A stretch of DNA of 36,375 nucleotides, taken from assembly GCA_021846285.1 (NCBI GenBank), contig JAJZCB010000034.1, forward strand, positions 1-36,375, in the 5' to 3' direction. This DNA is from Bacillota bacterium. Its GTDB lineage: Bacteria; Bacillota; Bacilli; Alicyclobacillales; SLC66. How positions within the stretch are numbered: position 1 is the stretch's first letter; each line of letters begins with the position of its first letter. A program made the translations under genes and the position numbers. Below, one piece after another: positions 1 through 36,375 of the stretch. The notes beneath the pieces were generated by a model. It searched no databases. It was given only the letters and a program-made list of their open reading frames with translations, and had not been told where the DNA came from.

Positions 1-1166
1 TGATTGTGGCGGGTGCGCGCAGCGCTGTAGGCAAGGCCGGGCGCGGCAATCTGCGCCAAACCAGGGCGGACGAACTTGCCGCCATGATTCTTAAAGGCGT
101 ACTTGCGCGCGTGCCTGAGCTTGATCCTGCGAAAATCGAGGATATTATCCTCGGTTGTGCGACTCCTGAAGCAGAGCAGGGGATGAACATGGCTCGCATC
201 ATTGGACTGCGCGCGGGCCTGCCAACGTCTGTGGCGGGCGTCACCATCAACCGGTTTTGCAGTTCGGGCCTTCAGGCGATTGCCATGGCCGCGCAATCGA
301 TTCAGACTGGCGCGAACGACGTGGTTGTGGCGGGGGGCGCGGAAAGCATGAGTCGAATGCCGATGGGTGGGTTCAATATTTCGCCCAATCCACACCTGGC
401 CGAATATTTCCCGGAGTCTTACATGTCCATGGGACACACCGCAGAGGAAGTGGCGCGGCGTTTTGGTGTGAGCCGCGAAGATCAGGACGCCTTTGCCTTG
501 CAAAGTCATAGGCGCGCTGCGACGGCAATCCGCGAGGGTAAATTTAAAAATGAAATTATTCCTGTCGAGGTCACATTGACCGATACGGATGACAGCGGCC
601 GCGTGCGGGAGCGCAAGGTCATCGTAGACACGGATGAAGGGGTGCGGACTGATACAACGCTCGAAGCGCTCGCGAAACTGAAACCCGTGTTTAGCCTAAC
701 CGGCAGCGTAACGGCGGGAAACTCTTCGCAGACGAGCGATGGAGCGGCGGCGCTCGTGATGATGTCCGATCAACAGGCCGCCGTTTTGGGTTTGCAACCG
801 ATAGGAGTATTTCGATCATTCGCCGTTGCGGGGGTCGATCCAGACATCATGGGAGTGGGGCCGGTTGCGGCGGTGCCAAAGGCGCTCGAGAAAGCCGGGC
901 TGACACTTGCAGACATCGATCGCATTGAGTTGAACGAAGCGTTTGCGTCACAGGCGCTCCAAGTCATCAGGGCGCTTCACATGGATCAGAGCAAAGTCAA
1001 TGTCAATGGCGGAGCGATTGCTCTCGGTCATCCCCTGGGATGCACGGGCGCTCGACAAACTGTGACGCTGCTCGAGGAACTTAAACGCGCGGGTGGACGT
1101 TATGGACTGGTAACGATGTGTATTGGCGGGGGCATGGGAGCCGCCGGTGTGATCGAGAGACTGTAA
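1..1166 (+). CDS. Acetyl-CoA acetyltransferase (thiolase), 5' end cut by the window
   Basis: Thiolase of the FadA/AtoB family. It cleaves 3-ketoacyl-CoA with CoA, or condenses two acetyl-CoA, in the cytosol. The frame is open from the first base and reads IVAGARSAVGKAGRG, the usual thiolase N-terminus, so only a few residues and the start codon are missing. Counting from the GTG at 6, the nucleophilic Cys is residue 85 (NRFCSSG), the His is 342 (GGAIALGHPLGCTG) and the second catalytic Cys is 372 (CIGGGMGAAG). All three are intact. The next gene begins 34 bases after the stop and encodes an acyl-CoA dehydrogenase, so the pair probably forms a beta-oxidation operon. Degradative and biosynthetic thiolases cannot be separated from sequence alone, but the FadE-like neighbour favours degradation. 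Confidence 0.93.
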   Translation, partial: IVAGARSAVGKAGRGNLRQTRADELAAMILKGVLARVPELDPAKIEDIILGCATPEAEQGMNMARIIGLRAGLPTSVAGVTINRFCSSGLQAIAMAAQSIQTGANDVVVAGGAESMSRMPMGGFNISPNPHLAEYFPESYMSMGHTAEEVARRFGVSREDQDAFALQSHRRAATAIREGKFKNEIIPVEVTLTDTDDSGRVRERKVIVDTDEGVRTDTTLEALAKLKPVFSLTGSVTAGNSSQTSDGAAALVMMSDQQAAVLGLQPIGVFRSFAVAGVDPDIMGVGPVAAVPKALEKAGLTLADIDRIELNEAFASQALQVIRALHMDQSKVNVNGGAIALGHPLGCTGARQTVTLLEELKRAGGRYGLVTMCIGGGMGAAGVIERL

Positions 1167-1200
1167 GGACAGTAATGACCGTAGAGGGAGGCGTTTGACA

Positions 1201-2976
1201 ATGAACAGTTCAAATCGCGAACGCGGCGCGCAATTTTTTGTCGCCGAGGGGAGCGCGAACAGCGTTTTTACACCAGAGGATTTTACCGAGGAACACCGCA
1301 TGATTGCAAGGACCACTGCAGAGTTCATCAACGGTGAGATTTTGCCGGTGGCGGAGCAACTCGAACATCAAGACTGGGATCTGACCGTCAAACTGTTGCG
1401 CAAGGCTGGCGATCTGGGGCTGTTGGCTGCAGACGTGCCCGAGGCGTATGATGGGCTGGGACTCGACAAAGTCAGTTCGTCACTGATTACTGAGCAAATT
1501 ACCAGGGGCGGATCATTTGCGTTGTCGCACGGGGCGCATGTGGGCATTGGATCGCTTCCCATCGTGTATTTCGGAAACGATGCGCAAAAGAAGAAGTATT
1601 TGCCGGATCTTGCGAGTGGTAAGAAACTGGCGGCTTACGCACTGACGGAACCGGGGTCCGGTTCCGATGCGCTCGGCGCCAAAACGACGGCGAAACTGTC
1701 TGCGGACGGCCAATACTACGTCCTGAATGGCGCCAAGCAGTTCATCACGAATTCCGCGTTTGCCGACCTGTTTATCATCTACGCCAAAATTGACGGTGAG
1801 CAATTTTCTGCGTTCATTGTCGAGCGCGATTCCCCAGGGTTATCGACGGGTCCAGAAGAAAAGAAGATGGGGATCAAGGCGTCGTCGACTCGGCCGCTGA
1901 TTTTGGAAGATGTGCATGTACCGGTCGAAAACTTGCTCGGTGATCCCGGCCGCGGGCATGTGATCGCGTTTAACATCCTGAACATTGGTCGGTACAAACT
2001 GGCTGTCGGGTGCGTTGGAGGGGCTAAGGAGGCGCTTGAGACATCCATCAGGTATGCCAAGACTCGTGAACAGTTCAATCGCCCGATTGCTTCGTTCCCT
2101 TTAATCCAGGGCAAAATCGCCGACATGGCCATGCGCACGTTTGTCGCGGAGAGTATCGTCTACCGTACGACGGGAGCGATTGACCAGGCGCTCGAGGAAA
2201 TTGATCTGTCAGGCGCAGACGCCGGACGCAATGCCGCCAAAGCGATTGAGGAATTTGCCATTGAGTGCTCGATCAACAAGGTGTTCGGTTCCGAGACCCT
2301 CGATTTTGTAGTGGATGAAGGGGTGCAAATTCACGGCGGCGCGGGATTTATCCAGGATTACCCAATAGAACGTATGTATCGTGACTCTCGTATCAACAGG
2401 ATTTTCGAGGGAACCAATGAAATTAACAGGTTGCTCATTCCGGGAACGCTGATGAAAAAAGCGCTGAAGGGTGAGGTAGCGCTGCTGCAGGCGGCTCAGG
2501 CGCTGCAACAGGAACTGATGGGTCCGATCGAAACCGCCGATGAGAGCGAGGTTCTTGGTCCGGAACGTCATGCGGTGGCTATGGTCCGCAAGCTGTTCTT
2601 GTTTGCTGGGGGTCTTGCAGTCCAAAAGTATGGACAGAAGCTGGAACAGGAGCAGGAAGTGCTAGCCGATCTTGCAGACCTTGGCATCGCTCTGTATGGG
2701 ATGGAGAGCGCTCTCCTGCGCGCGCAAAAAGCACAGACAAACGGTCATCATCACGCTGCTCTTCAAGCCGAATATGTACGCCTGTATGTGGCGGAGACAT
2801 TCCCTGAGGCGGAGCGTCTTACAAAAGACATTCTTGCCATCATGGAGGACGGAGACGGTTTGCGGACGTCACTCTCCGTGCTGCGTAAACTCACGCGCCT
2901 GCTCCCGCCCAACACGACGGCGCTCAAGAGAGGGATCGCGGCACGTCTGCTGGAGGTCGAGAAGTATCTCGCCTAG
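1201..2976 (+). CDS. Acyl-CoA dehydrogenase (FadE-like, long form)
   Basis: FAD-dependent acyl-CoA dehydrogenase of 591 residues, the size of Bacillus FadE-type enzymes, which carry a C-terminal extension beyond the usual core of about 380 residues. It catalyses the first oxidation of beta-oxidation and passes electrons to ETF. Visible motifs are AYALTEPGSGSDALGAKTTA (flavin/substrate binding), NGAKQFITN and RIFEGTNEINR, where Glu403 aligns with the catalytic base of the family. I chose ATG 1201 because GGGAGG (1186-1191) lies 9 bases upstream. A TTG at 1195 in frame would be only 3 bases from it. The TAG stop lies inside the left arm of a 19-bp inverted repeat. It is likely co-transcribed with the thiolase. 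Confidence 0.93.
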   Translation: MNSSNRERGAQFFVAEGSANSVFTPEDFTEEHRMIARTTAEFINGEILPVAEQLEHQDWDLTVKLLRKAGDLGLLAADVPEAYDGLGLDKVSSSLITEQITRGGSFALSHGAHVGIGSLPIVYFGNDAQKKKYLPDLASGKKLAAYALTEPGSGSDALGAKTTAKLSADGQYYVLNGAKQFITNSAFADLFIIYAKIDGEQFSAFIVERDSPGLSTGPEEKKMGIKASSTRPLILEDVHVPVENLLGDPGRGHVIAFNILNIGRYKLAVGCVGGAKEALETSIRYAKTREQFNRPIASFPLIQGKIADMAMRTFVAESIVYRTTGAIDQALEEIDLSGADAGRNAAKAIEEFAIECSINKVFGSETLDFVVDEGVQIHGGAGFIQDYPIERMYRDSRINRIFEGTNEINRLLIPGTLMKKALKGEVALLQAAQALQQELMGPIETADESEVLGPERHAVAMVRKLFLFAGGLAVQKYGQKLEQEQEVLADLADLGIALYGMESALLRAQKAQTNGHHHAALQAEYVRLYVAETFPEAERLTKDILAIMEDGDGLRTSLSVLRKLTRLLPPNTTALKRGIAARLLEVEKYLA

Positions 2977-3100
2977 GGGAGCAGTGATAAAGTCCGCAAA
3001 GCAGGCGCGGTCACTCCGGATATAGCGTCCGAGGCTTCAGTCGGACGCTATATCTACCGCTGTGCGCATGCCCAAATTGGGTTTATCACTGCTCCCCTAG
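2973..3100. repeat. 128-bp nested inverted-repeat element
   Basis: The ends form a perfect 19-bp inverted repeat: CTAGGGGAGCAGTGATAAA at 2973-2991 and its reverse complement at 3082-3100. Inside is a second perfect 14-bp inverted repeat (GATATAGCGTCCGA at 3019-3032, complement at 3041-3054, 8-base loop), and GCGGT (3007-3011) can pair with ACCGC (3056-3060). The left arm includes the stop codon of the acyl-CoA dehydrogenase. There is no T-tract, so it is not a classical terminator. A miniature inverted-repeat element or a structured 3' UTR is possible, and I see no second copy in this window. Confidence 0.75.
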
Positions 3101-3127
3101 ACGCGGGAGGAATGCGGGCAGGACCGG

Positions 3128-3188
3128 ATGAGGCGTCACAGTGATGATGAAGCGGGTTTCAAGCTTCCCGATCGCTGTGGCGCCTCAT
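3128..3188. repeat. 18-bp inverted repeat (long stem-loop) between convergent genes
   Basis: ATGAGGCGTCACAGTGAT (3128-3145) pairs with ATCGCTGTGGCGCCTCAT (3171-3188) over 18 bp if two G-U wobbles are allowed. The inner part CGGG/CCCG can extend it. It ends 2 bases from the stop of the minus-strand LysM-3D gene and may be a transcription end signal for it, although no U-run follows. Confidence 0.6.
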
Positions 3189-3189
3189 G

Positions 3190-4230
3190 TCACCGAAATG
3201 CGCGCGTGGCTTGTTCCAGCATCGGTTGCCATACGAAGCGAGCCAGGCTGATGGCCCAGACATTGAGAATGTCCTCTGAAGGAGAGGCTGGCGGCAAATT
3301 GATTTGGACGCCCGGCCTGTCAGGCGCCGCGTGAGCCGTCGATGGCGCAGCTGACACGGGCGCCGCGATCGCTGCCGTCGCCAAGGCGGCGGATGCTGGT
3401 GTCGGGGATGCAGCCGCCACGGGTGTTGCCGTCGGAATCGACGCCGCCGCCGCTGACGCGGATACCGACGTCAGGGGCGCCGCCTTCGGTACGCTGGGGA
3501 GAGGCGGGAATCCGGTGACCGTACTCCCAGCCAGACGTTCCTGACCTCCCGCGCCATAGACGCGCTGTCCGAGACGGGAGCCGGAGCTCTCTTTGTTCAT
3601 GGCCGCAAAAACCGGTAGACGATGCCGAAAAGCGACAGCGCTGCGTGGTATGATATACACGACGACGTTTCGCTGTACACCGAAATCGACAGCAGTCTGT
3701 TCCCTGTTATAAAATACATCAATATGGGATCCGACAATCGCTCCACCGGTGTCATCCGCGATCCGAAGCCCAACACCGGGGATGAACACAGCCGTTCCAT
3801 AGGGAATGACACTCGGATCCACCGCGATTGACAGTCCCTGTTTCGCTTGTTGACCAGTGGAGGTAATGCCGTAACCGGGTTGTCCAGGGTATTTGCCAGT
3901 CGATTCGTAACCGTCCGTATAAGCCGTCAGGGTGCACACCATAGCCTGTGAACCAGACGGCAGGCCCGACACAGGCGCGGGAACGACAAGGCGTTCACCG
4001 CTATAGATGAGGTTTGGGTTGGCAATGTTGTTCTGCGCAGACAAAACGGAGACTGTGGTGTGAAACGCAGCCGCCACCCCACTGAGTGTATCGCCCGGCT
4101 GGACCACACAGGTCGTCGTTTGCGGGTCAACAGTAGACAGTATTCCTGCCTGATTTGACGTGTTTGCGGCAAAAGCCTGGGTTACTGAGAACCCGCCCAG
4201 CAACACCGCGAGCGCAGCAATCGTTTTCAA
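3190..4230 (-). CDS. Secreted LysM plus 3D-domain cell-wall protein with Ala/Pro-rich tail
   Basis: Probably an exported peptidoglycan-active protein. The N-terminus is a signal peptide (KTIAALAVLLGGF ... AFA). Next comes one LysM domain (CVVQPGDTLSGVAAAFHTTV ... VPAPV) that binds glycan strands. A 3D domain follows (AVDPSVIPYGTAVFIPG ... ADDTGGAIVGSHIDVF) with its conserved aspartates intact; this fold belongs to the double-psi beta-barrel lytic transglycosylase group (MltA/YocH/Rpf relatives). The last 130 or so residues are low-complexity Ala/Pro/Ser and then a short hydrophobic or aromatic C-terminus, which is unusual for a 3D protein. An upstream ATG at 4263 lacks a ribosome binding site. 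TTG 4230 sits 9 bases after GGGAG, so I prefer it (346 residues). It is divergent from the next gene. Confidence 0.85.
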   Translation of the reverse strand: MKTIAALAVLLGGFSVTQAFAANTSNQAGILSTVDPQTTTCVVQPGDTLSGVAAAFHTTVSVLSAQNNIANPNLIYSGERLVVPAPVSGLPSGSQAMVCTLTAYTDGYESTGKYPGQPGYGITSTGQQAKQGLSIAVDPSVIPYGTAVFIPGVGLRIADDTGGAIVGSHIDVFYNREQTAVDFGVQRNVVVYIIPRSAVAFRHRLPVFAAMNKESSGSRLGQRVYGAGGQERLAGSTVTGFPPLPSVPKAAPLTSVSASAAAASIPTATPVAAASPTPASAALATAAIAAPVSAAPSTAHAAPDRPGVQINLPPASPSEDILNVWAISLARFVWQPMLEQATRAFR

Positions 4231-4331
4231 AGTCTTCACTCTCCCTGAGTAATCTAGTAACATTGTGTACGGAAAGTAGGTCTATTAAACGTGCAGGCAT
4301 ATATTTTGCCTGATGTGAGGCAGGGATCGTC

Positions 4332-4748
4332 ATGATTTGGGTCGGCGTACTGGCGCTTGTCTTCGTGGGTGTTGTCGTATTTGGCGCCGTTGAGCGAAGG
4401 AAGGGGAACTATGCATTTCGCATCCACAAACTTCAAAAACGGTCGCAAACTCTCATTGCGGAGATTTTGGCCATGCAGGAGGATGTGGACTATCTGTCAC
4501 TGTATGACGGGAAAGAAGAAGAGGGCCAGGCAAGGAAGATTGCAACCCAAGTCGCCCAAGCAAACGAGATTGCTGTGAGTACAGCTGAGCAGTTGCGGCT
4601 TTTGTTGCGCAGAAGCCGCAACCTGTTTGATGTCACAGATCTGTATGTGGACATCGGGATTCAGGAGGAGCAGCTTGAACGTGGCGAGGAACTGTACACA
4701 AGCGCCATGAACGGAATGCAAAAACTCGGCGGCGGCGGCCGTCATTGA
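4332..4748 (+). CDS. Hypothetical membrane-anchored coiled-coil protein
   Basis: I do not recognise this 138-residue protein. Residues 1-20 form one hydrophobic segment (WVGVLALVFVGVVVFGAV). The remainder is highly charged and heptad-like, rich in Glu, Gln, Leu and Arg, and probably forms a cytoplasmic coiled coil. The tail is Gly-rich (LGGGGRH). The start ATG follows AGGCAGGGA. It is divergent from the LysM-3D gene, with about 100 bases for both promoters, and ends about 140 bases before the tetR start. Its fold resembles small envelope scaffolding proteins, but I assign no function. Confidence 0.7.
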   Translation: MIWVGVLALVFVGVVVFGAVERRKGNYAFRIHKLQKRSQTLIAEILAMQEDVDYLSLYDGKEEEGQARKIATQVAQANEIAVSTAEQLRLLLRRSRNLFDVTDLYVDIGIQEEQLERGEELYTSAMNGMQKLGGGGRH

Positions 4749-4828
4749 GAGTCGCTCAGGTATATGTCGGGTGACGCGAACCGCATCATGCCCGGAACTT
4801 GGTTATGGTTGCTGATTCGATTGTGTGC

Positions 4829-4857
4829 TATGATTGCATTGACTGAGCGCTCGCTCG
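4829..4857 (+). promoter_or_regulatory. Candidate -10 box and overlapping TetR-type operator
   Basis: TATGAT at 4829-4834 is a good sigma-A -10 box, but no clear -35 is visible at standard spacing. Directly after it, at the predicted start of transcription, lies an imperfect palindrome, TGACTGAGC-GCTCGCTCG (4840-4857; 6 of 9 positions symmetric, core GAGCGCTC). It resembles the operators of fatty-acid-type TetR repressors. Placement just before tetR-icmF suggests autorepression that would also control icmF. This is inferred from layout. Confidence 0.45.
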
Positions 4858-4889
4858 GAGAGAGGGATATACGGGGGAGTGAAACGTCA

Positions 4890-5543
4890 GTGAGACATGG
4901 CGGCCTTATCGCAACACCAGTCAAAGATCCCGAATTGGTACGGGTGCGGCGCGCTCAGATTGTCAAGGCGGCCACACGGCTTTTCTCGGAAAAGGGCTAT
5001 CATGGAACGACGACACGGGAAATTGCCCGTGAGAGTGGTTTGGGCACAGGCACGTTGTATGAATATGTGAGTTCAAAGGAAGACATTCTGTATCTGGTTT
5101 GCGACATGATTCACTCTGAAGTGGAAGGCAAGTTGCGCTTGGTGGTTCCTGCAGGCGCGCGTGTCATAGAAGTGCTGCCGCCGGTGCTCGCGGGATTCTT
5201 TCGTGTTATGGATGAATTGCAGGAGTTAGTTTTGCTGATTTATCAGGAGACCAAGTCGCTGCCGCCAAACTATATGCGTCACGTGCTCCGCAGGGAAGCG
5301 GAGATTACAGATCACTTCGCCGAACTGCTGCGTGCGGGAATCGCGGACGGTTCCTTTACAGTGGCTCCAGAAGTCGTGTCGCTGATGGCGCACAACATCA
5401 CCGTGCTCGGACAGATGTGGGCTTTCAGGCGTTGGACGCTGCACCAGACTTATTCGTTACAGACATTCACGGAGACCCAGACCTCATTGATTATGCGTGA
5501 ATTGTGCGCTCCAACTGAGGCTTGGACGGATGACGAGGGGTGA
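4890..5543 (+). CDS. TetR/AcrR family transcriptional regulator
   Basis: A 217-residue TetR-family repressor. The N-terminal DNA-binding domain includes [20 protein letters not shown] and the helix-turn-helix [20 protein letters not shown] (about residues 41-60). The C-terminal part (70-217) is the ligand-binding, dimerising domain and is not diagnostic for a ligand. Longer frames begin at 4764, but they would start upstream of the likely promoter. GTG 4890 has GGGGGAG (4873-4879) 10 bases upstream and gives the family's normal length. The stop is 5 bases before the icmF ATG, so the two are an operon. An acyl-CoA ligand is plausible by analogy with FadR-type TetR regulators, but this is inference. 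Confidence 0.9.
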
Positions 5544-5548
5544 CCGAC

Positions 5549-8500
5549 ATGGACGACAGCACAATCTACAGACCGAGGAACCGAGTGCGCTTTGTGACGG
5601 CTTCCAGTCTGTTTGACGGACACGACGCTTCGATCAACATCATGCGCCGACTCCTGCAAGGATGCGGCGCAGAAGTTGTACACCTGGGTCACAACCGCTC
5701 CGTGCAGACTATTGTACGGACCGCGATCGAAGAGGACGCGCAGGGCATAGCCGTAAGTTCGTATCAGGGCGGGCATGTGGAGTTTTTCAAGTATATGATC
5801 GACATGTTGCGCGAGCGTGGAGCGGCTCACATCAAAGTCTTCGGCGGCGGCGGCGGCGTGATTGTGCCGCAGGAAATCGCGGAACTGCACGCCTATGGCG
5901 TTACTCGCATCTACTCGCCCGATGATGGTCGCGTGCTGGGTTTGCAAGGCATGATCAATGACATGGTGCGCTCGTGCGACAGTCCTACGCCAAAGACGGC
6001 GGCGCAGGAATTCCTTTCGTCGGACCGTCCACTGAGGACAACGGATACCCGAACGATCGCGGAATTGGTGACACTTCTGGAGGAACTCGTAGAACAGGGC
6101 CAGCCGACCGCAGACGTTCTGACGCGATTGTCGGCAGGCGGCGCCAAACACGCGCATTTGGCTGATCAGGCGAACATTCGCGTGGGGGATGGACCGGACA
6201 TAACAGCCACGGCGGTCATGATGCGGGAGCTGCCCGCGCCCGCTGGCGCCGTCGGTATTGTGGTCGGAATCACAGGCACCGGCGGAGCTGGCAAGAGTTC
6301 TTTGACGGATGAACTGGTGCGCCGCTTCTTACGCGATTTTGATGACAAAACTGTCGCGATCGTGTCGATTGATCCTTCCAAGCAAAAGACGGGGGGAGCC
6401 CTTCTCGGCGACCGCATACGGATGAATTCCATTTACCACTCGCGCGCATTCATGCGCTCGCTTGCCACACGGACTTCACGCTCGGAACTGTCGCTCGCGG
6501 TGCAGGAAGCCATTGCCATCTTGCGCGCAGCGCAATTTGATCTGATTCTCGTTGAGACAAGCGGAATTGGTCAGGGAGACGCTGCGATCGCGGAGATCGC
6601 GGATGTCAGCCTATACGTCATGACGAGCGAATACGGTGCGCCTTCGCAACTCGAGAAGATCGATATGCTCGATTACGCGGATCTCGTGGCGATCAACAAG
6701 TTCGATCGCAAGGGCTCGCTTGACGCATTGCGACACGTGCGAAAACAGCTCCAGAGAAATCACAACCGTTTTGCTGATGCTCTTGACGCGATGCCTGTAT
6801 ACGGAACCATCGCAAGTCAGTTCCACGACGTTGGAACAAACGCGCTCTACCAGGCGCTGATCGCGTGCATCAATGACAAGACTGACGCCGGCTGGACCAC
6901 GCGAGGCGGTCTGTCGCAAGGACTGCCGGAGAAACCATCCATCATTCCGGCCGATCGCATCCATTATCTGCTGGATGTCACGCAAACGGTCCGACGATAC
7001 CACAGATTCGTAGAACAGCAAGCCTCTCTAGCACAGCAGTGGTACCAGGTTGAAGGGGCTCTTGCCGCCGTGAAAGACCAGGGAGACCAAAGAACAGAGG
7101 TTGCTGAAGCTCTATCGGTCCTCCTGCATGGCGTCAAAGAGCAGATGAACCCGGAGACTCGCGAACTGCTGGAAGGGTTTTCGGATCTCGTAGAACGCTA
7201 TACGCAACCCGAATTGATTTCACGCGTTCGGGATCGGGAACTGCGCACTCCGCTCTATGTGCGATCGCTGTCAGGCCTCGATATTCCTAAAATCGCGCTG
7301 CCGCGTCTGCACGATTATGGGGACATCCTGCGCTATCTGATGCTGGAAAACGTTCCTGGGGAATTCCCTTATACGGCGGGGGTGTTTCCGCTCAAGCGGA
7401 CAGAAGAAGAGCCGCGTCGGCAGTTCGCCGGAGAGGGAACGCCAGAACGGACCAATCGACGGTTTCACTATCTGTCCTCCGGCGACAGCGCCAAGCGTCT
7501 CTCCACGGCGTTTGACAGTGTGACTCTGTACGGTGAAGACCCCGATTATCGACCGGACATCTACGGGAAGATTGGAGAGAGCGGTGTATCCATATGCACA
7601 CTGGATGACATGGAGGCGCTCTATGCGGGTTTTGACCTGATCAATCCCGCCACATCGGTCTCTATGACGATCAATGGACCCGCGCCGATCATCCTTGCCA
7701 TGTTTCTGAATACGGCCATCAACCAGCAGTTGCATCAGGCCGCCGCCAAAAATGACAGTCCACTGTCGCCAGAAAAACGCGCCGAGATTGCGCGGCGGAC
7801 GCTGCAAGTCGTGCGCGGCACAGTGCAGGCGGACATTCTCAAAGAGGATCAGGGCCAAAACACGTGTATCTTCTCCACGGAATTTGCTCTGCGTATGATG
7901 GGCGACATGCAACAGTTCTTTATCGAGCACAGTGTCCGCAACTACTATTCCGTCTCTATCAGCGGCTACCATATCGCCGAAGCGGGCGCGAACCCGATTT
8001 CGCAACTGGCCTTCACGCTGTCGAATGCGTTCACTTATGTCGAATACTATCTGAGCCGCGGCATGCACATCGACGAGTTTGCGCCCAATCTCTCCTTCTT
8101 TTTTAGCAACGGGATGGATCCGGAGTACACGGTGATGGGCAGAGTGGCGCGCCGCATCTGGGCGATTGCGATGAAACATCTGTACGGCGCGGGCGACCGC
8201 AGTCAGAAGTTAAAGTACCACATTCAAACCTCGGGGCGTTCCCTGCATGCTCAGGAGGTGGATTTCAACGACATTCGGACGACGCTTCAGGCGCTGCTCG
8301 CCATTTACGACAACTGCAACTCGTTGCACACAAACGCGTATGACGAGGCTGTCACAACGCCCACAGAGCAGTCGGTGCGCAGAGCCATGGCGATCCAGAT
8401 GATCATCAATCGCGAGTTTGGCCTTACGAAAAACGAGAATCCTCTGCAAGGCGCCTACATTACTGAGGAACTCACCAATTTGGTGGAACAGGCCGTTCTG

Positions 8501-8923
8501 GATGAGTTTTTGCGCATCCACGACCGCGGCGGCGTGCTGGGCGCCATGGAGACACAGTATCAGCGAAGCAAAATCCAGGAAGAGTCACTCTATTATGAGA
8601 CGCTAAAACATTCTGGAGAACTGCCCATCATCGGGGTGAACACCTATCTCAACCCGCAAACAGAGGACAGTGGCTATCAGGCGCCGCAATTGGAGCTGGC
8701 CCGCGCGACCATCGAGGAAAAGGAGCATCAGATCCAAGGGTTGCGCCACTTTCAGAAAGAGCATCAGCAGGAGGCCGAACCCGCATTGCAGCGCCTGCAG
8801 GACGTTGCCCAGCACGGGGGCAATATTTTCGCCGAACTCATGGAGACTGTCAAAGTCGCCAGTTTGGGGCAGATCACAGCGGCGCTCTACGAGGTCGGCG
8901 GACAGTACCGCCGCAACATGTGA
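5549..8923 (+). CDS. icmF: Fused isobutyryl-CoA mutase IcmF (B12 domain, G-protein chaperone, mutase)
   Basis: Adenosylcobalamin-dependent mutase of 1124 residues that interconverts isobutyryl-CoA and n-butyryl-CoA. Some members also act on isovaleryl- or pivalyl-CoA. Domain order is typical of IcmF. First is the B12-binding Rossmann domain with the base-off motif FDGHDAS (His25). A MeaB-like GTPase follows, with P-loop [12 protein letters not shown] (about residue 240) and NKFD (about 381). Last is the large catalytic barrel. In the barrel, GVFPLKR carries Phe613 where methylmalonyl-CoA mutase has Tyr (GPYPTMY), a substitution typical of isobutyryl-type mutases. ATG 5549 has GAGGGG 8 bases upstream. 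A GTG at 5540 would overlap the tetR stop. The neighbours (TetR, FadE-like, thiolase) point to branched or short acyl-CoA metabolism. Confidence 0.95.
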
Positions 8924-9040
8924 CAGGGAAAGACTTCCATGTCTGAGTTTTGCGAAGCAAAATCTCACTGCTGACGCGCACCATCGGAGGAATGAACAAG
9001 CGTCTGCGACGTTTTTCAGGAATGAAAAACCCACTCGTCA

Positions 9041-9110
9041 GGATTCCTATGCTGTGCCCGTCGCGAGTTCGGCGCAGCCGTGTCTGAGCAGGGGCACAGC
9101 ATAGGAATCC
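9041..9110. repeat. 19-bp perfect inverted repeat
   Basis: GGATTCCTATGCTGTGCCC at 9041-9059 is the exact reverse complement of 9092-9110. The 32-base centre holds a smaller stem CGGC-GCA-GCCG (9070-9080). No T-run follows on either side. It could act as a transcript-stabilising hairpin, a cruciform or the ends of a miniature element. Confidence 0.75.
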
Positions 9111-9127
9111 GGCCGGCAGGAATGATC

Positions 9128-9250
9128 GGCAACCAGCGACAGCCGCCTCAGTGAGGCGGCAACCAGCGACAGCCGCCTCAGTGAGGCGGCAACCAGCGAC
9201 AGCCGCCTCAGTGAGGCGGCAACCAGCGACAGCCGCCTCACTGAGGCGGC
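9128..9250. repeat. Four tandem 30-bp repeats, each containing a 9-bp-stem hairpin
   Basis: Four back-to-back 30-bp units of the form GGC-AACCAGCGACA-GCCGCCTCAGTGAGGC run without interruption. Each junction reads GCCGCCTCAGTGAGGCGGC, a hairpin with two 9-base arms and a single central base. The first three are identical. The last has C instead of G at the centre, which keeps the symmetry. The 11-base segment between hairpins is identical in all copies, so this is a tandem repeat and not a CRISPR array. Confidence 0.9.
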
Positions 9251-9272
9251 AGCCTACTTCAGGAATGGTCCA

Positions 9273-9289
9273 ATCACATGTGATACAAT
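9273..9289 (+). promoter_or_regulatory. Palindrome ATCACATGTGAT overlapping a possible -10 box of uppP
   Basis: ATCACATGTGAT (9273-9284) is a perfect 12-bp palindrome that shares a base with TACAAT (9284-9289), a plausible -10 box about 32 bases before the uppP start. No good -35 is visible. The arrangement fits a repressor site, but no regulator is identified. Confidence 0.35.
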
Positions 9290-9320
9290 ACGAGATGATA
9301 ATCGGTTTTTTAGGAGGAAT

Positions 9321-10169
9321 ATGTTTCTTATGCACTTGTGGCAGACTCTTATTTTTGCTCTGGTTCAGGGAATCACAGAGCTTTTCCCGATCAGCAGCGT
9401 TGGGCACGGCGTACTGTTGCCCTATATCCTGCATTGGCCCAACATCCAGGCGAATCCTGCTTTCCTGCCATTCATTGTCATGCTCCATGTCGGCACGGCC
9501 GTCGCTTTACTTGTCTTTTTCCTGATCGACTGGCTGGTGTTTCTAAAGGCTGTGTTCGCGTCCGGAAAGGCTGCCGAAACGACTGGTTCCATGGCTGCCC
9601 GCAAGCAGTTCTGGCTGCTTGTGGTCGCTACTTTGCCGGCGGTGGTCATAGGCGGTCTGGGCGTGAAAAAGTTTGCAACGCTGTTTGCCACGCCGCGAGT
9701 GGCCATGGTTTTCCTTATCGTCAACGGCGTCATCCTCATTCTTGGAGATCGCCTGCTCCGGAGAAATGGGAACAAGGAACCCCAGGATCTCACTTTTGGA
9801 CAAGCCATTGTGGTCGGTCTCTTACAGTCTCTGGCGCTCATTCCCGGTTTCTCAAGATCCGCCATGACCATGATTGGCGGGCTCATGTACGGGCTGCGCT
9901 ATGAGGCCGCGGCTCGCTTCAGTTTTCTCCTTGCCACCCCCATTATCCTTGGGGCTGCTGTCCTTGAACTGCCAAAACTGCACCACGCGCCGCATGGGAT
10001 GCTTCCCATGGCGCTGGTCGGCGGACTGGTCGCCGGTATTGCGGCGTACTTGAGCACCTGGTTCCTGATGCGGTATTTCAAGACGCACGAAGTCAAGGCC
10101 TTGCGACCCTTTGGTTTTTATTGCGTGATCGTTGGTTTGGGTACGCTCGTATACAGCTTTATTGTCTGA
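9321..10169 (+). CDS. uppP: Undecaprenyl-diphosphatase UppP (BacA family)
   Basis: Integral membrane phosphatase that recycles undecaprenyl diphosphate to the monophosphate lipid carrier used for peptidoglycan and other wall polymers. It also underlies bacitracin tolerance. At 282 residues it has the normal family length, with about eight hydrophobic segments. The two active-site signatures are present: QGITELFPISSVGH (Gln16, Glu20, Ser25/26, His29) and PGFSRSAMT later in the chain. The start ATG has an excellent ribosome binding site, TAGGAGGAAT. A strong terminator follows the gene at 10204-10258. Confidence 0.95.
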   Translation: MFLMHLWQTLIFALVQGITELFPISSVGHGVLLPYILHWPNIQANPAFLPFIVMLHVGTAVALLVFFLIDWLVFLKAVFASGKAAETTGSMAARKQFWLLVVATLPAVVIGGLGVKKFATLFATPRVAMVFLIVNGVILILGDRLLRRNGNKEPQDLTFGQAIVVGLLQSLALIPGFSRSAMTMIGGLMYGLRYEAAARFSFLLATPIILGAAVLELPKLHHAPHGMLPMALVGGLVAGIAAYLSTWFLMRYFKTHEVKALRPFGFYCVIVGLGTLVYSFIV

Positions 10170-10203
10170 TTGTTTTGTCGGTAGGATAAAATTCTGCTTC
10201 GGA

Positions 10204-10258
10204 CGCACATTGGTAATGCGCGCATTCAGCACGCACTACCAATGTGCGCCCTTTTTTT
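10204..10258 (+). terminator. Rho-independent terminator, located in the leader of the MFS gene
   Basis: CGCACATTGGTA (10204-10215) pairs perfectly with 10237-10248. After one mismatch, TGCG/CGCA extends the stem toward an 11-base loop. The stem is followed by CC, C and seven Ts (10252-10258). The ribosome binding site of the MFS gene begins only 6 bases later. The hairpin therefore ends the uppP transcript, and any transcript of the MFS gene that starts upstream must read through it. Confidence 0.88.
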
Positions 10259-10278
10259 ACAGGCAAAGGAGGGGAGTC

Positions 10279-11556
10279 ATGCGGGACCGCGTGCGACTCG
10301 ATACACCAACTGCATGTACTCAGACCCATCTGTCGAGTTTTCCTGAGAGTCATGCTGATCGGCTCAATGACGGCGGTCGCCTTCTTCTCGGGATGGGAAC
10401 ATCGTTTATGGCCGCCTTGGCCCTATCGGGCACATTTGTAAATGTGTACATCTGGAAGGTCGAACACTCCTACATCGACATTGGGTTGTTCAACCTGCTC
10501 GTCTTTGGCACTCTGCCACTGGCATTTTTATGTAGTGGGTTTCTGGCGCGCAGAGTTGGGGAACTGTGGATCCTTCGCGCAGGCGTCGTGTCATTGGCCG
10601 TTTTCTTCGCGATCCTGCTCATGTTAGGGGAGCGGAGCGTCAACCACGCGCTATGGCTGGGTACGTTCTTTGGAATCGGTCAGGGCCTCTACTGGTTTGC
10701 CTTTCACGTTCTGACGTTTGACTTGACCAAGCCAGACAATCGTGGACACTTCAATGGTCTTGCGGGACTGTTTGGATCGCTTGTCAGTATGACAGGACCC
10801 TATATGGCCGGGTATTTGATCGTACATGGGCGGCGCTTCTCCGGATATCACGTCATCTTTGCCCTGTCATTGCTTCTATTTGGTATTCTTCTCGTGTTGT
10901 CGTTCCGCTTGCCCCGCCGCGCCGAACCTCACACACTGCGTCTGCGCGAAGGATTTCGTTTTAGGGCGGACCCAGACTGGCGGAGATTGTGGATCGGTTC
11001 GATTGTGTTTGGGCTTAGAGAAGGGGTGTTTTCGTTCTTCATAGGTCTGTTGGTATTTTTCGTTGCCCGTAACGAAGAAGGACTCGGACTGTACGGACTT
11101 TGGACGGGTTTGATTTCCCTGGGTTCGTTTTTTCTTGCCGGAAAGGTTGTGCGTAAGCAACGTGTGGGAAATCGATTAATGGGTGCGGCGGCATGGCTGA
11201 TGGGCCTGATTGCGCTCGTCCTCTTGCTGCCTGTCAGGCAGTGGACATTGGTCCTGTTTGGCGCCGTGACTGCATTTGCGTTGCCGTTTTTCGTTGTTCC
11301 ATTCGGAACAATGATCATGAATGAAATTGACGAATCTGCCGCATCGGCCAAGCACAGGGCGGAGCATCTGATCAGCAGGGAATTGGCGCTCGGCATAGGT
11401 CGTACGGTCAGTGTCCTGGTCTTTCTGACCGTCGCGAGGCATCTTGGTTCACCTGGTTCGTTCGCGGGGATGACTGTATGTTTAGCGTTCGCGCATACGG
11501 TCGTATATATGTTCGTTCATAAGGTAACATTCACACCCAGAAGAGCGGCTGGTTGA
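10279..11556 (+). CDS. Major facilitator superfamily transporter
   Basis: A 425-residue membrane protein with about 12 hydrophobic helices and a short polar N-terminus, typical of MFS secondary transporters. Basic loops occur between helices (SFRLPRRAEPHTLRLREGF, GKVVRKQRVGNR). The sequence does not reveal a substrate. ATG 10279 follows AAAGGAGGGG closely. A longer frame beginning at 10132 would overlap uppP and the terminator and is rejected. It stands alone: a terminator precedes it and a convergent ferredoxin gene follows. The terminator in its leader suggests attenuation or read-through control. Confidence 0.88.
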   Translation: MRDRVRLDTPTACTQTHLSSFPESHADRLNDGGRLLLGMGTSFMAALALSGTFVNVYIWKVEHSYIDIGLFNLLVFGTLPLAFLCSGFLARRVGELWILRAGVVSLAVFFAILLMLGERSVNHALWLGTFFGIGQGLYWFAFHVLTFDLTKPDNRGHFNGLAGLFGSLVSMTGPYMAGYLIVHGRRFSGYHVIFALSLLLFGILLVLSFRLPRRAEPHTLRLREGFRFRADPDWRRLWIGSIVFGLREGVFSFFIGLLVFFVARNEEGLGLYGLWTGLISLGSFFLAGKVVRKQRVGNRLMGAAAWLMGLIALVLLLPVRQWTLVLFGAVTAFALPFFVVPFGTMIMNEIDESAASAKHRAEHLISRELALGIGRTVSVLVFLTVARHLGSPGSFAGMTVCLAFAHTVVYMFVHKVTFTPRRAAG

Positions 11557-11574
11557 ATGAAACGGCTGGTGAAG

Positions 11575-11640
11575 CCCACAAAAGGCAGGGGTCTGTACTC
11601 CGCAGTGGATTGCCTGCCAGGTTACTCGACCCCTTGTGGG
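11575..11640. terminator. Inverted repeats between convergent MFS and ferredoxin genes
   Basis: CCCACAA (11575-11581) pairs with TTGTGGG (11634-11640), GGGGTC (11588-11593) with GACCCC (11629-11634), and GGCAGG (11584-11589) with CCTGCC (11613-11618). Read on the minus strand, the GGCAGG/CCTGCC stem is followed by TTTT, so it could end the ferredoxin transcript. The pairings compete, so the exact structure is uncertain. Confidence 0.45.
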
Positions 11641-11650
11641 ATTCGCGTCA

Positions 11651-11887
11651 TTATTTCCTGAAGAAGTTGCGGTTCTTTTCAATGAAAGACTTTTCTTCGT
11701 CAGGAACAAAATCCTCCTGGAAAATGGCCGATACGGGACATACAGCCTCACAGGCGCCGCAGTCGATGCAGGTATCCGGATCTATGAAATACTGATCCTC
11801 GCCTTCATGGATTGCGTCTACCGGACAGGTCTCTACACAGTCTGCTGCCTTTTCGTCGATACAAGGCGACACAATGACGAACGTCAC
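11651..11887 (-). CDS. 7Fe ferredoxin ([3Fe-4S][4Fe-4S])
   Basis: A 78-residue soluble electron carrier. The cysteine pattern is C9-x7-C17-x3-C21-P followed by C40-x2-C43-x2-C46-x3-C50-P. In 7Fe ferredoxins C9, C17 and C50 bind the [3Fe-4S] cluster and C21, C40, C43 and C46 bind the [4Fe-4S] cluster. The missing eighth cysteine between C9 and C17 is what distinguishes this class from 2[4Fe-4S] ferredoxins. The C-terminus is acidic and aromatic (EDFVPDEEKSFIEKNRNFF), as in Bacillales ferredoxins. The start is GTG at 11887, with AGAGGAG 9 bases upstream. It is monocistronic with its own promoter at 11923-11952. Confidence 0.93.
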   Translation of the reverse strand: MTFVIVSPCIDEKAADCVETCPVDAIHEGEDQYFIDPDTCIDCGACEAVCPVSAIFQEDFVPDEEKSFIEKNRNFFRK

Positions 11888-12226
11888 GCGAACTCACTCC
11901 TCTTTGGATTGCTTACTGTCATATCATATAATACGCACTCTGTTCATTTCAACCGTCCAGAGGACAACTCCTGCAAAGAGGTCTCTTTTTAAACAGGCAA
12001 CGGCTAGGAGTTTGAGCTCGTTATTTTGGGCGCCAGTCAGTATCGCTATTTGGCCAAAATTGGAGTGGTGCTTGGCAACAAATGATTAAGATTTCATTAT
12101 CTTACTTGCGGAGTGGGTGGTCAGGGATTACACTAGGGTCGATGTAGTGTGTAGGTACTGACAACTCAGAGGCGCTTGCGGAAGGATTTATGCATGTGAC
12201 ATACCCGTATGAAGGGAAGTGTGTCC
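11888..12226. other. Intergenic stretch of about 340 bp, no gene seen
   Basis: Beyond the ferredoxin promoter I find no coding frame with a ribosome binding site. The segment is more AT-rich than its surroundings around 12040-12110 and contains the short palindrome TTTGGCCAAA (12049-12058). I see no clear RNA gene. Confidence 0.5.
11923..11952 (-). promoter_or_regulatory. Sigma-A promoter of the ferredoxin gene
   Basis: Read on the minus strand: TTGAAA (11952-11947), 18 bases, TATGAT (11928-11923). The match to the consensus is close and it lies about 35 bases before the GTG start. Confidence 0.65.
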
Positions 12227-12460
12227 GTGTTTCAATGTCCGATCTGTGGTGAGCTGATGGAAGCCCTCACAAACTATCACTGTACGAGTCGCCATCACAT
12301 GTCGCGCAAGGAACTGGTGTACCAACACGGGATGCCAAAGTACGTGTCTTCGGCGATGAAACGGGAAGTTCAGCAGTGGATTCGCGCGTCACAGGTGATC
12401 ACAAGTCTCGATTACGAGGTTGCGCAAGCGGCCGTTCGAAGTCAAATGCGAAAGAGTTGA
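12227..12460 (+). CDS. Small zinc-finger-like protein, unknown function
   Basis: A 77-residue protein that I cannot name. The N-terminus CPICGELMEALTNYHCTSRH places a CxxC pair ahead of a His/Cys cluster (HC-x3-HH), which looks like a single zinc site of C2H2 or C2HC type. It is followed by KELVYQHGMPKYVSS, a pattern also seen in small Cys/His DNA-binding proteins, and a basic helical C-terminus. ATG 12209 is in frame but lacks a ribosome binding site. GTG 12227 follows GAAGGGAAG by about 8 bases and is preferred. It stands alone between the ferredoxin and the peptidase pair. Confidence 0.65.
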   Translation: MFQCPICGELMEALTNYHCTSRHHMSRKELVYQHGMPKYVSSAMKREVQQWIRASQVITSLDYEVAQAAVRSQMRKS

Positions 12461-12513
12461 CGTGAAATCTACAGGGGCGGCCCTCGGTGAGTTTCCGGGG
12501 GCTTCAGTCCTTT

Positions 12514-12543
12514 TTGTATGCTTTGCGTGGGCAGACGTATACT
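12514..12543 (+). promoter_or_regulatory. Candidate sigma-A promoter for ymfF-ymfH
   Basis: TTGTAT (12514-12519), an 18-base spacer and TATACT (12538-12543). It predicts a leader of about 80 bases before the GTG start at 12633. Confidence 0.55.
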
Positions 12544-12632
12544 AAAGAGTAGCGTTGCCGCGGGTAAGCCCGGGTTTATGGGGCGGAGTCTTCTGGCTGG
12601 ACCAGGATGGGTACGAGTGGAGGCCGACATGC

Positions 12633-13940
12633 GTGACAGATTGGATCTATGATGACCTGGGCAGCGTGCAGGTTCATTTATTGCCAACCCAGAAATATAG
12701 GATGGTTTCCGTATTGGCGCAACTTGAACGTCCGTTGGAAAGGGACCGGGTAACGGCCACGGCGTTGCTTCCGCAAGTGTTGCTGCGCGGTACCGAGCGG
12801 TACGACACGCAGGGAAAATTGATGCGCGCGTTTGATGATCTGTATGGAGCCCGTATCGGGGCCAGGGTGAATAAACACGGCGATCTGCAAACGGTGGAGT
12901 TCACGGTGCAGGTTCCGCATGAGGCTTTGATTGAGGGAGCCAGTCATCTGTTTGGAGAAGCGATTCGCCTCTTTGCGCAAGTCATAATGGCGCCGAAGAT
13001 TGAACGCGGGGCATTTCGGGAGGCATACGTCGAAGGGGAAAAAGCGCTTCATCAACAACGCATCGAAAATCTGGTGAACGACAAGATCTCGTACGCCGCA
13101 GAACGCTGCGTGCAAGCGATGTGCGACAGTGAACCTTTTGGATTGTCGCGACTCGGTTATGTAGAGGACATCGCGGAGATAGACGCTGTCTCATTGCATC
13201 ATACATATCAGAGGCTGCTGGAGGAGTCGGTCCTTCATGTCTATGTAGTTGGACCGGTGGATCCTACAAACGCCGCGACTATTTTAAGACAAGAGTTGGC
13301 CGCCCACGTGAGGCCGTATAACGGACGGGGATCTGCAGCGGCGCCTGGCGCAGCACCCGAAGGAGCAAGCCCGTCTGCGCCGCGGCCGATTCGTGAAGAG
13401 CGACTCATTGTAGAACGTCTCGACGTGAATCAGGGGAAAATGAACCTGGGGCTTCGCGCAGGATCGTCTTATGCGGACGATGATTATCCAGCTCTAATCG
13501 TTTATAACGGAATTCTTGGAGGGTTCCCGCATTCGAAACTCTTTGCCAATGTCAGGGAAAAAGCAAGCCTCGCCTACTACGCGTCCAGTCGTTTGGAAGG
13601 GCTTAAGGGCTTTATATTCATTCAATCCGGCATTCAGATCAGCGACTTTGAACGGGCGCGCGGGATCATCGGCGAACAACTGGAGGCACTCGCCGCCGGG
13701 AACATTTCCGATGATGAGTTGGTGTACACGCAAGAGGGTCTTGTGAACCAATACCTGCAATCCGACGATCAACCGTTTACCGGCGCTGTCATGCAAATGT
13801 ACAAACGCTTCACGGGACGGGACCGCTCTGTGCAACAACTGATTGACGATGTTCGTCGCGTGACAAAGGAAGACGTTGTTCGGATGGCGCAAACCGTCAA
13901 AGTAGACACGGTATATTTTTTGCGAGACAAGGGGGTGTGA
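12633..13940 (+). CDS. ymfF: M16-family peptidase-like protein YmfF (catalytically degenerate subunit)
   Basis: A 435-residue member of the M16 (insulinase/pitrilysin) family. The region that should hold the zinc motif HxxEH reads LLPQVLLRGTERYDTQGKL, so the catalytic residues are missing. The Arg/Tyr-containing C-terminal half typical of M16 partners is kept (YADDDYPALIVYNGILGGFPHSKLFANVREKASLAYYASS). M16 enzymes often work as a heterodimer of one active and one inactive chain, and the active chain follows 4 bases after the stop. A long frame starts at TTG 12555, but GTG 12633 has GGAGG 9 bases upstream and matches the family's N-terminus. Bacillus has the same adjacent pair. Confidence 0.87.
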   Translation: MTDWIYDDLGSVQVHLLPTQKYRMVSVLAQLERPLERDRVTATALLPQVLLRGTERYDTQGKLMRAFDDLYGARIGARVNKHGDLQTVEFTVQVPHEALIEGASHLFGEAIRLFAQVIMAPKIERGAFREAYVEGEKALHQQRIENLVNDKISYAAERCVQAMCDSEPFGLSRLGYVEDIAEIDAVSLHHTYQRLLEESVLHVYVVGPVDPTNAATILRQELAAHVRPYNGRGSAAAPGAAPEGASPSAPRPIREERLIVERLDVNQGKMNLGLRAGSSYADDDYPALIVYNGILGGFPHSKLFANVREKASLAYYASSRLEGLKGFIFIQSGIQISDFERARGIIGEQLEALAAGNISDDELVYTQEGLVNQYLQSDDQPFTGAVMQMYKRFTGRDRSVQQLIDDVRRVTKEDVVRMAQTVKVDTVYFLRDKGV

Positions 13941-13944
13941 GCAC

Positions 13945-15255
13945 ATGCAGGAAACTCGGTATGAACGGCTTCAGGAAACCGTTTTTCACGAACAACTGGA
14001 AAACGGCCTGCAGGTATACATAATGCCGAAACCGGAGTATCGGCAAACATATGCCAGTTTCACAACGCGCTACGGGTCTATCGACAGCGAGTTTGTAGAA
14101 CCGGATCGACAGACGCGCATTCACGTGCCTGACGGTATCGCGCACTTTCTGGAACACAAAATGTTTGAGGAAGAACACGGCGATGTGTTCATGGAGTTTG
14201 CCAAAACCGGCGCGCAGGCCAACGCCTTTACCACCTTCGACAGCACAACGTATCTCTTTTCGTGTACGACGGCGCTGGATGACAATCTTGGCATTCTGCT
14301 GGATTTTGTACAGCATCCGTATTTTACTGAGGAAAACGTTGAGAAGGAAAAAGGGATTATCGGACAGGAAATAAAAATGTATGAGGACAATCCGAGTTGG
14401 CGTGTCTATTTTCAGTTGTTGCAGACGTTTTACGGAACGCACCCGGCAGCCATTGACATTGCGGGAACCGTTGATTCCATCACAGCCATTACGAAGGAGG
14501 ATCTGTACAATTGTTACCGGACCTTCTACCATCCCTCTAACATGATACTGGTTGTGGTTGGCGATGTGGATGCGGAGTCCATCCTGCAGGTGGTCAGGGC
14601 CAATCAGGGCGGCAAATCCTACAAGCCGCAGGCGGCCATCCAGCGTTTTTATCCGCCTTTGCCAGAGTATCCGAGCAAAGCTTTGGCAGAAAGCCGATTG
14701 GCGATTGCACAGCCGCGCGTACTGTTTGGCTTCAAAGAACGTCATGTCGACAGTGATCCGGAGCGCCGACAACTGCGGGAAGCGGCGATGGAATTAGGGC
14801 TTGACGCTTTGCTTGGACGCAGTTCTGATCTTTACCAGGCGCTGATTGACGAAGGGCTTACTGATCAGGGTTTCAGCACCGAATATGAACTGACAAGGCT
14901 GTACGGCCACTCAGTATTCGGCGGCAATTCAAAAAAACCCAGAGAATTGATCGAGCGGGTCAAAGCCGCTCTGCAGGAATTCGCGCAATCGGGAGTTCTG
15001 GAACCGGACTTTGAGCGGTCGAAACGCAAGGCCATGGGAAGATTCCTGTCTCTGCTTGATTCGCCGCAAGGTATCGCCAATGTATTTACAGCGCAAAAAC
15101 TTCGGGGTATGGACATCCTGGCATCGCTTGACGCGCTGACGCAACTGCGTTTGGATGACCTCAACGCCATATTGCGAAACCATATCGACGACACTCAATT
15201 CGCTGCGTCCATCGTGTGGCCTGAAGAATCGACGGCGGGTGCGCCCATTGATTGA
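13945..15255 (+). CDS. ymfH: M16-family zinc peptidase YmfH (active subunit)
   Basis: A 436-residue zinc metallopeptidase of the M16 family. The inverted zinc motif is intact: HFLEH with His67, Glu70 (catalytic) and His71. The distal zinc ligand is Glu147, 76 residues later (IKMYEDNP), the normal spacing. The C-terminal domain has GFSTEYELTRLYGHSVFGG. Physiological substrates in Bacillus are not settled, and relatives process peptides or bacteriocin precursors. The start ATG is preceded by GGGGGTG, and the gene is translationally close to ymfF. The last bases overlap the start region of the pseudouridine synthase gene. Confidence 0.92.
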   Translation: MQETRYERLQETVFHEQLENGLQVYIMPKPEYRQTYASFTTRYGSIDSEFVEPDRQTRIHVPDGIAHFLEHKMFEEEHGDVFMEFAKTGAQANAFTTFDSTTYLFSCTTALDDNLGILLDFVQHPYFTEENVEKEKGIIGQEIKMYEDNPSWRVYFQLLQTFYGTHPAAIDIAGTVDSITAITKEDLYNCYRTFYHPSNMILVVVGDVDAESILQVVRANQGGKSYKPQAAIQRFYPPLPEYPSKALAESRLAIAQPRVLFGFKERHVDSDPERRQLREAAMELGLDALLGRSSDLYQALIDEGLTDQGFSTEYELTRLYGHSVFGGNSKKPRELIERVKAALQEFAQSGVLEPDFERSKRKAMGRFLSLLDSPQGIANVFTAQKLRGMDILASLDALTQLRLDDLNAILRNHIDDTQFAASIVWPEESTAGAPID

Positions 15256-16213
15256 GATCACGCTATTGCCCGAGGACAGTGGCAAGAAACTTCACCGCTA
15301 TTTGCGTCAGGCGTTGCCCGGATTGCCCCTGAGCGGCGTCTACAAGATGATCCGTGTAGGCCGCGTCAAGGTGAACGGGAAAAAAGGGAAAGTGGATACA
15401 GTGCTGCAACCGGGTGACTGCCTGTCGCTCTATATTCATCAGGACGAATACACGGAACTGGCAAAGGACAAACCGAAATTCAAGGGCATGAGCACAGATA
15501 TTGACATTGTCTTTGAGGATGAGCACCTACTCGTTGTCAACAAACCGGTGGACTTGCTCACTCACCCTGATTCGTCTGAACACAAGGATACTCTGATCAA
15601 TCGGGCGCTGGCCTATCTGTACAGGCGCGGTGAGATCGCCGGCGGACGATCCTTTCTGCCGGCCACAGTCAATCGACTGGACAGGAACACCTCAGGGATC
15701 GTTATGATTGGCAAGGACACGGGCACCCTAAGAACCCTGTCGGAGGCCATCCGCGATCGACGTGTGGAAAAAACGTACCTGGCCATTGTCTGGGGGAAGC
15801 TCACCGGATCCGGTGATGTAGACACACCCTTGATGCGAGTGGAACGAACGAATCGAACAGTGGGAGCGCTGGACGGAAGCGTTGATGGTCGCAGTGCGCT
15901 TACGCGCTATCGGGCGCTGGGATCGGGCGCTGGATTCACACTGGTTGAGATCACTCTGATCAGTGGACGTACTCATCAGATTCGGGCTCACATGCAGGCC
16001 ATCGGACATCCCTTGCTCGGTGATGTCAAATACGGGGGGAAACCGGCGTTTGACCTGACGTATCAGTTATTGCACGCCTATACTGTGAAGTTGCCGGATG
16101 GTCGCGTATTCGCGGCTGATCCGCCAGCGGATTTTCTTCGTGTGCTGGCGCAGACAGGATTACAACGATACATGCGGGATCGCCCGCAGCGCAGGGGAAC
16201 CGGAGCCAAATAG
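15239..16213 (+). CDS. RluC/RluD-family RNA pseudouridine synthase
   Basis: Converts specific uridines in 23S rRNA, or possibly tRNA, to pseudouridine. There is an N-terminal S4 RNA-binding domain (YKMIRVGRVKVNGKKGKVDT ... LQPGDCLSL) and a catalytic domain. The catalytic aspartate is Asp148 in VNRLDRNTSG (the HRLDRDTSG motif), followed by KTYLAIVWG and the signature GRTHQIRAHMQAIGHPLLGD. The start is uncertain. GTG 15239 and TTG 15248 both overlap the end of ymfH, and only a weak GGCGGG is near. Overlap with the peptidase gene implies co-transcription. The site modified cannot be told from the sequence. Confidence 0.9.
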   Translation: MRPLIEITLLPEDSGKKLHRYLRQALPGLPLSGVYKMIRVGRVKVNGKKGKVDTVLQPGDCLSLYIHQDEYTELAKDKPKFKGMSTDIDIVFEDEHLLVVNKPVDLLTHPDSSEHKDTLINRALAYLYRRGEIAGGRSFLPATVNRLDRNTSGIVMIGKDTGTLRTLSEAIRDRRVEKTYLAIVWGKLTGSGDVDTPLMRVERTNRTVGALDGSVDGRSALTRYRALGSGAGFTLVEITLISGRTHQIRAHMQAIGHPLLGDVKYGGKPAFDLTYQLLHAYTVKLPDGRVFAADPPADFLRVLAQTGLQRYMRDRPQRRGTGAK

Positions 16214-16225
16214 GCGCGGTTCCAT

Positions 16226-16966
16226 CTACAATCCGACGAGTTCCCGTATGATCACGCTGGCCAGCAAAAGACCCGCCACCGGGGGCACGAATGCGATGCT
16301 GGCGGGCGGATGAGTCGCCTTGCGCGGCAGGCCAGGTTCCTCTGATGCCACGGTCCTGCGGACATCCTCGCGCGGCGGCCGCGGCTTTTCGAGCGAGCAA
16401 ACGACCTTCAGGCCACTGGCGACGCCGCACTTTCGCAACTCACGGCGTATCACGCGGGCGATGGGATCAACCGTAGTTTCTGAGATATCCATAACGCGAA
16501 ACTGCGCAGGATCGATCTTGTTGGCTGCGCCCATACTGGAGACTATAGGAATGTCACGCGTCATGCACTGACGGATCAAGTGAATCTTTGCGCTGACGGT
16601 GTCAATGGCGTCTGCCACATAATCCAGGCGACTGGAAAAGATGTCTTCTGCCGTCTCCTCCAAAAAGAACATGCGTTTCGTTTCCACCACGCATTCGGGA
16701 TTGATGGCCGCGACGCGTTCCGCCATCACTTCGACTTTCGGTCGGCCGATGGTGTCGGTAAGCGCTGGAATCTGCCTGTTGATGTTGGTGACATCTACGA
16801 CATCTTTATCGACTAACAGCAAGTGCCCGACGCCGGAACGGGCCAGCGCTTCGACAGTGTACGAACCTACTCCCCCCATGCCTAACACGGCGACTGTGGC
16901 GTTGCGGAGTATGTCAAGGCCCTCCGGACCAATCACCAGTTCTGTTCGGGAAAAACGATGAAGCAT
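16226..16966 (-). CDS. tcdA: tRNA threonylcarbamoyladenosine dehydratase TcdA (E1-like)
   Basis: A ThiF/MoeB-type E1-like enzyme of 246 residues that uses ATP to cyclise t6A37 of tRNA to ct6A. The nucleotide-binding motif is VAVLGMGGVGSYTVEALARSG (about 25-45), followed by DVVDVTNINRQ and the dehydratase-like C-terminal part AASIAFVPPVAGLLLASVIIRELVG. ATG 16966 has GGGGG 8 bases upstream, so the longer frame to 16999 is probably not used. The gene is convergent with the pseudouridine synthase and only 12 bases apart. Other ThiF-family activities are possible, but the length and motifs fit TcdA. Confidence 0.9.
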   Translation of the reverse strand: MLHRFSRTELVIGPEGLDILRNATVAVLGMGGVGSYTVEALARSGVGHLLLVDKDVVDVTNINRQIPALTDTIGRPKVEVMAERVAAINPECVVETKRMFFLEETAEDIFSSRLDYVADAIDTVSAKIHLIRQCMTRDIPIVSSMGAANKIDPAQFRVMDISETTVDPIARVIRRELRKCGVASGLKVVCSLEKPRPPREDVRRTVASEEPGLPRKATHPPASIAFVPPVAGLLLASVIIRELVGL

Positions 16967-17091
16967 CCAATCATCCCCCGCTTGTGGCGTAGTGTACAAT
17001 GGTCGTATTATACGCTAGTGCTCACCTGTATTGCACGACTGTGCACGGCAGTGGAAGCCAGGCGTTGGTTGAAGTCACGGGGTGAACTGAT

Positions 17092-17259
17092 GTGTCGAAT
17101 GAGCTGTTTGCAGTGAGTGGTCGCAAGGTGTTGGTGACAGGGGCGTCGCGAGGCATTGGTCTGGCGCTTGCCAAGGGAATTGCCGCGGCGGACGTCGCCA
17201 GTTATGTAACGGGACAGGCTCTCTTCGTCGATGGCGGAATGACTGTTTTCGGGTTTTGA
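17092..17259 (+). pseudogene. Internally deleted short-chain dehydrogenase (SDR) remnant
   Basis: A 55-codon open frame from GTG 17092 to TGA 17259. The first 30 residues are the SDR N-terminus (VSGRKVLVTGASRGIGLALA, with the TGxxxGIG cofactor motif). They run directly into the SDR C-terminus (YVTGQALFVDGGMTVFGF). The middle of about 180-200 residues, including the Ser-Tyr-Lys catalytic set, is missing, and the frame stays open across the junction around 17180-17205. GGGGTG lies about 8 bases before the GTG, so it may still be translated. The stop is 4 bases before the murT ATG. No oxidoreductase activity is possible. It is either a decaying gene or a leader frame coupled to murT. Confidence 0.8.
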
Positions 17260-17263
17260 CCAT

Positions 17264-18613
17264 ATGAAACGGTTGCGGGCGCAGGCAGCCCTGTGGATCG
17301 GATGGATGATCACAATACTCTTGCGGCTGGTTGGTCGACGCGGCACCAGCATGCCGGGTCTGGTCGCGTCCAGAGTCAGTCCGGACTTGCTGTTTCGGCT
17401 TTTATCCCAATTGGAACAATGCGTCGTGGTCACGGGCACCAATGGGAAAACGACAACGAGCGCCCTCCTGTACAGTATGCTGACGGATGATGAACACCCG
17501 TGGCTGACAAACCGCGGGGGGGCGAATCTTCTGCAGGGGCTGCTCGGAGCCCTGTTGCCCCATGTGGACGGACACGGGCGATTGCGCGTGAAGCGGGCTG
17601 TGCTCGAAGTGGATGAGGCCACATTGCCGCTCATTACGAACCGTTACCACCCTACCCTGATCGTCGTGACCAACGTGGTTCGTGATCAGTTGGACCGTTA
17701 TGGGGAGGTCGACGGCGCACTGGCGATGTTGCGGTCGGGGTTGCTTTATCCCGGCACCATACTGCTCACAAATGCGGATGATCCACTGGCCGCATCGCTT
17801 GGCTGGGAGCGCGAACTCACGTATTACTATGGTATGGACGAATGCCCGGTGGATGAAGAGCCGCGCAATGAAGTTCGCGATGGCGCCTTTTGTCTCATTT
17901 GCGGTCGGGAGTTGCAGTACGAGCGATACATTTACGGACAGTTGGGCTATTATTACTGTTTCAGTGGCCATTTCGGCCGACCGGCGCCGCATTTTGGAGG
18001 CAAGACAGATGGCTCGTCCGAACTCATCGTTCGAGAACGCGCGACGGATCCTCGACAGGAAGAATTTATGGTCAATGCCGGAGCGCCCGGTCTCTATAAC
18101 GACTACAATGTGCTGGCGGCCGCGGCGACGGCGCGCCTTCTGGGCCGTTCTCCGCGCCAGATTCAGGCTGGGGCAGAACACTATGAAGCGCCGCCAGGCC
18201 GGATGCAGACGTTTCCGGGTTCACCGGAACGAATTTTGGCACTGATCAAGAATCCTACTGGCGCCAACAGTGTCCTGCGCACACTTGAATCTGATGAGCG
18301 CGATAAGGCGGTGTGTTTTGCCATCAACGACGCGGATGCAGATGGCAGGGACGTCTCCTGGCTCTGGGATATCGATCTTGAACGGTTTGTTTCAGCCGCG
18401 CGGTGCCAGCGTTACGTCTGCGCAGGCACAAGAGCTCTGGACATGGCCGTGCGTCTGGCGTACGCCGGTGTGGACAGGCAGCGCATCCAGATAGCTGAGG
18501 AACTGCCTGAGGCGCTGGCAATGACATCGGACTTGGATGTTCCGGTGTACGTGTTATCAACGTATACAGCTTTGTATCCACTGGGAGAACAGTTACGGGG
18601 GGCGGCAAGATGA
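17264..18613 (+). CDS. murT: Lipid II isoglutaminyl synthase, Mur ligase subunit MurT
   Basis: Together with GatD it amidates the alpha-carboxyl of D-Glu in lipid II to D-isoglutamine at the cytoplasmic membrane. It is a Mur-ligase-like ATPase of 449 residues. The N-terminus is hydrophobic (LWIGWMITILLRLVG), the P-loop GTNGKTTT is at 58-65, and the C-terminal MurT domain contains NPTGANSVLR and INDADADGRDVSWLWDID. The zinc ribbon in the middle domain keeps Cys210, Cys213 and Cys232. The expected fourth Cys is replaced (YYCFSGHF, Gly235-His236), so His236 may substitute. The start ATG lacks a good ribosome binding site and follows the SDR remnant stop by 4 bases, which suggests translational coupling. 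It overlaps gatD by 4 bases. Confidence 0.94.
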   Translation: MKRLRAQAALWIGWMITILLRLVGRRGTSMPGLVASRVSPDLLFRLLSQLEQCVVVTGTNGKTTTSALLYSMLTDDEHPWLTNRGGANLLQGLLGALLPHVDGHGRLRVKRAVLEVDEATLPLITNRYHPTLIVVTNVVRDQLDRYGEVDGALAMLRSGLLYPGTILLTNADDPLAASLGWERELTYYYGMDECPVDEEPRNEVRDGAFCLICGRELQYERYIYGQLGYYYCFSGHFGRPAPHFGGKTDGSSELIVRERATDPRQEEFMVNAGAPGLYNDYNVLAAAATARLLGRSPRQIQAGAEHYEAPPGRMQTFPGSPERILALIKNPTGANSVLRTLESDERDKAVCFAINDADADGRDVSWLWDIDLERFVSAARCQRYVCAGTRALDMAVRLAYAGVDRQRIQIAEELPEALAMTSDLDVPVYVLSTYTALYPLGEQLRGAAR

Positions 18614-19371
18614 CGGACCGGACGGTGACGTTGGCGCATCTGTTTCCAGAACTGCTAAATCTCTATGCGGACCAGGGCAACATCTCGGTGCTGCGCCATC
18701 GCATGCAGGCGCGGGGATGGACACTCACCGTGACGCCCGTAAAACTGGGATCGCGCGTGGATTTTGGGTCTGTGGACATGGTTTTGCTTGGCGGCGGATC
18801 GGATCGGGAGCAGCAGCTTGTAGGCAGAGAACTGGCGATCTATCGCGAAGACTTTGCAACTGCCATTGAAGCAGGGTTGCCTGTTCTCGCTGTGTGCGGC
18901 GGATATCAACTGCTGGGCGAGTATTATGAGTTGCAAAGCGGCGAGCGCATTCCCGGATTGGGACTGCTCGCTGTTGCAACCCGAGCGGGCAAAGGGCGGC
19001 TGATCGGCAATATCGCGATCGAATGGGTCTCTCAGAGCGGCGAGTCTGACGGCAAAACGATCGTAGGTTTTGAAAACCACGCCGGGAGAACGTTTCACGA
19101 CTATGCTCCGCTGGGAAGAGTTTTAAAGGGACACGGCAACAACGGACGCGATCATCATGAAGGTCTCCAGTACAAGGGGGTCGTCGGTACGTATATTCAT
19201 GGTCCGCTGCTTCCGAAAAATCCGCACCTTGCTGATCATCTGCTTGCCCAGGCGTTGGCTTTCAAAGGGTGCCATGAGCCGCTCGACGCGCTCGACGATG
19301 AACTTGAATGGCGTGCGCATCGCTCCGTGTTGGGCATGCTTGGAGTGAAATCAGGCGAGATCAGAGCATGA
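18610..19371 (+). CDS. gatD: Lipid II isoglutaminyl synthase, glutaminase subunit GatD
   Basis: Class I glutamine amidotransferase (CobB/CobQ-like, 253 residues) that releases ammonia from glutamine for MurT. The nucleophile is Cys96 in AVCGGYQLLG, and the catalytic His is likely His197 in TYIHGPLLPKNP. The ATG start overlaps the murT stop (ATGA), the standard arrangement of this pair in Gram-positive bacteria, so equimolar synthesis by coupled translation is likely. The gene ends 15 bases before the convergent MBL gene. Confidence 0.94.
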   Translation: MTDRTVTLAHLFPELLNLYADQGNISVLRHRMQARGWTLTVTPVKLGSRVDFGSVDMVLLGGGSDREQQLVGRELAIYREDFATAIEAGLPVLAVCGGYQLLGEYYELQSGERIPGLGLLAVATRAGKGRLIGNIAIEWVSQSGESDGKTIVGFENHAGRTFHDYAPLGRVLKGHGNNGRDHHEGLQYKGVVGTYIHGPLLPKNPHLADHLLAQALAFKGCHEPLDALDDELEWRAHRSVLGMLGVKSGEIRA

Positions 19372-19386
19372 TGCTGACAGCGCAGT

Positions 19387-20328
19387 TTAGCGCTGAACAC
19401 GTTTTTGCTGTTGATAGTAGAGCAACCCTTTGGCGTTCAGTTCGATGTCCACACCCAAATCAGCGATGTTCCATGGTTCCGTGTGTCCGTTGTCGCGTAA
19501 CCAAGAGGCAACACGATGTTCAAGAGCGTGGGCCATATGCTCCCATGTCGTCTGCCCGGTGTATGTGTCGTCGGCCAGACGCGCGAACATACGCGCACCT
19601 TCCAAAGTGCCTGCGAACGCTTCTTCCGCGAGAGAGGGGCCGAAATGCGTATGATACACCACGGCAGGATCGAGAGCGCGCAACTTGTCTACTGTGTTTT
19701 CCACGGCCGTCAGATCAAAATCGGATGGGCTGGTTGAGGGTAAGACGAATTCGAAGGGCCAGCCGGTAAATTCAGTGACATAGCGAACGCCCAGGGCGTC
19801 GCCGGAAAAGACAGCCGACAAGGCGGGATCGTGCATACTGAAATGGTGTCTGGCGTGGCCTGGCGTATCGTAAAACGTGACGACGCGATCACCGAGGTCA
19901 AGGGTGTCACCCTCCTCGCGAATCAGCACCTGACGCTCCGGAACGGGTAAAATCTGGCCGAAGAAACGCTCCAGATCATCTCCGTATACCGCTTTGGCGC
20001 CAGCAATCAGCTTTGTCGGATCAATCAGGTGGCGGGCAGCGCGCGGATGGGCGACAAACGTGGCCTGGGGGGCGTCGATGGCCAGCACGCCAGCGCCGCC
20101 AGCGTGATCGAGATGGACATGTGTGAGAACAACATAATCCAGATCAGCGGGTGTCAGGCCCAGTGTTCTCAGTCCATCGACCAGATAGGGTCGGCAAGGA
20201 GCGGAACCAGTTTCAATGAGTACTTTCTTTGGCCCTGTGTACACGTAAGCGGAGGATCTCCCGCGCAGACCCTGCTCAAACAAATCGAACATGAAGAGAG
20301 TTTCGCTCAATCTTCGGATATCAGCCAT
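19387..20328 (-). CDS. MBL-fold metallohydrolase
   Basis: A 313-residue cytosolic metallo-beta-lactamase-fold hydrolase. The metal motif is THVHLDHAGG (two zinc sites), with further ligands in DTPGHARHHFSM, FSGDALG and YHTHFGPS. The C-terminal 90 residues are helical and not diagnostic. The family includes thioesterases, glyoxalase II-like enzymes and lactonases, and I cannot choose among them. AGGAGAG lies 8 bases before the ATG. It follows ftsW by 32 bases on the same strand, so it is probably co-transcribed with it. Confidence 0.88.
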   Translation of the reverse strand: MADIRRLSETLFMFDLFEQGLRGRSSAYVYTGPKKVLIETGSAPCRPYLVDGLRTLGLTPADLDYVVLTHVHLDHAGGAGVLAIDAPQATFVAHPRAARHLIDPTKLIAGAKAVYGDDLERFFGQILPVPERQVLIREEGDTLDLGDRVVTFYDTPGHARHHFSMHDPALSAVFSGDALGVRYVTEFTGWPFEFVLPSTSPSDFDLTAVENTVDKLRALDPAVVYHTHFGPSLAEEAFAGTLEGARMFARLADDTYTGQTTWEHMAHALEHRVASWLRDNGHTEPWNIADLGVDIELNAKGLLYYQQQKRVQR

Positions 20329-20360
20329 CTCATTCGCTCTCCTATCGTCATGCGTTCCGG

Positions 20361-21599
20361 TTAGCGGCTCTTGGTGGGCGCAGCGCCCATGCCCTTGGAA
20401 CGGGACTTCACACTGCGGGGTTCCTTGCGGCGCGCCCTGCTAAAGTTGACCGGCCTGACTTGCGCTCCTGGAGGTTCCCCCTGCGTGACTGGCCTGTCCG
20501 TCGTATACCTCGATAGAGACAGGAGCATGCCGGCCGCACACAGTTTCATGATCAAAGCGGTGCCTCCGTAGCTGATGAACGGCAATGGAATGCCCGTGAT
20601 CGGCATCAGCCCTGTCACGACACCCACGTTAATCAGTACGCCCAACCCTATCATACTCGACAGACCAATGGCCAGCAACGAAGCGAATCGACTCGTGAGG
20701 CGCTGGCTGATCTGGATGCCTCGCCAGATTAAAAGCGCGAATAATCCAAGCACGGCGGCCGCGCCAACAAGTCCCAATTCTTCGATGATGATGGCAAAGA
20801 TAAAGTCTTCATGAGGGATCGGCAGGTAGAGAAACGGTTCGATCCCGCGTCCCAGTCCCTGCCCAAATAGGCCGCCGTGATAAATGGCAATGAGCGACTG
20901 CTGTAACTGGTATCCGCCCAGGTTCGTGTATTTTGGGTCCCACGGATGCAAAAACACCTTAAGCCTGATATTTCGATACGATTCAAACAGCGCAAACGCA
21001 GCGATGATGGGTGTCAGTACAGCGCCGATGACCGCTATGTGCAATTTGCGTATTCCGGCGGCAAACATCACTGTCAGACCTGACAGGAGCAATAACATGC
21101 CGGTGCCCATGTCCGGTTCCAGAACAATAAGGACAAACTGCGCGCCAACCATCAGCAGAGGCGGCAAGACTCCACGCTTGAAGAGATCGATTTTGCTCCC
21201 GTTTTTATCGTATATGTAGGCCAGATAGATCAAGATGCCGACAAGCGCAATTTCACTCGGCTGAAATTTGAGTGACGGTGGGCCGATCCAGCGTCTGACA
21301 TTGGCGACCTTATGACCGATGCCAGGAATGAGAACCAGGACCAGCGACGTCAGGGTGCCGAGCGAGATCCACTTTGCCCAGCGGTGAATGCGGGTGTATG
21401 GTATGTTCATGAAGATGAACATGATGATGACGCCGATTATCGCGTAGATCAACTGACGTTTAAAGTAATAGGCGGGCGTCGCTCCTGTCACCTGAATGGC
21501 CCACACCATGCTGGCCGAAAACACCATGACCACGCCAAAAACGACGAGGCTGAGTACAGCGAACAGGAGTAAAAAGTCGGGTTTGTGTTTGCGCATCAT
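20361..21599 (-). CDS. ftsW: SEDS peptidoglycan glycosyltransferase FtsW (FtsW/RodA/SpoVE family)
   Basis: Polytopic SEDS protein of 412 residues that polymerises lipid II during septum formation together with a class B PBP. About ten hydrophobic segments are visible. Family signatures present are LKFQPSEIALVGILIYLA, LEPDMGTG, DFIFAIIIEELG (with the catalytic aspartate region) and TGIPLPFISYGGTALI. The C-terminal 50 residues are basic (SRARRKEPRSVKSRSKG), which is common in FtsW. The frame begins at 21632, but ACGGAGG sits just before ATG 21599 and ATG 21596, so the start is one of these. SpoVE cannot be excluded. Confidence 0.9.
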   Translation of the reverse strand: MMRKHKPDFLLLFAVLSLVVFGVVMVFSASMVWAIQVTGATPAYYFKRQLIYAIIGVIIMFIFMNIPYTRIHRWAKWISLGTLTSLVLVLIPGIGHKVANVRRWIGPPSLKFQPSEIALVGILIYLAYIYDKNGSKIDLFKRGVLPPLLMVGAQFVLIVLEPDMGTGMLLLLSGLTVMFAAGIRKLHIAVIGAVLTPIIAAFALFESYRNIRLKVFLHPWDPKYTNLGGYQLQQSLIAIYHGGLFGQGLGRGIEPFLYLPIPHEDFIFAIIIEELGLVGAAAVLGLFALLIWRGIQISQRLTSRFASLLAIGLSSMIGLGVLINVGVVTGLMPITGIPLPFISYGGTALIMKLCAAGMLLSLSRYTTDRPVTQGEPPGAQVRPVNFSRARRKEPRSVKSRSKGMGAAPTKSR

Positions 21600-21714
21600 G
21601 CAACCTCCGTTGACATGATACATTCGCTGCAAAGCTCTTTACCTCCTGCTTGACAGCGGGTGTTCGCCAATAGTTTTCGCGCCTCCTCTCAGCCATATGT
21701 TTGCCAGGGAATCA

Positions 21715-21777
21715 ATAAGATAGGAATACGACAGACTAGCCTTGATGAGATGGGAATGCGACGCCACCTCATCAAGG
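21715..21777. repeat. Diverged 18-bp direct repeat overlapping a 14-bp stem-loop
   Basis: ATAAGATAGGAATACGAC (21715-21732) recurs 30 bases later as ATGAGATGGGAATGCGAC (21745-21762). All three differences are A to G. The second copy lies within a stem-loop: 21740-21753 pairs with 21764-21777 over 14 bp, with one G-U wobble on the minus strand. It lies between the small membrane protein gene and ftsW. Confidence 0.55.
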
Positions 21778-21836
21778 AACATCACGGTCCATGGGATCAG
21801 GCTGACAGCGGAACCTCTGCCATAAATGCGCAGGAA

Positions 21837-22130
21837 CTACCACATTGCCATGGCGCCCAGCCCCAGAGCAGTCACGCCTACGATGGCGACGAGCGGCAAG
21901 GCCAACGCAGCGGCCGGATAGTAGACATGTTCGAGCGTTGCGGGAACCGCCTGGTCCAGTGTGGTCAGTTCCCTGTTTTCAGAGGACTCCGCCGAGGCGA
22001 GACGGTATCCGTGCAGTATCAGGTGCGTGTCTGATACGCCGTGCAGGCGCCCTTGATAGATGCCCATCGTGCAGTGCACAAGCACTGGATGGCCTACATA
22101 GCGGTGCCAGTGCGTTCGGGGAATCATCAT
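21837..22130 (-). CDS. Small protein with C-terminal membrane segment, unknown function
   Basis: A 97-residue protein. The N-terminal half (RYVGHPVLVHCTMGIYQGRLHGVSDTHLILHGY) has the strand pattern of a small Sm-like or SH3-like barrel, as seen in uncharacterised Bacillales proteins. The C-terminal 25 residues (AAALALPLVAIVGVTALGLGA) are one membrane segment. The frame is open to 22247, but GGAGG sits 9 bases before ATG 22130, making that the better start. It is divergent from the DedA gene. Confidence 0.65.
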   Translation of the reverse strand: MMIPRTHWHRYVGHPVLVHCTMGIYQGRLHGVSDTHLILHGYRLASAESSENRELTTLDQAVPATLEHVYYPAAALALPLVAIVGVTALGLGAMAMW

Positions 22131-22252
22131 GAGTATCCACCTCCTCACCTGCCAAGGTATGTGATTACGCTCTCTTTTGACGGGGCGCTCGCGGAGACGG
22201 GCCAAAATGCCTCGTTTCTGGCGCTTCCGGGGAATAATATAGACCAAATGGG

Positions 22253-22870
22253 GTGACGGACATCGCGGATGGACAGATTGTGCACCTGATTCAGCACTAC
22301 GGGTATATTGGCTTGACGGGTATACTTGTACTGGGTATCGTTGGTCTTCCCCTGCCCGACGAGACGATCCTCACCGCTGTCGGATACTTCGTGTATCGTG
22401 GCGATCTGTCATATTTTCCAGCGGTATTGGCTGGCATTATTGGAGGGGCGATCGGCATTACGCTCAGTTATGTTGTCGGGACGTTTGTCGGTCGGCCTCT
22501 GGTGCTGCGCTTCGGCCGCTATCTGCATATCACCGACCGGATGCTGTTGCGAGTTGAAACGTATTTGGGCCGCTACGGACCGCTGACCCTGTTTGGCGGC
22601 TTCTTTATTCCCGGCATTCGACATGTAACGGCGATCGTGGCCGGGTTGGGCGGAATGTCATTTACCCGCTTCGCGCTGGCCGCCTATGCCGGTGTCTGTG
22701 TGTGGGTCACGGTGTTCATCACTCTGGGGCGATTTGCGGGGCCGCAGATCGTCCTTGTGACAGACAGCCTGCCGATGCCCGTGGTACTCTGTCTGCTCGG
22801 CGTCAGTCTGGCGCTGCTGCTGTGTTCTCTCATCGGATGGACATCATGGAAGCGTCGGTATAAATCGTGA
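22253..22870 (+). CDS. DedA family (SNARE-associated) membrane protein
   Basis: A 205-residue DedA-superfamily membrane protein. Members move lipids, including undecaprenyl phosphate in some cases, and support proton-motive-force homeostasis. The family signature LGIVGLPLPDETILTAVGYFVYRG near the N-terminus carries the acidic residue in the re-entrant loop. GRYGPLTLFGGFFIPGIRHVTAIVAGLGGM carries the conserved Arg. The start is uncertain: GTG 22253 has only GGGG nearby, and GTG 22280 is an alternative. It lies 67 bases upstream of rodA on the same strand. Confidence 0.87.
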   Translation: MTDIADGQIVHLIQHYGYIGLTGILVLGIVGLPLPDETILTAVGYFVYRGDLSYFPAVLAGIIGGAIGITLSYVVGTFVGRPLVLRFGRYLHITDRMLLRVETYLGRYGPLTLFGGFFIPGIRHVTAIVAGLGGMSFTRFALAAYAGVCVWVTVFITLGRFAGPQIVLVTDSLPMPVVLCLLGVSLALLLCSLIGWTSWKRRYKS

Positions 22871-22937
22871 GACGTTGCGCAAATGGGCTGCTCGTGAGAT
22901 GATATAAAATAGAATGTTTTTGCTTGGAGGCAGTGGT

Positions 22938-24131
22938 GTGGAATCAATAGTAAAACGCAATATCCGCGATCTGGATTTTCCGCTGATTTTTGTCATGCTT
23001 TGCATCTCCGTTATTAGTTGCATCGCCATATATACATCTACGTATGGAAAGGCCAATCCCGCTACAGGAAATGCGCTTCTGGGCATCCCGCCGCACATTG
23101 TTATTCGTCAGATTGTGTGGGAAGTCCTGGGCTATGTCGCTATGTTTGTCATGATGATGGTGGATTACAAGACTCTGTCCAAGTGGCGGTGGTGGATTTA
23201 CGGGGGATGCCTGTTCTTTCTTGTGGCCGTCTTCGGATTTCATACGGTCAATGGCGCGCATAGCTGGATCTCACTGCCGGCGGGACTCAGTTTTCAGCCG
23301 TCCGAACTCATGAAACTGGCATTGATCGTCTGGACTGCTGATTACATGGCGCGCATGAATGAAAGGGAATATCCTGATTACTCATTCAGAGGCCTGTTAC
23401 CCATTTTGGCTGTGTTTGCGGTGCCGTTTGTGCTGACTCTGAAGGAGCCAGCTTTGGGTCAGGCGCTGGTCATGCTCGCGATCCTGTATTCGATGCTGCT
23501 CGTATACGTCCAAAAGAAACATCTGCGGTTCATGGTCGGTGGGTCTGCCGCGTTTTTGGTGGCCTTTGTCCTGGCGGTCGGACCTTTTGCTCACGAGACC
23601 GTCGTTTTGCTTCAGCATCAACATATTTTGCACCCGTATCAGACAAAGCGTCTGATCTCTTTTATCGAACCGGGATCGAATCCAACGGGCGCGGGCTATC
23701 AGGTGCTGGAAGCGGAGATTGCGGTGGGATCGGGAGGCGTCTTCGGTTCCGGGTTGTTGCACGGTACGCAGACGAGTGGAAGCTGGATTCCCTTTCAATG
23801 GACAGACTTCATATTTTCCGCCATCGCTGAACAGTTGGGTTTCGTCGGATCGAGCGTTTTGATCATGCTCTTTCTGGTTATGCTGTACCGCATGGTCCGG
23901 GTGGCAACATCGGCCCTTGACGATTTTGGCTCTTATCTCATAGCTGGTTCAGTCGGTCTCTTTGCCTTTCAGATCTTTGAGAACATTGGCATGAATTTGG
24001 TCATCAGTCCCGCTACTGGCATTACGTTGCCCTTTGTCAGCTATGGCGGTTCTTCTCTGATTGTCAACTTTCTTAGCATTGGAATTGTCTTGAGTGTATC
24101 ATTGCGTCGTCGAACTCTGCGATTCGATTGA
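22938..24131 (+). CDS. rodA: SEDS peptidoglycan glycosyltransferase RodA
   Basis: A 397-residue SEDS protein for side-wall elongation. Signatures are LSFQPSELMKLALIVW, the W-TDFIFSAIAEQLGF region with the catalytic Asp, and TGITLPFVSYGGSSLI. GTG 22938 follows GGAGG by 7 bases, so the ATG at 22914 is less likely. One oddity is LKEPALGQAL, where most SEDS proteins, including the FtsW in this window (LEPDMGTG), have Pro-Asp. The aspartate is alanine here. RodA is chosen over FtsW/SpoVE from motif similarity and from the presence of a second, more FtsW-like paralogue next door. The glnA promoter begins 40 bases after the stop. Confidence 0.87.
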   Translation: MESIVKRNIRDLDFPLIFVMLCISVISCIAIYTSTYGKANPATGNALLGIPPHIVIRQIVWEVLGYVAMFVMMMVDYKTLSKWRWWIYGGCLFFLVAVFGFHTVNGAHSWISLPAGLSFQPSELMKLALIVWTADYMARMNEREYPDYSFRGLLPILAVFAVPFVLTLKEPALGQALVMLAILYSMLLVYVQKKHLRFMVGGSAAFLVAFVLAVGPFAHETVVLLQHQHILHPYQTKRLISFIEPGSNPTGAGYQVLEAEIAVGSGGVFGSGLLHGTQTSGSWIPFQWTDFIFSAIAEQLGFVGSSVLIMLFLVMLYRMVRVATSALDDFGSYLIAGSVGLFAFQIFENIGMNLVISPATGITLPFVSYGGSSLIVNFLSIGIVLSVSLRRRTLRFD

Positions 24132-24146
24132 TTTCATTTCCGCGTG

Positions 24147-24163
24147 CGTTAGGTATCCTAACA
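24147..24163 (+). promoter_or_regulatory. GlnR/TnrA-like operator upstream of glnA
   Basis: CGTTA-GGTATCC-TAACA (24147-24163) matches the GlnR/TnrA consensus TGTNA-N7-TNACA at all but one fixed position (C for T). The centre is about 52 bases upstream of the predicted transcription start, and the palindrome GTTAGG-TAT-CCTAAC is perfect. It implies nitrogen control by a GlnR-type regulator. Confidence 0.55.
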
Positions 24164-24170
24164 TTCGGGA

Positions 24171-24200
24171 TTGACGTTTGTGCCGCGCGTGGCGTATACT
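24171..24200 (+). promoter_or_regulatory. Sigma-A promoter of glnA
   Basis: TTGACG (24171-24176), an 18-base spacer and TATACT (24195-24200). The predicted start near 24207 rules out translation starts upstream of about 24210. Confidence 0.75.
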
Positions 24201-24240
24201 GATGGCGATAGGTCTATTTTACAGTTGGGAGATGGATAGA

Positions 24241-25665
24241 TTGACGCCGTCGGACATTTTAGCTCTCATCAAGGAAAAAAACATTCAAATGGTCGATTTT
24301 CGCATTGTCGACATGCCAGGCAGGCAGCATCATGTCACCATACCTGCCGTTGAAATCGACGAAGACAATCTGGTGAATGGCATCGCGTTTGACGGATCGA
24401 GCATCCAGGGATTTCGGGGCATTGAAGAGAGTGACATGGTGATGCGCCCTGATTTGTCCACGGCCTACGTCGATGCGTTCACTGCCGTACCCACTCTCGA
24501 TCTGGTTTGTGACGTGTACGAACCAGACGGAACGCGTTACAACCGTGATCCACGGTATATCGCTCAAAAAGCGGAAGCGTTTTTGCAACAGACAGGCATT
24601 GGCACAGCGGCCTATTTCGGTCCTGAACTGGAATTCTTCGTGTTTGACGATGTGCGGTTTGCATCGGAACAGGGCGGCGCGTTTTACCACGTCGATTCGG
24701 AAGAGGCTAACTGGAACACAGGCAAGGATGCAGGTAGCAATCTTGGGTATAAGGTGAAGAACAAGGGTGGTTACTTTCCCGTCCAGCCGACTGACAGTCA
24801 GCACGATCTGCGTACAGAGATGGTCATGGAACTGATGAAAGCGGGAATCCGCGTTGAGCGGCATCACCACGAAGTTGCCTCCGCTGGACAGGCTGAGATT
24901 AATTTCCGCTTCAGTACACTGACAACCGTCTCTGATACAGTTTTGTTATACAAATACATCGTACGCAATGTCGCGAAGCGCTATGGTAAAGTGGCGACGT
25001 TCATGCCGAAACCTGTGTATGGGGACAACGGTTCAGGCATGCATGTTCATCAAAGCATTTTCAACGGCGACACGCCGCTGTTTTTCGAGGAAGGCACCTA
25101 CGGCAACATGAGCAAGACAGCGTTGCACTATATCGGGGGTATTTTGCATCATGCGCCGGCGCTTCTGGCGTTTGCCACGCCGAGCACAAATTCGTTCAAG
25201 CGGTTGGTGCCGGGGTTTGAGGCGCCAGTCAATCTGGTGTTCTCCAAGGGCAATCGCAGCGCTGCTGTGCGCGTTCCGATTGCGGCAGTGTCGCCGAAAT
25301 CGGCTCGCGTTGAGTTTCGGACGCCGGATGGAACGGCCAACCCATACCTGGCGTTTGCGGCGATGCTTCTTGCCGGTATTGACGGTATTCGCAAGGGCAT
25401 CGATCCAACGCAGCATGGGTATGGACCTGTCGATAAGAACATCTATGAACTGTCGGCCGCGGAGAAATCGGAAATCCGCAGTGTACCCGGCTCTCTGGAA
25501 GAAGTGCTCACGGCGCTTAAGGCAGATCACGAGTTCCTGCTGGAAGGCGGAGTGTTCGACCGGGAGTTTATCGATACCTGGATTTCCTTCAAACGCGCAA
25601 CGGAAGTGCAGCCGTTGGCGGTTCGGCCCCATCCCTACGAGTTTCAGATGTACTTTGATCTGTAG
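24241..25665 (+). CDS. glnA: Glutamine synthetase type I (beta subtype)
   Basis: ATP-dependent ligation of ammonia to glutamate, as a dodecamer in the cytosol. At 474 residues it is longer than the Bacillus GSI-alpha enzyme (about 444). Active-site motifs are present: FDGSSIQGF, GPELEFFVFD, HHHEVASAGQAEI, KPVYGDNGSGMHVHQS and RVEFRTPDGTANPYL. It has the beta-type insertion (FYHVDSEEANWNTG ... GGYFPVQPTDS) and the adenylylation loop KNIYELS with Tyr402. As I recall them, actinobacterial GlnA1 proteins look most similar. TTG 24241 has GGGAG 9 bases upstream. ATG 24232, directly after GGGAG, is an alternative three codons earlier. A sigma-A promoter and a GlnR-like box precede it. Confidence 0.95.
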   Translation: MTPSDILALIKEKNIQMVDFRIVDMPGRQHHVTIPAVEIDEDNLVNGIAFDGSSIQGFRGIEESDMVMRPDLSTAYVDAFTAVPTLDLVCDVYEPDGTRYNRDPRYIAQKAEAFLQQTGIGTAAYFGPELEFFVFDDVRFASEQGGAFYHVDSEEANWNTGKDAGSNLGYKVKNKGGYFPVQPTDSQHDLRTEMVMELMKAGIRVERHHHEVASAGQAEINFRFSTLTTVSDTVLLYKYIVRNVAKRYGKVATFMPKPVYGDNGSGMHVHQSIFNGDTPLFFEEGTYGNMSKTALHYIGGILHHAPALLAFATPSTNSFKRLVPGFEAPVNLVFSKGNRSAAVRVPIAAVSPKSARVEFRTPDGTANPYLAFAAMLLAGIDGIRKGIDPTQHGYGPVDKNIYELSAAEKSEIRSVPGSLEEVLTALKADHEFLLEGGVFDREFIDTWISFKRATEVQPLAVRPHPYEFQMYFDL

Positions 25666-25705
25666 CTCAGGTTGCTGAATCTGCCCGCTCTCTCTCTCTG
25701 TGTGG

Positions 25706-25763
25706 CCGGCCAATCGCAAGGGCGCCGCATCCTCAACCGGATGTGGCGCCCTTGCGTTGCCGG
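25706..25763. terminator. Long GC-rich stem-loop after glnA
   Basis: GCAAGGGCGCC (25716-25726) pairs with 25745-25755. The stem continues through a G-U pair and CATCC/GGATG to a TCAACC loop. CCGGC (25706-25710) and GCCGG (25759-25763) extend it outward. No U-run follows, so termination is plausible but not certain. Confidence 0.5.
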
Positions 25764-25807
25764 CTGTGGTAGACTAGATGGCAGCACGATGGGGATGGTG
25801 ATGGTTT

Positions 25808-26671
25808 GTGAAACTGGGCGCCAACGTTTCAGTGGCCAAGACAGGGCTTTTGCGGGCGGTAGAAGAATCGGTCTCGTATGAAGCGGACACCTATATGATC
25901 TATACGCGCAGCAACCGGGGTGGACCTGCTCGGCCCATTGAGCAGTTCAATCGCGACGAAGCGCTGTGCATCATGAGTGACCATGGGTTGATGGATCCCG
26001 TTGTCCATTTGTCGTATCTGGTGAATTTGGCCAGCCAGAAGGATGATACCTTTGAGTACGGTGTGAACTTGCTTACAGAAGAGATTAAACGCGTCGAATA
26101 TCTTGGCTTTCAGTACATTGTCATGCATCCGGGCAGTCACGTTGGAACGGGTGTTCAGGCTGGCGTCAAGAGGATCGCTGAGGGGTTGAACGCGATTCTC
26201 ACTGGGCGGGAGCAACTCTACATATGCCTTGAAACGATGGCTGGCGACGGATCGAAAGTCGGCTCGCAACTGGAGGAAATCGCGGAGATCATGTCCCTGG
26301 TCGAGCACCGGAACAGGCTGGCTGTGTGTATTGACACATGCCATAACTATAGTGCCGGCTACGATATTGTCAACGACTTTGAGGGTTTTTTGCAACAGTT
26401 TGACGACGTGATTGGGCTTCCACTGCTGAAAGTGGCGCACATCAACGATTCGAAGACATCCTTCGGATCCCATAGGGACCGGCATGCCAATATCGGACGA
26501 GGTTCCATTGGGCTGGATGCCCTGAGGCGCATAGTGAGGCATGAAGCTCTTGAGACTGTTCCCTTGATTCTTGAAACGCCAGGGGGACACTATAAACACG
26601 AAATTGCTCTCTTACGGGGACTTGCGGATACCCTGCCGCCAGAAGGTTCCGCGGAATCGGACGAAGCCTGA
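25808..26671 (+). CDS. nfo: Endonuclease IV (AP endonuclease, Nfo)
   Basis: Zinc-dependent AP endonuclease of 287 residues that cleaves 5' of abasic sites in base excision repair. It is a TIM barrel. Motifs carrying the three-zinc site and substrate contacts are seen in order: HPGSHVG, LETMAGDGSKVG, IDTCHNYSAGYD, KVAHINDSKTSFGSHRDRHANIGRG and LETPGGHYKHE. GTG 25808 opens MKLGANVSVAKTG, the family's usual N-terminus. The ribosome binding site is only a weak GGGGATGG. It is 21 bases upstream of the aminotransferase gene, so the two are probably co-transcribed. Confidence 0.93.
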   Translation: MKLGANVSVAKTGLLRAVEESVSYEADTYMIYTRSNRGGPARPIEQFNRDEALCIMSDHGLMDPVVHLSYLVNLASQKDDTFEYGVNLLTEEIKRVEYLGFQYIVMHPGSHVGTGVQAGVKRIAEGLNAILTGREQLYICLETMAGDGSKVGSQLEEIAEIMSLVEHRNRLAVCIDTCHNYSAGYDIVNDFEGFLQQFDDVIGLPLLKVAHINDSKTSFGSHRDRHANIGRGSIGLDALRRIVRHEALETVPLILETPGGHYKHEIALLRGLADTLPPEGSAESDEA

Positions 26672-26692
26672 AGATCTTGGGAGGTTCAGCCA

Positions 26693-27859
26693 ATGGTGTT
26701 GCCTGCTTCTCGCATCAACCGATTGCCTAATCAATTTTTTGCCGCGTTAACGGCTTCCGCGCATAAAATGTCCGTCGAAGGTCATGACATCATCAATTTG
26801 GGACAGGGGAATCCGGATCTTGCGACGCCTTCGCACATCGTGGAGGCGTTGCGTGAAGCAGCGCACGACCCGAGTAATCACCGTTATCCGCCATTTCGCG
26901 GACTGGCCGAACTGAGAGAGGCCATATGCGGCTTTTATCTTCGGGAGTATGGTGGGACACTCGATCCCGATCGGGAAGTCGCCGTACTGTTTGGCGGCAA
27001 GACCGGTTTGGTCGAGATCAGCCAGTGTCTCCTGAATCCGGGTGATGTGGCGCTTGTACCTGATCCCGGTTATCCCGATTACTGGTCCGGTGTTGCTTTG
27101 GCCAACGCCAGCATGCATTTTATGCCGCTCAAAGAGAGTAACGGTTTCTTACCTCGTTATGAGGATATTCCTGAGGAGATTTGCGGGCGCGCAAAACTCA
27201 TGTTTCTCAATTATCCCAATAACCCCACATGCGCCGTAGCAGACAGTGATTTTTTTGAGCGCACGGTCAGTTTTGCGCGTCAACACGGCATCGTTGTGGC
27301 CCACGATTTTGCCTATGGGGCGATCGGTTTCGATCGCAAACCGACAAGTTTCCTGCAAAGTTCCGGAGCCAAAGAGGTAGGAGTGGAATTCTACACACTC
27401 TCGAAGACTTACAATATGGCCGGATGGCGGGTGGCTTTTGCGCTGGGGAACCCGGATGTCATTGGATTGATCAATCTGCTGCAGGATCACCTGTATGTGT
27501 CCCTGTTTGGCGCTGTACAGAAGGCCGCCATTGCCGCGCTTAGCGGTGATCAGAGTTGCGTGAATGAGTTGCTGAACATCTATCGGAGGCGGCGGGATGG
27601 ATTTTTGTCGGTTCTGACGGCCGGTCATTATCCGACGATTCCCGTTCCTGGTTCATTCTTTGTCTGGTTACCGGTGCCCGCTGGATTTTCGTCCTCAAGT
27701 TTCGCTGAACTGCTGTTGCAACGGCACCATGTGGTCGTTGCGCCGGGGATCGGGTTTGGTCAGGCTGGCGATGGGTATGTGCGGGTGGCCATGTTGGAAT
27801 CGGAAGAGCGTCTGAACCTGGCCGCGAGGCGCATTGTACTTGCGGCTTCAGGGAGATAG
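26693..27859 (+). CDS. PLP-dependent aminotransferase, MtnE-like
   Basis: Class I/II aminotransferase of 388 residues. It closely resembles Bacillus MtnE (YkrV), which converts 2-keto-4-methylthiobutyrate to methionine in methionine salvage. Comparable stretches are GHDIINLGQGNPDLATPSHI, VAVLFGGKTGLVEISQCLLN, PDPGYPDYWSGVALA and FLNYPNNPT. The PLP lysine is in YTLSKTYNMAGWRV. Other Asp/aromatic aminotransferases of this fold are close, so the symbol is withheld. GGGAGG lies 8 bases before the ATG. No other salvage gene is nearby. Its 3' end overlaps the convergent lipoprotein gene by 12 bases. Confidence 0.88.
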   Translation: MVLPASRINRLPNQFFAALTASAHKMSVEGHDIINLGQGNPDLATPSHIVEALREAAHDPSNHRYPPFRGLAELREAICGFYLREYGGTLDPDREVAVLFGGKTGLVEISQCLLNPGDVALVPDPGYPDYWSGVALANASMHFMPLKESNGFLPRYEDIPEEICGRAKLMFLNYPNNPTCAVADSDFFERTVSFARQHGIVVAHDFAYGAIGFDRKPTSFLQSSGAKEVGVEFYTLSKTYNMAGWRVAFALGNPDVIGLINLLQDHLYVSLFGAVQKAAIAALSGDQSCVNELLNIYRRRRDGFLSVLTAGHYPTIPVPGSFFVWLPVPAGFSSSSFAELLLQRHHVVVAPGIGFGQAGDGYVRVAMLESEERLNLAARRIVLAASGR

Positions 27860-29473
27860 CAGAGTGAAGCGGGCAACCTGTTGCAGACTATTGAGACCGG
27901 AGGAGTCCATTCGGACATGGACGCCCGGGCTTGGAAAAAAGGACACTTCGCTGGCGCCGTAGGCGTACGCCACGCCGGTGCGCTCTAGACGGACGTATAT
28001 CTGTCCGCCCGTATCGAAGGGCGGACCAGAGTGAATCATGAGCTTTATAAATTGGGAGAGCAACTTGGTTTGTGTCGGAACTGCCAGATTGGTGAACGGT
28101 CCAATGACGTATCGCCATGATTGCAACTCAAAGGAAGCGTACCAACGTGTGGTCCCGGAGGGATGTTGACCTGATTGGATCCACTGGATGAACGGACCTT
28201 CGGCCGATTGTAAGATAAAAGTGTGCAAAGGGCGCTCTTTGCCAAAGAAATCCGGTATGGTTGGCTGACTTCTGCGATTTGTCAGAGAGAGCGCAAAGGG
28301 GCCGTTTATATGTGGTTTCCCCTGGGCGACCTCAGGAGCGGCTTCCTGCTGCTTTTGCGCTGTAACGGTGGCCTGGCAAATGGGTTGGCCTGCCTGGCCC
28401 AACAGGGTGATTTGGTACTGTCCCACAGCGGTTGTGCGTAGAGTGCCTGTGACAGTCTGTTCCGCAGGGGGGGTCAGATCCACAGCCGGCAGGTACAGAT
28501 TGGGCAGAGAGACGGCGTGAAGGGCGCGTTGTGCGCTTCGCAAACCTGGGTTGGCGGGAGTGAGGCTCTGAGTGACGTGGCCATTCGCTTCGATGGCAAA
28601 CGTCTGCGATCCCGCCATGATAAGAGCGACGCCATGTTGGGCAACCGCCGAAAACTGAGAGTACTTGGGGATTAGAGTAACCTTTCGCCCGCTCGAAAAG
28701 TTGCTGTAAATAATCGCGCGCCTGTCGGATTGTTTCTTGTCCGACAAGGAGGTCGAATATAGCACACCGCCGCCGAAAGGGCCCAGTAATGCAGGTGGTC
28801 CAGAATTGGTGGTTGCGGAAAAGAGAGTTACAGGCACGCCGGCAAAGGGCGCCGCGATATAGCGGATCGCATGCGGCGCTGTTCCGAAAGGTTGCGTTTG
28901 GGAAAAGAGGGCGCCCTCTTCAAACTGATACAACTGCAGACGCGATTCAAATCGATTCTTGCCTGCCTTGTAGACTGGCGCCTGGTAGATGATCTGCGCC
29001 GCTCCGGCGAGAGAGAAGGAGCGGCGTTTCAGCGACAGGAAACCGTAAGGTGTGAGATAGATCTTGCCGTAGAGTCCGCCCGCAGATTCCGGATCGCGCG
29101 CATTGGCTGGAACGACAGTCCACACGATACCGTGGGGAGTCGGCACATACATAAGAGCGGCGCCCGATGTCAGGACGAATTCATAATGCGCGCCGCCAAC
29201 GGCAATCACATCGCCTGTCGTCTCCCTCGCGTTTTGCAGGCTGATGGGTGACGGCGTTCCTGCGCCCCTGCCGCGATACCCCAGTAACGTGAACGACAGC
29301 GACACTGGCTGGAACCGTGATTTGACCGTATGGCGCCGGATCGCATGAATGTGAGTTCTTACCGGTTTGTGCGTGGATGCGGAGGCGAGGCTGCCGCATC
29401 CAGCGAGAGAAGCGGCTGTACAGGCAGAGACCGCAAGGTAGGTGAGATAACGGACTGACTGCGCCTTTGCCAC
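27848..29473 (-). CDS. Putative lipoprotein of unknown function
   Basis: I do not recognise this 541-residue protein. The N-terminus is a lipoprotein signal peptide with lipobox LAGC (Cys26), so it should be anchored to the outer face of the membrane. The mature part begins with a basic linker (HKPVRTHIHAIRRHTVKSRF). It then consists mainly of short beta-prone segments rich in Gly, Thr, Ser and Gln, suggesting a beta-propeller or beta-sandwich sensor-like ectodomain. The start is GTG 29473 with AAGGGGG 8 bases upstream. A terminator upstream (29521-29553) isolates it from the previous minus-strand pair. Confidence 0.75.
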   Translation of the reverse strand: MAKAQSVRYLTYLAVSACTAASLAGCGSLASASTHKPVRTHIHAIRRHTVKSRFQPVSLSFTLLGYRGRGAGTPSPISLQNARETTGDVIAVGGAHYEFVLTSGAALMYVPTPHGIVWTVVPANARDPESAGGLYGKIYLTPYGFLSLKRRSFSLAGAAQIIYQAPVYKAGKNRFESRLQLYQFEEGALFSQTQPFGTAPHAIRYIAAPFAGVPVTLFSATTNSGPPALLGPFGGGVLYSTSLSDKKQSDRRAIIYSNFSSGRKVTLIPKYSQFSAVAQHGVALIMAGSQTFAIEANGHVTQSLTPANPGLRSAQRALHAVSLPNLYLPAVDLTPPAEQTVTGTLRTTAVGQYQITLLGQAGQPICQATVTAQKQQEAAPEVAQGKPHINGPFALSLTNRRSQPTIPDFFGKERPLHTFILQSAEGPFIQWIQSGQHPSGTTRWYASFELQSWRYVIGPFTNLAVPTQTKLLSQFIKLMIHSGPPFDTGGQIYVRLERTGVAYAYGASEVSFFPSPGVHVRMDSSGLNSLQQVARFTLLSP

Positions 29474-29520
29474 CTTGCGATCCCCCTTGTCCGATGTGTA
29501 CGCGATGGTTCAATAGTATC

Positions 29521-29553
29521 AAAAAAAACCGCTTTCCGATAGCGGAAAGCGGT
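29521..29553 (-). terminator. Rho-independent terminator of the SpoIID-domain gene pair
   Basis: On the minus strand a 10-bp stem (29552-29543 with 29538-29529), extended by one A-T pair, has a 4-base loop and is followed by eight Ts (29528-29521). It lies 38 bases after the stop of the gene ending at 29591. Confidence 0.93.
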
Positions 29554-29590
29554 GACTGCCAAGTCTTCCAAGTTGTTTCTGGGCGACCAG

Positions 29591-30286
29591 TCAGGGCCGT
29601 TCATACCCTTCGCCAATCTGTGATGGTCTGCGGAAGCGATCGGCCAGTTGAATCAGCCATAGACGATGATAAGGTTCTATATACAAAATCGGCTCCACGC
29701 GCTTATCCTCGCCAGTGATCTGGTATTGCCAGACGGTCGTCTTGGTCACTCCGCCTTCATTCATGCGGACCCCCATATGGATCGAGTCACGGTAGCCGTT
29801 TTTATAGGAAATGAGGTTTAACTGCCCGTGTAACTCGTTGACCAGAAAACGAAACCGCGCGCTCCGGATCACCGGGGCCTGAATCCAGGGGGTCAATCCG
29901 TTGGCGCCAGTGCGGTATCTCTTCTCCGTTTCCATGACTACGACTTCGGCGCCTTCCAGCGGCTTCAACGTTCTCCCGTCGATGACCTTGACACGCAGAT
30001 TGCCATAACCTTTGCCGGTGAAGCCGGGATCGTAACTGCTGTTGGATCCGCCTCCCGGCGCAGGCGCGGCGTTATGCGCCGGAGATTTGTCGGCTCCACT
30101 CTGCCTGTCGTTCGTGTTGGTTTGCGGTTGGATCGCCGCCGACTTCAGGGTGTGAATCGCCTGCGCCTCCACAGTAATGAGTGGATCTGTGCAAGCCTGA
30201 ACGCTGGACGGCCAAAAAATCAGCAACCCGGACGCGCATACGACGGCGCCGACACGTTGTATTGTCAACTTGTAAACAGACGGCAC
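29591..30286 (-). CDS. Secreted protein with carboxypeptidase-regulatory-like domain
   Basis: A 231-residue exported protein. A signal peptide is predicted with cleavage near VQA-CTD (residue 31). A low-complexity linker follows (about 50-90; Asn/Ser/Pro/Gly rich). From about residue 95 a beta-sandwich of the carboxypeptidase-regulatory-like type begins (GNLRVKVIDGRTLKPLEGAE ... TGANGLTPWIQAP). The remainder is LSYKNGYRDSIHMGVRM-like and less clear. The start is GTG 30286 with GGAAGGGG about 11 bases upstream. It begins 7 bases after the SpoIID-domain gene and ends at a strong terminator, so the two form an operon. A partner or spore-surface role is only a guess. Confidence 0.75.
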   Translation of the reverse strand: MPSVYKLTIQRVGAVVCASGLLIFWPSSVQACTDPLITVEAQAIHTLKSAAIQPQTNTNDRQSGADKSPAHNAAPAPGGGSNSSYDPGFTGKGYGNLRVKVIDGRTLKPLEGAEVVVMETEKRYRTGANGLTPWIQAPVIRSARFRFLVNELHGQLNLISYKNGYRDSIHMGVRMNEGGVTKTTVWQYQITGEDKRVEPILYIEPYHRLWLIQLADRFRRPSQIGEGYERP

Positions 30287-30293
30287 TTGTCTG

Positions 30294-30950
30294 TCATCCC
30301 CTTCCTACACCCGGAATTGTAAGGAGCATACGTCCAGTGTAGTAGAATTCTAAAATTTGGATCGGCGTGCGACCCTGTAAGGCCAAATACTGTGAACCCC
30401 ACTGAGACATCTTCTGGGCGTTGCGGTATTGCCAGTTCGGACTGTTTTCGTAACCAGCCCGATAATTCAGTTCAAAAATCTCCCCGTTTGCCTTTACGTA
30501 CGCCAAGTTTCGAGTCGTATAGTAGGCTTGATCAGTACTTGGCTGATCGGACTGTGTGCGGTAGGTTTGAAAATTTACCGTGTTGTCCACATCGAAGGTG
30601 AAGTTGTCGATGGTTACTGGATGCAGGTGATGATACCAGGCGAACATCTTCACAGCGATCGCCCCCGCCTCCAGTGACGCAACGGGCCAATTGGAGAACC
30701 ATTCGTTGGGTAAAACATCGCGGCAGTATTGGTCAAAATTCACATTCGCGACGTAAATAATGCGCCCGCGCGGGTCGGGTTCACCGGACGCGTTATTTTC
30801 CCGGACGGCCACACGGATGGAACTGGGGAATCCGGTCGCTCCGATGGTGTATACCTGAGCTCGGGCGTTTCCCGGACTCCCGATACCCGGAAGCAGACTG
30901 AGGAGGGCGCAGACAACGACCATGGTAGACAGTCTTGAGATGTGGGGCAA
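30294..30950 (-). CDS. Secreted SpoIID/LytB-domain protein
   Basis: An exported protein of about 218 residues with a hydrophobic signal segment (MVVVCALLSLLPGIGSPGNARA). The SpoIID/amidase-enhancer core is visible: YVANVNFDQYCRDVLPNEW ... WPVASLEAGAIAVKMFAWY, and QKMSQWGSQYLALQGRTPIQILEFYY near the C-terminus. SpoIID proteins are lytic transglycosylases acting on denuded glycan strands. The Glu in SLEAGAIAVK corresponds to the conserved catalytic-region Glu. The start is difficult. The signal-peptide frame has TTG 30950, 11 bases after GGAGG. An ATG at 30957 is in another frame and only 4 bases from it. It is the first gene of a two-gene operon. Confidence 0.82.
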   Translation of the reverse strand: MPHISRLSTMVVVCALLSLLPGIGSPGNARAQVYTIGATGFPSSIRVAVRENNASGEPDPRGRIIYVANVNFDQYCRDVLPNEWFSNWPVASLEAGAIAVKMFAWYHHLHPVTIDNFTFDVDNTVNFQTYRTQSDQPSTDQAYYTTRNLAYVKANGEIFELNYRAGYENSPNWQYRNAQKMSQWGSQYLALQGRTPIQILEFYYTGRMLLTIPGVGRG

Positions 30951-31116
30951 AATCCATGACACCTCCAAAAATGAAAATGATCAAATCAGTTCAGCCTGGC
31001 ATTGCCTGGTAGTCGTATTCATTCCCAGTCCACGAAAAATTCATGCATGGCTTCACTTGTGAAATCACGGTTTCTTAGTACAATGAGAACAAGTGGCGAG
31101 CGAAAGGAAGAACGCG

Positions 31117-31677
31117 ATGGAACAGTTGAGTCTCACCGGCGCGAACAGGCACAACGCATCGGACGGATTACAGAATCTGTCTGCGTTGATCATGGAAGAT
31201 GGTGATCTCACGCTTGATAACGGGGCTATTCACGGGAAATCGCGAGTGGAAAAGAACATTCGCTTCGTGAGTGACCGCGATGAAGTGCCGAATCCGAAAC
31301 GGTGCGTTGTGATCTGGCTGACTCTGAGACGGGCTGTGGCCGGGCAGGGCATTCATGGACTGGCTGCGAGTGAATTTTACATCGATAGCGCAGCGGGCGT
31401 AGGATTTAAGAGTTTGGCTGATCAAGTGAACAAGATGGATTCGGCGGTTAAGGGAAAGATCGATTTGTCCGCATTGTCAAAGGAAGATCATCATCTTTTG
31501 AAGCGCTTCATTCGCAACCTGCGGCCAGAACTGTGGGAGAACGCCACGGAGGCCGTTTGGCAGGAATTTGCGACGTCCGCCGAGATTGCGATTTTGCGGG
31601 CAAAAATGGCGTCAGTTCTGCAGAGTCGTGAAGACATTCGGTTAAACGCTGAAGCGGCGAAAGATTCTCCCCAGTGA
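31117..31677 (+). CDS. ywhD: YwhD family protein
   Basis: A 186-residue protein of the YwhD family of Bacillales, of unknown function. The recognisable stretch is DNGAIHGKSRVEKNIRFVSD and DEVPNPKRCVVIWLTLRRA, followed by AASEFYIDSAAGVGFKSLADQVNKMD. No enzyme motif is visible and there is no signal peptide or membrane segment. ATG 31117 follows GAAAGGAAG by 6 bases. An in-frame start at 31093 is less well placed. It is divergent from the SpoIID-domain gene and about 115 bases before the decarboxylase gene. Confidence 0.82.
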   Translation: MEQLSLTGANRHNASDGLQNLSALIMEDGDLTLDNGAIHGKSRVEKNIRFVSDRDEVPNPKRCVVIWLTLRRAVAGQGIHGLAASEFYIDSAAGVGFKSLADQVNKMDSAVKGKIDLSALSKEDHHLLKRFIRNLRPELWENATEAVWQEFATSAEIAILRAKMASVLQSREDIRLNAEAAKDSPQ

Positions 31678-31793
31678 CCAAGCACGAATCGGTGTGAGCC
31701 AGGGCGGCGCGGGTCATCCGTACCGCCTTCTTATCATGTACGCCGTTCCCAACTGACGGCGATGTCGATCAACTGGAACAAGGATGTGAACGC

Positions 31794-33251
31794 ATGCCTG
31801 ATCAATCACAAACACCACTCTTTACAGCCCTGCGTAGACACGCGGACGGCAACCCGATTCAGTTTCATATACCTGGCCACAAAACTGGACTCGCGATGGA
31901 TCCTGAATTTCGCCGATACATGGGCGACAGGGCATTGGCCATCGATCTGATCAACATTGGACCGCTGGATGACTTGCACCATCCGACCGGGATTATCGAT
32001 GAGGCTCAAAAACTGGCCGCAAAGGCGTTTGGCGCTGACGCTACATTTTTTTCCGTACAGGGCACAAGTGGCGCCATCATGGCCATGATCATGTCGGTAG
32101 TCGGACCAGGCGATGAAATTCTTGTTCCTCGAAACATCCACACATCGGTCCTCTCTGCTATCATCCTGTCGGGCGCCCGACCGTATTTTCTTCAACCCGA
32201 GGTGGATCTGTATCTGGGAATCGCACATGGTGTGCGGGTGGAGACGGTGGCGGCTGGACTCGAGAAGCATCCCGGCGTGAAGGCGGTACTGCTCATCAAT
32301 CCCACCTATTTTGGCGTCGCCACTGATTTGCGAACCATTGTAAGCCTGGCGCATCAAAAGGGCGTCGTAGTTATGGTCGATGAGGCTCACGGCGCGCACA
32401 CGCACTTTCACGAACAGTTGCCGCCATCGGCCATGTCGGCCGGTTGTGATCTGGCGGCGACCAGCGTCCACAAATTGGGCGGCTCCCTGACGCAGAGTTC
32501 TGTGTTGAATGTCCGTGAGGGATTGGTGCGGGCGGGCCATGTGCATTCCATCCTATCGCTGCTGACGACCACTTCTACGTCGTATCTTCTGCTGGCTTCG
32601 CTTGACGCTGCCCGCAGGCAACTGGCCATGCACGGCAGAGATCTGCTCACAAGGGCGATGGCCCTTGCCGGGCAAGCTCGCCAACGCCTCAATGGCATTC
32701 CAGGGATCTACTGTTTTGGCGAGGAGATTTTGCACTCGTCGGCCACTCATGCGTTTGATCCGCTAAAGCTCACGATTCGAGTGGTGGATATAGGGTTGTC
32801 AGGTCATGATGTCGAGACATTGCTGCGCGAAAAATACAATATCGAAGTGGAACTCTCTGATTTGTACAACGTTCTATGCATCGTTTCTACGGGCGACACC
32901 GTAGAGACGATTGATCAGCTAGTCAATGCGATTGCGGACATTGCCAACAAGGCTCATCCTGACAGGGCCCATAAACCGGTCATTGTGGTTCCGTCGACGC
33001 CTGTATTGGCCATGAATCCGCGGGATGCATTCTATGCGGACACCGTGGTGGTTTCGCTTCGGGATGCCGTCGGGCGGGTGATTGCGGACGTCATAAAAGT
33101 TTATCCTCCGGGAATTCCCGTCCTGTTGCCCGGTGAAATCGTTACGCTGGACAATGTGCAGTACATCGAGGAGAATTTGCGCGCTGGACTGCCAGTTCAG
33201 GGTCCAGACGACCCAACCATTCAGACGGTTCGCGTGGTCAAAGAATTGTAG
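31794..33251 (+). CDS. Orn/Lys/Arg decarboxylase (SpeA/YaaO-like)
   Basis: PLP-dependent basic amino acid decarboxylase of fold type I, 485 residues. This is the short Gram-positive form without the N-terminal response-regulator-like domain. Motifs are FHIPGHKTG near the N-terminus, SVQGTSGAIMAMI, NPTYFG, VMVDEAHGAHTHFH and the PLP lysine in SVHKLGGSLTQSS. Products would be agmatine, cadaverine or putrescine, depending on substrate, which sequence alone does not settle. The start ATG follows AAGGATG. The next features are a promoter and a riboswitch, so the gene probably ends its own transcript. Confidence 0.92.
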   Translation: MPDQSQTPLFTALRRHADGNPIQFHIPGHKTGLAMDPEFRRYMGDRALAIDLINIGPLDDLHHPTGIIDEAQKLAAKAFGADATFFSVQGTSGAIMAMIMSVVGPGDEILVPRNIHTSVLSAIILSGARPYFLQPEVDLYLGIAHGVRVETVAAGLEKHPGVKAVLLINPTYFGVATDLRTIVSLAHQKGVVVMVDEAHGAHTHFHEQLPPSAMSAGCDLAATSVHKLGGSLTQSSVLNVREGLVRAGHVHSILSLLTTTSTSYLLLASLDAARRQLAMHGRDLLTRAMALAGQARQRLNGIPGIYCFGEEILHSSATHAFDPLKLTIRVVDIGLSGHDVETLLREKYNIEVELSDLYNVLCIVSTGDTVETIDQLVNAIADIANKAHPDRAHKPVIVVPSTPVLAMNPRDAFYADTVVVSLRDAVGRVIADVIKVYPPGIPVLLPGEIVTLDNVQYIEENLRAGLPVQGPDDPTIQTVRVVKEL

Positions 33252-33276
33252 GGATTCCCATGGCAAGGATTACAGG

Positions 33277-33306
33277 CTGACAGGGAGAGGGTTTGTCCGT
33301 TATAGT
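33277..33306 (+). promoter_or_regulatory. Candidate sigma-A promoter of the riboswitch-controlled gene
   Basis: CTGACA (33277-33282), 18 bases and TATAGT (33301-33306). It would start transcription near 33313, about a dozen bases before the aptamer. Confidence 0.55.
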
Positions 33307-33324
33307 CGACAGAGATATCACATA

Positions 33325-33429
33325 GCCGAATCGCGTAAGCGTACGGAGGAACCAGGTCAGCTTTGGGGTGAACTCCAGAAAGTGGAGCGGGCAACCTTCG
33401 CCCGAACCCGTCAGCTAACTCCGGAGGCG
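33325..33429 (+). promoter_or_regulatory. Cyclic-di-AMP riboswitch (ydaO-yuaA type)
   Basis: The conserved elements of the ydaO aptamer occur in order: AATCGCGTAAGC (33329-33340), GGAGGAACC (33345-33353), TTGGGGTGAA (33363-33372), a variable GTGGAGCGGGC stem, and the diagnostic CCGAACCCGTCAGCTAAC (33402-33419). The class binds c-di-AMP and usually turns genes off when the ligand is abundant. It ends a few bases before the ribosome binding site (33431), and no terminator follows. Control is therefore probably at translation initiation, possibly through the self-complementary CTCCGGAG next to the ribosome binding site. Confidence 0.92.
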
Positions 33430-33441
33430 CGGGAGGAAATA

Positions 33442-34239
33442 ATGAAACATATTCTGTCTTCGCCTGTTGCGACATTCGTCGCAGGATTGGCTGCTTCTGC
33501 AGCAAGCATACTTGTGCCGTCCGTGAACGCGTTCGCCGCCACATTGCCGCCAGCCCCCTACACTGTCCGAGCGGGAGACACCGTCTATAAACTGGCGGAT
33601 ATGGCGAATGTGGGGATTCCTGATTTTTGCAGTGTCAACCATCTGTCGACATCGTCGACAATTTCGGTGGGTGAACAGGTGGCGATGCCGTTTCTCTATC
33701 GAGTGGACTCTGGAGATTCTCTGTGGTACATTGCCCGCAAGTATAATACAACTGTGGCTGCCACTGAGCAGTTGAACGGACTGTCATCCAATCTCATTCG
33801 CCCCAATCAAACCCTTCTTCTTGCGCGTGGCAGCGTAGGCGCCGCCACATGGGGGAACGCAGCCTCTCCGCGCCTGCTGGCTGGCGCGGCAACCACAATG
33901 GCGGCTGCCGGCAACAGCCGCCGCGCAGTGTTAACTATGATGGCCACGTCATACGACGCCTCAGTCGCTTCCAATGGACCTTGGGGCGCCGTGAATTACT
34001 TCGGCCAGCCACTGCAATTTGGCGATGTGGCTGTCGATCCGTCCGTGATTCCTCTGGGCACTCGGCTGTTCATTTCCGGATACAATGATCCGGCATTGCC
34101 CAAGGGTGGATTTTATGCGATCGCCAATGATGTGGGTGGATCCATTCACGGCGATCGCATCGACATTTTTCTCCCGACCGCGTCACAGGCGGACCAATTT
34201 GGTATGGAACACGTCCATGTTCAGGTCGTTTCCCGCTGA
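33442..34239 (+). CDS. Secreted protein with two LysM domains and a 3D domain, c-di-AMP controlled
   Basis: A 265-residue exported wall-remodelling protein. The signal peptide is MKHILSSPVATFVAGLAASA ... AFA. LysM 1 is YTVRAGDTVYKLADMANVGI and LysM 2 is YRVDSGDSLWYIARKYNTTV. A C-terminal 3D domain follows (AVDPSVIPLGTRLFI ... AIANDVGGSIHGDRIDIFLP) with the key aspartates intact, giving a YocH-like architecture. ATG 33442 follows GGGAGGA directly after the riboswitch. An open frame reaching back to 33133 is only chance read-through of the riboswitch. The riboswitch implies wall turnover is tuned to osmotic or potassium status via c-di-AMP. Confidence 0.93.
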   Translation: MKHILSSPVATFVAGLAASAASILVPSVNAFAATLPPAPYTVRAGDTVYKLADMANVGIPDFCSVNHLSTSSTISVGEQVAMPFLYRVDSGDSLWYIARKYNTTVAATEQLNGLSSNLIRPNQTLLLARGSVGAATWGNAASPRLLAGAATTMAAAGNSRRAVLTMMATSYDASVASNGPWGAVNYFGQPLQFGDVAVDPSVIPLGTRLFISGYNDPALPKGGFYAIANDVGGSIHGDRIDIFLPTASQADQFGMEHVHVQVVSR

Positions 34240-34361
34240 ATGTTTCCCGGCTGTCTGTGTATTGTTCATCTGTGATGACCTGCAGTCCATAATTCGGTAT
34301 ACTGGATGTGCGCCATAGCGACGCGGATACAGTTTGGCACTGAGAGGTAAGGAGGCGGATC

Positions 34362-34847
34362 ATGGGCTTGCTGGCAGGACAAGCTGCGCCGGACTTTACG
34401 CTAAAGGCGACCGGGGATCAGACAGAAGTGCATCTTGCAGGGTTGCTGGGACTGCCTGTGGTGCTGTTCTTCTACCCGAAGGACGACACACCCGGCTGAA
34501 CCAAAGAGGCCAACGAGTTTCAGGCTCTGCACGATGAGTATGAAAAACTCGGCGCCAAGGTGCTAGGGCTTAGCACCGACAGTATCGAATCACACCAGAA
34601 ATTCGTCAGGAAATATGGACTCACCATGCCTTTGCTGTCAGATCCAGACGCTGTGGTTTGCCAACAGTACGGCGTCTACAAAAAGAAGAGCATGTATGGA
34701 AAGACGTATATGGGTATTGAACGCACAACGTTCGTGATTGATCAGCAGGGACTGATCAAGAGAGTGTATCCGAAGGTTAAGGTGGAAGGTCACGCGGCGC
34801 AGGTGCTTGCCGACCTGAAAGAATCACTCTGGATCGAACCTGTTTAA
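34362..34847 (+). CDS. BCP/PrxQ-type peroxiredoxin with UGA at the catalytic position (probable selenoprotein)
   Basis: Thiol-peroxidase-family gene of 161 codons, the normal length. ATG 34362 has an excellent ribosome binding site, TAAGGAGG. The reading frame is intact and conserved end to end except for TGA at 34497-34499 (codon 46). The context is YPKDDTPG-UGA-TKEANEF, so UGA stands exactly at the peroxidatic cysteine. Other catalytic residues are kept (Pro39, Thr43, Arg121 in GIERTTFVID). The usual resolving Cys five residues later is Asn51, and the only other cysteine is Cys100. Selenocysteine insertion is the most economical reading because known peroxiredoxin selenoproteins carry Sec at this site. 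A nonsense mutation or a base error is the alternative. Stem-loops that could act as SECIS follow the UGA. Confidence 0.8.
34505..34551 (+). promoter_or_regulatory. Candidate bacterial SECIS structures downstream of the UGA
   Basis: Two mutually exclusive hairpins are visible. Short form: AGAGGCC (34505-34511, one bulged G) with GGCTCT (34523-34528) and an 11-base loop. Long form: CGAGTTT (34514-34520) with AAACTCG (34545-34551), inner GCTC (34524-34527) with GAGT (34536-34539), and apical loop TGCACGAT. The long form places the loop 28 bases after the UGA with G at its second position, as in typical bacterial SECIS elements. Pairing was checked by eye only. Confidence 0.4.
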
Positions 34848-34851
34848 ATCG

Positions 34852-34896
34852 CAACTCCCAAGACGAAACTGATAGCAGTTCCGTTCGAGGGAGTTG
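34852..34896 (+). promoter_or_regulatory. Stem-loop that can cover the next gene's ribosome binding site
   Basis: CAACTCCC (34852-34859) is complementary to GGGAGTTG (34889-34896), which contains most of the GAGGGAG ribosome binding site of the following gene. An inner hairpin AACTG-ATAG-CAGTT (34867-34880) stacks inside. The structure would lower initiation or couple it to upstream translation. Confidence 0.45.
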
Positions 34897-34902
34897 TCTG
34901 TT

Positions 34903-35163
34903 TTGCGAAAGATTGGACTGCTTTTTGCTCTGGGTATGGGGGCCTACGTGTTGGCCATGACACCTCGACCGCTGTTGAACCGCGCCAGCACAGATTTCGG
35001 CGACTGGATTTCGCTGCAGGAGGAACATGTGGCGCACTTTGTCCTGTCCCATCCAACGTGGCGTCAGGAGTTGCGCGATGTTGCCCTGTTTCAGGGCAGT
35101 ATAGAACGACAGGTGACATCATGGATTGCTGAACAGTCACACGCAACGGCGTCAAGGCCCTGA
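34903..35163 (+). CDS. Small membrane-anchored or secreted protein, unknown function
   Basis: An 86-residue protein that I do not recognise. The N-terminus (RKIGLLFALGMGAYVLAM) is a signal anchor or uncleaved signal peptide. The rest is soluble and helical, with several Trp and His residues (GDWISLQEEHVAHFVLSHPTW) and no motif I can name. GGGAG lies 9 bases before TTG 34903. TTG 34894 is in frame but sits inside the ribosome binding site. It lies between the peroxiredoxin and the Fe-S carrier. Confidence 0.6.
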   Translation: MRKIGLLFALGMGAYVLAMTPRPLLNRASTDFGDWISLQEEHVAHFVLSHPTWRQELRDVALFQGSIERQVTSWIAEQSHATASRP

Positions 35164-35288
35164 CTGGAGCATGCGACCTGTGCTGCGGTGTATGGACTGG
35201 AATGCGGTTGCGCCGAAGACGGGCGGTCGATGGTGGACCTCCCGCTGAACTCGGTGTACAATACTAGAGAGAACTGAAGAGAGGGGCT

Positions 35289-35648
35289 GTGCGCAAGATG
35301 GTCACCCTGACTGACGGAGCAGCGAACAAAGTCAAAGATCTTCTATCTGAGAGAGACGCGGGTATGGGACTCAGGATATTTATCAAACCAGGCGGCTGTT
35401 CAGGGTTCAGCTATGGAATGGCGCTGGACGTTCAGAAGGATTCTGACCGGGTGCTTACGCATCACGGCATTCAGGTACTGGTGGACGAGGAAAGTGTGCC
35501 GTATGTGGAAGGCTCGGAAGTCGATTATGTGGAGGGGCTTACTGGAAGCGGGTTTAAAATCTACAACCCCAATGCAGTGTCAACCTGCGGTTGCGGATCC
35601 AGTTTTCGCACCAAGGACGCCGCGGGTGTTCCGGGGAGCTGTTCATAA
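35289..35648 (+). CDS. A-type iron-sulfur carrier (HesB/IscA/ErpA family)
   Basis: A 119-residue Fe-S cluster carrier that passes clusters from the assembly scaffold to target proteins. The three conserved cysteines are in GGCSGFSYGMAL and STCGCGSSF (the CxC pair), in the family arrangement. The tail after CGCG is about ten residues longer than usual (RTKDAAGVPGSCS). GTG 35289 opens MRKMVTLTDGAANKV. ATG 35298 is an alternative and has better spacing to GAGGGG. The stop codon lies inside a stem-loop shared with the convergent DedA gene. Confidence 0.9.
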   Translation: MRKMVTLTDGAANKVKDLLSERDAGMGLRIFIKPGGCSGFSYGMALDVQKDSDRVLTHHGIQVLVDEESVPYVEGSEVDYVEGLTGSGFKIYNPNAVSTCGCGSSFRTKDAAGVPGSCS

Positions 35649-35662
35649 CAGATACCCCGGAA
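35629..35662. terminator. Stem-loop overlapping the Fe-S carrier stop codon (bidirectional terminator?)
   Basis: TTCCGGGG (35629-35636) pairs with CCCCGGAA (35655-35662), and inner CTGTT/AACAG closes a CAT loop. It lies between convergent genes and contains the TAA stop. No clear U-run is present on either strand. Confidence 0.55.
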
Positions 35663-35689
35663 ATACGGCCATCTCTGCTCCCCAATGAA

Positions 35690-36292
35690 CTACTGGCGGC
35701 TGGACTGGCGATTGCGGGTCCAGAACCAAACCAGGGCTGCAACCAGTAAGGCGGCAAAGATGTAGGTGAACGTTGTGGAGTGCGCGTCGATCGACTCCCA
35801 GTGTCGGCCCAGTTGAAACCCGAGGAGGGTCAATACGTATACCCACGGTATGCTGCCAATGGTCGTATAGAGCAGGAATTTTCCCCATTTCATATTGGCG
35901 ATCCCGGCCGGAAGCGAAATGAATGTCCGGATGGCGGGCAGCACGCGGGCGATTAATACAGCCCATGCGCCATATCGCGCAAACCATCGTTCAGCCGCGG
36001 TGAAATGTTTCTCCGAGAACAGGATATACTTACCGTATCGTCTGAGAAGCGGACGACCGCCTCGACTCCCGACATAGTACGCGAGCATGGAACCGACCAT
36101 GTTGCCAGCCACACCAGCGAACACGGCGGCGGTGAAGCCGATATTGCCTTGGTATGCTTCAAAACCCGCAAACGTCATGATCAGTTCGCTAGGCAAAGGG
36201 ATGCAGGCGCTTTCCAGCACCATGGAAAGGAAAACGGCTGCGATGCCATAATGGCGAATGGCATGTTCGAGACTCAAAGCAAGACCGTGCAA
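35690..36292 (-). CDS. DedA family (SNARE-associated) membrane protein
   Basis: A 200-residue DedA-superfamily membrane protein, the second in this window and more typical than the first. The signature is LESACIPLPSELIMTFAGF, then GNMVGSMLAYYVGSRGGRPLLRRYGKY, and ARVLPAIRTFISLPAGIANMKWGKF with the conserved Arg residues. Four to five membrane segments are seen. The family includes undecaprenyl-phosphate and phospholipid translocases. The start is TTG 36292, with GGAAGG about 9 bases upstream. It is convergent with the Fe-S carrier gene. Confidence 0.92.
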   Translation of the reverse strand: MHGLALSLEHAIRHYGIAAVFLSMVLESACIPLPSELIMTFAGFEAYQGNIGFTAAVFAGVAGNMVGSMLAYYVGSRGGRPLLRRYGKYILFSEKHFTAAERWFARYGAWAVLIARVLPAIRTFISLPAGIANMKWGKFLLYTTIGSIPWVYVLTLLGFQLGRHWESIDAHSTTFTYIFAALLVAALVWFWTRNRQSSRQ

Positions 36293-36375
36293 TGGGCGTC
36301 ACCTTCCGTAGCGTATGGAAAATTAGAGTAACCATTTTAGTATACAGGGTTATGAACTGGGAGTCTACTTGTCCG

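Follow-up and report, generated by a model that had tools for sequence, protein, structure and literature searches.

The stretch of DNA analysed here (hereafter the window; 36,375 nucleotides of a Bacillota contig) carries a gene that almost certainly encodes a selenocysteine (Sec)-containing peroxiredoxin of the PrxQ/BCP type, in which an in-frame TGA occupies the codon of the peroxidatic cysteine. The frame, its conservation, the genes for Sec machinery in the host genome, the association with the Sec trait and the predicted fold were all seen directly; from them we infer that Sec is inserted at the TGA, that a hairpin downstream of it is functional, that the product is a peroxidase and what its reductant is likely to be. 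The initial annotation had put the gene forward as a candidate selenoprotein, a proposal supported by the location of the TGA at the peroxidatic codon, by the presence of selA, selB and two selD genes, and by the occurrence of the TGA only in genomes that have the Sec trait.

The features of the gene are collected in Table 1. Read-through translation bore out the claim that its 161-codon frame is open apart from a single TGA: this codon, in the context YPKDDTPG-U-TKEANEF, is the sole in-frame stop, and it falls, as had been stated, exactly at the peroxidatic Cys, residue 46 lying over the Cys of 'tpgct' in Xanthomonas BCP/PrxQ. Besides position 46, the only Cys position in the protein is C100. 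The truncated downstream frame anticipated under the ordinary code is also there; ordinary annotation would cut the gene short and lose its active site, and would do the same to the Sec-containing relatives. ARAGORN found no tRNA within the window. Elsewhere in the window, a c-di-AMP riboswitch (ydaO/yuaA leader, 89 bits) is found at 33314-33444, directly 5′ of a gene for a LysM/3D-domain protein (33442-34239), and a short intergenic tandem repeat lies at about 9150-9260, where RRQPATAASV was seen by eye to be repeated in one frame.

Table 1. Features at and around the peroxiredoxin gene, in window coordinates.
Feature	Position	Strand	Basis
Shine-Dalgarno AAGGAGG, 6 nt 5′ of ATG 34362	34349..34355	+	inspection of the sequence
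Peroxiredoxin gene of prxQ/bcp type; 161 codons, codon 46 read as Sec, TAA stop	34362..34847	+	frame read-through, family profiles, PDB alignment, predicted model
TGA within the frame at the peroxidatic codon (TPG-U-T), interpreted as selenocysteine	34497..34499	+	translation, homologue codons
Candidate SECIS hairpin of bacterial type; its apical loop, UGCACGAU, spans 34528-34535	34514..34551	+	MFE fold
Truncated frame, GTG start, 95 aa, expected call of an ordinary gene finder	34560..34847	+	ORF list, ordinary code
Terminator-like stem-loop 3′ of the gene	34875..34897	+	consensus match only; 1 found vs 0.5 expected in shuffles

The read-through protein matches the Pfam AhpC-TSA family (PF00578) with 142.8 bits (cut-off 26) and narrowly misses the NCBIfam thiol peroxidase model NF006960 (135.5 bits, cut-off 140). 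Two NCBIfam equivalogs were not reached, namely NF053650 (144.8 bits, cut-off 260) and the PrxU model NF040737 (59.5 bits, cut-off 270). PrxU is a Sec peroxiredoxin, and we take NF040737 to cover the same family as the Sec peroxiredoxin of Eubacterium acidaminophilum; by this model PrxU is a different subfamily from the window protein. The closest solved relatives by sequence are Xanthomonas BCP chains, residue 46 of the query being placed over their Cys. The AlphaFold model of the window protein (pLDDT 95.7) has the predicted fold of PrxQ/BCP, with TM-scores of 0.85-0.92 against the 12 best PDB chains, and the 14 best PDB matches belong either to BCP/PrxQ entries or to one from Burkholderia that bears the name alkyl hydroperoxide reductase. 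Xanthomonas campestris PrxQ/BCP (PDB 5IIZ, 3GKN) is alike in fold (TM-score 0.88, 43-44% identity) and shares the active-site motif, but it is Cys-based where the window gene has TGA, and its Cys84 (mutant entries C48S, C84S) aligns with Val in the window protein.

The active-site codon was read codon by codon in 110 loci, 30 from relatives and 80 from named records, a few of them being one sequence met twice. It was TGA in 15 loci and TGC or TGT in 95; the TGA was present in 12 of the 30 loci from relatives and in three of the 80 from named records, these three being Bacillota bacterium JA6.bin5 (L071), Ferroacidibacillus organovorans SLC66 (L072) and Alicyclobacillus sp. SP_1 (L117). Six further relatives, chosen since a TGA had already been flagged there, all have it at the same codon. 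Because relatives and named records share the TGA, and the rest have TGC or TGT, its presence at this codon is not chance. The initial annotation had asked for homologues to be aligned at codon 46 and had named unrelated stops and frameshifts in them as evidence against a selenoprotein; none was seen, every one of the 110 loci having TGA, TGC or TGT.

In total, 18 of the 58 genomes have the TGA, and the proteins concerned share 51-83% identity with that of the window. The congener G002 (81% identity) retains both the TGA and the frame; none of the extra stops flagged in G002, in the other congener (G001) and in G014 comes before query codon 153, which places them at the end of the gene. Comparison of the window gene with that of G002 gave dN 0.080 and dS 0.439 in the region 3′ of the TGA (dN/dS about 0.18), and dN 0.116 and dS 0.612 in the region 5′ of it. 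Purifying selection acts on the frame before the TGA as well as after it. The argument that a nonsense mutation is improbable here, and that the downstream frame has not decayed, is upheld by this dN/dS and by the recurrence of the TGA among the genomes.

An ortholog of PrxQ was present in 58 of 61 genomes; the other three (G010, G015, G055), which have a weak best match and no full ortholog, were dropped from the following test. The TGA occurs in 18 of 29 Sec+ genomes and in none of the 29 others (Fisher p = 1.5e-7, kinship ignored). Genomes were scored as Sec+ on the basis of a full or near-full SelA match or a tRNA-Sec match, G041 through tRNA-Sec alone, while weak SelA matches were scored as no SelA, even though some exceed Pfam's cut-off (e.g. 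58.5 bits in G029, 22-25 bits in others). In genomes without a codon-read locus, absence of the TGA was taken from the internal-stop count of the ortholog match. Cys forms are found in G003, G009 and G011 despite the presence of SelA and tRNA-Sec.

The host assembly (G000; 3.89 Mb, 164 contigs, 98.2% complete) contains selA (505.6 bits) and selB (384.4 bits), both without stops, and two selD genes (400.7 and 351.3 bits), each with one in-frame TGA (KSG-U-GCK and GAG-U-ACK). The selD pair is located at L016, within 7179-8654, and at L017, 2366-3535. The search of the genome for sel genes that the initial annotation had advised therefore succeeded for selA, selB and selD; selC, the gene for tRNA-Sec, was not found in the draft, though tRNA-Sec with anticodon tca is present in both congeners. 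Covariance model, pattern search and BLAST all failed to find tRNA-Sec in the 164 contigs. The sole RF01852 match above cut-off in this assembly (49.7 bits, cut-off 47) is a tRNA-Ser according to ARAGORN, which found no tRNA in any of the 12 places returned by the pattern search. A 121-base tRNA-Sec query from G001 gave only chance matches in the host assembly and strong matches in the control genomes G001, G002 and G005; a 1401-base stretch of G001 that includes part of the tRNA-Sec region had no match there either, in a comparison run free of controls. In G013, in which the TGA and SelA are present, tRNA-Sec was likewise not found.

The tRNA-Sec adjoins a phage-integrase gene in G002 and G006 (L177, L178) and a transposase fragment in G001 (L175); in G002 it also lies near an IstB gene. 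It may be that tRNA-Sec serves as an integration site in the family to which the window belongs. A gap in the assembly is the likely cause of the missing tRNA-Sec in the host.

Other readings of the gene were considered in the light of these data. One stop codon formally interrupts the frame, as would be expected of a pseudogene in which a nonsense mutation had arisen at codon 46 and the downstream frame had still to decay; the sharing of the TGA by 18 of 58 genomes, across proteins as diverged as those described above, the low dN/dS after the TGA relative to G002 and the association of the TGA with the Sec trait make this very improbable. An error of sequencing or assembly, with TGA read in place of TGC or TGT, might be entertained for a draft of 164 contigs, but its probability is negligible when the same TGA is present in separately named records, including those of Ferroacidibacillus organovorans SLC66 and Alicyclobacillus sp. 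SP_1. It could also be supposed that the ribosome terminates after residue 45 and re-initiates at GTG 34560, yielding two short products, the second a peroxiredoxin devoid of its active site. The 95-residue frame that this calls for does exist; nevertheless, a strong Shine-Dalgarno sequence precedes 34362 and none is visible in the sequence before 34560, the stretch between the TGA and the GTG is conserved in 26 aligned proteins, and Cys homologues read through the site. We consider such a restart scarcely credible.

The failure to find tRNA-Sec raises another alternative, in which the strain has lost this tRNA and the gene is a recent relic whose translation now ends at the UGA. The query that performs strongly on G001, G002 and G005 and gives only chance matches in the host favours such a loss, as does the similar outcome in the TGA-bearing G013. 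Against it, selA and selB are free of stops and the two selD genes have only their TGA, the draft is in 164 contigs, and the tRNA-Sec of the congeners lies beside mobile-element genes, where drafts presumably often break. Loss of tRNA-Sec is very unlikely, and a Sec-containing peroxiredoxin is the reading that we retain.

The sequence that follows the TGA is predicted to fold into a hairpin whose upper stem has 4 bp and whose 8-nt apical loop starts 28 nt after the UGA and has G as its second base. This predicted fold fits the bacterial SECIS (bSECIS) model as set out in the relevant section of PMC13188914, which specifies a loop of 3-9 nt, an upper stem of 4-16 bp, a G in the first two loop positions and a distance of 16-37 nt from the UGA. 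The hairpin was more stable than its synonymous-codon shuffles in each of three runs (z -2.97, -2.75 and -2.70); against dinucleotide-preserving shuffles, none of three cuts of a wider stretch was unusually stable (z -0.86, 0.11 and -0.82). When identical stretches were merged, the mean z against synonymous shuffles was -1.57 for 16 distinct Sec sequences, -1.17 for 18 Cys sequences from relatives (p 0.04) and 0.02 for 76 others; the Cys homologues of relatives, as these values show, also fold somewhat better than their shuffles.

Over the 18 codons that follow the active-site codon, synonymous change was 0.42 in nine Sec pairs, versus 0.65 elsewhere in the gene, and 0.60 in nine Cys pairs, versus 0.60 elsewhere; these values come from few and overlapping pairs among which single pairs go either way. 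Contrary cases are the Sec pair L044/L045 (0.83 versus 0.74) and the Cys pair L065/L066, which shows the same dip. In a pairing test biased toward the hairpin, the structure having been derived from one of the tested sequences, 69.7% of hairpin cells were paired as against 65.9% in shuffles (five of 500 shuffles reached 69.7%) and a maximum of 52.9% when the structure was slid. Changes on both sides of a pair were seen in two of the 13 hairpin pairs, below the shuffle mean of 3.1, the RNAalifold consensus was poor (-0.73 kcal/mol), and the early loop G is missing from the apical loops of several relatives. Support is thus mixed, and the hairpin is a probable SECIS element. Among the four Cys forms read in the window's family, only that of G017 (L050) has a strong hairpin whose loop is similarly placed (z -3.7), perhaps as a remnant.

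We envisage that SelA and SelD would make Sec on tRNA-Sec, that SelB, guided by the downstream hairpin, would deliver it at the UGA, and that the ribosome would read past this codon to complete a 161-residue enzyme. The selenolate of Sec46 would then attack H2O2 or an organic hydroperoxide, and the resulting selenenic acid would probably be reduced by an external thiol, perhaps thioredoxin or bacillithiol. A resolving Cys located five residues after the peroxidatic Cys, in helix alpha2, is a feature of one PrxQ subtype only. Reduction by an external thiol is probable because this helix position is Asn51 in the window protein, which thus has no helix resolving Cys; many Cys homologues also have no Cys there. 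C100 is almost always present, in Sec forms as in Cys forms, but the Sec form L048 has Ala in its place. The window protein would appear to be a 1-Sec peroxidase that depends on an external thiol for its reduction.

Across the order, a Cys five residues on is present in one of 17 Sec forms as compared with 13 of 18 Cys forms (Fisher 8e-5, as a plain count). In the other family of the order the figures are one of six Sec forms and 13 of 14 Cys forms (p 0.002); in the window's family this Cys is absent from all 11 Sec forms and all four Cys forms. Correction for kinship left no support for a link between Sec and loss of the helix Cys, there being three independent pairs on supported branches and six on all branches (sign test p 1). 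It is conceivable, although we hold it to be rather doubtful, that in this order Sec goes with loss of the helix resolving Cys, that the Sec forms are 1-Sec peroxidases which have shed the intramolecular disulfide step, and that the lineage has alternated repeatedly between Sec and Cys without giving up the Sec trait. If true, this would amount to a natural experiment on why a peroxidase uses selenium.

In order to follow Sec and Cys forms, a tree was built of 40 PrxQ proteins, 35 from the order and five outgroup rows picked by hand from named Cys loci. L072 and L179 (the same sequences as L052 and L117), L183 (a near-copy of L181) and the Cys form of G004 were omitted, and L112 and L182 were trimmed at the N-terminus. 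Six changes between Sec and Cys are needed on this tree, and at least three are forced by well-supported branches. The window's family accounts for 15 rows, 11 of them Sec, and a supported clade of Cys forms (G003, G011 and G017) is nested among Sec forms, which points most simply to a change from Sec to Cys. Full SelA and tRNA-Sec persist in G003 and G011; in G017, which is 60% complete, neither was found. A 2006 survey gives five Cys-to-Sec conversions for peroxiredoxins and none in the opposite direction; for four other families it describes Sec-to-Cys changes, in some cases with vestiges of SECIS-like structures (PMC1794560). This small enzyme, with its solved homologues, occurs in Sec and Cys versions that are close relatives, some of the Cys versions in genomes with SelA and tRNA-Sec, and would allow a direct test of what Sec adds in a peroxidase. 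The four Cys forms read in the window's family (L050, L054, L057 and L058) carry TSGC, whereas TPGU is found in every Sec form read; Cys in the active site is accompanied by Ser in place of Pro two residues earlier.

Peroxiredoxins with Sec are a class already known. A review lists Sec peroxiredoxin as COG1225 (Bcp) with the motif TxxU (PMC9312934), and 43 Sec peroxiredoxin genes are entered under COG1225 in the Sargasso Sea data (PMC1088965). The window gene is an addition to this class, because it shares with the published COG1225/TxxU proteins the domain (PF00578), the TxxU motif (TPGU), Sec (here predicted) at the peroxidatic position and Cys homologues at the same site. The hosts named in the pertinent parts of those two papers do not include this order of Alicyclobacillus relatives, and the lack of a Cys five residues on in 16 of the 17 Sec forms of the tree set is a feature of the window's order. 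PMC7409299 reports up-regulation of PrxU, which it calls a Sec peroxiredoxin, when the acidophile Sulfobacillus thermotolerans grows on ore and is under oxidative stress; the likeness to the window protein is one of description only. In the open-licence literature, none of the matches listed dealt, by title or abstract, with selenoproteins of this order, and the main texts of three papers searched by word do not mention Alicyclobacill-.

The expectation that a Sec peroxiredoxin would be notable for a Bacillales-type genome holds in part. Three selenoproteins were counted in Firmicutes/Bacillales in the relevant table of the 2006 survey (PMC1794560) and Sec forms of COG1225 were in print, at least in the portions cited above (PMC9312934, PMC1088965), which weakens it; what is less expected is the conservation of the Sec form in this Bacillota order, together with the Cys clade nested in Sec forms and the near-general lack of the helix resolving Cys in the latter.

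TGA codons at peroxidatic positions were also seen in other peroxiredoxin genes. The host genome has a second, distinct peroxiredoxin locus (L185, contig C134, 425-922) with TGA at the peroxidatic codon (DWTPV-U-GAQ), for which no NCBIfam cut-off was reached and which adds to the case for Sec in the window gene; a TGA of this type is also present in loci of seven relatives (L186-L192). A third, AhpC-like group has TGA at the peroxidatic codon in the context DFTFV-U-PTE (DFSFV in L198) and comprises L193, L194, L195, L196 and L198, from five relatives in the order but outside the window's family. In G014, a peroxiredoxin-like frame (L197, contig C71) has a TGA in the context RGTW-U-PNC, at an aligned position that differs from that of the other peroxiredoxins.
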